This document shows positions 1 to 64,000 of a stretch of DNA of 64,000 nucleotides, one piece after another. The notes under the pieces are model-generated. The model made no database searches. It saw only the letters and a program-made list of their open reading frames with translations, and had not been told where the DNA came from. Both the position numbers and the translations under genes were made by a program. Location of the stretch: NCBI RefSeq assembly GCF_014161445.1, contig NZ_JABBXA010000001.1, positions 434,001 to 498,000 on the forward strand, written 5' to 3'. The stretch is from Microbispora sp. H13382. Its GTDB lineage: Bacteria > Actinomycetota > Actinomycetes > Streptosporangiales > Streptosporangiaceae. Position 1 is the first letter of the stretch. The number at the start of each line of letters is the position of its first letter.

Positions 1-2041
1 TCAGATAGTCGGTGAACGAGGGGTTGAGCACCCGCCCGTCCCTGACCTGGATCTCCTCCATCAGCGCCAGGCCCAGGCCCTGCGCGGAGCCGCCGTGGAT
101 CTGCCCCTCCAGGGCCAGGGGGTTGAGGATCTTCCCGACGTCCTGCACGGCGGCCAGCTCGACGACCTTGACCAGGCCCAGCTCGGCGTCGACGTCGACC
201 ACCGCCCGGTGCACGCACAGCGCGAGCTGCGTGTGGGAGTCGCCCTGGCCCGTGACCGGGTCCATCGGGAACGTGGGCCGGTGACGGTACTCCCGTGTCT
301 CCTCGACCGGCCCGAACCGCTCCAGCACCTCCTCCAGGGACAGGTCCGGATGGGCCGCCCGCAGTGCGTCGAGCCGCGCCCGCACCGCCTCGCACGCCGT
401 CTTGACCGCCCCGCCGGTGACGTACGACTGGCGGGATGCCGAGGAGGACCCGGCGGAGCCGACCGCGGTGTCGGCCGGGGCGACCGTGACCCTGCCGATC
501 CCGAGCTCCGTACGCGCGATCTGGGCCTGGACGGTGACGAGCCCCTGGCCCACCTCGGCGGCGGCGGTGTGCACGAGCACGTGCGGCTCGTCCCCGGCGA
601 GCTCGACGCGCACCCGTGCCGTCGAGTAGTCGTCGAAACCCTCGGAGAAACAGATGTTCTTGATGCCGACGCCGTAGCCCACGCCGCGCCGCACGCCCTC
701 GCCGTGCGTCGTCTGCGCGACGCCGCCCGGCAGGAGGCGCAGGTCGGGCTCGCCGCGCGGGCCCGCGGGCAGGGGCATCGCGGCCAGTTCCGCGAGCATG
801 TCCGCCAGCGGCGCCGGGCTGTCGACGACCTGCCCGGTGGCCAGGCGCGACCCCTGCGACACCGCGTTGCGGACGCGGATCTCGACCGGCGACAGCCCGC
901 AGGCCGCGGCCAGGCGGTCCATCTGGGACTCGTAGGCGTAGCAAGCCTGCACCGCCCCGAACCCGCGCATCGCCCCGCAGGGCGGGTTGTTCGTGTAGAC
1001 GCCGTACGCGTCGATCCACACGTTGCCCACCTCGTACGGCCCGACGCCCAGCGAGGCGGCGTTGCCGACCACGGCGGGGGTGGTCGAGCAGTAGGCGCCG
1101 CCGTCGAGCAGGATCTCGGCCTTCACGTAGACGAGCCGCCCGTCGGCCGTCGCGCCGTGCTCGTAGCGCATGCGGGCGGGATGCCGGTGGACGTGGCCGA
1201 AGAACGACTCCTCCCGGCCGTACACCATCTTGACCGGGCGGCCCGTCCGCAGCGCCAGCATCGAGGCGTGGACCTGCATCGACAGATCCTCCCTGGCGCC
1301 GAACGCGCCGCCGACCCCGGCGAGAGTCAGCCGCACCTTGTCCTTCGGCAGGCCCAGGCACGGCGCCACCTGGTCCTGGTCGACGTGCAGCCACTGGGTG
1401 GCGACGAACAGGTCCACGCCGCCGTCCTCGGCGGGCACGGCAAGGCCCGACTCGGGCCCGAGGAACGCCTGGTCCTGCATGCCGACCTCGTACTCGCCGG
1501 TGACGACCACCTCGGCCTCGAAGGTGCCCCCCACCCTGACCGGCTGGTGCCGTACGAGGTTGCCTCCCGGATGGACGGCGGGGCAGGAGGGGTCGAAGGC
1601 GGCCCGGTGGGGATCGGTCACCGCTTCGCGCTCCTCGTAGTCCACGACGATCGCGGCGGCGGCGCGGCGGGCGGTCTCCGGATGGTCGGCGGCCACGATC
1701 GCCACGGGCTCGCCCTGGTAGCGGACCTGGTCGACGGCGAGCACCGGCTGGTCGCGGAACTCCAGCCCGTAGAACTTCTCGCCGGGCACGTCCTCGTGGG
1801 TCAGCACGGCGAGGACGCCGGGCATCGCGAGCGCGGGGCCGGTGTCGATCGAGCGGATCACCGCCGACGGGTGCGGGCTGCGCAGCGTCGCGCCCCAGAG
1901 CATGCCCTCCAGCCACAGGTCCGAGGAGTAGGCGAACTCCCCGGCCACCTTCAGCGTGCCGTCGGGGCGCGGCACGCTCTCGCCGAGGCCCGAAAGCCGC
2001 CCGATCCCCGTCGCCGTCTCAGTCGTCGCGCGCCGCTCCAT
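1..2041 (-). CDS. Xanthine dehydrogenase molybdopterin-binding subunit (3' end cut by window edge)
   Basis: Large molybdenum-cofactor subunit of a xanthine dehydrogenase family enzyme, which oxidises hypoxanthine or xanthine to urate in purine catabolism. Translating the minus strand from the ATG at 2041 gives 680 codons before the window ends, still open. The last residues read NPSFTDYL, the family's NPSFTDYLIPT motif just before the C-terminus, so only a short tail is missing. Other family signatures are GAMRGFG (around 970 on the plus strand) and EVGQG, whose Glu matches the catalytic glutamate. The N-terminal part (VRYQGEPVAIVAA) is also typical. No clear Shine-Dalgarno precedes the ATG; an in-frame GTG lies 24 nt upstream. 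It is divergent from a PucR-type regulator, which fits control of a purine-degradation operon. The long plus-strand open frame covering it is a GC-bias shadow. Confidence 0.9.
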   Translation of the reverse strand, partial: MERRATTETATGIGRLSGLGESVPRPDGTLKVAGEFAYSSDLWLEGMLWGATLRSPHPSAVIRSIDTGPALAMPGVLAVLTHEDVPGEKFYGLEFRDQPVLAVDQVRYQGEPVAIVAADHPETARRAAAAIVVDYEEREAVTDPHRAAFDPSCPAVHPGGNLVRHQPVRVGGTFEAEVVVTGEYEVGMQDQAFLGPESGLAVPAEDGGVDLFVATQWLHVDQDQVAPCLGLPKDKVRLTLAGVGGAFGAREDLSMQVHASMLALRTGRPVKMVYGREESFFGHVHRHPARMRYEHGATADGRLVYVKAEILLDGGAYCSTTPAVVGNAASLGVGPYEVGNVWIDAYGVYTNNPPCGAMRGFGAVQACYAYESQMDRLAAACGLSPVEIRVRNAVSQGSRLATGQVVDSPAPLADMLAELAAMPLPAGPRGEPDLRLLPGGVAQTTHGEGVRRGVGYGVGIKNICFSEGFDDYSTARVRVELAGDEPHVLVHTAAAEVGQGLVTVQAQIARTELGIGRVTVAPADTAVGSAGSSSASRQSYVTGGAVKTACEAVRARLDALRAAHPDLSLEEVLERFGPVEETREYRHRPTFPMDPVTGQGDSHTQLALCVHRAVVDVDAELGLVKVVELAAVQDVGKILNPLALEGQIHGGSAQGLGLALMEEIQVRDGRVLNPSFTDYL

Positions 2042-2147
2042 CGTCGTAGTACAGCAACCGGGCACGGGCGGGGCCTATCGGCGCGGCGATGAAACCCGGC
2101 GACGGCCGGGGTCGATGCTTGTATATATCTCCAAATACGCTTCTGTC
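2042..2147. promoter_or_regulatory. Divergent promoter region xanthine dehydrogenase / pucR
   Basis: This 106 bp gap separates divergent genes and contains an AT-rich tract, GTATATATCTCCAAATAC (about 2121-2138), that stands out in the GC-rich surroundings. The tract carries short GTAT...ATAC arms and probably holds one or both -10 elements or a PucR site. No exact binding motif could be assigned. Confidence 0.4.
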
Positions 2148-3671
2148 GTGCTGTTGCAAGATCTGCTCACCGCCCCGGAACTGCGGCTCGCCCTGCTCAC
2201 GGGCGACGAGCGGCTGGACCGCGAGATCAAGGGCGTGCTGATCACCGACCTGCCCGATCCCCGGCGGTACCTGTCGGGCGGCGAGCTGGTGCTGACCGGC
2301 CTGATGTGGCGCCAGTCGCCCGCCGACTCCGCCCGGTTCGTGGAGGCCCTGGCCGAGGCCGGAGTGGCCGCGCTCGGCGCCGGCGACGCGCGGCTCGGCA
2401 TGGTGCCGGACGACCTGGTGGACGCCTGCCGCGCGCACGGGCTGCCGCTGTTCGCAGTGCCCGTCGAGGTGTCGTTCGGGGCGGTCACCGAGCTCGTCGG
2501 CAGGCGCGTCGCCGCCGCCCAGGCGGGTGACCTGCGGGGCGCGCTCGGGCGGCACCGCAGGATCGTCGCGGCCGTGGCCGAAGGGGCCGGTCTCGGCGAG
2601 CTGTTCGCCTTGGTCGAGGCCGAGCTCGGCGTCACGGCCGCCGTCGTCTCCGCCTGCGGCACCGTCGTCGCGGGCGCCCTGCCCGAGGAGCGGGCCGTAC
2701 GGCTGGCGCGCGACTACCTGGCCGCCGTCCGCCTGCCCGTCGTCGTCAACCGCGGCGGGCCGTTCACGGTGTTCGCCGTGGACCGCTCGCACCGGGCCGC
2801 CGGCTGGGCCCTGATCTGCCGGGGCGAGATCGACGTGGAGATCGGCTACGAGCTGGCGGCGTGCGTCGCCATGGAGCGGACCCGGGCGGAGGAGGGCCGC
2901 CGGGTGGAGCGCCGGCTGGCCGAGCAGCTCATCGCGCTGGCCTGCGCGGGCGGCGACCTCGCCGAGCTGTCGGCCCGGCTGCGGACCTGCGGCATCGACC
3001 CGGCCGAGCCGTACGCCGTGGTGACCGTCACGGCGAGCAGGCGCGGGGCGACGGACGGCCCGGACCCCGCCCTGCTGGGCGGGCAGGTGACGGAGGAACT
3101 GCTGGACCGCCGGGTGGTGGCCGCGGCGGGCGCCGACGCGTCGGTGGCGCTGGTCCCGCTGCGCGACGACACCCTCTGGGGCGACCGCGACGCGCTCGCG
3201 GCGCTGCTGCGCGCCCGTACGGCGGTGCTCGCCGGCGGGCTGCCGGGAATCCGGGTGTCGGCCGGGGTGAGCGGTGCGCTGACCGGGCCGCAGGCCATCC
3301 GGGGCGGGGTGGATGAGGCGGGCCACGCCCTGCGGATGGCCGAGGCGCGCGGCGGGGGAGTGGTCACCAGCGACGAGATCTACACGCACGCGCTGCTGCT
3401 GGCGACCGTGCCCGGCGACGTGCGCTCCTCGTTCGCCGGGCGGCTGCTGGGACCGCTGTTCGACTACGACCGGCGGCACGGCGCCGAGCTGGTGCGCACG
3501 CTCGGCGCGTTCCTCGACTGCACAGGTTCGTGGAACGCCTGCGCGGAACGGCTGCACGTCCACGTCAACACGGTGCGCTACCGGATCAGGCGCGTGGAGG
3601 AGCTGACGGGCAAGGACCTGTCGTCCATGGCCGATCGGGTCGACCTGTTCCTCGCCCTGCGCGCCGGCTAG
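2148..3671 (+). CDS. PucR family transcriptional regulator
   Basis: Regulator of the PucR/CdaR type, probably controlling the divergent xanthine dehydrogenase genes. The N-terminus (LLQDLLTAPELRLALL) matches the purine catabolism PucR-like sensor domain (about residues 1-130). A GGDEF-like central part follows, and the C-terminal PucR HTH is clear: FLDCTGSWNACAERLHVHVNTVRYRIRRVEELTG. The GTG at 2148 is chosen because family members begin at this LLxDLL motif; an ATG at 2115 in the same frame would add 11 residues. No strong ribosome-binding site precedes either. About 508 residues, a normal family length. The short AT-rich divergent intergenic region is where its operator would be expected. 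Confidence 0.88.
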   Translation: MLLQDLLTAPELRLALLTGDERLDREIKGVLITDLPDPRRYLSGGELVLTGLMWRQSPADSARFVEALAEAGVAALGAGDARLGMVPDDLVDACRAHGLPLFAVPVEVSFGAVTELVGRRVAAAQAGDLRGALGRHRRIVAAVAEGAGLGELFALVEAELGVTAAVVSACGTVVAGALPEERAVRLARDYLAAVRLPVVVNRGGPFTVFAVDRSHRAAGWALICRGEIDVEIGYELAACVAMERTRAEEGRRVERRLAEQLIALACAGGDLAELSARLRTCGIDPAEPYAVVTVTASRRGATDGPDPALLGGQVTEELLDRRVVAAAGADASVALVPLRDDTLWGDRDALAALLRARTAVLAGGLPGIRVSAGVSGALTGPQAIRGGVDEAGHALRMAEARGGGVVTSDEIYTHALLLATVPGDVRSSFAGRLLGPLFDYDRRHGAELVRTLGAFLDCTGSWNACAERLHVHVNTVRYRIRRVEELTGKDLSSMADRVDLFLALRAG

Positions 3672-3686
3672 CCACTCCCGCCCCGG

Positions 3687-6572
3687 TCAGCCGTCTCCGG
3701 CGGCGGCGTGCCCGCCGTCGAGCAGGGCCAGCTCCTCGCGGGCGAAGCCCATCGTGTAGGCGGCGCCATACTTCTCCGCCACGGCGAGGGCCTCCAGCAG
3801 GTACTCGCGGGCCTTGTCGAAGGCGCCCTTGAGCCGCTCGGCGCGCCCCAAGGGGGCCAGGCACCGCAGCTCCATGACGCGGTGATGTCTCTCCCTGCTC
3901 AGGGTGAGAGCCTTCCGGTAGACGATCGCCGCGGACCAGGGGTCGTTCTGCTTCTCGTGCACCTCGGCCAGGCCGAGCAGCGCCTCTCCCATGTGCATGG
4001 GGTCCCCTGCCTGTTTCGCGAGGCCATCGAGCTCGCGCCACGTCGCTCTGGCCTCCGCCACGTGGCCGAGACCGAGCTGCGCCGTGCCGATGCCCGTGAG
4101 AGCATGCCGTTCGCCCACCGCCGCCCCGATCTTCCTGGCGATGCGAAGCTGCTCCCACGCCGACGCCAGGGCTTCTTCGTACCGGTGCAGTGCGTTGAGC
4201 ACCACACAGAGATTGCCCAGGGCCCTCATGCGCGCGAAGGAATCCCCGGCGGTGCGGCGAAGGTCCACCTCGGCACGCTGGTGGACGAGCGCCTCCTCGT
4301 TGCGTCCCGCCGGGCCCAGCCCCATGGCGATGTATCCGTGCGCGAGGGCCGAGATCTCCGGGTCCGCGAGGCGCTCACCTACTTCGAGTGCCTGACGGCC
4401 GAGGGGCAGGATGTCGTTGCGGTGTCCGATGAAGGTGAAGGGCCATTGACAGGAGAAGCCGAGATGGGCGCCGGAGCGCGCGAGGGAGGGATCGCGCGAC
4501 GCCGTCGCCTGGGCCGCCACGGCGAGGATGTTGGGGCGTTCACGCTCCAGCCACGCGGACGCGTCCGCGCCGTCGGTCAGAGCGAACGGCTCACGCTCGG
4601 CGAACTCGTGCGGGGGGTGCACCCGATGAGGGTCGATCAGTTTCATCGTGAGGCGCGCGGTCGTGCCGTACAGGCCGAGCACGCGGTCGAGCGCGTCGTC
4701 ACGGTCACGCTCGCTCAGGCGCCGCTCGGCAAGTTCCATGGCGAAGAGCCGCACCAGGTCATGGAGGCGGAACCGGCCCTGCTCACCGGGTTCGGCCAGA
4801 TTCGCCCGCATCAGGCGGGACACGGCTCGCTCCGCCGCGTCCCGCGGCGTGTCGAGAAGGGCCGCCACGACCTCGGCTGTGGCGTCCGGTGTGCGCAGGA
4901 CGCCCAGATGACACAGGGCCGCGGCCGCCGCCCGGTCGAGCTCGTGCCCGCTCCCCGCCAGCACGTCGTGACTGAGCTGGAGGCTGGCGCGCACGGCGAG
5001 GTCGCCCGACTCCAGCTCGTGCAGCGCCCGCCGTTCGTCCCGCAGCCGCGAGTTGAGATGGGACACAGGCGTGTAGCGGCTCTCCGACAGGCGCGCGGCC
5101 GCCAGGCGGAGGGCGAGGGGCAGCCCGCCGCAGAGGTCCACGAGCTCGGTGGCGGCGGCAGGGTCGGCGGCGACCCGCTCGGCGCCGATCAGTTTCGCCA
5201 GCATGGCGACCGACTCCGACCTCTGCATCCTGCCGAGGACGAGCTGCACACAGTCGTCGGCCACAGCGAACGACTCCCGGCTCGTGACGAGCAGGGCGTT
5301 CCCGGCCGGCAGGCCCAGCAGAGGGCGGACCTGCTCCGGGCCGGACGCGTCGTCCAGCACGATCAGCGTGTGCCGGCCCACCAGGCGGTCCCTGAGCATG
5401 GTCGCGGCCTCGTCCGGGTCGGACGGGACCGCCTCCGGGTGCACGCCGAGGCTCCGCAGCAGCCTCCCGAGCAGGTCGAGGGGGTTGAGCCGTACGACTC
5501 CCGGCGTCGCCCCGAGCATGTTCAGGTACAGCTGGCCGTCCGGATAGTGATCGCTCACCGTGTGCGCGGCGCGTACGGCGAGGGTCGACTTCCCCGCTCC
5601 CGCCGTGCCGGTGACGGCCACCACCGCCTGCGGGTCGCTTCCGTCCCAGGGCGCGAGCAGCGCGCGCAGGCGCACCACCGTGTCCGTCCGCCCCACGAAG
5701 ACCTGCGGATCGCGCGGGAGCTGACGCGGCCGGACGACCTCCGCGGGAGCGGCGACAGGCGTGGGGGACGGCGACGCATCGAGAGAGGGGTCCGCGCGCA
5801 GAATCAGCTCGTACGCCCGCCGCAGGGACTCGCCCGGATCGACGCCGAGCCGTTCGGCGAGCAGACGCCTGGCGTCGTGGAAGACCTCCAGCGACTCCGC
5901 CTGCCGTCCGCAGCGGTAGAGCGCGAGCATCTGCAGTTCCCGGGCCCGCTCCCGCAGCGGGGCCTCCGCGGTCAGCCCGACGAGCGCGTCGAGCGACTCC
6001 TGGCGCCGGCCCAGCCGCAGCAGCGCGTCGGCCTGGTCCTCCCGGGCCGTCAGCCGCATGCCCTCCAGCCGGGCCCGCTCCGCCTCGCAGAAGGGGCCGG
6101 GAAGGCCGCCCAGGGCGGGGCCCGCCCACAGTCCCAGCGCGGCCTGCAGTTCGCACAGCCAATCGCCGAGGTCCTCCTTGCCCTGGTAGCGGCGAGCCTC
6201 CGCTAGGCGCTGCTCGAACTCCTCGGCGTCGGTACGGCACGCGGAGCGTGCCAGGCTGTAGCCGCTCGCGGAGTGGGTGAGCAGCCTGAACGGCCCACGC
6301 CTGCCTTGGTCCGGTTCGAGTAGCCTCCTCAGCCCGGCCACGTAGGTGTAGACGCTCTGCTCGGCCGTCTTCGGGGCGGCGCCGCCCCACAGATCGTCGA
6401 TGAGCTGTTCCTTCGGGACGATCCGCCCGGCCCTGGCGGCGAGCACGCACAGGGCGGCCCGCTGCAACGGCGGCCCCAGGTTCACCTGCCGGTCGTCCAG
6501 CCACGCGACCACCGGTCCGAGGACCCGGAGGCGGAGACCGGCCTGCCGCGCACCGAATCCGTCTCTCGCCAT
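3687..6572 (-). CDS. AfsR-like SARP regulator (wHTH-BTAD-NB-ARC-TPR), downstream copy
   Basis: Large regulator of 961 residues in the AfsR/DnrI/RedD class, which activates secondary metabolism or development genes. Order of domains: OmpR-type winged helix (about 15-95), bacterial transcriptional activator domain BTAD (about 100-245), NB-ARC ATPase with P-loop GTAGAGKST near residue 320 and Walker B LIVLDD, then C-terminal TPR-like repeats (about 650-950). The ATG at 6572 follows AAGGAGGG with 6 nt spacing, so the longer in-frame extension upstream is not used. It begins 26 bp after the stop of a closely similar gene on the same strand, implying an operon and a tandem duplication. It converges on pucR with a 15 bp gap. 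Target genes are unknown. Confidence 0.9.
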   Translation of the reverse strand: MARDGFGARQAGLRLRVLGPVVAWLDDRQVNLGPPLQRAALCVLAARAGRIVPKEQLIDDLWGGAAPKTAEQSVYTYVAGLRRLLEPDQGRRGPFRLLTHSASGYSLARSACRTDAEEFEQRLAEARRYQGKEDLGDWLCELQAALGLWAGPALGGLPGPFCEAERARLEGMRLTAREDQADALLRLGRRQESLDALVGLTAEAPLRERARELQMLALYRCGRQAESLEVFHDARRLLAERLGVDPGESLRRAYELILRADPSLDASPSPTPVAAPAEVVRPRQLPRDPQVFVGRTDTVVRLRALLAPWDGSDPQAVVAVTGTAGAGKSTLAVRAAHTVSDHYPDGQLYLNMLGATPGVVRLNPLDLLGRLLRSLGVHPEAVPSDPDEAATMLRDRLVGRHTLIVLDDASGPEQVRPLLGLPAGNALLVTSRESFAVADDCVQLVLGRMQRSESVAMLAKLIGAERVAADPAAATELVDLCGGLPLALRLAAARLSESRYTPVSHLNSRLRDERRALHELESGDLAVRASLQLSHDVLAGSGHELDRAAAAALCHLGVLRTPDATAEVVAALLDTPRDAAERAVSRLMRANLAEPGEQGRFRLHDLVRLFAMELAERRLSERDRDDALDRVLGLYGTTARLTMKLIDPHRVHPPHEFAEREPFALTDGADASAWLERERPNILAVAAQATASRDPSLARSGAHLGFSCQWPFTFIGHRNDILPLGRQALEVGERLADPEISALAHGYIAMGLGPAGRNEEALVHQRAEVDLRRTAGDSFARMRALGNLCVVLNALHRYEEALASAWEQLRIARKIGAAVGERHALTGIGTAQLGLGHVAEARATWRELDGLAKQAGDPMHMGEALLGLAEVHEKQNDPWSAAIVYRKALTLSRERHHRVMELRCLAPLGRAERLKGAFDKAREYLLEALAVAEKYGAAYTMGFAREELALLDGGHAAAGDG

Positions 6573-6598
6573 GAGCGTCCCTCCTTCGTGGCGTGGCG

Positions 6599-9538
6599 TC
6601 AGCGGATCGACGTGAGGTGAGCCGGAGGGGGCTGAGCGGAGTCCGAACGGGGGAAGGCCGCACGGATGGCCCACAGTTCGGCCTCCACCTCACGGAGTTC
6701 CTCGTCCCCGGATGACTGTGCGATCGGCAGCGCCTTCCGGGCGCAGGCCAGGGCCTGCTCCGGTTCGCCGAGCCGGCGGTGTGCTCTGGCGAGCAGGGTG
6801 AGGGACCGGCACTCGATTACCCGATGGCCGATCTCGATCGCACATCGCAGGCCGCGCTCCAGGTGGGACCTCGCCTTGAGCGCGTCGTCGCGGTCCAGGT
6901 GCAGCTTGGCGAGCATCACCAGAGCCGCGCTCTCCTGGTAGCGATCCCCTGCGGCGTGGGCGAGCGCGAGCCCTTCGCCGAGCAGGTTCATGGCCTCGGC
7001 CAGGTCACCCAGCTCCTCGCAGGCCCTTCCTCCGATCAGCAGCGAATGACGCTCACCGACGTCGGAGCCGATCTCCCTGGCGATCGTCCGCTGTGTCTCG
7101 GTGCACTCGCGTGCCTGCGCGTACTGCTTGAGAGTCAGGTAGGTGACAGCCAGGTTGCCCAGCGCTCGCATCTCGCCGAACCGGTCCATCAGCATGCGTC
7201 TCAGTTCCAGCTCGGCCCACTGGTGCGGCATGGCGTCGGAGGCCTGGCCGGTGTGAAGCAGGGCGGCGGCGAGCTGACCGTGCGCCAGGGACATCAACTC
7301 CAGGTCGCCGACTCGCTCGCCCACAGCCAGCGCCTGTCTGCTCAGGTGGAGGTGCTCTCGGCGGTACGCGCTCCTCGACAGCTGCCAGTACAGGGCGAAC
7401 CCGACGTAAGCCCCCCTGCGCGCGATGTCGTCGTCCTCGCTCACCAGCGCCTGCGACGCGGCCGCCACGACGTTCGCCAGCTCATCCTCCAGCCAGTTCC
7501 TTGCCTCGCCGGGAGAGGCGAGCGCGAGTGGGCGCTGCGGCACGGCGGGCCAGGGGAGCTGCACGCGGTGCGGATCCAGCACGGTGCTGGCCCGCCATGC
7601 CGTCGCGCCGTAGAACCCAAGCGCTCGCAGGAGGGCGCCCGCGCGGGCCTCGGGCGCGAGGCGGGTGTCCGCCAGCTCGATCGTGTAGAGGCGCACGAGG
7701 TCGTGCATGCGGAACCGGCCGGTGCCCGCGGCCTCCAGCAGGTGCGCGCGTACCAGGCGGTCGAGCGCGCGCTCCGCGGCGTCGGCGGGCTCGTCCACGA
7801 GGGCGGCCACGACGTGCGCCGTCACATCCGCCACATGGAGAAGGCCGAGATGGCACAGGACCCGCGCCGCCAGCCGGTCGAGGACGGCCTTGCCGCGGGC
7901 GAGGCTCTCGTAGCTGAGTTCGAGGCTGGAGCGCACGGCGATCTTGCCCGCCTCCAGTTCGTGCAGTGTCCGCCGCCGGTCCTCAAGCCGGTCGACCAGC
8001 TCCGCGGGCGTCCACTCCGGCCGGTCCACGAGCCGTGCGGCGGCCAGGCGGAGAGCCAGCGGCAGCCCGCCGCACAGGTCGGCCAGCCGGCCCGCAGCAG
8101 GGTCGGCCGCGATCCGCTCGGCCCCCACGAGTTTCGCGAGCATGGTGACGGCCTCCGACCGCAGCATGCTGCCGAGGACGAGCTGGACGCAGTCGTCGGT
8201 CACCGCGAACGACTCCCGGCTCGTGATCAGCACGCTGGTGCCGGCCGGTAGACCCAGGAGAGCGCGTACCTGCTCGGGCCCCGCCGCGTCGTCGAGCAGG
8301 ATGAGGGTCCTGCGGCCCTCCAACCGGTCGCGCAGCATGGCGGCGGCCTCGTCCACATCGGACGGTACGGCCTCGCCGGGCAGTCCCAGGGCGCGCAGGA
8401 GCCTGCCGAGCACGTCGATCGGCTTGAGCCGCTCCACACCCGGAGTCGACCCCAGGAGATTCACATAGAGCTGGCCGTCCGGGAACGCGTCGACGGCGGC
8501 GTGCGCGGCGTGGACCGCCAGGGCGGACTTTCCCGCTCCCGGGGCGCCGGTGACGGCGACCACCGCCTGCGGGGGCGCGCCGTCCCAGGGGGCGAGCAGC
8601 GATCGCAGGCGCACCCTCTCCTCCGGCCGGCCGACGAAGCAGTTCACCGCGCGGGGCAATTGGCGCGGAGGGCGCGGGGGCGGGGCATCGGCGCCGGCCG
8701 CCCGCTCGCCCGCCGGCGTGGGCGAGGGACCCGCCTGCCTGAGCGAGGGATCGGCCCGCAGGATCAGCTCGTACCGTTCCCGCAGCGTCTCGCCGGGATC
8801 GACCCCGAGCCGCTCCGCCAGGAGCCGCTTGACGTCCATGTACGTGTGCAGGGCGTCCGCCTGCCTGCCGCACCGGTAGAGCGCGAGCATGAGCAGGTCA
8901 CGGGCGCGCTCCCGAAGGGGAGCCTCGCCGACCAGTTCGGTCAGGGCGGCCGCCGCCTCCTGGTGCAGGTTCAGGCGGAGCAGCGCGTCGGCGCGATCCT
9001 CCCGCGCCGCCAGGCGCAACTCCTCGAGGCGGGCCCGCTCCGCCTCGGCGAACGGACCCGGTACGCCGCACAGGGCGGGGCCCGACCAGCACCCCACGGC
9101 GGCGTCCAGCGCGCGAAGGCAGCCGCGCAGGTCGCCGGCGCCGTCCAACCGGCGGGCCTCGGCCAGACGGCGCCCGAAGTCCTCGACGTCCACCTCGACC
9201 GGCCCGCGGGCCAGGACGTAGCCGCCCGACCGGGACAGCAGGACCGAGTAGGAACCTCGCCGGCCCCCCTTCGGCTCCAGTACCCGCCGCAGCCCGGCGA
9301 CATAGGTGTAGACGCTCTGCTCGGCGGTGTTCGGCGGGCGCTCCCCCCAGAGCCCGCCGATCAGGGCCTCCTTGGTCACGACCTGCCCCATCTGCGCGGC
9401 GAGCACGCACAGGGCCGCGCGCTGCAGAGGAGGTCCGAGGCCGACGCTCCGTTCGTCGCGCCACGCGGCCAGGGGCCCGAGCATCCGCAGGCGGCAGGGT
9501 GAGTACGCGGACGTTTTACGCTCATTCGCGCTATCCAT
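6599..9538 (-). CDS. AfsR-like SARP regulator (wHTH-BTAD-NB-ARC-TPR), upstream copy
   Basis: Paralogue of the next gene in the operon (979 residues). The same architecture is visible: winged helix, BTAD, NB-ARC (P-loop GAPGAGKSA, Walker B LILLDD) and a TPR C-terminus. Long stretches such as LGPPLQRAALCVLAA and SVYTYVAGLRR are shared by the two copies, indicating tandem duplication followed by divergence. The ATG at 9538 has GGTGGAG about 9 nt upstream and places the first strand of the winged helix at the usual distance. An in-frame ATG at 9718 would add 60 residues with no SARP similarity. A perfect TCTAGA dyad lies about 240 bp upstream. AfsR-type NB-ARC/TPR parts usually sense a signal, so the nearby peptide gene at 10.7 kb is of interest, but a link is inference. 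Confidence 0.9.
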   Translation of the reverse strand: MDSANERKTSAYSPCRLRMLGPLAAWRDERSVGLGPPLQRAALCVLAAQMGQVVTKEALIGGLWGERPPNTAEQSVYTYVAGLRRVLEPKGGRRGSYSVLLSRSGGYVLARGPVEVDVEDFGRRLAEARRLDGAGDLRGCLRALDAAVGCWSGPALCGVPGPFAEAERARLEELRLAAREDRADALLRLNLHQEAAAALTELVGEAPLRERARDLLMLALYRCGRQADALHTYMDVKRLLAERLGVDPGETLRERYELILRADPSLRQAGPSPTPAGERAAGADAPPPRPPRQLPRAVNCFVGRPEERVRLRSLLAPWDGAPPQAVVAVTGAPGAGKSALAVHAAHAAVDAFPDGQLYVNLLGSTPGVERLKPIDVLGRLLRALGLPGEAVPSDVDEAAAMLRDRLEGRRTLILLDDAAGPEQVRALLGLPAGTSVLITSRESFAVTDDCVQLVLGSMLRSEAVTMLAKLVGAERIAADPAAGRLADLCGGLPLALRLAAARLVDRPEWTPAELVDRLEDRRRTLHELEAGKIAVRSSLELSYESLARGKAVLDRLAARVLCHLGLLHVADVTAHVVAALVDEPADAAERALDRLVRAHLLEAAGTGRFRMHDLVRLYTIELADTRLAPEARAGALLRALGFYGATAWRASTVLDPHRVQLPWPAVPQRPLALASPGEARNWLEDELANVVAAASQALVSEDDDIARRGAYVGFALYWQLSRSAYRREHLHLSRQALAVGERVGDLELMSLAHGQLAAALLHTGQASDAMPHQWAELELRRMLMDRFGEMRALGNLAVTYLTLKQYAQARECTETQRTIAREIGSDVGERHSLLIGGRACEELGDLAEAMNLLGEGLALAHAAGDRYQESAALVMLAKLHLDRDDALKARSHLERGLRCAIEIGHRVIECRSLTLLARAHRRLGEPEQALACARKALPIAQSSGDEELREVEAELWAIRAAFPRSDSAQPPPAHLTSIR

Positions 9539-9770
9539 ACGTATGAACTCCACCTGGTAACGGCGTAGATGCAACCTGTGGATGACCGCGATCGGGCGAA
9601 ATGCCGCTCCCGTGCCCGGTACACGCCATGAGTCGCCGCTGCACTCGTCGCAACTGCACCCCGGCGGTTCCCCCCAAAACGGCGGCTTCGCGATGGCATC
9701 CCCGTGTTCGCCGGTCATCGGGCACGCCGTCGGGCCTGTTCCGGCAGAGCATCAAATATGCCATCTCCCA

Positions 9771-9787
9771 TCTAGATATTGTCTAGA
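9771..9787. promoter_or_regulatory. TCTAGA-N5-TCTAGA dyad upstream of the SARP operon
   Basis: Two TCTAGA hexamers separated by TATTG form an AT-rich 17 bp dyad in a GC-rich background, where CTAG is normally rare. It sits upstream of the tandem AfsR-like genes on the minus strand, within a tract resembling a -10 region (CAATAT, TATCTAGAT). It is a plausible operator or promoter element for that operon; the cognate protein is unknown. Confidence 0.45.
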
Positions 9788-10451
9788 CGCGCCGGATAAT
9801 CCGCGGGTTCCAGTTGGCCCGGAATTTCCTACTCGCGGGTAAGCCCGCCTGTCGCATCCTTTTGACCTGCCCGGATGTCCGGAGGCTTACAGGTGGCGGT
9901 GCGGGGAGGCCCGGTGCCGTGGCGAGTGACACCGGCGAACGCCGTCCCGCCGTAGATCGCATTCGCCGCGCCGAATGCCGCCCAGGTGCCCGGATCCGGC
10001 GCTGACCTGCCTCTGTTCCGGACCGGCCGGTCGTTCGTCGTGCCCGCCGGTCGCGGGACGGACGCCGCCGGTCGTACGGACGCGAGCGCGGGCGGAGGGC
10101 TCCGCGCAGGCGGCCCCTGTGAGGGGCTGACGTGTAGGGATGCTTTCTCGGGGATCGCGGACCGCCTGCCGAACGCAGTCGAAGATTGGGCCGGCGGCCG
10201 CCTCCACTGTTCTTGTGAAGGCCGGCGCGGGAGAGGCCGGGCACGCGCCGCGGCATCACGCCCTCTGCGCGATCCGGGCGCGTCCCCGGCGGACATCCGC
10301 GCTCGTTGCGCGGCTTTCACAAGGCAGCCGCACATGGGAATCACGGTGGCCGATAAAAGTCAACGGATTCCTTCTGGTCGGCGTCCGGCTGGATCGGATG
10401 TTTGAAATCGCAGCCGTTGAGCGAATTTCCTCCGAAACAGGAAAGGTGCCG

Positions 10452-10589
10452 ATGTCGTTACGGGATTCGACTTCGGGGGCCGCCCTTGTCGGAAATTCTG
10501 ACCCGGACTGTGAGCGGAGCCTGTCAAGAACGCCGGCTCGGTTCCCCGCTGATCAATCGTCCGCCGCCGGGCGGCCGGGTGGACAGTAG
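10452..10589 (+). CDS. Possible 45-residue small ORF
   Basis: A short frame starting at ATG 10452, preceded by AGGAAAGG with 5 nt spacing, and ending 1 bp before a strong hairpin at 10591-10619. It would converge on the secreted-peptide gene and share its terminator. The product (MSLRDSTSGAALVGN...) has no recognised domain, no signal peptide and no membrane segment. Position and ribosome-binding site are the only support; it could equally be non-coding. Confidence 0.25.
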   Translation: MSLRDSTSGAALVGNSDPDCERSLSRTPARFPADQSSAAGRPGGQ

Positions 10590-10590
10590 T

Positions 10591-10619
10591 TCCCCGGCGG
10601 CAGGGTCGTCCGCCGGGGA
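10591..10619. terminator. Hairpin terminator after the small secreted-peptide gene
   Basis: Perfect 10 bp inverted repeat: TCCCCGGCGG (10591-10600) pairs with CCGCCGGGGA (10610-10619) around a 9 nt loop. It lies 33 bp past the stop of the peptide gene at 10653 and immediately after the possible convergent ORF ending at 10589, so it could work in both directions. There is no U-tract, as is common in actinobacteria. Confidence 0.65.
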
Positions 10620-10652
10620 CGGCCCGTCCCGCTCAAGCAGCAGCTACGTGGT

Positions 10653-10784
10653 TCAGCAGCAGCCGTTGTCGAACGCGTATCGCTGCAGAGGAGACGGGGC
10701 GGCGCTGTTGGCCGTAGCATTGCCACCAACGGTCACAAGGGCCAAAATCAGGGCGGTAAGTAGATACGAGGTTGGGCGGCGCAC
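10653..10784 (-). CDS. Small secreted peptide precursor, candidate pheromone (43 residues)
   Basis: Too short for routine gene finding but well formed. The GTG at 10784 is preceded by GGGAGA at normal spacing and the frame ends in TGA at 10653-10655. The product starts MRRPTS, has a hydrophobic core YLLTALILALVTVGG, then an Ala-rich processing region (NATA or TANSA), giving a mature tail of about 18 residues, NSAAPSPLQRYAFDNGCC. This is a classical Sec signal peptide plus short export product. A perfect hairpin follows 33 bp downstream. The gene is divergent from an XRE-TPR regulator 55 bp away, the arrangement of RRNPP pheromone genes such as papR or nprX. Codons are less GC-rich than in the neighbours (CTA, TAT, ATT, CTT). 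The pheromone role is inferred from context; a small secreted peptide of another kind, or modification through the C-terminal Cys-Cys, remain possible. Confidence 0.7.
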   Translation of the reverse strand: MRRPTSYLLTALILALVTVGGNATANSAAPSPLQRYAFDNGCC

Positions 10785-10839
10785 GGTGGATCTCCCATCA
10801 ACTCGGACTGCCAGGCCTACAATATTTCAGGAGTTGCCA
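10785..10839. promoter_or_regulatory. 55 bp divergent promoter between peptide gene and XRE-TPR regulator
   Basis: Contains TACAATATT near 10819-10827, a plausible -10 element for the regulator, followed by CAGGAG as its ribosome-binding site. On the other strand lies GGGAGA for the peptide gene. The two promoters must overlap, so the regulator could control both transcripts from one site. No clear inverted repeat was identified. Confidence 0.45.
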
Positions 10840-12132
10840 ATGGCCGCGCAAGATCTGGTCGGACAGCGCATCAAGGCGATACGGCGGCAGCGCGGGCTCT
10901 CGCAAGCGCAGTTGGCGCATCCTGAACTTTCCGACAGTTACGTATCACTCATCGAGAGCGGCAAGAGGACGCCGACGCCGGCCGTTCTCGAACTGCTCGC
11001 GCAGAAGCTCGACTGCTCGCTCACCTACCTCGTCAACGGCGTGACGGCCGAGCAGATGGAGGACCTCGAGGTCGGTCTCAGCTTCGCGCGGATGGCGCTC
11101 GAGAACGGCGAGGTCGCCGAGGCCCGCCGCAGGTACGCCGAACTGCTCGCGGACAACAACCTGCTGGGTCTCACCGCGCTCCGGGTGGAGGCCCGCTACG
11201 GGTACGCCCTGGCCCTGGAGGCGTGCGGCGAGCTCGGCGAGGCGATCTCGGTCCTCAACGAGCTCAACGGCTCCGAGGCGGAGGCGATGCCGCAGGAGCG
11301 CAAGATCGCCGTGGCGTTGGCGCTGTGCCGGTGCCACCGTGAGCGAGGTGACTTCTCCGCCGCCGTGCACGTGGGTGAGCAGACGCTCGCCGCCTTCGCG
11401 CGCAGCGGCTGGACCGACGAACTGGTCGAGCTCGGCGCCACCCTCCTGCTGGCGTACATGGTGCGCGGGGACATGCTGCGCGCGGGCCACTTCGCGAACG
11501 AACTGCTGGCGGCCGCCGAGACCCTCGGCACGTCCCGGGCGACGGTGGCGTCGTCCTGGAACGCGGCGCAGGTGCTGGAGAAGATCGGCAGGGGCGAGGA
11601 GGGCATGACGCTCCTCGAACGAGCGCTCGCCTTCCAGTCCGAGAACGGCGAACCCCGCAACCTCGCCCGGCTGCGCCAAGCCTACGCCTCCATGATGCTG
11701 CGGGTGCGTCCCGAGGAGGCGGAGCGGGCACGGGAGCTGCTCCTGCGGGCACAGCGGGAGCACGAGGCCTCCGCCACCAGCGCCTTCGACCGGGCGCGGA
11801 CCGCCTGCGTCCTCGCCTGGGCGGAGATCGTCCTCGACCGCCCGGACGGGGCCGTCGACCACCTCAGGGACGCGCTGGCGCACGTGCAGCACACCAGGAG
11901 CGGCCTCCTGGCCGGCGCCAACCTTCTGCTCGGCCAGGCGCACTTCCTGCTCCACCAGGACGGGGACGCCGCCGCGGCGCTCGACCTGGTCACCGGTTGG
12001 CTGGAGGATGCGCCGCAGACCCTGAAGGCCGCCGAGGACTGGATGAACGTGGCGGAGATGCGGCGGCGCATCGGCGACGACTCGCAGAGCGTGGCCGCCT
12101 ATCAGCGCGCCCTCGCCTGCGCCGGGCTGTAG
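10840..12132 (+). CDS. HTH-XRE / TPR regulator, RRNPP-like
   Basis: Cytoplasmic regulator of 430 residues. Residues about 8-62 form a Cro/C1-type helix-turn-helix (IKAIRRQRGLSQAQLAHPEL, then SDSYVSLIESGKRTPTPAVL). Residues about 75-425 are all-helical with TPR periodicity (for example ARRRYAELLADNN, YGYALALEACGELGEAI). The ATG at 10840 is chosen because CAGGAG precedes it by 6 nt and the HTH begins directly after; the open frame extends upstream without homology. Size and architecture match the RRNPP peptide-sensing regulators (PlcR, NprR, Rgg) and also actinobacterial XRE-TPR proteins of unknown ligand. The secreted-peptide gene encoded divergently 55 bp away makes peptide sensing the leading hypothesis. 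A hairpin at 12163-12189 ends the transcript. Confidence 0.85.
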   Translation: MAAQDLVGQRIKAIRRQRGLSQAQLAHPELSDSYVSLIESGKRTPTPAVLELLAQKLDCSLTYLVNGVTAEQMEDLEVGLSFARMALENGEVAEARRRYAELLADNNLLGLTALRVEARYGYALALEACGELGEAISVLNELNGSEAEAMPQERKIAVALALCRCHRERGDFSAAVHVGEQTLAAFARSGWTDELVELGATLLLAYMVRGDMLRAGHFANELLAAAETLGTSRATVASSWNAAQVLEKIGRGEEGMTLLERALAFQSENGEPRNLARLRQAYASMMLRVRPEEAERARELLLRAQREHEASATSAFDRARTACVLAWAEIVLDRPDGAVDHLRDALAHVQHTRSGLLAGANLLLGQAHFLLHQDGDAAAALDLVTGWLEDAPQTLKAAEDWMNVAEMRRRIGDDSQSVAAYQRALACAGL

Positions 12133-12162
12133 GCGCGATCGCGCCCGCTCGTACCGGAGCCG

Positions 12163-12189
12163 GGGGAGGCGCGGCCGGGCCGCCTCCCC
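12163..12189 (+). terminator. Hairpin after the XRE-TPR regulator
   Basis: GGGGAGGC (12163-12170) pairs with GCCTCCCC (12182-12189) across an 11 nt loop, 30 bp past the regulator's stop codon. Confidence 0.6.
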
Positions 12190-12317
12190 GCGGGCTCGCG
12201 GAAGACCGGCGTTCTCCCGAGCCCCACGGCCGCCGGGGTTCCCCTCGGTCCGTGATCGTGCTGTACCGGAGGTCTGGGGTACGGACCGGAGCCCCGCGTC
12301 GGTAGCCTGGGGGTGTC

Positions 12318-12884
12318 ATGAAGAGACCCTTCCTCGCCGCCTTCGCCGCGCTCCTGGCGGCTCTTCTGCTGTGTGCCGCGCCGGTCCTGCCGGCTCAGGC
12401 GCACACCTCGCTCAAGAGTAGCGACCCGCAGAAGAACGCCCAGGTCAAGACCTTGCAGAAGGTCACGCTCGAATTCGCGGACTCCGTTCAGTTCCCGGTC
12501 GTGGTCGTCCGCGGCGAGGACGGCAAGCGCTACGAGCAAGGCGCGCCGGCCGTGGACGGGCCCAAGGTCGCCCAGGCGGTGACCGAGCCCGTGCCCCCTG
12601 GCCGCTACACGATCGCGTGGCGGGTGGTCTCGCCCGACGGCCACCCGCTGGAGGGCGAGATCCCGTTCACCGTGATCGGCGACCAGTCGCTCGGCACGGC
12701 GACCTCGGCCGCCGCTCCCGGGGAGCCCGCCTCCGCGGCGGCGCCCTCCACGGCCGCGACGGCGCAGGCCACCGAGGCCGAAAGCGCCGGGCGGACGGGT
12801 GTGCCCGGCTGGATCTGGGCGGTGATCTTCGGGATCGCCGGCGTCGGCATAGGGATGTTCCTGAGCCTGCGGAAGAAGCCGTGA
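12318..12884 (+). CDS. CopC-domain copper resistance protein, membrane-anchored
   Basis: Exported copper-binding protein of 188 residues. Signal peptide at residues 1-31 ends in PAQA, leaving a mature N-terminal His (HTSLKSSDP), the usual first copper ligand of CopC. The CopC fold runs to about residue 120 with the typical WRVVSPDGHPLEGEIPFTV strand containing the second histidine. An Ala/Thr/Ser-rich linker follows (about 125-160), then a C-terminal transmembrane helix (VPGWIWAVIFGIAGVGIGMF) and a basic tail, so the domain is held outside the membrane. The downstream CopD-like gene overlaps by 4 bp (GTGA), implying translational coupling and a joint role in copper handling, probably for cytochrome oxidase. 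GGGGGTG precedes the ATG. Confidence 0.9.
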   Translation: MKRPFLAAFAALLAALLLCAAPVLPAQAHTSLKSSDPQKNAQVKTLQKVTLEFADSVQFPVVVVRGEDGKRYEQGAPAVDGPKVAQAVTEPVPPGRYTIAWRVVSPDGHPLEGEIPFTVIGDQSLGTATSAAAPGEPASAAAPSTAATAQATEAESAGRTGVPGWIWAVIFGIAGVGIGMFLSLRKKP

Positions 12885-14875
12885 GCAGGGCGGTGCGCCT
12901 GACCGCCGCCGCGCTCTGCGCGGCCGTGGGCGCACTCGTCATCGCCATGGTGCTCGGCGGCGCCGCGACGCCGCGGATCATCCCCGGCCTGCCCGACGAG
13001 GGTACCCTCACCCGCTGGATGCTGCCGCTGTCCAAGCTCGCGATGGACGTCTCCGGCGTGCTGACCGTCGGGCTGCTCGCCGCGGCCGCGGCGTTCCTGC
13101 CCAGCGACAAGGGCCTGCTCGGCAAGTCCGCGCTGAGCTACGTCAAAGGCGCGTCGTGGTCCGCGCTGGCCTGGGCGGTGGCCGCGGCGGTGGCGCTGGT
13201 CTTCAGCCTGTCGGAGACGCTCGGCATGCCGGTGGGGGAGGTCCTCGCCGGGAACGAGCTCACCAGCTACGCCAGCCAGGTGCCGCAGGGCATCGCGCTG
13301 ACCCTGGTCGTGTTGTTCGCCGTCGCCATCGCGTTGTTCGCCCGCGGCGCGATCACCGCCGGCGCCGCCGCGGGCCTGCTGGTCTTCGCGCTGGCGACGC
13401 TGCTGCCGCCCGCGCTCACCGGGCACTCCTCCTCCTCGCCCAACCACGGGCTGGCCACCACTTCGGTGGCGATGCACCTGCTCTTCCTGGCGCTGTGGGT
13501 GGGCGGTCTCGGGGTGGTCTGCATCCACGCGCTGCGCCGGCAGCCGCTCCTGGACGTCGCCGCCGCGCGCTTCTCCCACATGGCTCTGTGGTGCTTCGCC
13601 GGGGTCGGCGTCTCCGGGCTCGCCGCCGCCGCCTCGCGCCTCACCTCGGTCGGCGAGCTGTTCACCTCGAACTACGGCCTGCTCCTGCTGGCCAAGATCG
13701 TCGCGTTCGCCGTGCTCGGGTTCTTCGGCTGGCGCCACCGCGGCCGTACGCTGCCGCGGCTGTCGGCGGGGGAGCCGCACGCCTTCCTCCGCCTCGCCCT
13801 CGGCGAGGTAGTGCTGATGGGGGCGACGATCGGCCTCGCCGTGGCGCTGTCCCGGACCGCCCCGCCGCCAGTCGACACCCCGGTCGACCGTGCGTTCGAG
13901 CTGCTCGGTTACCTCGTGCCACCGCCGATCTCGCTCGGCAACCTGGTGACGCTGTGGTGGTTCGACCTGTTCTTCGCCGTCCTCGCCGCCGTCATGGCCG
14001 GTCTGTACGGCGCGGGGGTCGTCCGGCTGGCCCGCCGGGGCGACCGGTGGCCCGTGGGCCGCACGGTCAGCTGGTATCTCGGCGTGGTCATCCTCGTGCT
14101 CAGCACGCAGACCGGTGTGGCGCGCTACGCGCCGGTGCTGTTCAGCGTGCACATGACCGAGCACATGGTCCTGTCGATGCTGGTCCCGATCTTCCTGGTG
14201 CTCGGCGCGCCGGTGACGCTGGCGCTGCGCGCGCTCAAGCCCGCCGCCCGCCGGGGCGACCGGGGACCGCGCGAGTGGATCACGGTGATCCTGCACAGCA
14301 GGGTCGTGAAGTTCGTCAGCCATCCCGCGATCGCCACCGCGATCTTCGTGGTGTCGACGTTCGCCCTGTACTTCACCCCGCTGTTCGCCGCCGCGATGGA
14401 GGAGCACCTCGGTCACATCGCGATGACCGTGCACTTCCTGCTCAGCGGCTCCCTGTTCTTCTGGGTGATCATCGGGGTGGACCCCGCGCCGCACAAGCTG
14501 CCCCACTACGGGCGGCTGCTGCTGCTCATGGTGACCATGCCGTTCCACGCGTTCTTCGGAATCGCCCTGATGAGCATGGGCACGGTGCTCGCGTCGTCCT
14601 ACTACGACCAGCTCGGGCGCACCTGGGGCGCCTCCTCGCTGACGGACCAGCAGTCCGGCGGCGCGATCGCCTGGGCGTTCGGTGAGATCCCCACCCTGAT
14701 CGTGCTGCTCGCGCTCGGCTACCAGTGGTGGCGCGACGACGAGCGCGTCGCGCGCCGGACGGACCGCCGCGCCGACGCCGTCGCGGCCAAGTCCGGCGGC
14801 ACCGGGGACTCGGAGCTGGACGCCTACAACGACTATCTGGCGAAGCTGAACAAGCGGGACAGGGCCGCGGAGTAG
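12881..14875 (+). CDS. CopD / CtaG fusion membrane protein (copper import and cytochrome oxidase assembly)
   Basis: Polytopic membrane protein of 664 residues. The first half (about residues 1-320) carries a CopD-type copper-resistance segment (HSSSSPNHGLATTSVAMHLL... and conserved His-rich helices). The second half (about 330-620) matches the caa3-type cytochrome c oxidase assembly family CtaG (VHMTEHMVLSMLVPIFLVLG, PFHAFFGIALMSMG). Family members of this fused form occur widely in actinobacteria and are thought to supply copper to the oxidase. It starts at a GTG overlapping the copC stop. Followed at once by a perfect terminator hairpin and then by the convergent map gene. Confidence 0.88.
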   Translation: MSRAVRLTAAALCAAVGALVIAMVLGGAATPRIIPGLPDEGTLTRWMLPLSKLAMDVSGVLTVGLLAAAAAFLPSDKGLLGKSALSYVKGASWSALAWAVAAAVALVFSLSETLGMPVGEVLAGNELTSYASQVPQGIALTLVVLFAVAIALFARGAITAGAAAGLLVFALATLLPPALTGHSSSSPNHGLATTSVAMHLLFLALWVGGLGVVCIHALRRQPLLDVAAARFSHMALWCFAGVGVSGLAAAASRLTSVGELFTSNYGLLLLAKIVAFAVLGFFGWRHRGRTLPRLSAGEPHAFLRLALGEVVLMGATIGLAVALSRTAPPPVDTPVDRAFELLGYLVPPPISLGNLVTLWWFDLFFAVLAAVMAGLYGAGVVRLARRGDRWPVGRTVSWYLGVVILVLSTQTGVARYAPVLFSVHMTEHMVLSMLVPIFLVLGAPVTLALRALKPAARRGDRGPREWITVILHSRVVKFVSHPAIATAIFVVSTFALYFTPLFAAAMEEHLGHIAMTVHFLLSGSLFFWVIIGVDPAPHKLPHYGRLLLLMVTMPFHAFFGIALMSMGTVLASSYYDQLGRTWGASSLTDQQSGGAIAWAFGEIPTLIVLLALGYQWWRDDERVARRTDRRADAVAAKSGGTGDSELDAYNDYLAKLNKRDRAAE

Positions 14876-14878
14876 GCC

Positions 14879-14897
14879 CCGCCGGCTCCGCCGGCGG
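14879..14897. terminator. Hairpin between copD-like gene and map
   Basis: CCGCCGG (14879-14885) pairs perfectly with CCGGCGG (14891-14897) around CTCCG, 4 bp after the stop codon at 14875. It lies between convergent genes. Confidence 0.65.
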
Positions 14898-14955
14898 CGA
14901 TCGGTGCGCGATGAGCCGCGCGGCGCCACGCCGGGACAGGCGAGACGCCGCCGCG

Positions 14956-15804
14956 CTAGGGCAGGGTCAGGATCTCGTGCCCCGTCTCGGTCACCACGAT
15001 CGTGTGCTCGAACTGCGCGGTGCGCTTGCGGTCCTTGGTCACCGCGGTCCACCTGTCCGGCCAGATCTCGTAGTCGATCGTGCCGAGCGTGAGCATGGGC
15101 TCGATCGTGAACGTCATCCCCGGCACGAGGGTCACCGACAGCGAGGGATCGTCGTAGTGGGGGACGATGAGCCCGGAGTGGAACGAGGTCCCGATGCCGT
15201 GGCCGGTGAAGTCGCGGACGACGCCGTAGCCGAAGCGCTTGGCGTACGCCTCGATGACCCGGCCGACGATGTTGAGCTGGCGGCCCGGCACGACCGCCTT
15301 GATCGCCCGCATCATCGCCTCGCGGGTCCGCTCGACCAGCAGGCGGGACTCCTCGTCGACCTCCCCGACCAGGAAGGTGGCGTCGGTGTCGCCGTGCACG
15401 CCGCCGATGTAGGCGGTGATGTCCACGTTGACGATGTCACCGTCGCGCAGCACGGTGTCGTCCGGGATCCCGTGACAGATCACCTCGTTGATCGACGTGC
15501 ACAGCGACTTCGGGTAGCCGCGGTAGCCGAGCGTCGAGGGGTAGGCGGCGTGGTCGCAGAGGAACTCGTGGCCGATCCGGTCGAGTTCGTCGGTGGTCAC
15601 GCCGGGGGCGACGTGCTTGCCGACCTCCTCCAGCGCCTGCGCGGCGATCCGGCCCGCGATCCGCATCTTCTCGATGGTCTCGGGGGTTTTGACGTCGCTG
15701 TCGCCCTTCTTGGGCTCGGCCTTCCCCACGTACTCGGGGCGGGGGATGTGGGCGGGAACCTTACGGGTGGGCGAGATCCGCCCGGGGCGGAGCAGCGTGG
15801 TCAT
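14956..15804 (-). CDS. map: Type I methionine aminopeptidase
   Basis: Removes the N-terminal methionine from new proteins in the cytoplasm. The 282-residue protein shows all metal ligands of the pita-bread fold: Asp in NVDIT, Asp in HGDTDATF, His in GHGIG, Glu in TIEPM and Glu in FEHTI. A short N-terminal extension with PxRxVPxxIPRPEY precedes the catalytic domain, the usual form of the longer actinobacterial MetAP. The start at 15804 has no Shine-Dalgarno but follows TAGACTTGG closely, suggesting a leaderless transcript. It is divergent from a small conserved protein gene. Confidence 0.95.
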
Positions 15805-15846
15805 GCCGCCAAGTCTAGTTGCGCGTCAGGGGGGCACGATTATGGC

Positions 15847-16023
15847 GTGAGCGATCAATGGTGGTTCTGCCTGAAGCACATGACCGTCGAGCCCGAGAAG
15901 GGCTGCCCGAACAAGGACCGGCTCGGCCCCTACGACTCCCGCGACGCCGCCGCCCAGGCCCTGCAGACGGCGGCCGAGCGCAACAAGCGCTGGAGCGAGC
16001 AGGACAAGGAATGGGACGACTGA
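15847..16023 (+). CDS. Small conserved protein of unknown function (58 residues)
   Basis: Starts at GTG 15847 after a GGGGGCAC ribosome-binding site, 42 bp from and divergent to map. The sequence begins SDQWWFCLKHMTVEP and continues with GCPNKDRLGPYDSR and an Ala-rich amphipathic helix ending in acidic residues. Two Cys and one His (FCLKH, GCPN) could bind metal, but no known motif is complete. It looks like a real conserved small actinobacterial protein; the function is not recognised. Confidence 0.7.
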   Translation: MSDQWWFCLKHMTVEPEKGCPNKDRLGPYDSRDAAAQALQTAAERNKRWSEQDKEWDD

Positions 16024-16140
16024 TCCCCTGACCCCCTCCCCGGACCGGCGCTTCCGTCGTCTTCTCCCCGGCTCCGATCCGCTCTGTCTCCTGGGGCCGG
16101 GCCGGGGACGCGCGCGGCGCCTGTGAGGCGTGACCGGGGC

Positions 16141-16536
16141 TCAGCCGATCGCGGCTATGCCGTGCTCGCCGGGCCGGCCGGTGCCGTCCGTAGTGCCCTC
16201 CTGGGCGGCGGCCCAGGAGCCTGCGGCCGGTGTCGCAGTGCCTGCGGCCGGTGTCGCGGCGCCTGCGGACTCGGCCGCGTGCCGGCGGGCTGCCGCTCGG
16301 CGGGCGACGAACCGGCCGAGGGTCCACACGCCGATGCCGCTCCACACCAGGTTGAGGATCGCCGAGGGCCAGGCGGAGTGGTACGCGCTGTTGATCATCA
16401 GGGTGACCGCCCCGCCGAAGTTGAGCAGCTGGTAGGGCAGGCCGTCCCCGGACATCCTGCCGGACGACACCATCGCGTACGCGAGCAGCAGGACGACGGC
16501 GCCCGCGGTGCCGATGATCGTGATGAACGTGGACAT
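16141..16536 (-). CDS. Small membrane protein with Ala/Pro-rich tail
   Basis: 131-residue integral membrane protein, start ATG 16536. Three hydrophobic helices are visible: ITIIGTAGAVVLLLAYAMVSS, a segment around LLNFGGAVTLMINSAYH and one around AILNLVWSGIGVWTLG. This pattern, with YQLLNFGGA, resembles the CBU_0592 family of unknown function. The C-terminus is low-complexity with a repeated ATPAAG unit. It is divergent from the LysR gene at 16641, so LysR may control it. Confidence 0.6.
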   Translation of the reverse strand: MSTFITIIGTAGAVVLLLAYAMVSSGRMSGDGLPYQLLNFGGAVTLMINSAYHSAWPSAILNLVWSGIGVWTLGRFVARRAAARRHAAESAGAATPAAGTATPAAGSWAAAQEGTTDGTGRPGEHGIAAIG

Positions 16537-16609
16537 CAGGACGGCTCGCCGTCCACGGAAGTGGTCATGCTGCGATGATCCTGCCCATGAAGAGTGAAGA
16601 GCAAGTGAA

Positions 16610-16622
16610 GGATTCTTAATCC
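16610..16622. promoter_or_regulatory. Palindrome GGATT-CTT-AATCC upstream of lysR
   Basis: Perfect 5 bp arms around CTT in the divergent gap between the membrane protein and the LysR regulator. TAAGAT at 16628-16633 would serve as a -10 for lysR with a very short or absent leader (start at 16641). A LysR autoregulatory site is plausible. Confidence 0.4.
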
Positions 16623-16640
16623 ACACATAAGATCCGCTGT

Positions 16641-17600
16641 ATGGATATCGACCCGCGGCGGCTGCGGATCCTGCACGAGGTGTCCCGCAGGGGCGGCGTC
16701 ATGAAGGCCGCCCAGGCGCTGCACCTCACGCCCTCGGCCGTCTCCCAGCAGCTCGCCCAGCTGGAACGGGAGGTCGGCCTCGCGCTGTTCGACCGATCAC
16801 AGCGCAGGGTCACGCTGACTCCCGCGGGCCGGGTGCTGGCGGCGTACGCCGAACGCATCGAGGAGCAGCTCGCCGAGGCCAGGCATGAGCTCAACCGCTT
16901 CGCCGAGAGGCTGTCCGGGCCGGTCACGATCGCGGCGTTCCCCACCGTGATCCGGCATCTGCTCGTCCCCGCCCTGCGCGAGCTGGCCGTACGGCACCCG
17001 CGGATCACCCCCGTGATCCACGAGTTGTTCGGGCCGGGCGCGGTGCAGGAGCTGCGCCTCGGCGGCGTGGACCTGGTGGTGACGGAACGGGACATGAGCC
17101 AGCCCGCCGCGTCCCTGCAGTCGATGTCCCGGCACCGCCTCCACGACGACGAGTACCGCATCGTCGCTCCGCCGTCGTGGGACAGGGTGCCCGCCACGGT
17201 CGCCGACCTCGTCGACCTGCCGTGGGTCGCCGGCGTGCCCGACCAGGCGTGCGGGCAGGCGCTCGAACGGCTCGCCCAGCTCCACGGGTTCGTCCCGCGC
17301 CGTGTGCACCTGATCGCGGAGTTCCCGCCCGTGCTCGGGCTGGTCTCGGCGGGGCACGGCGTGGCGATCGTGCCGTCGCTGGCGCTGCTCGACGTGCCGC
17401 CGGGCGAGGTGGTCGTCACCGGCATCCGCGGCGTGGGCAGCCGCAGGATCGAGGCGCTGACCAGGGTGAGCCGCACGACGTCGGGGGAGCCCGACCCCAT
17501 GCAGGCCGTGGTGATCGAGGTGCTGCGCGAGGCGGCCGAGGCGGTGGACCGGCGGGTGGGCGAGCTCAGCCGTGCCCCGCTCGGTCCGCCCGCGTCCTGA
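16641..17600 (+). CDS. LysR family transcriptional regulator
   Basis: 319 residues. The N-terminal winged HTH is clear (LRILHEVSRRGGVMKAAQAL then SAVSQQLAQLEREVGLALFDR), followed by the periplasmic-binding-protein-like effector domain (about 90-300). Start ATG 16641 gives a standard N-terminus. Divergent from a small membrane protein; ends 22 bp before the convergent 17623 gene. Effector and targets are unknown. Confidence 0.9.
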   Translation: MDIDPRRLRILHEVSRRGGVMKAAQALHLTPSAVSQQLAQLEREVGLALFDRSQRRVTLTPAGRVLAAYAERIEEQLAEARHELNRFAERLSGPVTIAAFPTVIRHLLVPALRELAVRHPRITPVIHELFGPGAVQELRLGGVDLVVTERDMSQPAASLQSMSRHRLHDDEYRIVAPPSWDRVPATVADLVDLPWVAGVPDQACGQALERLAQLHGFVPRRVHLIAEFPPVLGLVSAGHGVAIVPSLALLDVPPGEVVVTGIRGVGSRRIEALTRVSRTTSGEPDPMQAVVIEVLREAAEAVDRRVGELSRAPLGPPAS

Positions 17601-17622
17601 CACGCCGCAGGGCGCGGGCGCC

Positions 17623-18210
17623 TCAGTCGCTCACCCGGGGGCCGGTGATCCGGTCGGCCAGGCGGGCGAGGCGCTCCCGCAGGCCGAGCCGCCGCAGCTC
17701 TCCGGCGGCGCTGCTCACCAGGTGCTGCGCCGCGTCGAAACTCAGGACGGCCTCCCCGGCCGGTACGGCGATCGCGTCGTGGGCCAGCGACTCCAGCTCG
17801 GGGTCGCCGCCGTCGACGGCGAGGATCGTGGCGCCGCTGCGGCGGGCGTCGTCCACCCGCTCCAGCAGGGGCACGGGTGCCCGTTGCTCGGCGACCACGA
17901 AGAGCGTCTCGCCCCTGCCGGCGCCGCGCAGGCGCTCCATCCCGACCCGCAGGTGGGCGGGCGCGCCGGGCGGCGGCGCCCAGCGGACGAGCGTGGGCGA
18001 GAGCTGGGCGAGCCCCGACAGCCGGGCCTCGTCCGCGAGATGGGCGGTGACGTGCCACGGCTCGTCCTCGGGGGTGCCGACGACGAGGAGCCCCCCGGCC
18101 GACCGGGTGGCCCGCAGGGCCAGGCCGAGCTCCCGGGTGCGTTCGAGCCATCCGGTGGAGGCGAGCACTTCGCGCAGCAGGTTCACCGATGCGGCGTCCA
18201 TGACCGCCAT
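17623..18210 (-). CDS. Hypothetical protein, possibly SIS-like fold
   Basis: About 195 residues, no signal peptide. Sections such as GGLLVVGTPEDEPWHVTAHLA and GETLFVVAEQ...SGATILAVDGGDPELESLAHDAIAVP read like alternating strands and helices of a Rossmann-like or sugar-isomerase (SIS) domain. Motifs are too weak to assign an activity. Starts at 18210 and 18201 are both possible; the frame is open further upstream. It is divergent from a secreted lipase gene. Confidence 0.6.
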   Translation of the reverse strand: MAVMDAASVNLLREVLASTGWLERTRELGLALRATRSAGGLLVVGTPEDEPWHVTAHLADEARLSGLAQLSPTLVRWAPPPGAPAHLRVGMERLRGAGRGETLFVVAEQRAPVPLLERVDDARRSGATILAVDGGDPELESLAHDAIAVPAGEAVLSFDAAQHLVSSAAGELRRLGLRERLARLADRITGPRVSD

Positions 18211-18251
18211 GGTGCCTGACACAAGCGCGTGAAGTCCCGCCAATTGGGTCC

Positions 18252-18280
18252 TTGACACACCGTTACCGCCGGGTAACGAT
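18252..18280 (+). promoter_or_regulatory. Lipase promoter with perfect operator between -35 and -10
   Basis: TTGACA (18252-18257), a 17 bp spacer, then AACGAT (18275-18280) form a promoter for the lipase gene. A perfect palindrome CGTTACC-GCCG-GGTAACG occupies 18261-18278, overlapping the spacer and -10, the classical place for a repressor. The repressor is unknown; the divergent 17623 gene shares the region. Confidence 0.6.
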
Positions 18281-18332
18281 CAGCCCACGGCGCCGATTTT
18301 GGAATGTGATCCAACAGCCGGAAGGCGGCTCT

Positions 18333-19481
18333 ATGAACCTTCGCGTTCGCGCCACCCTGTCCATGATCGGGGCTCTCCTCCTGCTGCCCGCGCTCACCGG
18401 CACCGCACGCGCGACCTCCGCCGGGGACGTCGTCGAAGCCGGCCGCACGACCGTCTATCTCGTGCCCGGCAAGCTGCTGGAGGTGCCGGTGAAGGCATGG
18501 CATCTCCGCTACCGGTCCACGTCCGCCACGGGGGAGCCGAACGTCGTCTCGGGCACGCTGCTCGTCCCCGACGCCCCGTATCTCCTCGGCAAGCGGCCCA
18601 TCGCCGGGTACGCCGTCGGGACGCACGGCATGGGCGACCGGTGCGCGCCGTCGGCCGCCATGGCGAACGGCACCGAGGCCGAGCTCGCCATCATGAGCCT
18701 GATGCTGCTCAAGGGCTGGGCCGTCGCGGTGACCGACTACGAGGGGCTCGGCACGCCCGGCGACCACACGTACATGGCGGGCCTGTCCCAGGGGCGCGCC
18801 GTGCTCGACTCCATCAGGGCGGCGGCGCGGGTGCCGGACGCGAACCTGTCCGCCACGGCCCCCGTCGTGGTCATGGGTTATTCGCAGGGCGGGTCGTCGG
18901 CGGCCTGGGCCGCCCAGCTCCAGCCGTCGTACGCGCCCGAGCTGCGGCTCAAGGGCGTCGCGGCGGGCGGCGTCCCCGCCGACCTGCGGGCGGTCGCCGA
19001 CCACCTGGACGGCACGGGCGACTTCGGGCTCGCCGCGGCCGCCGGCATCGGGCTCGACGCCGCCTACCCGGAGCTGAACCTCGAGAGCTACCTGACCCCC
19101 GAGGGTGCGGCCCTGTTCGGGGACGCGCGCGACGACTGCGTGAGCGACCTGCGCGCCAGGTTCGACGGACGGCGCCTGGCGGACTTCACCACCGCCGACG
19201 TCATGAACCTGCCGGACTGGCGGGCCCGCCTCGCCGAGAACCGCCTCGGCGCGTCCGCGCCGCGGGTGCCGCTGTTCCTCTACCACGCCAAGGGCGACGA
19301 GATCATCCCGTTCGAGGTGGGCAGGACCCTGCGCAAGGAGTACTGCGCGCGGGGCGTGAACGTCCTGTGGACCGGCCTGCCGGCCGGCAGCCACGTGCTC
19401 GGCGCGGTCGAGGGCGGCCCGCTGGCGGTCGCCTGGCTCGCCACCCGCGTCGCCGGTCTCCCCGCCATCCCCAACTGCTGA
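18333..19481 (+). CDS. Secreted lipase (LIP family alpha/beta hydrolase)
   Basis: Exported esterase or lipase of 382 residues. The ATG at 18333 follows GGAAGG and begins a signal peptide (RVRATLSMIGALLLLPALTG, cleavage near ARA-TS). The catalytic Ser lies in GYSQGG, Asp in HAKGDEIIP and His in AGSHVLG, the triad order of the secretory lipase family (Candida-type LIP). Two Cys (DRCAP, DDCVS) and further C-terminal Cys could form disulfides, fitting an extracellular enzyme. Transcription probably starts from the operator-bearing promoter just upstream and stops at the hairpin at 19509. Confidence 0.9.
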   Translation: MNLRVRATLSMIGALLLLPALTGTARATSAGDVVEAGRTTVYLVPGKLLEVPVKAWHLRYRSTSATGEPNVVSGTLLVPDAPYLLGKRPIAGYAVGTHGMGDRCAPSAAMANGTEAELAIMSLMLLKGWAVAVTDYEGLGTPGDHTYMAGLSQGRAVLDSIRAAARVPDANLSATAPVVVMGYSQGGSSAAWAAQLQPSYAPELRLKGVAAGGVPADLRAVADHLDGTGDFGLAAAAGIGLDAAYPELNLESYLTPEGAALFGDARDDCVSDLRARFDGRRLADFTTADVMNLPDWRARLAENRLGASAPRVPLFLYHAKGDEIIPFEVGRTLRKEYCARGVNVLWTGLPAGSHVLGAVEGGPLAVAWLATRVAGLPAIPNC

Positions 19482-19508
19482 CCTCGCGTCTCCGCGGTGT
19501 CCCGCCGT

Positions 19509-19535
19509 GTCCCCGCCGGGAGAACCGGCGGGGAC
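19509..19535 (+). terminator. Hairpin after lipase gene
   Basis: Perfect 11 bp stem: GTCCCCGCCGG (19509-19519) with CCGGCGGGGAC (19525-19535), 5 nt loop GAGAA, 27 bp past the stop codon. Confidence 0.75.
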
Positions 19536-19580
19536 GCCCCGGAGAGATTCCGGCGGTGACCTGCTGGCATGATCTGAGCC

Positions 19581-20252
19581 ATGGCTGAGCACACCACCGT
19601 AGATCTCCCCGACGTCTCCGCGCTGACCATCGGCATCCTGGGCGGGACCGGCGACCAGGGCAAAGGGCTGGCCCGCCGGTTCTCGCTGGCCGGGCACACC
19701 GTGCTGATCGGCTCGCGCAGCGCCGAGCGCGCCCAGGACGCGGCGCGTGAGATCGGCGTACGCGGGGCCGCCAACGCCGAGGTGGCGGCCGAGGCGGACA
19801 TCGTGATCGTCGCGGTGCCATGGGAGGGGCACAAGGCCCTGCTGGAGTCCCTGCGCGAGCCGCTCACCGGCAAGATCGTGGTGGACTGCGTCAACCCGCT
19901 CGGCTTCGACAAGCAGGGGGCGTACGCGCTGCCCGTGGAGGAGGGGAGCGCGGCGCAGCAGGCGGCGGCGGTGCTGACCGGCAGCCGGGTGGTCGCGGCC
20001 TTCCACCACGTGTCGGCGGTGCTGCTGCTCGACCCCTCGGTGGCGGAGATCGACCTCGACGTGCTCGTGCTCGGCGACGACCGCGAGGCCACCGACGTGG
20101 TGCGCGCGCTCGCCGGCCGCATCCCCGGCGCGCGCGGCGTCTACGCGGGCCGGCTGCGCAACGCGCACCAGGTCGAGGCGCTGACGGCGAATCTCATCTC
20201 GATCAACCGCCGCTACAAGGCCCACGCGGGCATCCGGGTCACCGACGTCTGA
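19581..20252 (+). CDS. npdG: NADPH-dependent F420 reductase
   Basis: 223 residues. It moves hydride between NADPH and coenzyme F420 in the cytoplasm. The Rossmann motif is TIGILGGTGDQGKGLARRFSLAGH with the following GSRS, typical of the Fno/NpdG family. Later segments IVVDCVNPLGF and AFHHVSAVLLL fit the F420-binding part. The C-terminus ALTANLISINRRYKAHAGIRVTDV is the family ending. It ends 3 bp from a convergent hydrolase gene. The presence of this gene supports an actinobacterial source. Confidence 0.9.
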   Translation: MAEHTTVDLPDVSALTIGILGGTGDQGKGLARRFSLAGHTVLIGSRSAERAQDAAREIGVRGAANAEVAAEADIVIVAVPWEGHKALLESLREPLTGKIVVDCVNPLGFDKQGAYALPVEEGSAAQQAAAVLTGSRVVAAFHHVSAVLLLDPSVAEIDLDVLVLGDDREATDVVRALAGRIPGARGVYAGRLRNAHQVEALTANLISINRRYKAHAGIRVTDV

Positions 20253-20255
20253 GCC

Positions 20256-20936
20256 TCACACGGCGGTGGCGATGAGCCAGTCGGCCACCACGTCGGGAGC
20301 GACGAGCTGGTGCAGGTGCTCGCCGGGGACGCGGGCGACCGGCCAGCCCCGCTCCCCGGCCTCGTGGGCCAGGGCGGCGTACGCGTCCGCGAACCACAGG
20401 TAGCCGCCCTTGAGATGGTCCCATCGGGCCGGCACCGGGATGTCCTCCAGGTAGTACGCGAGGGGCAGCCGCGCCTGCTCGGCGACGACCACCTGCCGGA
20501 CCACCGGGTCGGGCAGGAGGGCGGCGATGTCGTCCTCGGGCCACCAGTCGGTCCAGCGGGGCAGGACGCCCGAGTCGTCGGCGAGGCCGCGCAGGAAGGC
20601 GAGGTGCTCCGGCTCGGCCGCGCGGCAGGCGCCCGTGCGGGGCGGCAGGGCGGCGTCGACGAACAGGCAGGCGGCGACCTGCCCGGCGAGGGCCTGCGCG
20701 ATCAGCGGCACGAACAGCCCGGCGTTGCTGTGCGCCACGACGGCCAGTGGCCCGCGCGGCGCGCTCGCCGCCACCTCGCTCACCACCCTCGGCCAGTACG
20801 GCGGCGGGCCCGTCGTCACGTCGGTCAGCGGGGGCACCACGGCGGTGTGCCCGCGCGCCCGCAGGGTCTCGGCGACCGGGGTCCAGGTCGAGGGGCCGAC
20901 GGAGGGACTGTGCACGAGGAGGAAGCTGACATCCAC
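20256..20936 (-). CDS. Alpha/beta hydrolase
   Basis: 226 residues from GTG 20936, which is preceded by GAGGATGAGGAG; the upstream open frame has no homology. Alpha/beta hydrolase fold with nucleophile Ser in AHSNAGLF (an Ala replaces the usual Gly before His), an Asp in LFVDAALP, and a candidate catalytic His in PGEHLHQL. The lid region is Trp-rich (PRWTDWWPEDD). Substrate unknown. It is divergent from the PLP-dependent lyase. Confidence 0.82.
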   Translation of the reverse strand: MDVSFLLVHSPSVGPSTWTPVAETLRARGHTAVVPPLTDVTTGPPPYWPRVVSEVAASAPRGPLAVVAHSNAGLFVPLIAQALAGQVAACLFVDAALPPRTGACRAAEPEHLAFLRGLADDSGVLPRWTDWWPEDDIAALLPDPVVRQVVVAEQARLPLAYYLEDIPVPARWDHLKGGYLWFADAYAALAHEAGERGWPVARVPGEHLHQLVAPDVVADWLIATAV

Positions 20937-21049
20937 CTCCTCATCCTCACCGTGCGCGGCGGAGACGGAACCCTCCTCCGCTCGCCGCGTAACCGATCGC
21001 CAGTCGACCAATCTGACAAGAGCGGCTTTTCTGGGTCATTCTGGACGGC

Positions 21050-22228
21050 ATGAGCTCCCTGCATCCGGAAACGCGCGTCGTCCACCTGCCCCGGCCCACG
21101 CCGGAGGGCAGCAGGCCGATCGCCATGCCGATCTACCAGACCTCGGGGTTCGTGTTCGACGACCCGGCCGTCTTCGCCGACGGCATGGGGCGGCCCGACG
21201 GGGCGTACGTGTACGGCCGGCTCTCCAATCCCACCGTCCGCGCGATGGAGGAGGCGGTCGCCGGGCTGGAGGGCGGCGTGGCCGCCGTGGCCACCGGCTC
21301 GGGCATGGGCGCGATCAACGCCGTGCTGCTCGGCCTGCTGCGGTCGGGCGAGCACGTGATCGCCCAGTCGGCGCTGTACGGCGCCACCGCGCAGGCGCTG
21401 AACGGCCTCGCGGAGCGCTTCGGCGTCGAGGTCACCCACGTGCCGCAGGACGACCCCGCCGCCGTACGGGCCGCCGTGCGGCCCACGACGAAGCTGCTGT
21501 ACCTCGAAACCATCGCCAACCCGATGACGCAGGTGGCCGACCTGCCGGGGATGTGCGCGGCGGCGCGCGAGGCCGGGATCCTCACCGTGGTCGACAACAC
21601 CTTCGCCTCGCCGATTCTGTGCCGCCCCATCGAGCACGGCGCGGACATCGTGGTGCATTCGGTGACCAAGTACCTGTCCGGGCACACCGACGTCGTCGGC
21701 GGGATCGCCGTGTTCGCCTCGGAGGCCCTGCATCGCAGGGTGTGGTCGTACGCGGTGGAGCTCGGCGCCACGGCCGACCCGTTCGCCGCGTGGCTGACCC
21801 TGCGGGGGATGCAGACGCTGCCGCTGCGGATGGAGCGCCACTGCGCCAACGCCCGCGTGCTCGCGACGCGGCTCGCCGGGCACCCGGCCGTGGCCGCCGT
21901 CCACTGGCCGGGCCTGCCGTCCCACCCGTCGCACGAGCTGGCCGCCAAGCTCCTGCCCGACTTCGGCGGCGTGTTCTCCTTCGATCTCGCCGGAGGACGT
22001 CAGGCGGGCGAGGCGTTCATGCGCAACGTCCGGCTCGCGCTGCTCGCGCCCTCGCTCGGCGGCGTGGAGACGCTGATCCTCCACCCGGCCACGACGTCGC
22101 ACCGTACGGTGGGCGCCGCGGGCCTGGCCGCCGCGGGCATCGGTGAGGGGACGGTCCGGGTGGCCGTGGGCATCGAGCACGCCGAGGACCTGTGGGCCGA
22201 CTTCGCCCAGGCGCTCGACGCGATCTGA
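21050..22228 (+). CDS. Cys/Met metabolism PLP-dependent lyase (trans-sulfuration family)
   Basis: 392 residues of the cystathionine gamma-synthase / methionine gamma-lyase family, using pyridoxal phosphate bound to Lys in SVTKYLSGHTDV. Family signatures YGRLSNPTVRAMEEAVAGLEGG, the phosphate-binding TGSGMGAI, and VVDNTFASP are intact. The exact reaction (gamma-lyase, beta-lyase or synthase) cannot be fixed from motifs; no methionine biosynthesis genes are adjacent. A bidirectional hairpin separates it from convergent panB. Confidence 0.85.
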   Translation: MSSLHPETRVVHLPRPTPEGSRPIAMPIYQTSGFVFDDPAVFADGMGRPDGAYVYGRLSNPTVRAMEEAVAGLEGGVAAVATGSGMGAINAVLLGLLRSGEHVIAQSALYGATAQALNGLAERFGVEVTHVPQDDPAAVRAAVRPTTKLLYLETIANPMTQVADLPGMCAAAREAGILTVVDNTFASPILCRPIEHGADIVVHSVTKYLSGHTDVVGGIAVFASEALHRRVWSYAVELGATADPFAAWLTLRGMQTLPLRMERHCANARVLATRLAGHPAVAAVHWPGLPSHPSHELAAKLLPDFGGVFSFDLAGGRQAGEAFMRNVRLALLAPSLGGVETLILHPATTSHRTVGAAGLAAAGIGEGTVRVAVGIEHAEDLWADFAQALDAI

Positions 22229-22244
22229 GGCGCCCTCATGGGAA

Positions 22245-22274
22245 GGGCGGCCGCGGCGTGTGCCACGGCCGCCC
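22245..22274. terminator. Bidirectional hairpin between PLP lyase and panB
   Basis: GGGCGGCCG (22245-22253) pairs with CGGCCGCCC (22266-22274) around a 12 nt loop between two convergent stop codons. Confidence 0.7.
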
Positions 22275-22282
22275 GGCGGGCC

Positions 22283-23128
22283 TCAGCGGTAGCTGTGCTC
22301 GGGCCTGGGGAAGACGCCGGAGACGACCTCGTCGGCGTACGCGCGGATCGCCCGGTCCATCTCTCCGGCCAGGTCGAAGTACTTCTTCACGAACTTCGCG
22401 GGCTGCGGGGTCAGGCCCATCAGGTCCTGCCAGACGAGGACCTGCGCGTCGGTGTGGGGCCCGGCCCCGATTCCGATCGTGGGGATGCTCAGCGACGTGG
22501 TGACCCGCTGGGCGAGGTCGGCGGGGACGCACTCGAGCACGACGGCGAAGGCGCCCGCGTGCTCCAGCGCCTTGGCGTCGGCCATGAGCTCGTCACCCGC
22601 CTGGCCGCGGCCCTGCACCCGGTAGCCGCCGAAGGCGTTGACCGACTGGGGGGTCAGGCCGAGGTGGGCCATGACCGGGATGCCGGCCGACACGAGCATC
22701 TCCACCTGCGGGAGGACCCGGTGGCCGCCCTCCAGCTTGACGGCGTGCGCGCCGGCCTCCTTCATGAAGCGGGCCGCGGTCTCCAGGGCCTGCTGGGGTG
22801 AGGCCTGGTAGGAGCCGAACGGCAGGTCGGCCACCACCATCGCCCGCGACGAGCCGCGTACGACCGCGGCGGTGAGCGGGATGAGGTCGTCGACCGTGAC
22901 GGGCAGCGTCGAGTCGTAGCCGTAGACGACCATGGCGGCCGAGTCGCCCACGAGCATCACCGGGATGCCCGCCTCGTCGAACACCTTGGCGGTCATGGCG
23001 TCGTACGCCGTCACCATCGGCCACTTCTCGTGGCGCTCCTTGGCGGCCGCGATGTCGCGGACGGTGACCCTGCGCCCCGCGGCGCCGCCGTAGAGGGCGG
23101 GCGTGGACATGACGGAAACAGAGGACAT
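22283..23128 (-). CDS. panB: 3-methyl-2-oxobutanoate hydroxymethyltransferase
   Basis: First committed step of pantothenate synthesis: adds a hydroxymethyl group from methylenetetrahydrofolate to ketoisovalerate. The 281-residue protein shows the PanB barrel signatures [25 protein letters not shown] (Mg ligand Asp), [27 protein letters not shown] and [17 protein letters not shown]. The ATG at 23128 follows GGAGGT with 4 nt spacing. A Streptomyces-like neighbourhood (panB, nadE, glnA2, glnE, glnA) supports orthology. Confidence 0.96.
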
Positions 23129-23328
23129 GGCTACCTCCAGGCCTCGTGGCGCCCCTGTGGCGTCCCCGGACAGTCAGATCATTGCATGTCGACATTGCTT
23201 GGAACACCCCGAGTGGGCGGGGTAATCCGCGCGTGCGACTGCTGCGGCAAATGGGGCAAATGGGGCGACCCGGCGGAGGGAATGTCGGAGGCGCCCGGCA
23301 CAATGCCGTGCGGAGGTAAGGAACCACA

Positions 23329-24579
23329 ATGGCTTTTGATCGTTACCGGCGGGTGCTCGCCCTGCCGGGCGTGCGGGCGTTGCTGCTGGTCGGCATGATC
23401 GCGAGAATCCCCCTGACCGGCACCGGAATGACGCTGACCCTGCACGTGGTGAACAGCCAGCATCTGGGTTTCCTCCAGGCGGGCCTGGTCGGCACCGCAT
23501 CCATGGCGGGCGCCGCGGTCGGCTCGCCGCTCGTCGGCCGCTTCGTCGACCGCCGCGGGCTGCGCCCGGTCATGGCCGTGACGACCGTCGTGCAGCTGTG
23601 CCTGTGGTGCGCCGCGCCGTCGCTGCCGTACGCCGTGCTGCTGCCGGGGGCGCTGATCGGGGGACTGTTCAGCCAGCCCGTGTTCGGGGCCATCCGGCAG
23701 TGCATCGCCGCCATGGTGCCGGTGGAGAACCACCAGACCGGCTTCGCCCTCGACTCGATGGGCGTGGAGTTGTCGTACATGGTGGGGCCCGCCCTCGCCG
23801 TCGCGAGCGTGACCGCGTTCGGCAGCACCCCGACGATGTACGGCGTGGCCGCCGGTCTGGTGGGCTCGGGAGTGGCGCTGTACCTGCTCAACCCGCCCAC
23901 ACGGTCGGCCGAGGAGAATGCGGGCCACGCGATCGCCGTCCCCCGGCGGCAGTGGCTGCGGCCCGGTCTGCTCGCCCTGCTCTTCCTCGTGTCCGGGCTG
24001 ACCTTCGTGCTCACCACGACGGAGCTGAGCGTCGTGGCGATGCTCAAGGCCGGCGGCGCGACCGCCTGGACGGGGCTGGTCATCGCGCTGTGGTGCGGCT
24101 TCTCGCTCGTGGGCGGGTTCGTGTACGGCGCGCTGCCCCGGGGGCTGTCGCCCGCGCTGCTCGCGGGCGGCCTGTGCGCGCTGACCGCGCCGGTGGGCCT
24201 GGTCGGCGGAGGCTGGGGCTGGCTGTGCCTGGCGCTGGTGCCGGGCGGGTTGCTGTGCGCGCCGGCGCTGTCGTCCACCGTGGACGCCGTCAACCGGCGC
24301 GTCCCGGCGGCGGCGCGGGGGGAGGCGATGGGCCTGCACGGCACCTCGCTGACGATCGGAGGCGCCCTGGCCGGGCCCCTCGCCGGCGGGCTCCTGGACT
24401 CCCACGGCCCCGCCTGGGCCTTCGCCGTGGCCGGGGCCGTCGGCCTCGCGCTGGCCCTGCTCGCCGGGCTCGTATGGCGCAAGGCTCCCGCCGCCGCCGG
24501 GACGGCGGCGGCCGCCCCCGTGCCCGCGACCCCTGCCGTGCCCGCGACCTCTGCTGTGCCCACACCCGCGGGGGAGTAG
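23329..24579 (+). CDS. MFS transporter
   Basis: 416-residue 12-helix major facilitator. It starts at ATG 23329 with a strong GGAGGTAAGGA ribosome-binding site. The loop 2-3 motif appears as [17 protein letters not shown]. Closest in pattern to actinobacterial drug/metabolite MFS proteins of unknown substrate. The C-terminal tail is low complexity (Ala/Pro/Val/Thr repeats). Divergent from panB across about 200 bp with a tandem CAAATGGGG repeat near 23248. Confidence 0.85.
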
Positions 24580-24920
24580 AACCGGCTCTCTGCCGCCGGG
24601 TCTCCCCAAGGGCGCCGTACGCACCGGGATGGGGCGCGCCCCGAACCGGGAATAGAACCGGCTCCCGCGCGGATGTACAGGGGGTGCGCGCCGCCGCGCC
24701 ACCCCGCGATGTCCTGCCTGCGGCATGTGTAGCCCTGAGCGGCCTTGTGCGGCGCTGTGAGGTCCTGCGCGGAAGGGCCCGGCCGGAGCCGTCTTATGTC
24801 CAGTTGACCAGCGGGTACGGCGGCCGTGCGGAGATTATGAAACGAACCCGTTGCGTATCGGAATACCCGGCGCTACGCTTGCGTTGCGAAACTCGATCGT
24901 ATCGAAATCATGGGGGATCC
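24580..24920. other. 341 bp intergenic region upstream of the efflux operon
   Basis: No gene recognised. Holds a 12 bp direct repeat TAGAACCGGCTC at 24577-24588 and 24653-24664, overlapping the previous stop, and the promoter region of the DHA2 pump with the two CGTATCGRAAT elements near its 3' end. Confidence 0.6.
24854..24908. promoter_or_regulatory. Direct CGTATCGRAAT repeats upstream of DHA2/TetR operon
   Basis: CGTATCGGAAT at 24854-24864 and CGTATCGAAAT at 24898-24908 are 44 bp apart, close to four helical turns. The second copy sits inside a small perfect palindrome TCGAT-CGT-ATCGA. Likely binding sites of the TetR encoded at the end of this operon. Confidence 0.45.
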
Positions 24921-26483
24921 GTGGAAGCGAATACCGGTCACCCACGCCGATGGCACATCCTCGGCGTGATGGTGTTCAGCCTGCTGGCAGTCGTCCTCGA
25001 CAACACCATCCTCAACGTGGCGATCAAGACGATCGCCGATCCCATCCACGGCTTGGGCGCGACGCAGAGCGAGCTCGAATGGGCGATGAACTCCTACACC
25101 CTGGTGTTCGCCGGCCTGCTGTTCACCTTCGGGGTGCTGGGCGACCGCTACGGGCGTAAGCGGATGCTCATGACCGGCATGGTCCTGTTCGGGCTGGCCT
25201 CCCTCGCCAGCGCCTACGCCCAGGACCCGATGCAGCTCATCGCGGCGAGGGCGCTGATGGGCCTCGGGGGCGCCGCCATCATGCCGGCGACGCTGGCGGT
25301 CATCTCGAACGTCTTCCCGATCCACGAGCGGGGCAAGGCCATCGGCATCTGGGCCGGCGGTGTCGGCATCGCCGTGGCGATCGGCCCGATCACGGGGGGT
25401 GTGCTGCTCGAGCACTTCTGGTGGGGCTCGGTCTTCCTTGTCAACGTGCCCATCGTGCTCGTCGGCCTCGTGCTGATCGCCACGATCGTGCCCGACTCCA
25501 AGGACCCGAACAAGACCGGTCTAGACCCGGTCGGCGTGTTGCTGTCCATCCTCGGCCTGATCAGCCTCGTCTACGGCATCGTCCGGATCAGCGACCTCGG
25601 CACCGTCGCCGACGTCTCGGTCATCGTGCCGTCGCTGCTGGGCCTGGCGATCCTCGCCGCGTTCGTCTGGTACGAGAGCCGGATCGACCACCCCGCCTTC
25701 GACGTGCGCAACTTCCGCAACGCCGGCTTCTCCACCGCGATCGCCGCCGTCGGCCTCGTGTTCTTCGCGGCCATGGGTGTGATGTTCTTCATGGCCTTCT
25801 ACTGGCAGATCGTCCGGGGCTACTCGCCGCTGCAGTCGGGTGCGCTCGTGCTGCCGTTCGCGGCCGCTCAGCTGATCTTCGCGCCGCAGAGCGCGCGCAT
25901 GGTGCAGAAGTACGGCGCGCGGGCCGTCGGCACGGTCGCGATGGTCGTCATCACGCTGGCCCTCGCGGCGTACGCCCTGGTGGAGGTGGACACGCCGATC
26001 TGGATCCTGCTGGCCCTCGCCTTCGTCCAGGGCGCGGCGATGGCCAACATCATGCCCCCGGCGACCACGGCCATCATGAACGCGCTGCCGCGTGAGAAGG
26101 CCGGTGTGGGCTCCTCGATGAGCAACGTCGTCCGGCAGGTCGGCGGCACGCTGGGCATCGCCATCCTCGGCGCGGTCCTGTCCGCCAGCTACCGCAGCGA
26201 CATGGAGGGCAAGGTCACCGCCCTGCCGGAGGAGCTCCGCCACGTCGTGACCGAGTCCATCTCCGGCGCGGCCGGCGTCGCCGGCAACCTGGGCGCGCGG
26301 GGCGCGAGCCTGCTCGACGCCGCGAACGCCGCGTTCGTCACCGGCGTCCACTGGGCGGCCCTCGGATCGGCCTTCGTCGCCCTCGTCGGCACTCTCGTGG
26401 TGGCCCGCTGGATGCCGGGCAAGGCTTCGGTCGACGCCGCGGTCCCCACGGCTGAGACCGAAAAAGAAGCGGCGGTAGTGTGA
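24921..26483 (+). CDS. DHA2 family MFS drug efflux pump (EmrB/QacA type)
   Basis: 520-residue proton-driven exporter with about 14 predicted helices. GTG 24921 follows GGGGGA; the product begins [35 protein letters not shown], with helix 1 motif D1 (LDNTILNVA) typical of DHA2. Motif A is [14 protein letters not shown] and motif C is [24 protein letters not shown] TetR gene follows 7 bp after the stop in the same orientation, so pump and repressor are co-transcribed. Substrate unknown. Confidence 0.92.
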
Positions 26484-26490
26484 ACTCGCC

Positions 26491-27120
26491 ATGAAGACGC
26501 AGCAGACGGCTGAGGGGGTGGCCCGCCCGGCGGGCCGCCCGCGCAGCGAGAAGGCGGATCGGTCGATCATCGAGGCGACTCTCGAACTGCTCGGTGAGGG
26601 CATCGGGGTTTCGGAGCTGTCCATCGAGTCGATCGCCGGCCGCGCCGGTGTCGGGAAGACCACGATCTACCGCCGGTGGTCCAACAAGGAGGACCTGGTG
26701 GTGGACGCCCTGGCGACGCTCAAGCCGCCGATCCCGCTGCCGCAGGGCGGAACCGTGCGAGACGACCTGGTGACCTACCTCCGGGTGATCCAGGAGGAGT
26801 CCCGCCACCACCGCACCCGCTGCATCATGAACATCGCCATGAGCGACTCCGAGCGGCATCCCCGGCTGGCGGAGCGGTTCCGCGAGCTGACCATGGAGCC
26901 GCGCAGGGCGGTCGTGGCGGCCGTCCTGCGCCGTGGCATGGAGACCGGGGAACTGCGCGCGGACCTCGACGTCGACATGGCGCTGGCGCTGCTCAGCGGG
27001 GCCATGATCTGGTACACGAAGTGGTCCCACTCCGGCGACCCCCAGGCCGACATCCCCGAGCGGATCGTCGACGAGGCGCTCAAGGGCTTCCGCCCCCGCA
27101 CCTCCACCCCCGAGCCGTAA
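26491..27120 (+). CDS. TetR family repressor of the DHA2 pump
   Basis: 209 residues. N-terminal HTH: ELSIESIAGRAGVGKTTIYRRWSNKEDLVVDAL, with PAGRPRSEKADRSIIEATLELL before it. The C-terminal ligand-binding domain matches the TetR_C_11-like group (RVIQEESRHHRTRCIMNIAM). Placed 7 bp behind the efflux gene, it most likely senses the pump substrate and represses the operon through the repeats at 24854-24908. Confidence 0.92.
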   Translation: MKTQQTAEGVARPAGRPRSEKADRSIIEATLELLGEGIGVSELSIESIAGRAGVGKTTIYRRWSNKEDLVVDALATLKPPIPLPQGGTVRDDLVTYLRVIQEESRHHRTRCIMNIAMSDSERHPRLAERFRELTMEPRRAVVAAVLRRGMETGELRADLDVDMALALLSGAMIWYTKWSHSGDPQADIPERIVDEALKGFRPRTSTPEP

Positions 27121-27173
27121 CCGCGTCCCTCACCCTTCGGCGGGCATCCGCCGACGACGCCTGGACATCGGGT

Positions 27174-27211
27174 TGTGACCGGTACCGGACGCCTGCCCGG
27201 CACCGGTCACA
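27174..27211. terminator. Bidirectional terminator between tetR and nadE
   Basis: TGTGACCGGT (27174-27183) pairs perfectly with ACCGGTCACA (27202-27211); CCGG segments inside allow the stem to extend. It lies between convergent genes. Confidence 0.75.
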
Positions 27212-27250
27212 GCGTTCTCCGGTCCGGGCCCGGCGTCGCGGACACCCGCA

Positions 27251-28999
27251 CTAGAGCCGCTCGCGCCAGCGGGTCGTGATGGGCAGGCGGCGGTCGCGGC
27301 CGAAGTTCTTCGGCGTGATCTTGGGGCCCGGCGGGTACTGGCGGCGCTTGTACTCGGCGAGGTCCACCAGGCGGATGATCTTGGTGACCAGCTCGGGGTC
27401 GTGGCCGGCGGCGACCAGCTCGTCCCGGCCCATGTCCCGCTCGACGTAGTCGCGCAGCAGCCGGTCGAGCACGTCGTACGGCGGGAGGGAGTCGGTGTCG
27501 CGCTGGTCGGGCCGCAGCTCCGCGCTCGGCTCCTTGGTGATGGAGTTCTCCGGGATCGGGGGCTGCCCGGGCTGGGCGTTGCGCCACTCCGCGAGCTTCC
27601 AGACCACGCTCTTGAGCACGTCCTTGATGGGGGCGAACCCGCCCGCCGAGTCGCCGTACAACGTGGAGTAGCCGGTCGCCAGCTCGCTCTTGTTGCCGGT
27701 GGTCAGCACCAGGTGGCCGTGCTCGTTCGACAGGCTCATCAGCAGCATGCCGCGCACGCGGGCCTGCAGGTTCTCGGCCGCCAGGCCGTGCAGCTCGATC
27801 TCCTTCTCGAACGCCGAGACGATGTCGGCGATCGGGACGACCTGCGAGTCGACCCTCTGGCGGCGCACCAGCTCCTCCGCGTCGGTGATGGAGTGGTCCG
27901 AGGAGTAGCGCGAGGGCATGAGCACCACATGGACCCGCTCGGGCCCGACGGCGTCGGCGGCGATCGTGGCGACGAGGGCGGAGTCGATGCCGCCGGACAG
28001 GCCGAGGATGACCGACCGGAAGCCGTTCTTACGCACGTAGTCGCGCACGCCGAGCACGAGAGCGCGGTAGATCTCCGCCAGGTCGTCCAGCCGCTCGGCG
28101 ACGACCGGCGCCTCAGGCTCGTACGGCTCGACGGGCGCGGCCGACAGCAGCACCCGCTCGACCGTGATGACCGTGCCGTCGTGCGCGTCGTGGCGGGACT
28201 CGCCGAGCTCGCCCGTGCCCTCCGGGAGCTCCAGGTCGGTGACGAACAGGTCCTCCTCGAACTGCGGCGCGCGGGCGACCAGTTCCCCGGAGGCGTCCAC
28301 GACGAGAGAGTCGCCGTCGAAGACCAGCTCGTCCTGGCCGCCGACCATGTTCACGTACGCGAGCGCGCAGCCCGCCTCGCGGGCCCGCCGCGCGCACAGC
28401 TCCAGCCGCACGTCGTCCTTGTTCGTCTCGTACGGCGAGCCGTTGGGGACGACGAGCAGGCCGGCGCCGGCCTCGGCGACCACGGAGACGGGACCGCCGT
28501 CCTGCCACAGGTCCTCGCACACGGCCACGGCCACGTCCACGCCGTGCAGGCGGAAGATCGGCAGGCGGTCGCCGCGCACGAAGTAGCGGTACTCGTCGAA
28601 CACCCCGTAGTTCGGCAGGTGGTGCTTGGCCGACTTCGTCACCACCCGGCCCTCGTGAAGCAGGGCGACCGCGTCGAGCGGGGCGCCCTTGGGCTGGCCG
28701 ACGCGTGGGGCGAGGTCGGCGCGGTCGAGGTAGCCCACCACGACGGGGATGTCCCCGAGACCCTCGCCGGCCAGGCGCGCGGCCGCCTTCGACAGCGCCG
28801 TGATCGACGCCTCCACGAACGAGGACCGGAGCACCAGGTCCTCGGCCGGGTAGCCGGTCAGGAACATCTCGGGGAAGACCACGAGGTGCGCGCCGCGGCC
28901 GGCGGCCCTGCGGGTCCACTCGACGAGCATGTCGGCGTTGCCGGAGATGTCACCGACGACCGGATTGGTCTGGGCGAGAGCGATACGCAGTTGAGCCAC
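27251..28999 (-). CDS. nadE: Glutamine-dependent NAD+ synthase
   Basis: 582-residue two-domain enzyme: converts nicotinic acid adenine dinucleotide to NAD+ using ATP and glutamine. The N-terminal nitrilase-type glutaminase (about 1-270) has the catalytic Glu in FPEMF, Lys in KHHLPNYG and Cys in VCEDLW. The C-terminal synthetase (about 310-582) has the ATP pyrophosphatase loop LGLSGGIDSAL and TGNKSELATGYSTLYGD. Upstream, TTGACG-N17-TTAGGG is a possible promoter with a very short leader. Confidence 0.96.
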   Translation of the reverse strand: MAQLRIALAQTNPVVGDISGNADMLVEWTRRAAGRGAHLVVFPEMFLTGYPAEDLVLRSSFVEASITALSKAAARLAGEGLGDIPVVVGYLDRADLAPRVGQPKGAPLDAVALLHEGRVVTKSAKHHLPNYGVFDEYRYFVRGDRLPIFRLHGVDVAVAVCEDLWQDGGPVSVVAEAGAGLLVVPNGSPYETNKDDVRLELCARRAREAGCALAYVNMVGGQDELVFDGDSLVVDASGELVARAPQFEEDLFVTDLELPEGTGELGESRHDAHDGTVITVERVLLSAAPVEPYEPEAPVVAERLDDLAEIYRALVLGVRDYVRKNGFRSVILGLSGGIDSALVATIAADAVGPERVHVVLMPSRYSSDHSITDAEELVRRQRVDSQVVPIADIVSAFEKEIELHGLAAENLQARVRGMLLMSLSNEHGHLVLTTGNKSELATGYSTLYGDSAGGFAPIKDVLKSVVWKLAEWRNAQPGQPPIPENSITKEPSAELRPDQRDTDSLPPYDVLDRLLRDYVERDMGRDELVAAGHDPELVTKIIRLVDLAEYKRRQYPPGPKITPKNFGRDRRLPITTRWRERL

Positions 29000-29049
29000 G
29001 GTCCCACCCTAAGGTCTCCGATTGCTTGTCGTCAAAGCGACGATAAGGC

Positions 29050-30516
29050 TCAGGCGCCCGGTGACCCCGGGCTGACCAGCCCTCTTTCGTAGGCCAGGAC
29101 CACGAGCTGGGCGCGGTCGACCAGGCCCAGGCCGCGCAGCAGCGCCGTGACCTCGTCGGCGACCTCCTGTTCCGGCACGGCCAGCGTCATCGCGATCTGC
29201 CGGTTGGTGAAGCCCCGGGCGACGAGCTTGATCAGGTCGATGTCGGAGTCCGACAGGCCCTCAGGCGCCGCCGGGTCGCGCCGCCCGGCGAAGGCCGCGA
29301 TGAGGTGCGTGGTGACCGCCGGGTCGAGCAGCGCGTCGCCCTCGACGGCGGCCCGGATCGCCGCGATGAGCTGCTCGGGGGCGGAGGTCTTCAGCACGAA
29401 GCCGCTCACGCCGGCCCGCAGCGCCGCGTAGAGGTTCTCGTCGGTGCCGAACGTGGTCATCATGATCACCTTCGGCGGGGCCTCCGCCGCGAGGATCCGC
29501 CGGGCCGCCGCCAGCCCGTCCAGGCGCGGCATCTGGATGTCCATGAGCACCACGTCGGGCCGTGCCGACTGGACGAGCGAGATCGCCTGCTCGCCGTTCT
29601 CCGCCTCTCCGACGAGGTCGAGCCCCGACTCGCTGTCGAGGATGACCTTGAGACCGGTGCGCACCAGCGCCTGGTCGTCGGCGATCAGCACGCGCAGGGC
29701 CGCCGGGCCGGACGGCGCGGGCGCGGAGACCTCCACGACCTGCCCGCCGACGGCCGGGGCCGGCGCGTCCAGATGCTCGGCCTGGACGAGGATGTCCTGC
29801 TCCAGCCGCTGCAGGGTGGGGCCGAGGTCGAGCCCGAGTTCGTCGCGCAGCGCCTCCCTGGCCCGCCGCAGCGCGCCGAGCGCGTCGCCCTGCCGCCCCG
29901 CGCGGTAGAGAGCGAGCGCGAGAAGCCGCCAGGCCTCCTCCCGCAACGGGTACGCCGAGGCGTGCGCCTCCAGGTCGGGGATCATCGGGCCGGTGCGGCC
30001 CAGCCGCAGCGCCGCGTCCGCGCGGCGCTCCACGGCGAGCAGGCGAAGCTCGTCCAGCCGCGTGGCCTCGGTCTGCGCCCAGGTGAGCTCCTGGAACCCG
30101 GCCAGCGCCGGCCCGCGCCACAGGGAGAGGGCCGTCTCCATCCGCTCCAGCGTCGCGGCCGGGCCGTCGTGGTCGCTCTTGACCAGGTGCTCGAAGCGCC
30201 AGGAGTCCACGTCCTCGACCTTCGCCCGCAGCGCGTAACCGGGCGGAGCCGACACCAGGACGCCGGCCTCCTCGCGCGGCGCGCGGTGGGGTTCGAGGGC
30301 CCGCCGCAGGCGGGAGACGTACCCCTGGATCGTGGACAGCGCCTGGGCGGGCGGCCCGCCCGGCCACAGCTCGTCGATCAGCACGCTCACCGGCACGGCG
30401 CGCCCTCCGGCCACGAGCAACCGGGCGAGCACGGCCTGTTGCCGCTGCCCGCCGAGGTCGAGCGTCTCGCCATCGGCAATCGCCTCGAACGGCCCAAGAG
30501 CACGAAAAGTCACCAT
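29050..30516 (-). CDS. Hybrid regulator: SARP (wHTH-BTAD) fused to NarL-type response regulator (REC-LuxR)
   Basis: 488 residues with two regulators in one chain. Residues about 1-90 are an OmpR-type winged helix (VTFRALGPFEAIADGETLDLGG..., GYVSRLRRALEP). About 95-240 is the BTAD domain. About 265-385 is a complete receiver: acidic pair LIADDQ, phosphoacceptor Asp in LMDIQMP, Thr in MTTFG and Lys in FVLKTS. The end (about 410-480) is a LuxR-like HTH (LSDSDIDLIKLVARGFTNRQIAMTL). The recognition part reads VPEQEVADEVTALL and lacks the usual basic contacts, so this HTH may be degenerate and the SARP part may bind DNA. No Shine-Dalgarno precedes ATG 30516; possibly leaderless. The kinase 209 bp upstream on the same strand is the likely partner. 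Confidence 0.88.
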   Translation of the reverse strand: MVTFRALGPFEAIADGETLDLGGQRQQAVLARLLVAGGRAVPVSVLIDELWPGGPPAQALSTIQGYVSRLRRALEPHRAPREEAGVLVSAPPGYALRAKVEDVDSWRFEHLVKSDHDGPAATLERMETALSLWRGPALAGFQELTWAQTEATRLDELRLLAVERRADAALRLGRTGPMIPDLEAHASAYPLREEAWRLLALALYRAGRQGDALGALRRAREALRDELGLDLGPTLQRLEQDILVQAEHLDAPAPAVGGQVVEVSAPAPSGPAALRVLIADDQALVRTGLKVILDSESGLDLVGEAENGEQAISLVQSARPDVVLMDIQMPRLDGLAAARRILAAEAPPKVIMMTTFGTDENLYAALRAGVSGFVLKTSAPEQLIAAIRAAVEGDALLDPAVTTHLIAAFAGRRDPAAPEGLSDSDIDLIKLVARGFTNRQIAMTLAVPEQEVADEVTALLRGLGLVDRAQLVVLAYERGLVSPGSPGA

Positions 30517-30643
30517 CGCACGGTAAGCGTAAGGGCACTGACCGCCTCGGGCGTGCCGCCCGCCTCTCGGTTGGGTCACGAGGCGGGACGGCCGGGTCAT
30601 GACCGCCCGTCGCGGAGCCGGCGCCGGTCGCGGCTCGCGGCGC

Positions 30644-30672
30644 CCGCGGGCCGGTCGTGACGCGGCCCGCGG
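30644..30672 (-). terminator. Hairpin between kinase and SARP-response regulator
   Basis: CCGCGGGCC (30644-30652) pairs with GGCCCGCGG (30664-30672), 11 nt loop, 54 bp past the kinase stop. It suggests that the regulator has its own promoter. Confidence 0.55.
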
Positions 30673-30725
30673 CCTCGCCGGGGACGGTCCGCCGCGTGCT
30701 CCTGTGGACGATGCTCCGATGGATG

Positions 30726-32750
30726 TCAGGCGACGAGGGGGAACCGGGCCTCGACGACGGTGCCGCCGGTCTCCGGCGCGGTGACCACGCAGCTTCCGCC
30801 CAGTTCGGCCGCGCGCTCGCGCATCGAGGACATGCCCACCCCCGCGCGCAGCCGGGCGGGCGGGCCGATGCCGTCGTCGGCGACCCTCACCCGCAGCTCG
30901 CCGCCGCCGTCCCCGGCAGGGGTGCGGGTGACGCCCACTCTGACCCGGGAGGCCCGGGCATGGCGGCGCACGTTGTTCAGCGCCTCCTGCACGATGCGGT
31001 ACGCCGCGACCTCCACGGCGGCCGGCAGCCCGCTGAGGTCGCCCTCCACCCGCACCGAGACGTCCTCGACGCCGTCCGTCCCCTCGGGCAGGGTCTCCTC
31101 CGCCAGCGCCCGTACGGCTCCCGCCAGCCCCAGGTCGTCGAGGGCCGGGGGCCGCAGGCCGTACACGAGCTCGCGGATGTCGCCGGCCACCGCGTCCATG
31201 CCGGTCCGCAGGTCCCGCAGCAGGTCGTCGGCCGTGGCCGGGGACTTGGCCAGGCTGATCCTGGCCAAGTTGATCGTCATCGCCATCGCCCCGAGCGTCT
31301 GGCCGAGCCCGTCGTGCAGGTCGCGGCGCAGCCGCCGGCGCTCCTCCTCGCGGGCGGCGAGGATGCGCTCGCGCGAGCGCTGGAGGTCGGCGGCCATCCG
31401 TACGGCGTGGGCGACGTCGGCCACGTAGGGCAGCAGCGTGCCGAGCACCCGCTCGTCGTGGGCGGCGGCGAACCGCCGGGCCCCCGGCGGGCCGAGGAGC
31501 AGCCGGCCCACCGGCTCGCCGTGCCAGACCAGCGGCGCCTCGCGCGGCGACGGCCCCACGTGGCCGCTCTCCACGTAGCGGGGCCTGCCGTCGGCGATCT
31601 CGACGGCGACCCCGTCGACGGCCAGGCCCTCGCGCACGACCGTCACCACCGACGCCAGCGCGTCGGCGGGGTCGGCCCGCCGCACCTCCTGCGTCAGCCG
31701 CTCGGCGAGCAACGCGGGGTCGCCCACCCTGCCGTACAGCGCGCGGTCGGCCACGCGCAGCAGGGCGCGGCGCAGCGGCTGGAAGAACCCGCCCGCGAAC
31801 AGCGCCGCCGCGAGCCCGGCCACCTGGTGGTACCCGGAGACGACCAGGCTGGAGACCGCCCCCGCGCCGAAGTAGACGGCGCTGATCACGCCCAGGAGCC
31901 CGGCGGTGACGAACGTCCGGCTGATCACCGTGTCGATGCCGTACAGCCGGTAGCGCAGCGCCGCGAACAGGATCGAGAACGGGATGAGCGCCGTCCACAG
32001 CGTCGCGGGCACCCACCACGACTCGCCCATCAGGTACATCGCGACGTACCCGGCGAAGGCGGTGAGGGGCCAGGCGATCTGCCGCCGCGTCACGGGGTCG
32101 GCGCGCCGCAGCCGCAGCACGAGCGAGGCGAACGCGGCGACCACGCAGATCTGGACCGTGTGGCCGAGGACCGTCCACGCCGCCGTGTAGTAGGGGACGA
32201 GGGCCTTGACCTCCAGCGGGTTGTGGATCACCGCGGGCCAGGCGTACGCCGCGCGGGAGGGGTCGGGCCGCAGCAGGGCCAGGACGATCTCGGTGACCGT
32301 GGCGGCGGTGCCCAGCACGACCACCCAGAGCCAGCGGCGGGAGGGGAGCCGGCCCGTGGGCGAGCAGAGCGGGAGCAGGATCGCCAGCATGAGCCCCGCC
32401 GCCGCCCAGCACACGACGGCGATCACGCGGCCCGCGTTGGCCGCCCCCATCTCGCCCTGCCAGGCCCAGTGGAAGGAGAGCGCGGTGAAGGCGACGTTTC
32501 CCGAGCCGAGCAGTCCGCCCGCGCAGATCAGCCACGCGAGGCTGAGCCGGGGCCGCTGGGACACCAGGAACGCCCCCGTGACGGGGAACGTGAGCGCGAC
32601 GCCGAAGTCCGGCGTGAGCGGGGGCTTCGGCTGCCACTGCGCGGGGAGCCCGACCTGGACCAGCACTCCCAGGAGGGTCAGGAGCAGTGCCGTGGCCGCC
32701 ATCGCCCAGGCCACCGCCCGCGCGGGAAAGGCTGGGGGGTTCTCGTCCAT
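30726..32750 (-). CDS. NarL-type sensor histidine kinase, multi-helix membrane sensor (copy 1)
   Basis: 674 residues. Residues about 1-290 contain roughly seven or eight hydrophobic helices forming a membrane sensor. A GAF-like region follows (about 330-450). The kinase part has the HisKA_3 phosphoacceptor His in RRRLRRDLHDGLGQTLG and a degenerate-free HATPase_c end (ALNNVRRHARA, VRVADDGIG, GVGMSSMRERAAELGG). It is a close paralogue of the kinase at 35045. Probably phosphorylates the SARP-REC fusion protein encoded downstream. Start ATG 32750 gives the first helix at residue 12. Confidence 0.92.
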   Translation of the reverse strand: MDENPPAFPARAVAWAMAATALLLTLLGVLVQVGLPAQWQPKPPLTPDFGVALTFPVTGAFLVSQRPRLSLAWLICAGGLLGSGNVAFTALSFHWAWQGEMGAANAGRVIAVVCWAAAGLMLAILLPLCSPTGRLPSRRWLWVVVLGTAATVTEIVLALLRPDPSRAAYAWPAVIHNPLEVKALVPYYTAAWTVLGHTVQICVVAAFASLVLRLRRADPVTRRQIAWPLTAFAGYVAMYLMGESWWVPATLWTALIPFSILFAALRYRLYGIDTVISRTFVTAGLLGVISAVYFGAGAVSSLVVSGYHQVAGLAAALFAGGFFQPLRRALLRVADRALYGRVGDPALLAERLTQEVRRADPADALASVVTVVREGLAVDGVAVEIADGRPRYVESGHVGPSPREAPLVWHGEPVGRLLLGPPGARRFAAAHDERVLGTLLPYVADVAHAVRMAADLQRSRERILAAREEERRRLRRDLHDGLGQTLGAMAMTINLARISLAKSPATADDLLRDLRTGMDAVAGDIRELVYGLRPPALDDLGLAGAVRALAEETLPEGTDGVEDVSVRVEGDLSGLPAAVEVAAYRIVQEALNNVRRHARASRVRVGVTRTPAGDGGGELRVRVADDGIGPPARLRAGVGMSSMRERAAELGGSCVVTAPETGGTVVEARFPLVA

Positions 32751-32800
32751 CCTGAAAGGGATTATGTCTCGTCCCCTTCTCCCCCCGCCAGGGAACGGAC

Positions 32801-34006
32801 CTACGCCGCCGGTGCGGAGCGGCGGCGGACGGCGCGGCCGATGAGGAGCTGGCCCGCGGCCGCGAGCAGGCCGAGGCCGCCGAGCAGGGGCCACACCAGC
32901 CCGGGGGCGGCGGCCAGCAGCCGGGTGCCCACCAGGGGCGCGAGCAGGGCTCCGGCCGACCAGGACAGGCCGTACAGGCCCGAGTAGCGTCCCCGCAGGT
33001 GGGGTGGTGCGAGCGTCGCGACGATCGCCCCCGGGATCCCGGCCGTGAGCACCTCGCCGAGCGTCCAGACGGCCACGGTCGCCGCGTGCCCGGCCGCCGA
33101 CGACACCAGGGAGGTCAGCGCGAACCCCAGCCCGACGAGCGCGAACCCGGCCGCGAGCACCCTGGACGGGTCGAACCGGGCCAGCCACGCGTTCGTGAGC
33201 GGCTGGACGACCACGATCAGCAGGCCGTTGACCGCCATCGCCATGCCGTACGCGCTCGTGGGCAGCCCCTGCCCGGTCATGGCGAGCGGCAGCGTGCTGT
33301 ACGCCTGCAGGTAGACCAGCGCGTACGCCAGGTTGCCCAGCACGAAGACCAGCATGAGCCGGTCGCGCAGCACGTCGGCGAACCGGCCGGGCCGCGCGTC
33401 CTCGCGGACCGGGCGGGTCTCCGGGATCGCCCGCCACACGAGGAGGCCGAAGACCAGGCAGGTGACGGCGTCCACCCAGAACAGCACCGTGAAGCCCGAG
33501 CGGGCGAGCCAGCCGCCCGCCACCATGGCGACGGAGAAGCCGAGGTTGATGGCCCAGAACAGCAGCCCGAACGCCCGGGGCCGGTCCTCAGGAGGCACCA
33601 GGTCGGCGACGATCGCCTGCGAGGCCGGGCGGTAGGCGTCCACCACGATGCCCAGCACGAGCATGCCCACGACGAGCCCGGGCACGCTGGTGGTGTAGCC
33701 GAGCGCGATCATGGTGACGGCCGTGGCGACCATGCCGCCCGTCAGCGTGGCCCGGCGCCCGAGGCGGTCGGCCAGCCACCCGGCGACCGGCTGCGAGAGC
33801 AGGGACCCCACGCCGAACATGGTCATGACCAGGCCCGCGTTGGCGAGGGAGACGCCGCGCGCCTGGGTGAGGTAGATGCCGATGAACGGCTCCACCATCG
33901 TGCCGAGCCGGTTGACGAACGATCCGCCGAACAGCACCCAGAACGGCCGGGGCAGGCCGCCGACCTTCGACTGGATGAAGCCGGTCCTGCTGATCACAGT
34001 GGTCAC
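32801..34006 (-). CDS. MFS transporter
   Basis: 401-residue 12-helix major facilitator, start GTG 34006 after AAGGGTGGA. Motif A in loop 2-3: QPVAGWLADRLGRRATL. The pattern (FGGSFVNRLGTMVEPFIGIYLT) belongs to the MdtH/YdeE-like drug efflux group. It is divergent from an ArsR-like regulator across a 75 bp gap holding an inverted repeat, so that protein probably controls it. Confidence 0.88.
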   Translation of the reverse strand: MTTVISRTGFIQSKVGGLPRPFWVLFGGSFVNRLGTMVEPFIGIYLTQARGVSLANAGLVMTMFGVGSLLSQPVAGWLADRLGRRATLTGGMVATAVTMIALGYTTSVPGLVVGMLVLGIVVDAYRPASQAIVADLVPPEDRPRAFGLLFWAINLGFSVAMVAGGWLARSGFTVLFWVDAVTCLVFGLLVWRAIPETRPVREDARPGRFADVLRDRLMLVFVLGNLAYALVYLQAYSTLPLAMTGQGLPTSAYGMAMAVNGLLIVVVQPLTNAWLARFDPSRVLAAGFALVGLGFALTSLVSSAAGHAATVAVWTLGEVLTAGIPGAIVATLAPPHLRGRYSGLYGLSWSAGALLAPLVGTRLLAAAPGLVWPLLGGLGLLAAAGQLLIGRAVRRRSAPAA

Positions 34007-34025
34007 GGGCGTCCACCCTTGGACA

Positions 34026-34059
34026 CCAGGGCCGGGCCGTGCCAATCTTTTAGCCCTGG
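34026..34059. promoter_or_regulatory. Inverted repeat CCAGGGC-N20-GCCCTGG in the MFS/ArsR-like divergent promoter
   Basis: Perfect 7 bp arms at 34026-34032 and 34053-34059 in the 75 bp gap. The wide spacing would place the two halves on the same face of DNA. Candidate operator for the adjacent winged-helix regulator. Confidence 0.45.
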
Positions 34060-34081
34060 CTGAAACATAGGGGGAGCGGCC

Positions 34082-35044
34082 GTGCCGGTGGAGTGGCGTT
34101 TCACGCCGGACGACGTGGCGCGGCTGCGCTTCGCGTTCTCCCCGATGTGGGAGCTGGTGGCCAGCCTCCGGGTGCTGCGCGCGCCCGGCCGCCACTCGCT
34201 GCACCTGCCGTGGCTGCGGGCCGTACGGCCGCGCCTGCGCGAGGTGGATCTGACCGACCTGTTCGCGCTGGTCCCGGTGAGCGGCTACATGCCCGACTTC
34301 CTCACCCCGCCGCCCGACACGCCGTTGCCGGACTTCGCCGCCGAACTGGAGCGGGTGCGCGGCACGCCGCCCGGCACGGCGTACGAGGAGGCGGCCTGGG
34401 TGCAGACGCCCGACCCCGCGGCGCTGCGGCGGTTCACCGACGACCCGGCGGAGGGCGTGCGGCGGGCGGCCGACCGGTTGCGGGAGTACTGGACGGTCGC
34501 GTTCGAGGAGTTCTGGCCCAGGATCCGCGCGCTGCTCGAGGCCGACGTCATGTGGCGGGCCCGCACACTGGCGGCCGGGGGAGTGCGGGAGCTGTTCGCC
34601 GACCTGCACCCGGCCGTCGCCTGGCACGGCGACCGGCTCGTCACGGCCAAGAGCTGCGCCTACGACGGCGACCTCGGCGGGCACGGTCTCGTCCTCGTGC
34701 CGAGCGCCTTCGCCTGGCCGGACGTCTCGGTGATGTACGAGCCGTACCGGCCGATGCTGTGCTACCCGGCGCGCGGTGTCGGGACGCTGTGGTCGGACGG
34801 CACGCCCTGCACCCCCGAGGCGCTGGCCGCGCTCATCGGCCGCACCCGGGCGCAGGTGCTCACCGCGCTGGCCGAGCCCGGCTCGACCACCGGGCTCGCC
34901 CGGCGGCTCGGCCTCACGCCGGGCGCGGTCAGCCAGCACCTCACCGTGCTGTCCGACGCGGGCCTGGTGGTGCGGCGGCGGCTCGGCCGCGAGGTGCTCT
35001 ACCGGCGGACCCCGGCCGGCGAGTCGCTCGCCGCGGTCTGCTGA
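34082..35044 (+). CDS. ArsR-like winged-helix regulator (DUF5937 type)
   Basis: 320 residues from GTG 34082. A long N-terminal domain of unknown ligand (about 1-245; FSPMWELVASLRVL, GYMPDFLTPPP) is typical of the DUF5937/ArsR group. The C-terminal winged helix reads LAEPGSTTGLARRLGLTPGAVSQHLTVLSDAGLVVRRRLGREVLYRRT. Its divergent MFS neighbour is the probable target. The stop codon abuts the stop of the convergent kinase gene with no gap. Confidence 0.87.
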   Translation: MPVEWRFTPDDVARLRFAFSPMWELVASLRVLRAPGRHSLHLPWLRAVRPRLREVDLTDLFALVPVSGYMPDFLTPPPDTPLPDFAAELERVRGTPPGTAYEEAAWVQTPDPAALRRFTDDPAEGVRRAADRLREYWTVAFEEFWPRIRALLEADVMWRARTLAAGGVRELFADLHPAVAWHGDRLVTAKSCAYDGDLGGHGLVLVPSAFAWPDVSVMYEPYRPMLCYPARGVGTLWSDGTPCTPEALAALIGRTRAQVLTALAEPGSTTGLARRLGLTPGAVSQHLTVLSDAGLVVRRRLGREVLYRRTPAGESLAAVC

Positions 35045-37231
35045 TCACCGCAGGTCCGGCAGGGCCGGTACGGCGGGCAGCCGGGCCGTGACCGTCGTCC
35101 CGAGGCCGGGTGCCGAGGTGACGGCGCAGGTGCCGCCCAGCTCGGCCGCCCGCTCGGTCATCGAGCTCATCCCCACGCCCGACCTGCGGCCCGGCGGGAG
35201 CCCCACGCCGTCGTCGGCCACGGTCACCCGCAGCTCGCCGTTCCTGTGCAGGACCACCCGCACGCGCCGGGCCCGCGCGTGCTTGCGCACGTTCGTCAGC
35301 GCCTCCTGCACGATCCGGTAGGCCGCCACCTCCACGGCGGCGGGCAGTCCCGACATGTCCCCGGTCACCTCGACCTCGGCCACCGACTCCTCGCCGGCCG
35401 CGAGCCCGGGACGCGCCTCCTCCGCCAGGGCCCGTACGGCTCCCGCCAGCCCGAGGTCGTCGAGGGCGGGGGGACGCAGGCCGTACACGAGCTGGCGGAC
35501 GTCGGCCGTGACGCCGTTCATGCCTTCCCGCAGGTCCCGCAGCAGGGCGTCGGCCGTATCCGGGGACCGTTCCAGGGTGTGGCGCGCCATGTTGATCGCC
35601 ATCGCCATCGAGGCCAGCGTCTGCCCGAGCCCGTCGTGCAGGTCGCGGCGCAGCCGCCGCCGCTCCTCCTCCCGCGCCGTCAGGATGCGCTCGCGGGAGC
35701 GCTGCAGCGCGGTGGTGAGCGACATCGTGTGGGCGGCGTCGGCGACGTACGGCGCGAGCACCGCGATCACGCGCTCGTCGTGGGCGGCGGGGAAGCGGCG
35801 CCCGCCCGGCGGGCCGATCAGCAGGCGGCCGACCGGCTCGCCGTGCCAGACCAGGGGCATCTCCCGTGCCACCGGCCCGGGCCGGCCGCTCGTCGTGACG
35901 CTCCCGTCGATCTCCACCGCGATGCCCGTGACCGACAGGCCTTCGCGCAGCACCTCCAGGGCGGCCAGCAGGGCGTGCGCGGGGTCGGCGTGCTGCAGCC
36001 GCCGCCGCAGCCCGGCGGCGAGCGCGAGCGGGTCGCCGCCCGTGCCGTACAGCGCGCGGTCGACGAGGCGCTGCAGCACGTTGCGGATGGGGTGGAAGAA
36101 CGCCCCCGCGAACAGGGCCGCGGCCAGGCCGGCGAACCGGTCGACGCCGGACAGGATCAGGCTGGAGCCCGCCCCGACGAGCACGTAGACGGCGGCCACG
36201 ACGCCGACCAGGCCCGCGCCGACCAGGGTCCTGCTGATCAGCGTGTCGATGCCGTACAGCCGGTAGCGCAGCACGGCGACCGCGATCGCGGCCGGCACCA
36301 GGGGGAGGGTGAGCGAGGCCGTCCACCAGACCGGATAGCCGATCACCCAGGGGACCACCACTCCGGCGATGGCCACGAGCGGCCACAGGATCTGGCGGCG
36401 CTCGATCCCGTCCGCCCGGTTGAAGCGGACGACGAGCGAGGAGAACGCCAGCGCCATGCCCACCGCGACGACCGTGTGCAGCACCTGCCGGGTGCCCTGG
36501 TAGTACGGCGCGAAGGCCGCCACCTCCAGCGCGTTGTACCCGGTGCGCACGCTCGACGGGGCGAACAGCGAGCACAGCCAGTCGAGGGCGAGGGCGGTGG
36601 CGGTCAGGCCCCCCGGCACGCACCACCGCTTGGACAGGATGCGCCCGGTGGGATACAGCAGCGGCAGCAGCACCCCGAGCGCGTACGTCGTGAGGTTCCA
36701 CACGCCGTCGGCGAAGACCCAGAGCGGGTGGACCAGCGGATGGCCGCCGTGGTGGACGAGCAGGGTCGCCAGGTTGGCGGCGAGGATGTTGGCGGCCGCG
36801 CCCAGGCCGCCCAGGCACAGCAGCCAGCCCAGCAGCAGCCGGGGCCGCGAGATCACCAGCAGTGCCCCGAAGATCGGGAACGTGGTGCCCGCCACGTCCT
36901 CGGGCGCGAACGGCAGCGGGGTGTAGGGAGAGTCCGGCAACTGGGCGGTCACCCAGATGTCGGCCAGTTCCAGGCAGATCGCCACGCCGGCGATCGCCGA
37001 CGCGACGGTGGGCCCGAGCGTCCGCACCCGGCCCGGCCAGTCGAGCGCGCGCAGCCGCCGCAGCCGCTCGACGGCGTGCGGGTGCGGGGCGCCGCCCTCG
37101 GCACCCGCCTCCGGCGCCCGGCCGGGCGCGGCACCGCCCCGGGGGCCGGTCACGGTGCCGGGGGATGCGGGCGCCGCCTCGTCCGAGGGGCCCCGCCGGT
37201 GTTCCGCGGTGTCGAGCAGCGGTCGTGCCAC
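35045..37231 (-). CDS. NarL-type sensor histidine kinase (copy 2), without adjacent response regulator
   Basis: 728 residues from GTG 37231, chosen because AAGGAG lies 8 nt before it; an ATG at 37264 would add 11 residues. A Pro/Ala/Gly-rich cytoplasmic N-terminus (about 1-65) precedes a multi-helix sensor (about 75-370). The kinase core is nearly the same as in copy 1: RRRLRRDLHDGLGQTLASMA with phosphoacceptor His, and GVGMSSMTERAAELGGTCAV. No response regulator gene is next to it, so it may act on the SARP-REC protein at 29-30.5 kb or on a distant partner. The two kinases flank an inserted MFS/regulator pair. Confidence 0.9.
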   Translation of the reverse strand: MARPLLDTAEHRRGPSDEAAPASPGTVTGPRGGAAPGRAPEAGAEGGAPHPHAVERLRRLRALDWPGRVRTLGPTVASAIAGVAICLELADIWVTAQLPDSPYTPLPFAPEDVAGTTFPIFGALLVISRPRLLLGWLLCLGGLGAAANILAANLATLLVHHGGHPLVHPLWVFADGVWNLTTYALGVLLPLLYPTGRILSKRWCVPGGLTATALALDWLCSLFAPSSVRTGYNALEVAAFAPYYQGTRQVLHTVVAVGMALAFSSLVVRFNRADGIERRQILWPLVAIAGVVVPWVIGYPVWWTASLTLPLVPAAIAVAVLRYRLYGIDTLISRTLVGAGLVGVVAAVYVLVGAGSSLILSGVDRFAGLAAALFAGAFFHPIRNVLQRLVDRALYGTGGDPLALAAGLRRRLQHADPAHALLAALEVLREGLSVTGIAVEIDGSVTTSGRPGPVAREMPLVWHGEPVGRLLIGPPGGRRFPAAHDERVIAVLAPYVADAAHTMSLTTALQRSRERILTAREEERRRLRRDLHDGLGQTLASMAMAINMARHTLERSPDTADALLRDLREGMNGVTADVRQLVYGLRPPALDDLGLAGAVRALAEEARPGLAAGEESVAEVEVTGDMSGLPAAVEVAAYRIVQEALTNVRKHARARRVRVVLHRNGELRVTVADDGVGLPPGRRSGVGMSSMTERAAELGGTCAVTSAPGLGTTVTARLPAVPALPDLR

Positions 37232-37347
37232 GGACGGGGGCTCCTTCGGGTTCTGCACCGGCATGCCGGGACGGTAAGGCGCGCGGGTCGACGCCCGATC
37301 AACGCCGGATCAACAGCAACGACGACCCGGCCGCGGGTTTGGTTCGG

Positions 37348-37363
37348 TGTGATCTTCATCACG
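37348..37363. promoter_or_regulatory. CRP-like site upstream of glnA2
   Basis: TGTGA-TCTTCA-TCACG matches the CRP/FNR-family consensus TGTGA-N6-TCACA at all but one arm base. It lies between the kinase and glnA2 genes, about 105 bp upstream of the GlnR box. Could serve either divergent gene. Confidence 0.4.
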
Positions 37364-37451
37364 TCTCTCCCGCGCCCGTCCTCGGCGTCGCCGCGGCGCC
37401 GCACGGCCCCCCGCCGTGGTGATCGGCAGGACGGCCGGCTCACACCTCCTC

Positions 37452-37467
37452 GTAACCCCTGTGAAAC
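37452..37467 (+). promoter_or_regulatory. GlnR box upstream of glnA2
   Basis: GTAAC-CCCTGT-GAAAC fits the actinobacterial GlnR consensus gTnAc-N6-GaAAc at every defined position. It is 54 bp before the glnA2 start. No second box was found 22 bp away on either side. Confidence 0.6.
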
Positions 37468-37520
37468 ACTCACAAGGCAGACTGGTAGGCGACCAGACCT
37501 GTAACTCCGTGAGGTACGCC

Positions 37521-38882
37521 TTGGACCGCCAGCAGGAATTCGTCCTCCGCACGCTCGAAGAGCGAGACATCCGGTTCATCCGGCTGTGGTTCACCGACGT
37601 GCTCGGCTTCCTGAAGTCGGTGGCCATAGCGCCGGCCGAACTGGAGGGCGCCTTCGCCGAGGGCATCGGCTTCGACGGCTCGGCGATCGAGGGCTTCTCG
37701 CGGGTCTACGAGTCGGACATGCTGGCCAAGCCCGACCCGTCGACGTTCCAGATACTGCCGTGGCGCAGCGAGTCGCCGGGCGCCGCCCGCATGTTCTGCG
37801 ACATCCTGATGCCGGACGGCTCGCCGTCGCACGCCGACCCGCGCTTCGTGCTCAAGCGGACGCTCGCGAAGGCGGCCGACATGGGCTTCACGTTCTACAC
37901 CCACCCCGAGGTGGAGTTCTTCCTGCTGCGCAACCGGCCGGAGAAGGGCGAGCGGCCCGAGCCCATAGACGAGGGCGGCTACTTCGACCACACGCCGCAC
38001 AGCGCGGGCCACGACTTCCGCCGCAACGCGATCATGATGCTGGAGTCGATGGGCATCTCGGTGGAGTACAGCCACCACGAGGGCGCGCCGGGCCAGCAGG
38101 AGATCGACCTGCGCTACGCCGACGCGCTGACCACGGCCGACAACATCATGACGTTCCGGCTGGTGATGAAGGAGGTGGCGCTGGAGCAGGGCGTGTGGGC
38201 CTCGTTCATGCCCAAGCCGTTCACCGACTTCCCCGGGTCCGGCATGCACACCCACATGTCGCTGTTCGAGGGCGACCGCAACGCCTTCTACGAGCCCGGC
38301 GCCGACTACCAGCTCTCCAAGATCGGCCGGTCGTTCATCGGCGGCCTGCTCAGGCACGCCGCGGAGATCACCGCGGTCTGCAACCAGTGGGTCAACTCCT
38401 ACAAGCGGCTGTGGGGCGGCGCGGAGGCCATCGCCGGCGCCGGCGGCGAGGCCCCCTCGTACATCTGCTGGGGGCACAACAACCGCTCCGCGCTCGTGCG
38501 CGTGCCCATGTACAAGCCGCACAAGGGCGGTTCCACCCGCATCGAGTTCCGGTCGGTCGACTCCTCCTGCAACCCGTACCTCGCCTTCGCCGTCATCCTG
38601 GCCGCCGGGCTCAAGGGCATCGAGGAGGGGTACGAGATGCCGCCGGGCGCCGAGGACGACGTGTGGGCGCTGACCAGCGCCGAGCGGCGGGCGCTCGGCA
38701 TCCAGCCGCTGCCCCAGTCGCTGGACGAGGCGATCTCGGCCATGGAGCGCAGCGAGCTGGTCGCCGAGACGCTGGGCGAGCACGTCTTCGACTACTTCCT
38801 GCGCAACAAGCGCGCGGAGTGGCAGGACTACCGCCGCCAGGTGACCGAGTACGAGCTCGGCCGCTACCTGCCCGTGCTGTGA
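37521..38882 (+). CDS. glnA2: Glutamine synthetase-like enzyme GlnA2
   Basis: 453 residues. TTG 37521 is chosen because family members start MDRQQEFVLRTLEERDIRF and GTGAGG precedes it; a GTG 12 nt upstream is the alternative. The glutamine synthetase beta-grasp and catalytic barrel are intact (GFDGSAIEGFSR, HPEVEFFLL metal ligands, GSGMHTHMSL, NRSALVRVP, RIEFRSVDSSCNPYLAF). The Streptomyces and mycobacterial GlnA2 group ligates glutamate to polyamines or related amines rather than only ammonia, so the substrate here is uncertain. The segment at the usual adenylylation Tyr of GlnA differs, as is normal for GlnA2. A GlnR box upstream points to nitrogen control. Confidence 0.9.
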   Translation: MDRQQEFVLRTLEERDIRFIRLWFTDVLGFLKSVAIAPAELEGAFAEGIGFDGSAIEGFSRVYESDMLAKPDPSTFQILPWRSESPGAARMFCDILMPDGSPSHADPRFVLKRTLAKAADMGFTFYTHPEVEFFLLRNRPEKGERPEPIDEGGYFDHTPHSAGHDFRRNAIMMLESMGISVEYSHHEGAPGQQEIDLRYADALTTADNIMTFRLVMKEVALEQGVWASFMPKPFTDFPGSGMHTHMSLFEGDRNAFYEPGADYQLSKIGRSFIGGLLRHAAEITAVCNQWVNSYKRLWGGAEAIAGAGGEAPSYICWGHNNRSALVRVPMYKPHKGGSTRIEFRSVDSSCNPYLAFAVILAAGLKGIEEGYEMPPGAEDDVWALTSAERRALGIQPLPQSLDEAISAMERSELVAETLGEHVFDYFLRNKRAEWQDYRRQVTEYELGRYLPVL

Positions 38883-38973
38883 CGGAGGTCATCCGTCACC
38901 GCGGCGTTACAGGCCGCAAATCTTCCTGACACTCGCGCCTGTTTAGCTGGTCCCTCTACCGGAACAGTAAAAT

Positions 38974-39006
38974 CGGCTCACTTGTTGCGACTGTTACGGT
39001 GAGCCG
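38974..39006. promoter_or_regulatory. Inverted repeat CGGCTCAC-N17-GTGAGCCG
   Basis: Perfect 8 bp arms at 38974-38981 and 38999-39006, 90 bp after glnA2 and just before the 39039 gene. May be a terminator-type hairpin of glnA2 or, since the interior (TTGTTGCGACTGTTACGG) looks promoter-like, an operator for the next gene. Confidence 0.4.
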
Positions 39007-39038
39007 TACCAAGCGTGACTCAGGGAGGGCGTGGCCAT

Positions 39039-39833
39039 ATGACGGCGGCTGCGGGGCTGCAGACCGGTCTGACCGTACCGAAGCGTTTCCGGGGACCCGA
39101 GGGCACCGCCAACGGCGGATGGATCGCGGGCACCCTCGCCGGCACGCTGACCGGGGGCGGTCACGACTGTCCGGTGGAGGTCACCCTCCGCAGACCGGTC
39201 CCGCTGGAGACCGCCCTGCCGGTCGAACACGTCGGCAACGCCGTCGTCCTCAGCGAGGACGGCGGCCATCTCGTCGAGGCGATCCCCGTCGCCGAGACGC
39301 TGGCGCCGCCGCCGTTCGTGCGGTTCACCGACGCGGCCCGCGCGGAGGCGGGTTTCCCGGGCAGGAACGGCCACGCCATCGCGGGCTGCTTCGCCTGCGG
39401 GCTGCGCGAGCCGGGCGACGGGCTGCGGATCTTCCCCGGCCCGGTGCAGGACCCGGTCGAGGGCGTGGTTGAGGGCGCGGTGGAGGACCCGGCGGAGGGC
39501 GCCGAGCTCGTGGCCGCCGGCTGGCGGGTGCCGTTCAACGTGACCGACGAGCAGGGCGTGGTGCCCGACTCGATCGTCTGGGCGGCGCTCGACTGCGCCA
39601 CCGGCTGGGCCCACTACCGCAGCTTCCCGGACCGGACGCCGATCCAGCCCCCGCTGCTCGGGCGGCTGACCGGGCAGGTCTTCCGCCGGGTGTACCCGAT
39701 GGGCAGGTATTCGGTCGTGGCCCGGGCCGAGGGCCGCGACGGCCGCAAGCTGTTCGGCACAAGCGCGGTCTACGAGGTGGACGGCACGCTCGTCGCCGCG
39801 GCCAGGGCCATCTGGATCCTGCCCCGCCAGTGA
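39039..39833 (+). CDS. Hypothetical protein, thioesterase (hotdog)-like
   Basis: 264 residues, ATG 39039 after GGGAGGGC. Segments such as FRGPEGTANGGWIAGTLAGTL, then VEVTLRRPVPLETAL and IVWAALDCATGW resemble a double-hotdog acyl-CoA thioesterase-like fold. A CFACG motif (about residue 120) contains two Cys that could bind metal. Residues about 137-155 contain an acidic repeat (DPVEGVVEGAVEDPAEGAE). Function unproven. It converges on a hydrolase gene across a long hairpin. Confidence 0.65.
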   Translation: MTAAAGLQTGLTVPKRFRGPEGTANGGWIAGTLAGTLTGGGHDCPVEVTLRRPVPLETALPVEHVGNAVVLSEDGGHLVEAIPVAETLAPPPFVRFTDAARAEAGFPGRNGHAIAGCFACGLREPGDGLRIFPGPVQDPVEGVVEGAVEDPAEGAELVAAGWRVPFNVTDEQGVVPDSIVWAALDCATGWAHYRSFPDRTPIQPPLLGRLTGQVFRRVYPMGRYSVVARAEGRDGRKLFGTSAVYEVDGTLVAAARAIWILPRQ

Positions 39834-39857
39834 TCCCGCTCAGTGAGCCCGCGGACA

Positions 39858-39886
39858 GGGCGGTCGCGGGTGACCCGCGGCCGCCC
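39858..39886. terminator. Bidirectional terminator
   Basis: GGGCGG-T-CGCGGG-TGA-CCCGCG-G-CCGCCC forms a 13-step stem with one T.G pair and a 3 nt loop between two convergent genes. Confidence 0.75.
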
Positions 39887-39900
39887 GGCCGGCGGAGGCC

Positions 39901-40758
39901 TCATCCGGTGAGGCGGGCGGCCACGACCGCGGCGCAGCGGGGGTCGAACAGGATCGTGTAGTGGTTGCAGTCCGGCACGACCTCGTCGCGCAGACCGGGC
40001 AGTTCCGCCGCCCACCGCGCGGTCAGGTCGTCCGGGAGCATGCCGACGTCCTGATTCAGCAGCCCCCTCGGCGCGCGGAGCAGGAGCGGCGCCGGCTCGA
40101 CGGCCTTCAGGGCCGTCACGATCGCCTCGTGCTCGGTGAGCAGCCAGCGGCCGTCCTGTCGTACGGCGTCCTCGCGGGCGCGTGAGCGGACGGCGCCGTC
40201 CGGCCCGGTGGCGTCGTAGCGGACGTACTCCTCGACGAGCGGGGACCAGTCCCGGGCGAGCGCGGGATGGGCGCGGAAGAAGTCGAGGTAGGCCTCCACG
40301 CTCGGATAGGTCTGCGAGAGCCGGGCGATGGCCGGGCCGAGCGTGGCCTGCAGCACCTCGTCGGGGTCGGCGCCGTCCGGCAGCGGCAGCGGCAGGCCGC
40401 CGTCCACGAGCACCACCCGGGCGTAGCGCCGCCGCGCGCCGTGCAGGGCCGCGACGTAGGCGCCCATCGAGTGGCCGGTGAGGACGCTCGTGCCGTCCGC
40501 GCCGACGTGTTCCGCCACCCGCTCCAGGTCCTCGGCGTGCCGGTCCAGGCCGTACGGGCCGGGCAGGCCGGCGCTGTGGCCGCGCCCGCGCAGGTCCACG
40601 GCGACCAGCGACCAGCCGGGCGGCAGCGCCTCGGCCACACCCCGCCACGACATGAGGGAGGCGGTGATGCCGTGCGCCGCGATGATCAGGCGGGGACCGC
40701 CGCCGAACCGGGCGATCCGCAGCCGTCCGCCGGGGACGGCGACCTCGTCGATGTTCAT
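39901..40758 (-). CDS. Alpha/beta hydrolase
   Basis: 285 residues from ATG 40758. Nucleophile elbow GHSMGAY, oxyanion segment AAHGITASLMSW, acid in the later half and catalytic His in DCNHYTILF. This is an ordinary cytoplasmic alpha/beta hydrolase with a lid of about 80 residues. Substrate unknown. It is divergent from a class I glutamine amidotransferase gene. Confidence 0.87.
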   Translation of the reverse strand: MNIDEVAVPGGRLRIARFGGGPRLIIAAHGITASLMSWRGVAEALPPGWSLVAVDLRGRGHSAGLPGPYGLDRHAEDLERVAEHVGADGTSVLTGHSMGAYVAALHGARRRYARVVLVDGGLPLPLPDGADPDEVLQATLGPAIARLSQTYPSVEAYLDFFRAHPALARDWSPLVEEYVRYDATGPDGAVRSRAREDAVRQDGRWLLTEHEAIVTALKAVEPAPLLLRAPRGLLNQDVGMLPDDLTARWAAELPGLRDEVVPDCNHYTILFDPRCAAVVAARLTG

Positions 40759-40827
40759 GGTGGGGACTGTACGGTACGACCCCCTCAGGTATCGCCTGTC
40801 CCGATATGTGTCTTTAAGCTCTGCCCC

Positions 40828-41538
40828 ATGGGTGAACGTCTGATCGTCATCGAGCACGAGGCCGACGCCGGTCTGGGCTTTTTCGCCGGATGGCTGGAGG
40901 CCGCGGGGGTCGAGGCCGAGGTCGTCCGGCCCTACAAGGGAGAGCCGGTGCCCGGCCGTGCCCCCGCCGGGCTGCTGGTTCTCGGCGGCGCCGCGGCGGC
41001 CTGGGACGACGAGGGGTACGGCTGGCTGCCGGCCACCAGGGACCTGCTCGCGCGCGCCGTCGACGAGGAGGTGCCGACGCTCGGCGTCTGCCTCGGCGCC
41101 CAGCTCATGACGATGGCCTGCGGCGGCACGGTCGAGCGCGGCGCCGCGGGCGTGGAGATCGGGCTGGGGGAGATCGAGCCGCTGCCCGGGGCCGCCGCCG
41201 ACCCGCTGCTGTCCGCGCTGCCCGCGCCTCCGGACGGCCGGGTCAGGGCCGTCCAGTACCACTACGACGCCATGACCGCCCTGCCCGAGGGCGCCGTACG
41301 GCTGGCCACCGGCACGATGTACGCCAACCAGGCGTACCGGCTCGGCGACCGCGCCTGGGCCGTGCAGTTCCATCCCGAGGCCACGCCCGAGATCTTCGCC
41401 TCCTGGACCGTCGGCGGCGACCTGCCGCCGGAGCGGGCCGTAGAGCTGAACGCGCAGGTCGAGGCGGCCGAGGAAGAGCTGAGGCGCACCTGGAGGCCGC
41501 TCGCCGAGGCGTTCGCGGCCCTGCTCGCCCGGTCCTGA
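40828..41538 (+). CDS. Class I glutamine amidotransferase-like protein
   Basis: 236 residues, ATG 40828. The GATase1 triad is visible: Cys in LGVCLGAQLM, and His/Glu in VQFHPEATPEI. It resembles the GMP-synthase-like stand-alone amidotransferases, which may hydrolyse gamma-glutamyl amides. Sitting between glnA2 and glnE, it could act on a gamma-glutamyl product of GlnA2; that is inference from location. A 30 bp hairpin (41615-41644) lies 77 bp past its stop. Confidence 0.85.
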   Translation: MGERLIVIEHEADAGLGFFAGWLEAAGVEAEVVRPYKGEPVPGRAPAGLLVLGGAAAAWDDEGYGWLPATRDLLARAVDEEVPTLGVCLGAQLMTMACGGTVERGAAGVEIGLGEIEPLPGAAADPLLSALPAPPDGRVRAVQYHYDAMTALPEGAVRLATGTMYANQAYRLGDRAWAVQFHPEATPEIFASWTVGGDLPPERAVELNAQVEAAEEELRRTWRPLAEAFAALLARS

Positions 41539-41614
41539 CCCTCCCTGCCGTCGCCGCACGGGTGCGCGGCCAAAACGCGTGATGGGCCGATTACGCAGAG
41601 AAACCGCTAAGGAC

Positions 41615-41644
41615 GCGCACAACCCTGAGGGTTAGCGTGTGCGC
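41615..41644. terminator. Hairpin between amidotransferase gene and glnE
   Basis: GCGCAC-AACCC-TGA-GGGTT-AGCGT-GTGCGC: two stacked stems with a 5 nt bulge. It may end the upstream transcript or act in the glnE leader. Confidence 0.45.
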
Positions 41645-41795
41645 TGAGCCCGGCAGGCGCCGGGCCACGACAGCCAAGGTCGGCTCCCCGGAGGGACCGA
41701 TCTCTGCGAGGAGGCTTCCATCCCATGTGTACCGTTACTGGGAAGGTTTGTCTCGGGGGGCCGACGTGATCGACGTCGGGGTGGAGGAAGGAACG

Positions 41796-44700
41796 GTGAA
41801 CGCCGCGCCTCGGATACAGACGACGGCAGGGCGCCTGGCCGCGCTCGGATTCGCCGACGGCGCGCGGGCCGAGAGGCTGCTCGACGAGCTCGGCCCCGAG
41901 GCGGTCGGCGACTTCGCGCTGCTCGACGACCTCGTCCGGGCCGCCGACCCGGATCTGGCGCTCACCACGCTGAGCCGCCTGGTCGAGCGGGACCCGAGCG
42001 TGCTCGGGGCGTTCCGCGCGGACCCGGACCTGCGCCGCAGGCTGCTCGGCGTGTTCGGGCTCAGCGCGGCGCTCGGCGAGCACGTCGTACGGCACCCGGA
42101 GTGCCTGCCCGCGACGCGGTGGACCCAGTGGCCCGCGACCGGCGAGCTGCGTGAGGAGATGCTGCTCGCGGTCGGCGCGGACCCGGACGACGCCGAGCCG
42201 GTGGCCGCGGGCGTGACCGGGGGGACCACGGCCACCGAGCCGGGCCCGGCGATGGACGCGCTGCGCGTCGCCTACCGCGGCCGCCTGCTGCACCTGGCCA
42301 CGCGGGACGTGACCGGCGAGTGCACGCTCGCCGAGGTCGCCGCCGCGCTGGCCGACCTGGCCTCGGCCGCGCTGGAGGCCGCGCTCGCCGTCGCCAGGGC
42401 CGAGGTGGCCGACGCGGGCGACGTACGCCTGGCCGTCATCGGCATGGGCAAGTGCGGCGCCCGCGAGCTGAACTACATCTCCGACGTCGACGTCGTCTTC
42501 GTGGCCGAGCCCAAGGAGGGCGTGGACGAGACCAAGGCGCTGCAGACCGCCACGCGCCTGGCGCAGGGCATGATGCGGGCCTGCTCGGCGAGCACCCCCG
42601 AGGGCGCGCTGTGGGAGGTGGACGCCAACCTGCGCCCCGAGGGCAAGATGGGCCCGCTCGTACGCAGCATGGAGAGCCACCTGACCTACTACCGGCGGTG
42701 GGCCAAGACGTGGGAGTTCCAGGCGCTGCTCAAGGCGCGCCCCGTCGCCGGCGACCTGGAGCTCGGCCAGCAGTACGTCGCCGCGGTCAACGAGCTGGTG
42801 TGGCAGGCCGCGGCCCGGCCCAAGTTCGTCGAGGACGTGCAGTCCATGCGCCGCCGCGTGGAGGCGCACGTGCCCGCGGGCGAGGCCGACCGGCAGATCA
42901 AGCTCGGGCCGGGCGGGCTGCGGGACATCGAGTTCGCCGTCCAGCTCCTCCAGCTCGTGCACGGCCGGTCCGACCCGCTGCTGCGCCGCCGGGCCACGCT
43001 GTCGGCCCTCGCCGCGCTCTCCAGAGGCGGCTACGTCGGCCGCGACGACGCCAAGTCGCTCGCCGAGGCCTACACCTTCCTGCGCCAGGTCGAGCACATG
43101 CTCCAGCTCCACCGGCTGCGCCGCACCCACGTGGTGCCGTCGGACACCGCCGACCTGCGGCGGCTCGGCCGGGGGCTGGGCATGACGACCGACCCGGTGG
43201 GGGAGTTCACCACCACCTGGCGGCGGCACGCGCTGGAGGTGCGGCGGCTCCACGAGAAGCTGTTCTACCGGCCGCTGCTGCAGGCCGTCGCCCGGCTGCC
43301 GGAGACCGAGGCCCGCCTGTCCACGGCCGCGGCCACCGCGCGGCTGGAGGCGCTCGGATACGCCGACCCCGAGGGCGCGCTGCGCCACATCGCCGCGCTC
43401 ACCAGCGGCGTCTCCCGCCGGGCGGCCATCCAGCGGACGCTGCTGCCGGTCATGCTCGGCTGGTTCGCCGACGCCCCCGACCCCGACGCCGGCCTGCTGG
43501 GCTTCCGTCAGGTGAGCGAGAAACTCGGCACCACGCCGTGGTACCTGCGCCTGCTGCGCGACGAGACCGCCGTGGCCGAGCGGCTCGCCCACCTGCTCGG
43601 CACCAGCCGCTACGTCACCGGGCTGCTGCTGCACGCGCCCGAGGCCGTCGCGATGCTGGGCTCGCCCGCCGAGCTGGCCGTACGGCCTGCCGCGACGCTC
43701 GCCGCGGAGGCCGCCGCCGCGGTGGGCCGCCACGCGGGGAGCGCCGAGAACGCCGTCGCCGCCGTCCGGGCCCTGCGCCGCAGGGAACTGCTCCGCACGG
43801 CCTGCGCCGACCTGTCCGGGCTCATCGACATCGAGGAGGTCGGCCAGGCGCTCTCGTCGCTCAACGACGTCACGATCCAGGCGGCGCTGGACACGGCGAT
43901 CAACAAGGTCACGCTGGAGCGGCGGGCCGCGTTCCCGACCCGGATCGCGGTGATCGCCATGGGCCGCCTGGGCGGCCTGGAGAGCTCCTACGCCAGCGAC
44001 GCCGACGTCATGTTCGTGCACGCGCCGCTGCCGGGGGTGGCCGAGCGGGACGCGACCGACGCCGCGCACGCGGTCGCCGAGGAGACGCGCAGACTGCTCG
44101 CGCTGCCCGCCCCCGACCCGCCGCTGCAGATCGACGCGAGCCTGCGGCCGGAGGGACGGCAGGGGCCGCTCGTGCGGACGATCGCCTCCTACCGGGCCTA
44201 CTACGACCGCTGGGCCTCGCACTGGGAGGCCCAGGCGCTGCTGCGGGCCCGGTTCTGCGCGGGCGACGCCGAGCTCGGCCACGAGTTCGTCGTGCTCGTC
44301 GATCCGCTGCGCTACCCGGCCGAGGGCATCTCCGCCGACGCCGTACGCGAGATCCGCAAGCTCAAGGCGCGGATGGAGGCCGAGCGGCTGCCGCGCGGGG
44401 CCGATCCGGCCCTGCACACCAAGCTCGGCAGGGGCGGGCTGAGCGACGTGGAGTGGGTGGCCCAGCTGATCCAGCTGCGGCACGCGGGAGCCGTACCGGC
44501 GCTGCGCACCACCCGCACCCTGGACGCGCTGCGCGCGGCGGCGGGCGAGGGCCTGCTCGACCCGGCTGACGAGGCGGTGCTGGCGGAGGCCTGGCTGTTC
44601 GCCTCGCGCATCCGCGACGCCCTCATGCTGGTGCGCGGCCGGGCGGCCGACAGCATCCCCACCCCGGTCAAGGAGCGCGTGCTGCTCGCGCGGGCCCTCG

Positions 44701-44798
44701 GCTATCCCCCGGAGGGCACCGAGGACTTCATCGAGGACTACCGGCGCGCCACCCGGCGGGCCAGGACCGTGGTCGAGCGCGTCTTCTACGAGGACTGA
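41796..44798 (+). CDS. glnE: Bifunctional glutamine synthetase adenylyltransferase / deadenylase
   Basis: 1000 residues. GTG 41796 follows a strong GGAGGAAGG; the frame is open further upstream without homology. Two nucleotidyltransferase domains are present: the N-terminal deadenylylase with [20 protein letters not shown] (about 215-235) and the C-terminal adenylylase with [20 protein letters not shown] (about 715-740). The Asp-x-Asp metal ligands are intact in both. It modifies the conserved Tyr of GlnA; the glnA gene with its NLVYSQRN target is 12 kb downstream. Normal family length. Confidence 0.95.
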   Translation: [1000 protein letters not shown]

Positions 44799-44816
44799 GC
44801 GGGGCCCTGGGCCGGG

Positions 44817-44915
44817 TCAGAGCTTCCGGCCCACGGCCCCGTACCCGCCGTGTACGCGGTCGGCAAGCAAGGGGACCTCGTCCGGCTCCGCGGGAGTGGG
44901 CGTCTCGTCGGCCAT
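44817..44915 (-). CDS. Small ORF of 32 residues between glnE and a membrane protein gene
   Basis: ATG 44915 is preceded by CTGGAG with 7 nt spacing, and TAAGAT (plus-strand ATCTTA, 44948-44953) is a good -10 candidate 33 bp upstream. The product starts MADETPTPAEPDEVP and ends GGYGAVGRKL: acidic, Pro-rich N-terminus, basic C-terminus, no Cys and no signal peptide. It runs toward glnE, ending 18 bp from the glnE stop. No family recognised. Support is the complete set of expression signals. Confidence 0.5.
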   Translation of the reverse strand: MADETPTPAEPDEVPLLADRVHGGYGAVGRKL

Positions 44916-44960
44916 TGCCGTACTCCAGAGGGACGTGGTTGTACCTGATCTTATCCATCT

Positions 44961-44972
44961 GCGTGATCACGC
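44961..44972. promoter_or_regulatory. Palindrome GCGTGATCACGC in divergent promoter
   Basis: Perfect 12 bp palindrome overlapping the expected -35 position of the 32-residue ORF, upstream of the divergent membrane-protein gene. Candidate operator. Confidence 0.4.
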
Positions 44973-45048
44973 CTGGGCCGTTCGATCGAGACCGAGGGTC
45001 GCGGAAAGCATTGCCCGTGCAGAGGGCGACGCTGTATCAACGGTACGG

Positions 45049-46356
45049 GTGATCTCTTTGATCTCGTATTACGCCGATTTGGCCATCGGACTGGTCCTGG
45101 CCTTCCTGTTGCTGTCGCTTCTCGTCAGCGGCATCAACGAGGGCATCGTCAGGCTGCTCGGAATCCGCAGCAAGTTCCTGTGGGCGTACCTGCGCGACAC
45201 CCTCGACGGCGCGGAGACGGCGGACGGGACCTCCCGGCTCGACCGCGTCCTCGACGTCCTGAAGAGGTTCGGGCGCAGGGCGAGGCCGCCGCTGACGCAG
45301 GCGGCCTCGCCGGAGGAGGGCCGCTCGCGCCTGCCCGCCAGTGTGATGGGGGTGTTCGCGCGGCTGCCGTTCGGCCGGGACCCGCGGCCCGCCTTCAGCC
45401 GCCAGCCGCCGCCCGTGGAGAGCCCGCCGCTGGCCGCCGCCGCCGGCTCCGTGGCCGCCGAGCAGATGGCGGCGGCCGGGACGGCGGCGGACCCGGCTCC
45501 GGCGGACGCGCGGGTGGACCCCGCGCACCCGGCGGAACAGGCCGACCCGGTGGAGACCGCCGTCCTCGCCGCGGACGCCTCGGCCGTGCTGCCGCCCGCT
45601 CAGGGCAAGTCGATGGCCGAGTTGCTCCACGAGCGCCTGCAGGAGATCGACCACGCCAAGCGCGGCCGGACGAGCATCGCCGACATCCCGCCCGCGCGCT
45701 TCGCCGTCGCCGTCCTGGAGATCGCCACCGAACACGGCGGCGTGGAGACCCTCATGCGGGACCTCGACGCGCTCAAGAGCCCCTTCTCCCGGCCGCTCAA
45801 GGCCGTGTGGGACAGGGCGAGCCACGACCTGGAGGCGTTCCGGCGGGGCGTGGAGGACTGGTTCGACGGCGAGATGGAGCGGCTCAGCCTGCTCTACCGG
45901 CGCTACGTCCGCTGGGTCCTCGTCGCGCTCGGCCTCGTCGTGACGCTGGTGTTCAGCATGGACTCGCTGGAGTACGGCAAGAGCCTGCTGCGCGACAACG
46001 CCTACCGCAGCGCGGTGACCGCGTTCGGCCAGTCCGGCCCCCAGGCGCTGGAACCCCTGCGCGAGCAGTGCGAGCCGGGCCGGGACCCCTACGCGTGCGT
46101 CACCGACGTGCTGAGCACCCCGGCGTTCGTGAAGATCTTCACGCACGCCCCGGTGAGCGTCACCATGGACGCCTCCGGCGGCCCGGCCTGGGCCTGGCGC
46201 GGCGGGGACTGGTGGGGGCGTCTGACGTCGCCGGGCCACTGGCCGGGATTCCTCGTCACCCTGCTGGCCCTGCTGTTCGGCGCGCCGTTCTGGTGGGACA
46301 TCCTGCGCCGCGTGAGCGGCCTTCGCGCCAGGACCTCCGGCTCGACCCCCTCCTGA
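45049..46356 (+). CDS. Hypothetical membrane protein with long Ala/Pro-rich linker
   Basis: About 435 residues from GTG 45049; other starts upstream are possible and no clear ribosome-binding site was seen. Helix 1 (YYADLAIGLVLAFLLLSLLVSG) is near the N-terminus. A cytoplasmic or exported region of about 230 residues follows, low complexity in the middle (Ala/Pro/Glu), with a small conserved-looking part (IDHAKRGRTSIADIPPARFAVAVLEIA). Two further helices lie near residues 285-305 and 400-420. Two Cys (EQCEPG, YACVTD) may pair. Function unknown. Confidence 0.65.
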   Translation: MISLISYYADLAIGLVLAFLLLSLLVSGINEGIVRLLGIRSKFLWAYLRDTLDGAETADGTSRLDRVLDVLKRFGRRARPPLTQAASPEEGRSRLPASVMGVFARLPFGRDPRPAFSRQPPPVESPPLAAAAGSVAAEQMAAAGTAADPAPADARVDPAHPAEQADPVETAVLAADASAVLPPAQGKSMAELLHERLQEIDHAKRGRTSIADIPPARFAVAVLEIATEHGGVETLMRDLDALKSPFSRPLKAVWDRASHDLEAFRRGVEDWFDGEMERLSLLYRRYVRWVLVALGLVVTLVFSMDSLEYGKSLLRDNAYRSAVTAFGQSGPQALEPLREQCEPGRDPYACVTDVLSTPAFVKIFTHAPVSVTMDASGGPAWAWRGGDWWGRLTSPGHWPGFLVTLLALLFGAPFWWDILRRVSGLRARTSGSTPS

Positions 46357-46398
46357 CGCGCGGCGGCACGGCACCTGGTCCGTCTCGGGCCGCCGTCA

Positions 46399-46428
46399 TG
46401 TATACGCCGTAGATCTAATGCGTATACA
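46399..46428. promoter_or_regulatory. TetR operator TGTATACGC-N12-GCGTATACA
   Basis: Perfect 9 bp inverted repeat (46399-46407 and 46420-46428) ending 9 bp before the tetR start at 46438. The core GTATAC half-sites and position make it an autoregulatory operator of the adjacent TetR, which would also control the overlapping lnt-like gene. Confidence 0.7.
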
Positions 46429-46437
46429 GTGTTAACC

Positions 46438-47019
46438 ATGATCGAGGGGGACACGGCCGCACGCATCGCGGCGACCGCGCGGGAGATCCTCGTCGCGGAG
46501 GGAGCCGAGGCGGTCACCATGCGGCGGGTGGCGGAGGCGGTCGGCGTGACGCCGATGGCCATCTACCGGCACTTTCCCGGCAGGGACGCCCTGCTGGGGG
46601 CCGTCGCGGAGGCCTCGTTCCGCGAAATGGCGGGGTACTGGGGCAGGCGCGGCGCCGACGGGGGCTGGGAGGCCCGGATGAACGGCCTGCTCGACGACTT
46701 CCTCGACTTCGCGCTGAGCAGGCCCCATCTGTACACGTTCCTGATAACCGACCGGAGGGAGGAGGCGCGCCGATTCCCCGAGGACTTCCGCGGCGGCGGC
46801 GCGGTGCCGTTCAGCCACGTGGTCGAGGGGATCGAGCAGGGCATGCGGGAGGGACGCCTGCGGCCCGACGACCCCCTCGAGGTCGCCATGGGCGTGATCG
46901 CGCTGGTCCAGGGCCTCGTCCAGCTCTACCTGGGCAACCGGATCGGCATGCCGGAGCAGGAGTTCCGTTCGCTGTGCGAGCGGTCCGCGTGGAGGATGAT
47001 CAATGGGCTTACCCGCTGA
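46438..47019 (+). CDS. TetR family transcriptional regulator
   Basis: 193 residues. The N-terminal HTH is complete (VTMRRVAEAVGVTPMAIYRHFPGRDALLGAV). The C-terminal domain matches common TetR_C helices. ATG 46438 is preferred over a GTG 9 nt upstream because that GTG overlaps the edge of the operator. Its last 17 bp overlap the start of the next gene, so both are translated from one message. Confidence 0.9.
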   Translation: MIEGDTAARIAATAREILVAEGAEAVTMRRVAEAVGVTPMAIYRHFPGRDALLGAVAEASFREMAGYWGRRGADGGWEARMNGLLDDFLDFALSRPHLYTFLITDRREEARRFPEDFRGGGAVPFSHVVEGIEQGMREGRLRPDDPLEVAMGVIALVQGLVQLYLGNRIGMPEQEFRSLCERSAWRMINGLTR

Positions 47020-48607
47020 ACCACGTACGGCGGCCTCGCGGGCCGCAGGGGGCACGGATCGCGCGCGGCGCGCGGTGGCCGTGGCCGCCGTCCTCGTGTG
47101 CTCGGCCTCGTCGTTCTCGATCGGCACGGGGCTGTCCCCGGTGCCCGCCGTGGCCTGGCTCGCCCCGTTGGCGGTTCTCCTGCTGGCCCCGCGGGTCACC
47201 GCCGGGTGGAGCGCCGCCGTCGCCTTCGCGGCGTACCTCGCCGGGACGGCCGGCAGCTGGGACTACCTCCTGCGGCCCCGCCCGTCCCTCGCGATCCCGC
47301 TGCCGGCCGCGCTGTCGATCATCGTCGGCGGGTCGGCGCTCTTCGCCCTGACCACGCTCCTGTTCCGCGCGCTCGTCGTCCGCGGCCTCGTGACGCTCGC
47401 CGCGTTCGCCGCCCCCGCGGCCTGGGTGAGCGGCCTCTACCTGGCCTCGCTCGCCAGTCCCTCCGGTGTCCTGGGGCCGCTCGCGACCTCCCAGGCCGAC
47501 GTCACCACGGTGGTCCAGATCGCCTCCGTCACGGGTGCCTGGGGGGTGGAGTACCTCGTCCTGTTCGCGTCCTCGGCGCTCGCGGCGCTGTTCGCGCCCG
47601 GCTGGACGCCCTCCGCCGTGGCGCTGTACGCGCCTCGTGTCCCGTGGGCCGTACGGCTGCGCGCCGGGGCCGCCGCGGCCGGGGTGCTCGCGCTCGCCCT
47701 CGGGTACGGCGTGCTCCGGCTGCAGGGCGCGCCCGGCACGGGAAGCCCGCAGGACGTCGCCGTGGTCGCCAGGGCCGGGGGCCACTGGGGCGTCGACGTC
47801 TCGACCCGCGAGGGTGAGTCGCTGCTCAGGGCATACGCGGACCGGATCGCCGCGCTGCCTGCCGGGGTGCGGCTCGTGGTGCTGCCCGAGGCCGCGTTCG
47901 CCGCGGACGACGCCTCCCTGGCGTCGCTCGTGGGCCCGATGGCGCGCGTCGCCCGTTCGAAAGGCACGGCCATCGTGGCCGGGCTGCTCCACACCACGGC
48001 CGAGGGGAGGTACAACTCGGCCCTGGCGATCCCGGCGGACGGCGGCGCGCCGGTGGAGTACCACAAGTGGAACGCCGGGCCGGGCGAGGCCCTGCGGCCC
48101 GGCCACGACCTGGTCTTCCTCCCCGGCGGCTCCCGCGTCGCCCTGGAGGTCTGCGCGGACGTGAACGTCCCCGCGCCCACCCGTGACTACGCGGCGGCGG
48201 GGGCCGCCCTGCTGGCGGTGCCGGCGTCGGACGAGGACGTCGACGGGTGGCAGCACAGCCGCACCGCCTTGCTGCGCGGGGTGGAGCACGGGCTGGCCAC
48301 GGCGTGGTCGGGGCAGCGCGGCACGCTGATGATCGCCGACGGCCGTGGGCGGGTGCTGGCCGAGGACGTGACCGCCCGCCGTCGCGACTTCGCCGTCGCG
48401 TCCGCCCGGGTGGCGCCGGGGCCGGGCGCCACGCTCTACACCCGGCTCGGGGACGCGTTCGCCTGGCTCTGCCTCGTCATCGTGCTGACCGGCCTGGTCC
48501 TTGTCCGCCGTACCCGGGCGCCGCGGCCCGGCCGTGCGGCGGCGGCGGTCGGGATGCCCGGGCGCCGGGAGGCGGCCCGGCCCGCGCCGAACAGCGCGAT
48601 GGAGTAG
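47003..48607 (+). CDS. Apolipoprotein N-acyltransferase-like (Lnt family) membrane enzyme
   Basis: 534 residues. The N-terminal half has about six membrane helices. The second half is a nitrilase-like domain facing outside, with the triad Glu in LPEAAF, Lys in YHKWNAGPGE and Cys in EVCADVN. A final helix (LCLVIVLTGLVLV) precedes a basic tail. Lnt N-acylates lipoproteins; the segments around Lys and Cys differ from canonical Lnt (usually KxHLVPFGE and CYE), so a different acyl acceptor is possible. It overlaps the tetR stop by 17 bp, an unusual link between an Lnt-like gene and a ligand-sensing repressor. Confidence 0.82.
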   Translation: MGLPAEPRTAASRAAGGTDRARRAVAVAAVLVCSASSFSIGTGLSPVPAVAWLAPLAVLLLAPRVTAGWSAAVAFAAYLAGTAGSWDYLLRPRPSLAIPLPAALSIIVGGSALFALTTLLFRALVVRGLVTLAAFAAPAAWVSGLYLASLASPSGVLGPLATSQADVTTVVQIASVTGAWGVEYLVLFASSALAALFAPGWTPSAVALYAPRVPWAVRLRAGAAAAGVLALALGYGVLRLQGAPGTGSPQDVAVVARAGGHWGVDVSTREGESLLRAYADRIAALPAGVRLVVLPEAAFAADDASLASLVGPMARVARSKGTAIVAGLLHTTAEGRYNSALAIPADGGAPVEYHKWNAGPGEALRPGHDLVFLPGGSRVALEVCADVNVPAPTRDYAAAGAALLAVPASDEDVDGWQHSRTALLRGVEHGLATAWSGQRGTLMIADGRGRVLAEDVTARRRDFAVASARVAPGPGATLYTRLGDAFAWLCLVIVLTGLVLVRRTRAPRPGRAAAAVGMPGRREAARPAPNSAME

Positions 48608-48654
48608 CCGCCGGACCGGGAGGAGACGGCCCGCTCGGTGGGCAGACTCCGGCT

Positions 48655-48694
48655 CCGGTGACGCCGCGGTCGGCACGAACCGAGGCGTCACCGG
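48655..48694. terminator. Bidirectional terminator after lnt-like gene
   Basis: CCGGTGACGCC (48655-48665) pairs perfectly with GGCGTCACCGG (48684-48694); inner CGGT/ACCG can extend the stem. It lies between convergent genes. Confidence 0.75.
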
Positions 48695-48708
48695 CGGCAC
48701 CGCCCGCG

Positions 48709-49149
48709 TCAGGGCTCGAGGTCGGTCACTCCCCGGCCGCTCGCCATGTCGAGCGGCACGGAAACCTGGTCGTGCGCGATCAACCAGTCGCCGCCGGTCT
48801 TCCGGAAGCAGAAAGTGCCCCGGACCCACATGCCGCTCGTCGCCGTCCCGTTCCTCATCGTGCCGCTGAGCCGGCCGAAGCAGTGACCGAACGCCACGTC
48901 ATCGCCCACGGTGAGGGTCAGGTCGCGAACCTCGTAATCCACCTCCCGGAAGAACGCGAACACGTTCGCCCAGTTCTTCAGCTTCGCGTCTATCCCCACG
49001 TGCTGCAGTGGCGGCTCGACGTCGAAGGACACGACGTCCGTCGCGTAGAGCCGCCTCAGGCCTTCGAGGTCCCCGGCCCGGATTCCTTCGACGATCCTGC
49101 CGATCTGCCGCCTGATCGTGGCTTCGTCTTCCTCGCGTCGCGTGGGCAT
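48709..49149 (-). CDS. SnoaL-like / NTF2-fold protein
   Basis: 146 residues from ATG 49149 (GGGTGG upstream; an in-frame GTG 6 nt earlier is possible). NTF2-like features: IRRQIGRIVEGIRAGDLEGLRRLYATDVVSFD, then FCFRKTGGDWLIAHDQVSVP. This group includes polyketide cyclase-like and DUF4440 proteins; stand-alone members often lack a proven function. No pathway context is present. Confidence 0.8.
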   Translation of the reverse strand: MPTRREEDEATIRRQIGRIVEGIRAGDLEGLRRLYATDVVSFDVEPPLQHVGIDAKLKNWANVFAFFREVDYEVRDLTLTVGDDVAFGHCFGRLSGTMRNGTATSGMWVRGTFCFRKTGGDWLIAHDQVSVPLDMASGRGVTDLEP

Positions 49150-49320
49150 CGCCACCCGTCCCTTCGATTCGGTGTGCGATCTCGGCTTCTCACAGGTACG
49201 ACCGGACAGCACCGCGAAATGTCAGGTCCCGGCGACGGTGACCGGGGAAGCGGCGCGCGGCGGCGCGAGGGCGCACGACGCCGATGTGGACGTACGACGG
49301 GATCTCCGGGGCCGACGTGA

Positions 49321-49358
49321 GCGTGGGCGGCCGGCCGCGCCGGCCGGGCCGCCCACGC
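49321..49358 (-). terminator. Hairpin after the zinc-peptidase-like gene
   Basis: GCGTGGGCGGCC (49321-49332) pairs with GGCCGCCCACGC (49347-49358), a perfect 12 bp stem, about 30 bp beyond the stop at 49389 on the minus strand. Confidence 0.7.
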
Positions 49359-49388
49359 CGACGCGGTCAGCCGGTGCCGGAGACCACG

Positions 49389-50159
49389 TCACGCCACCTT
49401 GGAGGACGGGGCGGCCCACGTGTTGCAGGAGCCGGGGTCGCCGGACTTGAACCCGGCGTTGGCCCAGTAGGTGATCGACTTCCTGCTGCCGCCGTCCTTG
49501 CCCGCCCAGCCGCGCACGTAGTAGAGCAGGTCGTCCCAGTCCTCGGGGTCGCGGTGGAGGGACTTCCAGACGCTGCGGATGAAGGCTCCGCCGAAGCAGT
49601 GGCCCTGCAGGTTGTAGCGCCGGTTCTGCTCGGCGAGCTCGGCCTTGTTCCGGGAGTCGAGGTTTATCCAGGCCCGGTAGATGCCGGCGGCGTTCTGCAC
49701 GTGCTCGCCGTAGAACGTCGCCACCAGGTTGAACAGATAGAGATCTCCCGGATCCTCCAGGAGGTCCTTCGAGAGCACGATCAGAAGCGTACGGCTCTCG
49801 TCACAGTAGTAGGCGTCCCAATCGTCCTTGCGCCACTTCACGCCGCAGAACTTCGCCGGCACTTTGTCGGCGTAGGTGAGCTTCATCCGGGACTGCTTCA
49901 GGCCCGCCTTGCGCAATTGGGCGGTCCACGAGCGGTCGACACATCTGAGCACACCGGCCAGATAGCTCTTGGCCGACGCCGCGTTGTTCTTCTTCACCGG
50001 TCTTTCCCGGCAGGAGGTGGTCGGCAAAGGTCCCGCGCTGTACAGGCGGTTGCCGGTGAGGGTCGTGTTCTTGATCGGGTGGGCGGCGGCCGGGGAGGAG
50101 ACGGCCGGGACGAGCCCCAGCGTCACCGAACCGGCGAGCGCGATCATGGCGAGTTTCAC
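49389..50159 (-). CDS. Secreted neutral zinc metallopeptidase homologue with degenerate active site
   Basis: 256 residues. From GTG 50159 the product has a signal peptide (KLAMIALAGSVTLGLVPAV, cleavage near AAA-HP). The body matches the YpfJ-type neutral zinc metallopeptidase family: FCGVKW...DAYYCDESRTLLIVLSKDLL, and LQGHCFGGAFIRSVW. The family's zinc helix HEYGHHVQ is here TFYGEHVQ: the first His, the catalytic Glu and the second His are replaced, so it is unlikely to be an active protease. Cys pairs suggest an extracellular fold. It may be a scavenging or inhibitory pseudoenzyme. Confidence 0.78.
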   Translation of the reverse strand: MKLAMIALAGSVTLGLVPAVSSPAAAHPIKNTTLTGNRLYSAGPLPTTSCRERPVKKNNAASAKSYLAGVLRCVDRSWTAQLRKAGLKQSRMKLTYADKVPAKFCGVKWRKDDWDAYYCDESRTLLIVLSKDLLEDPGDLYLFNLVATFYGEHVQNAAGIYRAWINLDSRNKAELAEQNRRYNLQGHCFGGAFIRSVWKSLHRDPEDWDDLLYYVRGWAGKDGGSRKSITYWANAGFKSGDPGSCNTWAAPSSKVA

Positions 50160-50318
50160 GAACGACGAGGTTAGGCCAGAACAAAGCACGCGCAAAGCCG
50201 ATTACGAATAATGATTCGCCTTTACGTACGAACCTGCCCATTATGGAGCCGCCGCTCGTCCCCGCGAGAGGATAACCGGGCGCCGGAATCGGCGGCCGAA
50301 AGCGGATACGGAGTGTGC

Positions 50319-50837
50319 ATGGTCATCAGACGCGCCGAACCGGCGGACGCCGGGGCGATCGCCGCCGTCCACGTCCGGTCGTGGCAGGCCGCCTACCCGG
50401 GGCTCATGCCCCAGGCCCATCTCGACGGTCTCACCCCGGCCATGCGTCTGCCCGTGTGGGAGCGGCTGCTGGGGGAGTCCCCGCGGCGTACGGAGGTCCT
50501 CGTGGCGGAGGTGGACGGCTCCGTCGCCGGATTCGCCGCGTTCGGCCCCGGCCGGGACGACGACGTCGATCCCGCCTCGGTGGCGGAGGTCTCGGCGATC
50601 TACCTGATGCCCGAGGTATGGGGCGCCGGGGTCGGCGGGCGGCTCATGTCCGCCGCACTGGACAACCTCGCCGCCGCGGGGTACGAGCAGGCCACCCTCT
50701 GGGTCGTCGAGGGGAACGCCCGAGCCCGGCGGTTCTACGAGCGCGGCGGCTGGCGCCCCGACGGGGCCGTGCAGCGGGACGAGTCGGACGGCTTCCCGCT
50801 GACCGAGGTCCGCTACCGCCGGTCCCCGCACCGTTGA
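50319..50837 (+). CDS. GNAT family N-acetyltransferase
   Basis: 172 residues, ATG 50319 with GGAG upstream; in-frame codons further upstream are unlikely. The acetyl-CoA binding segment is VSAIYLMPEVWGAGVGGRLMSAAL, followed by ATLWVVEGNARARRFYERGGW, the usual GNAT ending. Substrate unknown. Divergent from the peptidase-like gene. Confidence 0.88.
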   Translation: MVIRRAEPADAGAIAAVHVRSWQAAYPGLMPQAHLDGLTPAMRLPVWERLLGESPRRTEVLVAEVDGSVAGFAAFGPGRDDDVDPASVAEVSAIYLMPEVWGAGVGGRLMSAALDNLAAAGYEQATLWVVEGNARARRFYERGGWRPDGAVQRDESDGFPLTEVRYRRSPHR

Positions 50838-50908
50838 CGCATCGGCCGGCGTGGTGATAGATCCTCTGCCAGCGTCGCGGTGCACCCGGCAAGGAGACCG
50901 CCGAGGGC

Positions 50909-51430
50909 ATGGAGGCGCCGGTACAAGGGACGACCTTGACGACATCGCATGGACGCCTGAGGGCGTTCGGCAACCAGCTGATCGACGTGCACATCTGGCT
51001 CCGCGAGGAGCTCGCGGCGCTGCGCGAGGACATCGACGCCCACCTCGCCGGAGGCGCCCGCCCCCGCGAACTGCGGGCCCACTGCCTCGCCTTCTGCTCC
51101 GCGCTGAACCGCCACCACACGGGTGAGGACGACGGGGCGTTCCCGGAACTCGCCCGGCGGTTCCCCGAGCTGCGCCCGGTGCTGGAGGAACTACGCCGCG
51201 ACCACCGCCTGGTGGAGGATTGTCTGCGGCGGCTCCAGGACCTCGCCGGCCGTCTGGACCAGGCGGCGGACCCGGTGGAGGTCCGCCGCGAGCTGGACAG
51301 CCTGGCCGCGCTCATGGAGACGCACTTCGTCTACGAGGAGAAGCGGATCGTCTCGGCGCTCAACGCGCTGGACGTGCCGGGCTGGGACCGCTCCCGGCCG
51401 GAGTTCCTGCGCACGGGCGAGGAGCACTAG
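50909..51430 (+). CDS. Hemerythrin-domain protein
   Basis: 173 residues. Candidate di-iron ligands are His in DVHIWLREEL, His and Glu in RHHTGEDDGAF, His in RDHRLVEDCL, and His/Glu in METHFVYEEKR, in the usual order of a four-helix HHE bundle. Likely binds oxygen or senses iron or redox state. The TAG stop overlaps the stop of the convergent methyltransferase gene by a few bases. Confidence 0.88.
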   Translation: MEAPVQGTTLTTSHGRLRAFGNQLIDVHIWLREELAALREDIDAHLAGGARPRELRAHCLAFCSALNRHHTGEDDGAFPELARRFPELRPVLEELRRDHRLVEDCLRRLQDLAGRLDQAADPVEVRRELDSLAALMETHFVYEEKRIVSALNALDVPGWDRSRPEFLRTGEEH

Positions 51431-52035
51431 GGCTTCGTCCAGGTGAGGGAGTACCGGCGGAGCACGTGCCGGCGGTAGCGCACGCCGGGCAGGGATCGGC
51501 GTGCCGCCGCCCGCACCTGCCCATAGCTCATCCGCGGGCCGGTCACCGGCATCCCCTCGGGCTCCCGCGCGCGGCGCAGCACTTTGACGATCCGTACGAC
51601 CGGGGCGGCCGCGATCGTGGCCGCCCAATCGGCCGCAGACGCCTCGCGGGCCAGACCGACCACCACTAGCGTGCCGCCGGGCCGCAGCAGTTCGCGCATC
51701 CGGGTGAGGGCGGGGTCGAAGTCCATGTGATGGATCGCGGACACCGAGCAGACGAAGTCGTACCCCTCGACGGGCAGGGCGGCGGTGAGGAAGTCGCCCT
51801 CGACGAAGGTGAGCTCCGGCCGTCCGGCGGACAGCTCGCGGGCGCGCGCGATCATCGCCGGTGACCTGTCGAGGCCGGTGACGCGCTTCGCCCGGCCGGT
51901 CAGCTTCCGCGCGAGCAGGCCGTCGCCGCAGCCGACGTCCAGCGCGTCGCCGCACCACTCGGGCACCGCGCGGAGGATGCCCGCGTGCCGGGCGACGTTG
52001 GTGTTCCAGTACGGCTTCGGGCCGGTCCGGCGCAT
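51427..52035 (-). CDS. Class I SAM-dependent methyltransferase
   Basis: 202 residues with the SAM motif ALDVGCGDGLLARKL, motif II region VTGLDRSPAMIARAREL and post motif YDFVCSVSAIHHM. The acceptor is unknown. It begins 16 bp after the LysR stop on the same strand, so the two may be co-transcribed. Confidence 0.9.
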   Translation of the reverse strand: MRRTGPKPYWNTNVARHAGILRAVPEWCGDALDVGCGDGLLARKLTGRAKRVTGLDRSPAMIARARELSAGRPELTFVEGDFLTAALPVEGYDFVCSVSAIHHMDFDPALTRMRELLRPGGTLVVVGLAREASAADWAATIAAAPVVRIVKVLRRAREPEGMPVTGPRMSYGQVRAAARRSLPGVRYRRHVLRRYSLTWTKP

Positions 52036-52050
52036 CAGGTCATCGTAGTT

Positions 52051-52920
52051 TCACGCATCGGGCGTCACGACGAAGTCCCGGAATCGGACGGCAGGGGCGG
52101 CCAGGGCGTGGTCCGTACGCCACGTGAGGCCGATGGTGCGGCGGGCGGCCTCCGCCGCGATGCGGACGCCGACGGTGCCGGACTGGCCGGCGAAGGGTTC
52201 CGGGACGACGGCCACGCCGAGCCCGGCCGCGACCAGGCCCTCGATGGTCGCGAGGTCCTGGCTCTCGAAGGAGACCGCGGGGGACACCCCGGCGTCGCGC
52301 AGCAGCGCGTCGACCAGGGCCCGGTAGCCGAAGCCGACCGGCGTGGTGACGAGCTCCTCGTCCGCCAGCTCCCGCAGCTCCACCTCCTTGCGGTCGCGTA
52401 GCCGGTGGCTCGGCGGCACGACGAGCACGAGCCGCTCCTCCTGCAGGGGGTGCCAGCCGAAGTCTCCGGACGGGCGTGGGGACACGATCGCGAGATCGGC
52501 CGCCCCCGTGCGCAGGTCCCGCACGATCTCGTGCGCCGGCTCCTGGCGCAACAGGATCCGCATCCGGGGCGCGTACTCGTGGAAGGAGCGCAGCAACCGG
52601 GGGACGAGGGAGGTGGCGATGGAGTCGAGGAAGGCCAGGCGCACCACGCCGGTGTCCGGGTCGAGCAGGCTCCGGAGGTCGGCGAGGAGCTGTTCGTAGC
52701 GCGCGGTGAGGTCGCGCGCGGCCGCCACCACGACTGTCCCGTTGGGCGTCAGGTGCACGCCGTCCGGCGCGCGTTCGAACACCCGGGTGCCGAGCTCGGC
52801 CTCCACCCGGGCGAGGGCGCGGGAGAGCGTCGGCTGGCTGGTGCGGAGGACGGCGGCGGTGTCGGTCACGTGCTGGTGGTCGGCGAGGGCGACCAGCCAG
52901 GACAGGTCCCGGAGCAGCAT
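52051..52920 (-). CDS. LysR family regulator
   Basis: 289 residues from ATG 52920. HTH: MLLRDLSWLVALADHQHVTDTAAVL then SQPTLSRALARVEAELGTRVFER. The effector domain follows with the usual pattern. It is divergent from an MFS gene across a gap with several GCAT elements (ACGCATGACGCATCG, TCGCATTGGACGCAT), fitting LysR control of the transporter. Confidence 0.9.
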   Translation of the reverse strand: MLLRDLSWLVALADHQHVTDTAAVLRTSQPTLSRALARVEAELGTRVFERAPDGVHLTPNGTVVVAAARDLTARYEQLLADLRSLLDPDTGVVRLAFLDSIATSLVPRLLRSFHEYAPRMRILLRQEPAHEIVRDLRTGAADLAIVSPRPSGDFGWHPLQEERLVLVVPPSHRLRDRKEVELRELADEELVTTPVGFGYRALVDALLRDAGVSPAVSFESQDLATIEGLVAAGLGVAVVPEPFAGQSGTVGVRIAAEAARRTIGLTWRTDHALAAPAVRFRDFVVTPDA

Positions 52921-52976
52921 GCCCGCCATCATACGCATGACGCATCGAAACTGGCTCTTCATCGCATTGGACGCAT

Positions 52977-54245
52977 ATGCCCAGGAAGTGCACAGTCGTG
53001 GGGGTGACCGCTGTTCTTGAGACCTCCGCCGTGGAAGGACACCTGCCGGGAACCACCGGCTACCGGCGCGTCGTCGTCGCGCTGTTCGCCGCCGGGGTGG
53101 CGACCTTCGCGCTGCTGTACAGCACGCAGGCGATCCTGCCCGAGCTCGCCGCGCGGTTCGGGGTGTCCACCGCGGAGAGCACGCTGAGCGTGTCGCTCAC
53201 CACGCTCGGGCTCGGCGTCGCGCTGCTGGTGGCCGGCCCCCTGTCCGACGTCGTCGGACGCACCCGGCTGATCCACCTGTCGCTGACGGCGTCCGCCGTC
53301 GTCGCGGCGGCGTGCGCGCTTGCGCCCGGCTGGCCGGCGCTCATGGTCCTGCGGCTGCTCCAGGGCGTCGCGCTGGCCGGGCTCCCCGCCGTCGCCACCG
53401 CCTACCTGCGCGAGGAGCTGCACCCGTCCACGCACGCCCGCGCCGCCGGTCTGTACGTCGGCGGCACGGCGCTCGGCGGGATGGCCGGCCGCCTCCTGAC
53501 CGGCGGGGTCGCCCAGGCCGTCGGCTGGCGCTGGGCCCTGGCCGCGGCCGCCGCCCTCGGCCTCCTGTGCGCCCTGACCGTACGTGTGCTGCTTCCGGCC
53601 TCCCGGCGCTTCGTCGCGGCCCCGGCGGGCGTCCGCGCACTCCTGCGGGGGAGCCTGCGCGCGCTGTCGGACCGCGGACTGCTGGCGTTGTACGGCATCG
53701 GCGGCTGCTCGATGGGGGCCCTGGTCGCGGTGTTCAACACCCTGGGCTTCCGGCTCGCGGACGCGCCGTTCCACCTCGGTCTCGGCGCCGCCGGCCTGAT
53801 GTTCCTCGTCTATCCCGTCGGCTCCGTCAGCTCCGCGGTCTTCGGCCGGCTGGCCGACGCCCGCGGACGCCGGACCGTGACGCCGCTGGGCTGCCTTCTG
53901 GCCGTCGCCGGCGCCCTGGTCACGCTGTCGTCCTCGCTGCCGGTGGTGGTCGTCGGCCTCGCGCTCCTGACCGCGGGCTTCTTCGCCGTCCATGGAGTGG
54001 CCAGCGGATGGGTCCCGGCCCGGGCGTACGCGGGCGGGGTGTCCACGGGACAGGCCGCGTCGCTCTACCTGTTCACCTACTACCTGGGGTCCTCCGTCTT
54101 CGGCAGCCTCGCGGGCCGCGCCTGGACGGACGCCGGGTGGCCGGGCGTCGTCGCCCTCGCCGTGCTCCTGCTCACCGCCACCGGCGCTCTCACGCTCCTG
54201 CTGCGCAGGACCCCCGCCCTCCCGCCGTATGGCACAGCACGGTGA
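52977..54245 (+). CDS. MFS transporter controlled by divergent LysR
   Basis: 422 residues (or about 413 from GTG 53004, which is preceded by GTGGGG). 12 helices; motif A GPLSDVVGRTRLIHLS; N-terminal segment ALLYSTQAILPELAARFGVS and GVSTGQAASLYLFTYYLGSSVFG match the YnfM/CynX-like arabinose/chloramphenicol-type exporter group. The LysR-MFS divergent arrangement is common for this family. Substrate unknown. Confidence 0.87.
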   Translation: MPRKCTVVGVTAVLETSAVEGHLPGTTGYRRVVVALFAAGVATFALLYSTQAILPELAARFGVSTAESTLSVSLTTLGLGVALLVAGPLSDVVGRTRLIHLSLTASAVVAAACALAPGWPALMVLRLLQGVALAGLPAVATAYLREELHPSTHARAAGLYVGGTALGGMAGRLLTGGVAQAVGWRWALAAAAALGLLCALTVRVLLPASRRFVAAPAGVRALLRGSLRALSDRGLLALYGIGGCSMGALVAVFNTLGFRLADAPFHLGLGAAGLMFLVYPVGSVSSAVFGRLADARGRRTVTPLGCLLAVAGALVTLSSSLPVVVVGLALLTAGFFAVHGVASGWVPARAYAGGVSTGQAASLYLFTYYLGSSVFGSLAGRAWTDAGWPGVVALAVLLLTATGALTLLLRRTPALPPYGTAR

Positions 54246-54329
54246 ACGTACGCGTACGGCTGCGGTAGACATCCCAGGCACGACGGCGTGAATTCAGCCG
54301 CCGATCGTCTCTGTGAGAGATTTCCGCTC

Positions 54330-55058
54330 ATGAGCATGAGGGTGCGGCCGCATGTCGCCCGGGTCCTGGCACGGACCCACACCGTTCTGATCCCGCTCGA
54401 CGGGACGCTTTGTGATTTCTTCCGCGGTGTGGACACGGCGGCGATCGCGAACGGGATCTACGAGATGCTCTTCTCGGCAGGGCACAGGATGTCGGTCCTG
54501 ACTGCCATCGAGCCCGACCCTCTCGCCAAGATGGGCTATGCCTACAGCGTCGGCCCTAACTACGGCGCGCAGGCTGAGGAGATGGTGAGGGAGGCCGAGC
54601 TGGCGGCGGCCACGACGGCCGTGCCCGCATCGGGAGCGCAGGAGGTGTTGCAGGCCTGCCGGGCCAGTGGCAGGCGCGTCGTCGTGGTCGGCGACACCTG
54701 CTCCGCCGCTATAGAGGCATACCTCGACCTGCACGGCCTACGCCACCTGGCGGAGGCGGTCGTCGGGCGTGAACAACGGCCGGCGTTGTCGGAATGGCCG
54801 GGGGTCGACCTCGTGCGGCAGGCGGTGAAGGCGCTGGGAGCGGAACCGTCCGGCTGCACCCTGGTCAGCATGTCCGTCCTGGGAATGTGGGTGGCGGCAG
54901 AAGTCGGCATCCGGGCGATCGGTGTGGTGAGCAGGAACGGCAGCCGCAAACATCTCGCCGGCATCGGCGGTTCGGTCGTCGTCTCCACGCTTCCCGAACT
55001 CGCTGGTGCTCTCACCACCGTCCCGGTGATGGGCTCCCACGCGTCCCGCAGTGGGTGA
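54330..55058 (+). CDS. HAD-like protein lacking catalytic acids
   Basis: 242 residues, ATG 54330 with GAGAG upstream. The fold order is HAD-like: strand 1 TVLIPLDGTLCDFF, cap region, motif II position VVVVGDTCSAAIEAYL, and motif IV position CTLVSMSVLGMWVAAEVGIRAIG. The first Asp of the DxDG(T/P) motif is Pro (PLDGT) and the motif IV acids are absent (VSMSVLG instead of GDS...D). It is therefore probably not a phosphatase; a binding or regulatory role is possible. The neighbouring genes are unusual. Confidence 0.65.
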   Translation: MSMRVRPHVARVLARTHTVLIPLDGTLCDFFRGVDTAAIANGIYEMLFSAGHRMSVLTAIEPDPLAKMGYAYSVGPNYGAQAEEMVREAELAAATTAVPASGAQEVLQACRASGRRVVVVGDTCSAAIEAYLDLHGLRHLAEAVVGREQRPALSEWPGVDLVRQAVKALGAEPSGCTLVSMSVLGMWVAAEVGIRAIGVVSRNGSRKHLAGIGGSVVVSTLPELAGALTTVPVMGSHASRSG

Positions 55059-55064
55059 ACAGGG

Positions 55065-55079
55065 CCGCGGTGACCGCGG
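55065..55079. terminator. Small hairpin CCGCGG-TGA-CCGCGG
   Basis: Perfect 6 bp arms 6 bp past the HAD-like gene's stop; GGGCC/GGCCC outside can extend it. Confidence 0.4.
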
Positions 55080-55203
55080 TCAGACGCAGGCCCTCCAGGG
55101 CGGACAGATCATCACCTCACCGCCCAGGGCCGAGGCTCGCACTTCAACCGGGTCACCACTCCACGATCGATCTTGTCGGTGGCGGTGTCTACGCTCTGCG
55201 CCC

Positions 55204-55743
55204 ATGAGTGACGATCAGCAGCGGACCGTACGCCTGCAGGTGGAAGTGGAGGACTGCGGTGTCGCCTACCTGGCGGACGATGAATTCAGCGAAGATGTGG
55301 AAACGCCGGCCCAGTCCGCTCGGATCATCGAGGTCGAGAAGGGCTTTGCCACCCTGCACATCACCCACCAGTGGGGACCGGCCAATTTCACGGTGACGGT
55401 CGCCGACCGGGATCCGGGGGCAGACCGGGAGGGTTATGAGGACATCGTGGAAGTCAGCTACGTGTCCGGGTCGGGCCGATTGGAGATGACGGGGTTCAGC
55501 TTCGGCGAGAGTGTCATGTGCCCCCTGCCCGCTCTCCCGGCAGGGCCGGGGGCCTATCGCATCCGGTACCACGTCAAGGGCATGGACACCGAGGGCACAG
55601 AGGACGCCGTCGACGACCACTACCTCCAGATCTGGCCCGCGCCCATCGGGGATCCCGTCGTCGTCAAGGCCACGACCCAAGCATTTGAGTACTTTCTCGA
55701 TCCGGAGAAGTACGAGCGGAGCCACGGGGAAAACGCCCGCTGA
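55204..55743 (+). CDS. Hypothetical protein, immunity-protein-like
   Basis: 179 residues, ATG 55204. Rich in beta-strand character (RLQVEVEDCGVAYLAD, ATLHITHQWGPANFTVTVADRD) and acidic. The ending DDHYLQIWPAPIGDPVVVKATTQAFEYFLDP is like small actinobacterial proteins resembling immunity or nuclease-inhibitor families, but the match is by impression only. Its GC content is lower than in the neighbours. No toxin gene was identified beside it. Confidence 0.6.
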   Translation: MSDDQQRTVRLQVEVEDCGVAYLADDEFSEDVETPAQSARIIEVEKGFATLHITHQWGPANFTVTVADRDPGADREGYEDIVEVSYVSGSGRLEMTGFSFGESVMCPLPALPAGPGAYRIRYHVKGMDTEGTEDAVDDHYLQIWPAPIGDPVVVKATTQAFEYFLDPEKYERSHGENAR

Positions 55744-55884
55744 ATCATCGACCCGCAGATGGGCGGTCGGAGGAAATCCGGGCTCTGCGAGAAACGACTC
55801 GTGCTCGCCTCCGCAAATGCTACGCTGCCGCACCATTGAAGATCGTTATATCCGATTTCCGGCTCTTATCGAAGGCATGTATTG

Positions 55885-56865
55885 ATGCGCCGATTACCAG
55901 TTCTCTTATCCGCCGTACTTGTCGGTCCGGCGGTGACGCTCTCCGTCCCGGCCGTGGCCGAAGCCGCCGTTCCCGATGTGGTCCGAGCCGTGCAGAACCA
56001 GCTCGCCAAGGGCGCGAGCGTCAGGTTCACCCAGTACGGAGGCGCTTTTCTCGGGGCCAGGAGCAAATATGACGGTCACCAGTCCAATCCGTACCGCTTC
56101 AATGTGCTGCAGAACGGAACGCTGCTTCTCGGCAGGCGTGGCGTCGCCGCGGCGGGCATCACGCGCCAGGTGCAGTTCGGCCGCTATGATCTCCCGCTGG
56201 CCAAGGAACGTGCCGCCGAAGGCGATCTGGTCTCGCAGAGCCTGATCGCGCAGACTCAGTCGCATCGCTGGGTCAATACGGATGGCCGGTTCTACAGCAC
56301 CGGGCGCCTGTGGACCGCGGGCCTGCCCAAGGGAAAGACCTGGGCGGCGCGCGGCAAGCGCAGCGCCGGAGCCACGGCCTTCGGCGACCAGGTCGTCAAC
56401 ATCTTCGAGATCGCGACGCTCAAGGCACTGATCGCCCACGCGGACAGGCGCAAGTTCAACCTGCCGAATCCCGCCGGCAAAACCCCGGACCTCAAGGTGA
56501 CCGGCTTCTACGACGGCACCATCACGTTCGCCGAGCTCTACCGGCTCTCACCCACGTTCCGCGAGGTGGCGGGGAAAGGACCCGACCCTGCTTACGCGAA
56601 TCTGGTCCTGAGGTGGAGCGTCGCCTTCGACAGGCGGGGTCTCCCCTTCATGGTCACCTCAAGCTGGACCACCCAGGGACAGAGAAAGCCCTTCAGCAGG
56701 AGCGGCGTCAGAACCGATATCCAGTCCTGGGGCGCGGCCGCGACCATAACGGCACCCAGACCGTCTCAAGCCGGTGTCGTCCGCGCTCCCGCCGGCGGCC
56801 TTCCCGAATTCGACGACATGGTGGAAATCATCAGAGAGGACGCTCGGCCGACCTTCAAACAGTGA
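55885..56865 (+). CDS. Secreted protein of unknown function
   Basis: 326 residues. Signal peptide LPVLLSAVLVGPAVTLSVPAV with cleavage near AEA-AV. The mature part has repeated strand-like segments (ASVRFTQYGGAFLGARSKYDG, TGFYDGTITFAELYRL, LVLRWSVAFDRRGLPFMVTSSW) suggesting a LolA/LppX-like lipid-carrier or related beta fold; this is a guess from pattern. ATG 55885 is chosen over an adjacent TTG. No Cys at the cleavage site, so not a lipoprotein. Confidence 0.65.
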   Translation: MRRLPVLLSAVLVGPAVTLSVPAVAEAAVPDVVRAVQNQLAKGASVRFTQYGGAFLGARSKYDGHQSNPYRFNVLQNGTLLLGRRGVAAAGITRQVQFGRYDLPLAKERAAEGDLVSQSLIAQTQSHRWVNTDGRFYSTGRLWTAGLPKGKTWAARGKRSAGATAFGDQVVNIFEIATLKALIAHADRRKFNLPNPAGKTPDLKVTGFYDGTITFAELYRLSPTFREVAGKGPDPAYANLVLRWSVAFDRRGLPFMVTSSWTTQGQRKPFSRSGVRTDIQSWGAAATITAPRPSQAGVVRAPAGGLPEFDDMVEIIREDARPTFKQ

Positions 56866-57194
56866 GACAGGGGAGCAGACCAGGCCGTCCTGAAGCGCTC
56901 GCGAACGGCGACGGCGGCACGCCGGCCGGTCCCGCGGCCACCGTCCGGCTCGAACCGGCGCCGTGGGCGCCCGCGCCGAGCATGCCGGCTACCGCTTCTG
57001 AACACGGTACCGCCGCAGCAGTGCCGTGATCTTCTCGCCGTTCGTATGACGTCGGGGGAGGAACGCATGCGAAAGGCCATCGACCGTGCCTTCGGTGCGG
57101 CGCCGGTCGATGGCCATCCTGCGGACGTGAGTGCCCTGGATGTGCCCTGAGCGGGGTCCGTACGGTCTCCCGCCCAGGTCAACAGGTCAGCGGA
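56866..57194. other. 329 bp gap between secreted-protein gene and glnA
   Basis: No gene recognised. It contains a perfect inverted repeat GGCCATCGACC (57075-57085) / GGTCGATGGCC (57105-57115) that probably serves as the transcription terminator for one or both convergent genes. A 27-codon frame with GGGGAGG before its ATG (57067-57150) overlaps the repeat and is not called as a gene. Confidence 0.6.
57075..57115. terminator. Inverted repeat between convergent genes, glnA terminator
   Basis: 11 bp perfect arms with a 19 nt loop that can form a smaller GTGCC/GGTGC hairpin, 80 bp past the glnA stop. Confidence 0.55.
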
Positions 57195-58619
57195 TCACAC
57201 GTCGTAGTAGAGCTCGAACTCGTGCGGGTGCGGGCGGAGACGGATCGGGTCGACCTCGTTCTCGCGCTTGTAGGCGATCCAGGTCTCGATGAGGTCCGGC
57301 GTGAACACGCCGCCCTCGAGCAGGTAGTCGTGGTCGGCCTCGAGGGCGTCGAGCACCTTCTCCAGCGAGCCCGGCACCTGCGGGATGTTGCGGGCCTCCT
57401 CCGGCGGCAGCTCGTACAGGTCCTTGTCGACCGGCTCCGGCGGCTCGATCTTGTTGCGGATGCCGTCGATGCCGGCCATGAGCATGGCGGCGAAGGCGAA
57501 GTACGGGTTGCAGGACGGGTCCGGCACGCGGAACTCGATGCGCTTGGCCTTCGGGTTCGAGCCCGTGATCGGGATGCGGACGCAGGCCGAGCGGTTGCGC
57601 TGGGAGTAGACCAGGTTGACCGGGGCCTCGTAGCCGGGCACCAGGCGGTGGTAGGAGTTCACCGTCGGGTTGGTGAAGGCCAGCAGCGACGGGGCGTGCT
57701 TGAGCAGGCCGCCGATGTAGTAGCGGGCGATGTCCGACAGACCGGCGTAGCCGACCTCGTCGTAGAACAGCGGCTCGCCGTCCTTCCAGAGCGACTGGTG
57801 GCAGTGCATGCCGGAGCCGTTGTCACCGAAGATCGGCTTGGGCATGAACGTGACCGTACGGCCCGCCTGGATGGCCGTGCTCTTGATGATGTACTTGTAC
57901 AGCATCAGCTTGTCGGCCGTCTGGAGCAGCGTGCCGAACCGGAAGTCGATCTCGGCCTGGCCGGCGGTGCCCACCTCGTGGTGCTGCATCTCGGTCTCGA
58001 TGCCGGCCTCGATGAGGTTGCGGACCATCTGCGAGCGCAGGTCGGTGAAGTGGTCCATCGGCGGGACCGGGAAGTAGCCGCCCTTGTAACGGGGCTTGTA
58101 TCCCAGGTTGCCGCCCTCGGAGGCCTTGCCGGTGTTCCAGGCGCCCTCGATGGAGTCGATGTAGTAGTAGCCGGCGTTGGCGCGCGTCTCGAAGCGGACG
58201 TCGTCGAAGATGTAGAACTCGGCCTCGGGGCCGAAGAACACGGTGTCCGCGATGCCGGTGCCCTTGAGGTACTCCTCGGCCTTGCGGGCGACGTTGCGCG
58301 GGTCGCGGCTGTAGGCTTCGCCGGTCAGCGGGTCGTGCACGAAGAAGTTGATGTTCAGCGTCTTGTGCTGGCGGAACGGGTCGAGCACGGCCGTCGTCGG
58401 GTCGGGCAGCAGGAGCATGTCCGACTCGTGGATGGCCTGGAACCCGCGGATCGACGAGCCGTCGAACATGAGGCCGTCGGTGAAGACGTTCGGGCCGAAG
58501 TTCTCGGACGGGAAGGTGAAGTGGTGCGTCGTCCCCGGCAGGTCCGTGAACCTGACGTCGACGAACTGCACACCCTCGTCCCGGATGAACTTGAGGACGT
58601 CATCGGCGGAGTTGAACAC
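57195..58619 (-). CDS. glnA: Glutamine synthetase type I
   Basis: 474 residues; makes glutamine from glutamate and ammonia. GTG 58619 is chosen: GGGAGGTT lies 7 nt upstream and the product starts [24 protein letters not shown] as in other actinobacterial GlnA. Catalytic motifs: [57 protein letters not shown]. The adenylylation Tyr is in NLVYSQRN, matching the presence of glnE. Two GlnR boxes lie 50-90 bp upstream. Confidence 0.97.
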
Positions 58620-58670
58620 TCTCGAACCTCCCAGGGGCATGGGCTAGCAACCCGAAAGTAGGCCGGTGCC

Positions 58671-58708
58671 GTTTCCGCCCCGTGTCTCGACTGTTTCGCG
58701 CGTGTTAA
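58671..58708 (-). promoter_or_regulatory. Paired GlnR boxes upstream of glnA
   Basis: On the minus strand, TTAAC-ACGCGC-GAAAC (58708-58693) and GACAC-GGGGCG-GAAAC (58686-58671). Both fit gTnAc-N6-GaAAc with one mismatch each, and the GAAAC halves are exactly 22 bp apart, the spacing known for GlnR-controlled promoters. Confidence 0.75.
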
Positions 58709-58788
58709 GGGAAAGCGCTACCCGGGCGGTCGCGGCGATAACGTCGGCCCGCCGTTCCCCGGTCTCCATCGTACGGCTTTCTCGCAGG

Positions 58789-59835
58789 TCAGGTGCCCAA
58801 CGCGGCCGGACAGCGCGGCCCCCCGGAAACGCCGGAGACGCCGGAGGCCCGGTCGTAGGGATCGACGGGCTCGCCGGACGGCCGCGCTTTCTGGGGATCC
58901 CCGGGAAATCGCGGATGAACGAAACCGTCGTCCGCGTCGCAATTGGCGCCGAAGAGGGCCGAATCGTCCTTGGCCAGCCAGACGACCAGCCTGCCGTCCT
59001 CCCGGTACGCGGAGAACTCGCTCCTGTGGTGCTCGACGACCCTCGCCACGACCAGGGGCGTGCCGGGCCGGCTGACCGGGTGGACGAACAGGTAGTCCGC
59101 CGTGATCGTGACGCCTCCGCCGGCCCTCTTGGCGATCGTCGTCTCGCCGGAGACCTTCACGACGTCTCCCACCGGCTCGGCCGTGCCCGGGGCGAGGCTG
59201 AACAGCCAGGACCGGGTGCCGGTGGGGCCGCCGTCGTCGAGGCGGCGCAGGAACGCCTCGCGCTGCCGGTGATGCAGCAGGCCGGCGAACGCCACCGGGA
59301 GCTCGCCCCGCACCGTGGCCGGGTCGAGGTGCGCGGCCGACAGCAGCCGCCGTACGCGCAGCAGGGCCTGGCCGACCTCCTCCTCGGTGAGCCCGCCGAG
59401 CGCCCGCGCGGCGGGCATGACCAGTCCCTGCTCGCCGTCGGCGTACCCGGTGGCGGGGGTGCCGGCGAAGGGACCGGCGGACGGCGCCGGGACGGGCCCG
59501 TGGTCGAACAGGCCCTCCTCGCCGTCCGGGATGGGCGTGAGCACGGGCCCGGGCCGGGCGACCACCGGGCCGGAGACGACCACGTCCTCGCCGCCGGCGG
59601 CGGACGGGCGGACGACGCCGAACTTCTCCAGGACGTCGGGCCGCAGGACGACGACGAGTCCCAGAAGCACGACCAGGCCCGCGATCGCCGCCAGTGCGGC
59701 CGGGCGACGCCGCCGTGCCGGCGAGAACGAGGCCGTCCCGGCCGCGGCGGTCATCCGCCGGATCTCGTCCTGGTCGAACTGCGAGACCAGCGCCTCGAAG
59801 CGCGCGTCGATGTCATCGGGGTCCGCCGGCCGCAC
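58789..59835 (-). CDS. Membrane-anchored protein of the CU044_5270 type
   Basis: 348 residues from GTG 59835, which follows GGAGGG; a TTG 12 nt upstream is unlikely. Cytoplasmic N-terminus (about 1-45), a basic stretch ARRRRPAA, a single helix LAAIAGLVVLLGLVVVL, then a large extracytoplasmic part with VSGETTIAKRAGGGVTITADYLFVHPV and VARVVEHHR. Such genes are often next to sigma factors in actinobacteria, but none is here. Function unknown. Confidence 0.75.
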   Translation of the reverse strand: MRPADPDDIDARFEALVSQFDQDEIRRMTAAAGTASFSPARRRRPAALAAIAGLVVLLGLVVVLRPDVLEKFGVVRPSAAGGEDVVVSGPVVARPGPVLTPIPDGEEGLFDHGPVPAPSAGPFAGTPATGYADGEQGLVMPAARALGGLTEEEVGQALLRVRRLLSAAHLDPATVRGELPVAFAGLLHHRQREAFLRRLDDGGPTGTRSWLFSLAPGTAEPVGDVVKVSGETTIAKRAGGGVTITADYLFVHPVSRPGTPLVVARVVEHHRSEFSAYREDGRLVVWLAKDDSALFGANCDADDGFVHPRFPGDPQKARPSGEPVDPYDRASGVSGVSGGPRCPAALGT

Positions 59836-59964
59836 GGTTCCCTCCAAAACGCTCAGGTCGGAAGCGACTCACCATACCGGGATTTCATGCGATGGCCTGC
59901 CCATGATCTCCGGCTTCGTGGCCGGACGCCAGACCGGTGACCCTCCCCGATACGCTGGGAAACC

Positions 59965-60426
59965 ATGAGTGACCGGCAGCCGCGTTGGACGCAGACCTGG
60001 ATCGGGGGCCCGCGGGCCGCCGGGGCGGACCTGGGCTACCCGGGGGAGCGCCTCGGCCTGCCGGAGCAGGGTCCCGGGGCGGTCGCCGGGTGGGGACGCA
60101 GGATCGGCGCGGTCCTCGTCGACTGGCTGGTGTGCACCTGGGCCATCGCCGGTGGCCTGCTGCGCGTCCAGGGCAACGACATCGGCGCGGTCGGCCTCGG
60201 GGTCTTCGCCGCGGAGTACGTCCTTCTCGTCGGCACGGTCGGCATGACGCTGGGGATGCGCCTGTTCGGCATCCGCGTGGCCGGGCTCGACGGCGGGCGG
60301 CCGCGCTTCCTCGGCGTGCTGGTCCGCACGCTGCTGCTGTGCCTCGCCGTGCCCGCCCTCATCTGGGACCGTGACCGGCGCGGCCTGCACGACCGCGCGG
60401 CCGGAACGGTCGTGGTCAACCTCTGA
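59965..60426 (+). CDS. RDD family membrane protein
   Basis: 153 residues. The RDD signature appears as GWGRRIGAVLVDWLVCTW, followed by helices and the ending DRDRRGLHDRAAGTVVVNL. RDD genes commonly neighbour glnA in actinobacteria. The 3' end, including the stop codon, is part of a 19 bp tandem duplication. Confidence 0.88.
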   Translation: MSDRQPRWTQTWIGGPRAAGADLGYPGERLGLPEQGPGAVAGWGRRIGAVLVDWLVCTWAIAGGLLRVQGNDIGAVGLGVFAAEYVLLVGTVGMTLGMRLFGIRVAGLDGGRPRFLGVLVRTLLLCLAVPALIWDRDRRGLHDRAAGTVVVNL

Positions 60427-60447
60427 CGTCGTGGTCAACCTCTGACA
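60410..60447. repeat. 19 bp tandem duplication over the RDD stop codon
   Basis: TCGTGGTCAACCTCTGACG is followed directly by TCGTGGTCAACCTCTGACA. The first copy holds the real stop; the second lies in the spacer before the convergent response regulator gene. Confidence 0.9.
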
Positions 60448-60463
60448 CCGCGGGGAACCTCGG

Positions 60464-61120
60464 TCAGGGTTCGACGAGGCCGGCGCGGATGGCGTAACGG
60501 GTCAGTTCGAGCCGGTCGCGCATGCCGAGCTTCTGCAGGATGTTCGCGCGGTGCCTGTCCACGGTCTTCACGCTGATGAAGAGCGTCTCCGCGATCTCCT
60601 TGGCCGAGTTGCCCTCGGCGATGAGCTTGACGATCTCCTCCTCCCGGGGCGTCAGGATGCTGTCCGGCATGCGGTCGCCCTGCCGGGCGCGCTGGAGGTA
60701 GTCGCGGATGAGGGCGGTGACCGCACCCGGGTAGAGGAAGGGCTCCCCGCGCATCGCCGCCCGGCAGGCCTCCAGGAGGTCCTGGTCGGCGACCGACTTG
60801 AGCACGTAGCCCGAGGCGCCGGCCTTGAGCGCCTCGAAGAAGTACTGCTCGTTGTCGTACATCGACAGGATCAGTATCCGGATGTGGGGCGCGAGTCGTG
60901 AGATCTCGCGCGCCGCCTGGATTCCGGTCATCCGGGGCATCGCGATGTCGAGGATGGCGAGGTCGATCTCCTCCGATCGGGCGGCCTCGACCGCCTCGGC
61001 GCCGTCGGCGGCCTCGGCGACCACCGTGAGATCGGGCTCCGCGTCGAGGATCAGCCGCAGTCCACGCCGGACCAGCGCGTGGTCGTCGGCCAGCAGGATG
61101 CGGGTTCTGGGGCTTCCCAC
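60464..61120 (-). CDS. NarL/FixJ-type response regulator
   Basis: 218 residues from GTG 61120. Receiver: LADDHALVRRGLRLILDAEP, phosphoacceptor Asp in AILDIAMPRMTG, Thr/Ser switch and Lys in YVLKSV. C-terminal LuxR HTH LTPREEEIVKLIAEGNSAKEIAETLFISVKTVDRHRANILQKLGM. Starts 3 bp after the kinase stop; a standard two-component operon. Confidence 0.95.
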   Translation of the reverse strand: MGSPRTRILLADDHALVRRGLRLILDAEPDLTVVAEAADGAEAVEAARSEEIDLAILDIAMPRMTGIQAAREISRLAPHIRILILSMYDNEQYFFEALKAGASGYVLKSVADQDLLEACRAAMRGEPFLYPGAVTALIRDYLQRARQGDRMPDSILTPREEEIVKLIAEGNSAKEIAETLFISVKTVDRHRANILQKLGMRDRLELTRYAIRAGLVEP

Positions 61121-61123
61121 GGA

Positions 61124-62137
61124 TCAGCTCTCCTTCACCGCGTGTGGGGGTACGACCAGACGCACGTCCGTGCCGCCGCCGGGCGGGGAGTCGACGGTCA
61201 GCCGGGCGCCGATGAGAAGGGCGCGCTCGCGCATGCCGCGGATCCCGGCGCCCTCCTTGTGGACGCCCCCGCGCCCGTCGTCGGCGATGCGCAGCGTGAG
61301 CTGTCCATTCTCCTGCGTGAGCGACAGCTCCACATGGCGGGCCTTCGAGTGCCTGGCCACGTTCGTCAACCCCTCCTGCGCGATCCGGTAGAGGACGAGT
61401 TCGACCTCTTCGCTGAGAGCCGGCAGGGCGGGGTCGACCTCACGCGTGACCGCGATCCCGCTCGCCTGCGAGAAATCGCTGCTCAGCGCGCTCAGCGCGC
61501 TGTGCAGGCCGAGGTCCTCCAGGACTCCGGGCCGCAGCCGTCTGGCGACCTGCCGCACCTCGTCCAGGCTGGCGCGGACCGTCTCCTGGGCCGAGCACAG
61601 CTCCTCCCGGAGCTCCTCGGGCGCCCGGTCGACGACGCGCTTGAGCGACAGCAGGGCCACCGTGAGGCTCTGGCCGATCTCGTCGTGCAGCTCGCGCGCG
61701 ATCCTCCGCCGTTCCCCCTCCTGCGCGGCCAGCGCGTACGCGCTGCTGGCGCTGCGCTCGGCTTCGAGACGTTCGAGCATCTCGTTGAACGTGCCGATCA
61801 GCTGGGCGAGATCGCCGTTGCCGCTGTCGGTGAGCCGGTCGCCCGCCCTCAGCAGGTCGACCCGCCGCATGAGCGTGGTGAGCGCGTCCAGCGGGGCCAG
61901 GCTCTTGCGGATCAGCAGCGCGTTGGCGGCGATGATCAGGGCCAGTCCCACGGTCAGGACCGGCACCTCGGCGAGCAGGACCGGTGAGGACACCGTGGCG
62001 GGGGAGAGCGCGAGCACGAACGTCCCGACGGTGAAGACCAGCCCGTTGATCGCGAACAGCCGCCAGAACAGGGCGCGGGCCGGGTGCCGCGTCCGTGCCG
62101 CGGCTCGGCCGCTCTGCGGGTCGGTGCGCTCGTTCAC
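61124..62137 (-). CDS. NarL-type sensor histidine kinase with HAMP domain
   Basis: 337 residues from GTG 62137. Two N-terminal helices (LFWRLFAINGLVFTVGTFVLAL and VPVLTVGLALIIAANALLI) with only a short external loop, then HAMP (PLDALTTLMRRVDLLRAGDRL). HisKA_3 His in RRRIARELHDEIGQSLTVALL, HATPase_c with LRIADDGRGG and GIRGMRERALLIG. The short sensor suggests that it detects a membrane or redox cue. Divergent from the SPFH gene. Confidence 0.93.
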   Translation of the reverse strand: MNERTDPQSGRAAARTRHPARALFWRLFAINGLVFTVGTFVLALSPATVSSPVLLAEVPVLTVGLALIIAANALLIRKSLAPLDALTTLMRRVDLLRAGDRLTDSGNGDLAQLIGTFNEMLERLEAERSASSAYALAAQEGERRRIARELHDEIGQSLTVALLSLKRVVDRAPEELREELCSAQETVRASLDEVRQVARRLRPGVLEDLGLHSALSALSSDFSQASGIAVTREVDPALPALSEEVELVLYRIAQEGLTNVARHSKARHVELSLTQENGQLTLRIADDGRGGVHKEGAGIRGMRERALLIGARLTVDSPPGGGTDVRLVVPPHAVKES

Positions 62138-62310
62138 GGTTCACAGCCTGCTCGTCCTCGTACGCCGGTGTCCATGCGGGCTGCCCCCCATCGTGCGGCC
62201 TCCCTACATGTCATACCTCTCCCGATATGGGTGCCGCACCCGATGGTGGTGGCCCGCGCCGTCTCGAAGACTGGAACCCAGGAGACGACGGACGGAAAAG
62301 GGGGGACGCG

Positions 62311-62907
62311 ATGACGCCGGCAGGACTCGCTTCCCAGACGCCGCTCGCCGCGTGGGCGGTCGCGGCCGGAGTGCTGCTGGTCGTGTCGGCCGTCGCCGTG
62401 CTCCGCGTCGTCAAGGAGGGAGAACGACTGGTGGTGTTCCGATTCGGCCGCCTCGCCGCGGTCAAGGAGCCCGGCCTCGCCGCCGTGCTGCCGGGTGCCG
62501 ACCGCGCCGTCCGCGTCCCGCTGGGCCCGGCCTTTCTCGACCTGCTGTGGCTCGACGCCGTGACCGCGGACGGCGTCGCGGTGACCGTGAACGGCACCGG
62601 GCTGGCGTCCGTGCGGGATCCGGCCGCGTACGCCCTGGACCCCGGCCGGTCGGAGTCGGCCACCCTCGCGGCCACGGAGGCGGAGATCCGCGCCCACGTC
62701 GCGGAACGCGGCCTGGTGGAGCTGGCCCGGCCGACCGGGGAGAGCCTGCGCGACCTGTCGGCGAGGATCAGCCGCCGCACCCGCGAGTGGGGCGTCGAGG
62801 TGACCGTCATCGACCTGCACCGCGTCGAGGTGCGGCTCAAGGCCGACCTCGTCCGCTGGGCCGAGGGCTACGCGGCCCGTGCGGAAGAGGCGCGGAACGG
62901 GTCCTGA
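62311..62907 (+). CDS. SPFH-domain (stomatin-like) membrane protein
   Basis: 198 residues, ATG 62311 after AAAAGGGGGG. One N-terminal helix (LAAWAVAAGVLLVVSAVAVL), then the SPFH domain beginning VVKEGERLVVFRFGRLAAVKEPGLAAVLPGADRAVRV. Shorter than typical stomatins: the coiled-coil tail is nearly absent (ends RWAEGYAARAEEARNGS). Start of a cluster with a KhtT-like protein, a CBS protein and an ion permease. Confidence 0.85.
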   Translation: MTPAGLASQTPLAAWAVAAGVLLVVSAVAVLRVVKEGERLVVFRFGRLAAVKEPGLAAVLPGADRAVRVPLGPAFLDLLWLDAVTADGVAVTVNGTGLASVRDPAAYALDPGRSESATLAATEAEIRAHVAERGLVELARPTGESLRDLSARISRRTREWGVEVTVIDLHRVEVRLKADLVRWAEGYAARAEEARNGS

Positions 62908-62940
62908 TCCCGGCCCTGTCACCGATCGGAGGGAGCTGAG

Positions 62941-63216
62941 ATGGACGTGACCCGCGCCACCCTGCCCGGCGTCGCGACCGTGGTGCACCAGTGCGTCACC
63001 CGCGACGGACAGCGCTTCGGCGTGCTCGTGGAGAAGTCCGGCCGTCGCCGGCTTGTCGTCTACGACTCCGCGGAGCCCGACACGCCGCTGCAGGCGATCA
63101 ACCTGGACCAGCGCGAGGCCGACCAGCTCGCCGACATCCTGCACAGCAGGCCCGTCCTCGACCGGCTCGCCCATCTGGAACGCCGCTTCGCCGAGTTCGT
63201 GGAGGCGGCCCGATGA
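62941..63216 (+). CDS. KhtT-like N-terminal domain protein (cation:proton antiporter regulator-like)
   Basis: 91 residues. The sequence [41 protein letters not shown] and [13 protein letters not shown] resembles the N-terminal domain of cation:proton antiporter regulatory subunits. The usual C-terminal RCK_C domain is missing, so it is a stand-alone half. Its stop overlaps the start of the CBS gene (ATGA). Confidence 0.65.
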
Positions 63217-63719
63217 CCATACCCGGAACCGTCCGCCTTCCCGATCGATGTGATGACCTGATGCAAGCGCGCGATGTCGTTGTGAACCTGCCGACGGTGA
63301 CCGTCCACGACTCCGTCGCCCGGGCCGTACGGATCATGGTGCTGAACCGGATGCCCGGATTGATCGTGGTGGACGACAGGGGACGGCCGGGATGGGTGCT
63401 TCCCGGCACGCAGGTGCTGCGTCTCGCGGTTCCCGGCGCCTACCAGGAGGACCCGGCGCTCGCCCGGGCGATCGACGAGGCCCACGCCGACAGCTTCTGG
63501 CGGGAACTGGCCGGCATAACGGTGGGAGACTGCCTGCCGGCCCAGCCGCCCAGACCGGTGACGGTGCCCCTCGACGCGACCCTGCTCGAAGTGGCCGCCC
63601 TCATGACGCGGCTCCGCAGCCCCATCGCCGCGGTCGTCGGCCCCGACGGCACCCTGGCCGGGGCGATCACACTGGAGCGGCTGCTCACCAGCCTGGCTCT
63701 CGTCCCACCTGGTGAGTGA
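63213..63719 (+). CDS. Paired CBS-domain protein
   Basis: 168 residues, start overlapping the previous stop (ATGA). CBS 1: [47 protein letters not shown] 2: [60 protein letters not shown]. It probably binds a nucleotide and regulates the permease encoded downstream. Confidence 0.85.
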
Positions 63720-63936
63720 CCGCCACAGGTGAGTCGCGGGGCCGCCCCGCACCCTCTTCGGCCGCAGACCCCGTCGCGTCCGTTCGCGTCGCGTCGCGTC
63801 ATGCGGCATTTCCATGATCTGGAGGTTCGATCATTCACCGCTTCACCATGCCGTCGTCGCGGCGCCGCCCCATCCGGACGCCGTGCCTGAACTCCGCCAG
63901 CCGTACGCTCATCGCCGGACCCCCGGGGCGCCGCAC

Positions 63937-64000
63937 GTGAGCGCGGTCGTCTCCTTCTCGATCTTCCTGGTGGCCTTCGTCTTCATCGCGTCGGAGAAGG
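63937..64000 (+). CDS. ArsB/NhaD-type permease, 5' fragment
   Basis: Only 21 codons lie in the window. GTG 63937 starts SAVVSFSIFLVAFVFIASEK, the first helix of the ArsB/NhaD/SLC13 family. The upstream KhtT-like and CBS genes favour a cation-exchange permease. The 217 bp gap before it has a GCGTC-rich simple repeat near 63770-63800 and no gene. Confidence 0.6.
   Translation, partial: MSAVVSFSIFLVAFVFIASEK

Follow-up and report, generated by a model that had tools for sequence, protein, structure and literature searches.

A putative RRNPP-like peptide signal with a C-terminal Cys-Cys and its proposed HTH-TPR receptor in Microbispora and other Actinomycetota

Results and Discussion

A small gene divergent to an HTH-TPR regulator

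In the window, i.e. the whole analysed stretch of 64,000 nucleotides from Microbispora sp. H13382, we found an open reading frame of 43 codons with a signal peptide (10653..10784, minus strand) that is divergent to a gene encoding an HTH-TPR regulator of 430 aa (10840..12132, plus strand). The two start codons are 55 bp apart, which confirmed the arrangement claimed in a preliminary description of this DNA. The small gene starts with GTG and encodes a propeptide (VRRPTSYLLTALILALVTVGGNATANSAAPSPLQRYAFDNGCC) with a signal peptide, a variable core and a C-terminal Cys-Cys (CC), laid out as an arginine pair, a hydrophobic stretch, an AxA-like exit and then a possible tail. Judged from the sequence, cleavage would take place after ..NATANSA and would release the putative secreted part APSPLQRYAFDNGCC (10656..10700, minus strand). 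The ribosome-binding site attributed to this gene was found as GGGAG (10792..10796, minus strand) with a 7-nt spacer to the start. Among the 101 divergent relatives that have CC as their exact end, 92 have a similar motif within 20 nt upstream, compared to 24% of random 20-mers from the same loci. The regulator gene is preceded by GGAG (10830..10833, plus strand). The small gene had also been described as having a terminator of its own. A strong G+C-rich hairpin indeed lies 3' of it (about 10581..10629, minus strand), and the 86-nt stretch with this hairpin folds at -43.9 kcal/mol (z -3.9), but it has no T-run and a scan for consensus terminators counted none behind the peptide gene, leaving a possible terminator only.

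The peptide matched no family in Pfam, NCBIfam or PHROGs. All signal-peptide calls were made with our own hydrophobicity-and-charge rule and not with SignalP; this rule may undercount, because it missed the peptide of Streptomyces sp. ADI95-16, which was recovered by translating the annotated gene. The divergent intergenic region (10785..10839) closely resembles that of several Microbispora relatives, and many others have one of comparable length. A palindrome, ACTACCTGTAGT, was seen in the corresponding region of one f21 subclade (L110, L112, L114, L115 and L117), with a variant in L083, and is a candidate operator.

The regulator, which we propose to be an intracellular peptide receptor, starts with an XRE-type HTH domain (residues 8-68; 10861..11043, plus strand). 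HTH_3 matched residues 11-64 with an E-value of 6.9e-12, several TPR models matched as well, and residues 5-67 average 98-99% identity among close relatives. The remainder is a TPR domain (residues 70-427; 11047..12120, plus strand) with nine helix pairs in an AlphaFold2 model (mean pLDDT 91.3) computed from an alignment of 73 sequences, of which 72 contained HTH_3 and 71 contained TPR_12. NCBIfam matches of the regulator were all below the curated cut-offs, and those in PHROGs were mostly generic transcription regulators.

Among PDB sequences, PlcR (2qfc) was the best one matched across both HTH and TPR parts (E-value 3.2e-13, residues 3-192), followed by NprR over the TPR part (7e-9), and the HTH of ComR was also matched; the top scorers were designed TPR proteins. 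A Foldseek search with the model placed the PlcR-PapR7-DNA complex (3u3w) at rank 6 (TMq 0.38) and further matched NprR (5dbk; TMq 0.58, TMt 0.68) and phage Rap (TMq about 0.5). Designed TPR proteins and eukaryotic ones were frequent among these matches and scored like PlcR or better, and the likeness to PlcR, NprR and Rap may therefore be that of TPR proteins in general.

Occurrence of the pair among related genomes

Four overlapping genome sets were searched for relatives of the regulator. Matches were obtained in 49 of 120 related genomes, in 67 of 394 from the class, in 208 of 297 from the order and, counting the window's own, in 8 of 396 from the phylum. Of these matches we studied a selection, namely 60 and 80 stretches and the loci L099-L140, giving together with the window 184 regulator ORFs, or 166 after identical proteins had been dropped. 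For 115 of these 166 regulators the adjacent DNA contained a signal-peptide-like ORF whose last eight residues include CC. A further nine had a W-type end, a class defined only after the ends had been inspected, one had another end, and for 41 no peptide was found (three of them at contig edges). The tally scored as lacking a peptide L164, where a CC peptide lies 3 kb off, and L089, where the peptide is further off. L048 was entered via a spurious codirectional CC ORF while its true CC peptide is divergent, which leaves the total unaffected, and four f21 loci were entered by their convergent peptide although a divergent one is present too.

The CC end was strongly tied to the vicinity of the regulator. 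Of the signal-peptide-like ORFs in the same 165 loci, 115 of 234 close to the regulator had this end, compared to two of 379 elsewhere (this 115 and the 115 regulators above are different counts, equal by coincidence), and the two ORFs elsewhere (L066, L164) resemble further members. It is near certain that the gene pair is real and widespread. The preliminary description had predicted a variable core and a fixed C-terminal motif beside orthologous regulators, and had named the absence of any conserved signal-peptide ORF there as the finding that would speak against it; the survey bore out the prediction.

CC formed the exact C-terminus in 101 divergent precursors, and in 47 of these position -3 was Y, F, W or H. 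Apart from the window's YAFDNGCC, the ends included GWADGSLCC, FSFDNGCC, NLLRLDCC, LANHLCC, MASLPCC, PYSLECC, YIYCC, GPRVHCC, WPGMCC, SPGDFCC and GGIWCC; in family f27 one to five extra residues sometimes follow the CC. The residues in front of the CC changed rapidly. Over 129 non-independent pairs with a TPR identity of 80% or more, the HTH stayed at 98-99% identity on average, while a drop in TPR identity from about 96% to 83% was accompanied by a drop from 90% to 71% in the signal part and from 80% to 30% in the ten residues before CC. From the codons of these pairs we estimated, crudely, a pN/pS of 0.86 for the signal part and of 2.1 for the core, the latter inflated by indels. The window and L039, for example, have a TPR identity of 92% and a signal part that is 88% the same, but their ends are YAFDNGCC and GWADGSLCC, respectively.

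Of the 41 regulators for which no peptide was found, 19 belong to two clades of the GPRVHCC group (L188-L198, L206, L209, L211, L212, L075, L079, L103 and L180), and several of these 19 lie close to HIUase or purine permease genes. They are perhaps listeners only, or have been re-purposed. Service by a GPRVHCC peptide encoded elsewhere in the genome was considered and rejected, as the end pattern, searched as the exact end, was absent from all 19 genomes and present in three of three positive controls.

Lineages with other peptide ends

One clade of ten regulators, fully supported in a FastTree tree, had no CC peptide. Nine of its ten peptides instead carried W-x-x-P-like ends, e.g. WGWPG, WNHPG, WSYPD and WQWPI, and the tenth (L069) ends in LGPLNNAE. 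Outside the class, an adjacent divergent signal-peptide-like ORF of 26-30 residues was present in seven of seven places, again without CC; here the ends were FPWGGT, FPGP, GYPWPK (twice), GFPWPK, NWPHVP and KWPWG. In L220 the W-type precursor has two copies of its end motif (SLGWTYPE..SAWTYAE) and in this resembles pheromone precursors with several copies; Bacillota are known to have RRNPPA systems with tandem propeptides (PMC11343458).

Receptor residues associated with the CC end

We compared 111 CC-associated regulators that scored enough for alignment with 48 others, the W clade included. In the CC-associated group 58 TPR columns were conserved to 85% or more, and four of these were most depleted in the others: T201 in helix A4 (11440..11442, plus strand; 107/111 vs 15/48), and A237 (11548..11550, plus strand; 99/111 vs 14/48) and N241 (11560..11562, plus strand; 99/111 vs 10/48), both in helix A5, as well as N274 in helix A6 (11659..11661, plus strand; 99/111 vs 17/48). 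In the W clade A237 is replaced by Leu in ten of ten members, T201 by Gln in seven and N274 by Arg in seven, and N241 is kept in one. No out-of-class receptor (n=7) combines the four residues, although T201 and N241 are kept in L239, and N241 in L234 and L238. Among the 19 peptide-less regulators of the GPRVHCC group (17 and 2 in the two clades) T201 is kept in four compared to 13 of 13 CC-bearing relatives, A237 in ten and N274 in eleven; N241 is an exception in this group, since Glu is found there also in nine of the 13 CC-bearing relatives.

The association is not without gaps. L168 and L173 have CC-type receptor residues and no peptide visible nearby, and for L164 the CC peptide is only seen at the distance of 3 kb mentioned above. 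Two Streptomyces CC receptors keep T201 and N241, and L226 has the same residues and no visible peptide. A second HTH-TPR paralogue in the Microbispora genome (L098, the same place as L241; G000:C12:143335-144603) shares 33% identity with the regulator; no peptide was found at this locus, its residues at the four marker positions are A/L/Q/R, and it belongs to a clade of seven without peptide.

When the comparison was reduced to phylogenetically independent pairs (n=11), T201 changed the same way as the peptide end in 5.1 pairs, the opposite way in 0.2 and showed no difference in 5.6 (median p 0.0625). The signal was weaker for the other three residues, with values for same and opposite way of 5.5 and 1.0 for A237, 3.7 and 0.2 for N241, and 3.5 and 0.7 for N274. 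The peptide end type thus appears to covary with residues of the TPR A helices, which is suggestive and not proof because 11 pairs represent few independent events. The importance that had been guessed for the C-terminal Cys-Cys is in this way supported both by its conservation and by the covariation, the latter at the suggestive level that is left after phylogenetic correction.

In TPR superhelices the A helices line the inner face, and in known RRNPP receptors asparagines of the TPR groove hold the peptide backbone. By analogy, N241 and N274 could hold the backbone of the CC peptide. Sites that might read the variable core were sought by partial correlation: the best single site was reached in 2 of 200 permutations, and A helices were not enriched among the top 40 core-covarying sites (61 of 200 permutations reached their A-helix share). 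A disulfide between the peptide and Cys165 of the regulator was rejected, as the CC-peptide regulators L067, L109, L210, L215 and L217 have no Cys165 and the W clade keeps it.

Gene order and spread of the pair

The pair is mostly divergent but also occurs in convergent and codirectional arrangements. In nine loci of families f16 and f28 the peptide gene lies convergently behind the regulator, other loci of the same families being divergent, and in L156 (f16) it is codirectional and upstream of the regulator. Four related f21 loci (L142, L143, L144 and L149) have two different CC peptides around one regulator, a divergent and a convergent one, whose ends resemble each other (e.g. SPGDFCC and GGSDFCC). 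The persistence of the pair through such rearrangements argues against a mere shared promoter. L065 has a tandem duplication of the regulator gene and just one gene for a CC peptide.

CC peptides were found in nine families coded here as f1, f11, f16, f21, f22, f27, f28, f29 and f40, and additionally in named Nonomuraea and Streptomyces genomes. Nonomuraea gerenzanensis encodes a divergent CC peptide. In Streptomyces sp. ADI95-16 and two S. goshikiensis strains the CC peptide is codirectional with and downstream of the regulator and is annotated as hypothetical (WP_123083198.1, WP_008741297.1); its end is KDIPLCC, and behind it lie a second small gene and then a BTAD (SARP-type) gene. Streptomyces sp. 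NBC_01707 encodes a CC peptide (..GDLPLCC) 1.9 kb downstream of its regulator. Of eight plasmid or phage stretches (L223-L230) three, those of Streptomyces sp. ADI95-16, Streptomyces sp. NBC_01707 and N. gerenzanensis, contained a CC peptide and five (L224, L226, L228, L229 and L230) had none in the stretch examined. L225, L243 and L244 are large linear Streptomyces plasmids, on which the regulator and CC peptide genes adjoin a second small gene, a BTAD/SARP gene and sugar-related genes. Carriage by phages or viruses was not upheld: L230, an unverified fecal 'phage' record, contains a partial relative (63% covered, 35% identity) with the CC-type residues T/S/N/N at the four marker positions and no CC peptide in its stretch, and three viral-contig loci matched over the HTH only.

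Proposed function and alternative explanations

We consider it likely, with a probability of roughly 0.8, that the pair is an RRNPP-like module of peptide signal and receptor in Actinomycetota with a C-terminal code of its own. Sec would export the 43-residue precursor by means of its signal peptide, and cleavage would leave a tail of about 5-18 residues with Cys-Cys at its end. This tail would build up outside the cell, so that density could be sensed, re-enter through an oligopeptide ABC importer, and bind in the inner groove of the regulator's TPR domain. Binding would then alter the regulator's DNA binding at the shared 55-bp promoter region, giving autoregulation, and at other targets. 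The terminal CC pair, preceded in about half of the peptides by an aromatic residue or His, may serve as a class anchor read by TPR helices A4-A6, and the variable core may provide species or strain specificity. The genome contains 14 SBP_bac_5 matches above cut-off.

An unlikely variant, which shares the TPR receptor with this module, is that the peptide acts on the producing cell only, as a signal-peptide remnant or within a self-sensing membrane loop, and conveys no population signal. The out-of-class precursors with their 26-30 residues, which hardly extend beyond a signal peptide, would fit it, whereas longer precursors carry tails behind AxA-like sites and their variable cores resemble specificity codes.

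It is quite improbable that the product of the small gene is a secreted antimicrobial, or a peptide of similar kind, under control of the regulator, and is thus an output and not a ligand. A small Cys-containing peptide with a signal sequence, a fast-evolving core and an adjacent regulator could be of that kind. Nevertheless, none of ten Pfam-checked representatives of the neighbouring genes, admittedly a small sample, was a gene for immunity, modification or dedicated peptide export, and the conserved part of the peptide is the extreme C-terminus, whose type goes with the TPR residues.

The neighbouring genes bear on a third alternative, namely that the peptide is a secreted metal or redox sensor that uses its vicinal cysteines to bind copper or to form a disulfide, with the regulator in a copper circuit with CopC and CopD/CtaG. 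Neighbour calls were crude (long ORFs, some of them antisense), and only Pfam-checked representatives are named here. A CopC gene lies right behind the regulator (12318-12884, plus strand), with a CopD/CtaG-type gene next in relatives, and both recur behind the regulator in the window's family, while the peptide side has recurrent purine-catabolism genes (PucR-type regulator, xanthine dehydrogenase, purine permease and HIUase). Clusters with a CopC representative were present in 50 of 134 loci and those with CopD/CtaG in 67, and both Cys are present in 115 of 166. However, other families with other neighbours, such as f21 with ribonucleotide reductase and EamA, keep the CC peptide, one clade has lost both Cys and retained the peptide gene, and Cys165 of the regulator does not track CC, all of which makes the copper circuit very doubtful.

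The two AfsR-like SARP/NB-ARC/TPR genes that lie in tandem downstream of the peptide gene and in the same direction (3687-6674 and 6599-9718, minus strand) had been suggested as outputs. A role as general outputs is not supported, since an AfsR-like or SARP gene was found in at least 21 of 134 loci, a lower bound from flanks of 3-6 kb, and 12 of these are Microbispora, the window included. The pair therefore has no constant partner among CopC, CopD/CtaG and SARP genes, each being present in only a part of the 134 loci.

That the small gene is due to chance or to faulty annotation next to an ordinary HTH-TPR regulator is scarcely conceivable, for despite the shortness of the ORF and the heuristic signal-peptide call, its start, ribosome-binding site, signal segment and CC recur across many genera and cluster near the regulator as counted above.

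Comparison to known systems

PlcR-PapR of the Bacillus cereus group, an RRNPP system in which a short exported peptide gene adjoins the receptor gene, resembles the Microbispora pair in its N-terminal XRE-type HTH followed by TPR as well as in the profile and fold matches. The differences are the other phylum, the longer regulator (430 aa vs 293), the CC-ended peptide and the mostly divergent orientation of the pair. NprR-NprX and Rap-Phr of Bacillus and phages have the TPR superhelix in common with the Microbispora regulator; to our knowledge, NprX and Phr peptides have no fixed Cys-Cys end, nor do we know of any other RRNPP peptide that has one. A doubled residue as a class code is also found in ComR-ComS of Streptococcus, with WW in ComS and CC in the actinobacterial peptide; ComS has its WW near the C-terminus and no classical signal peptide. 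Gamma-butyrolactone systems consist of a small molecule and a TetR-like receptor. They represent actinobacterial cell-to-cell signalling too, in Streptomyces (PMC13220807, as far as its available text goes), but with a small molecule in the place of a gene-encoded peptide and TPR receptor.

In the accessible portions of the literature, cell-density signals of Actinomycetota are typically small molecules (PMC10075063), and RRNPPA is treated as a family of Firmicutes in PMC9765709. The actinobacterial terms searched for occur neither in PMC9765709 nor in PMC12700828. The available sections of the 2026 review PMC13220807 name gamma-butyrolactones, not peptides, for Streptomyces. None of the titles and abstracts searched described an actinobacterial peptide that ends in CC and is partnered by an HTH-TPR protein. 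We provisionally regard the pair as an RRNPP-type variant in a phylum for which the literature searched holds no such description; the novelty is provisional because most subscription papers and preprints lay outside the scope of the search.

Significance

Going beyond the single pair, we think it rather probable that Actinomycetota hold an old and widespread peptide-pheromone language of RRNPP design with the C-terminal Cys-Cys as its class code, possibly read as free thiols or as a vicinal disulfide, that in side lineages the peptide end and the receptor groove changed together, the former to W-x-x-P or PW type, and that some Streptomyces carry the pair beside SARP-type regulators on large plasmids. 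If the free-thiol or vicinal-disulfide reading of the CC is true, the signal would be redox-dependent. The joint change of the peptide end and of residues in the receptor represents a natural experiment on language change in TPR receptors. Actinobacteria are the makers of many antibiotics, and a gene-encoded peptide with a recognisable end would, if true, be a large overlooked class of signals. Such a CC peptide signal would extend RRNPP-type signalling to a second phylum and might help to switch on silent pathways.
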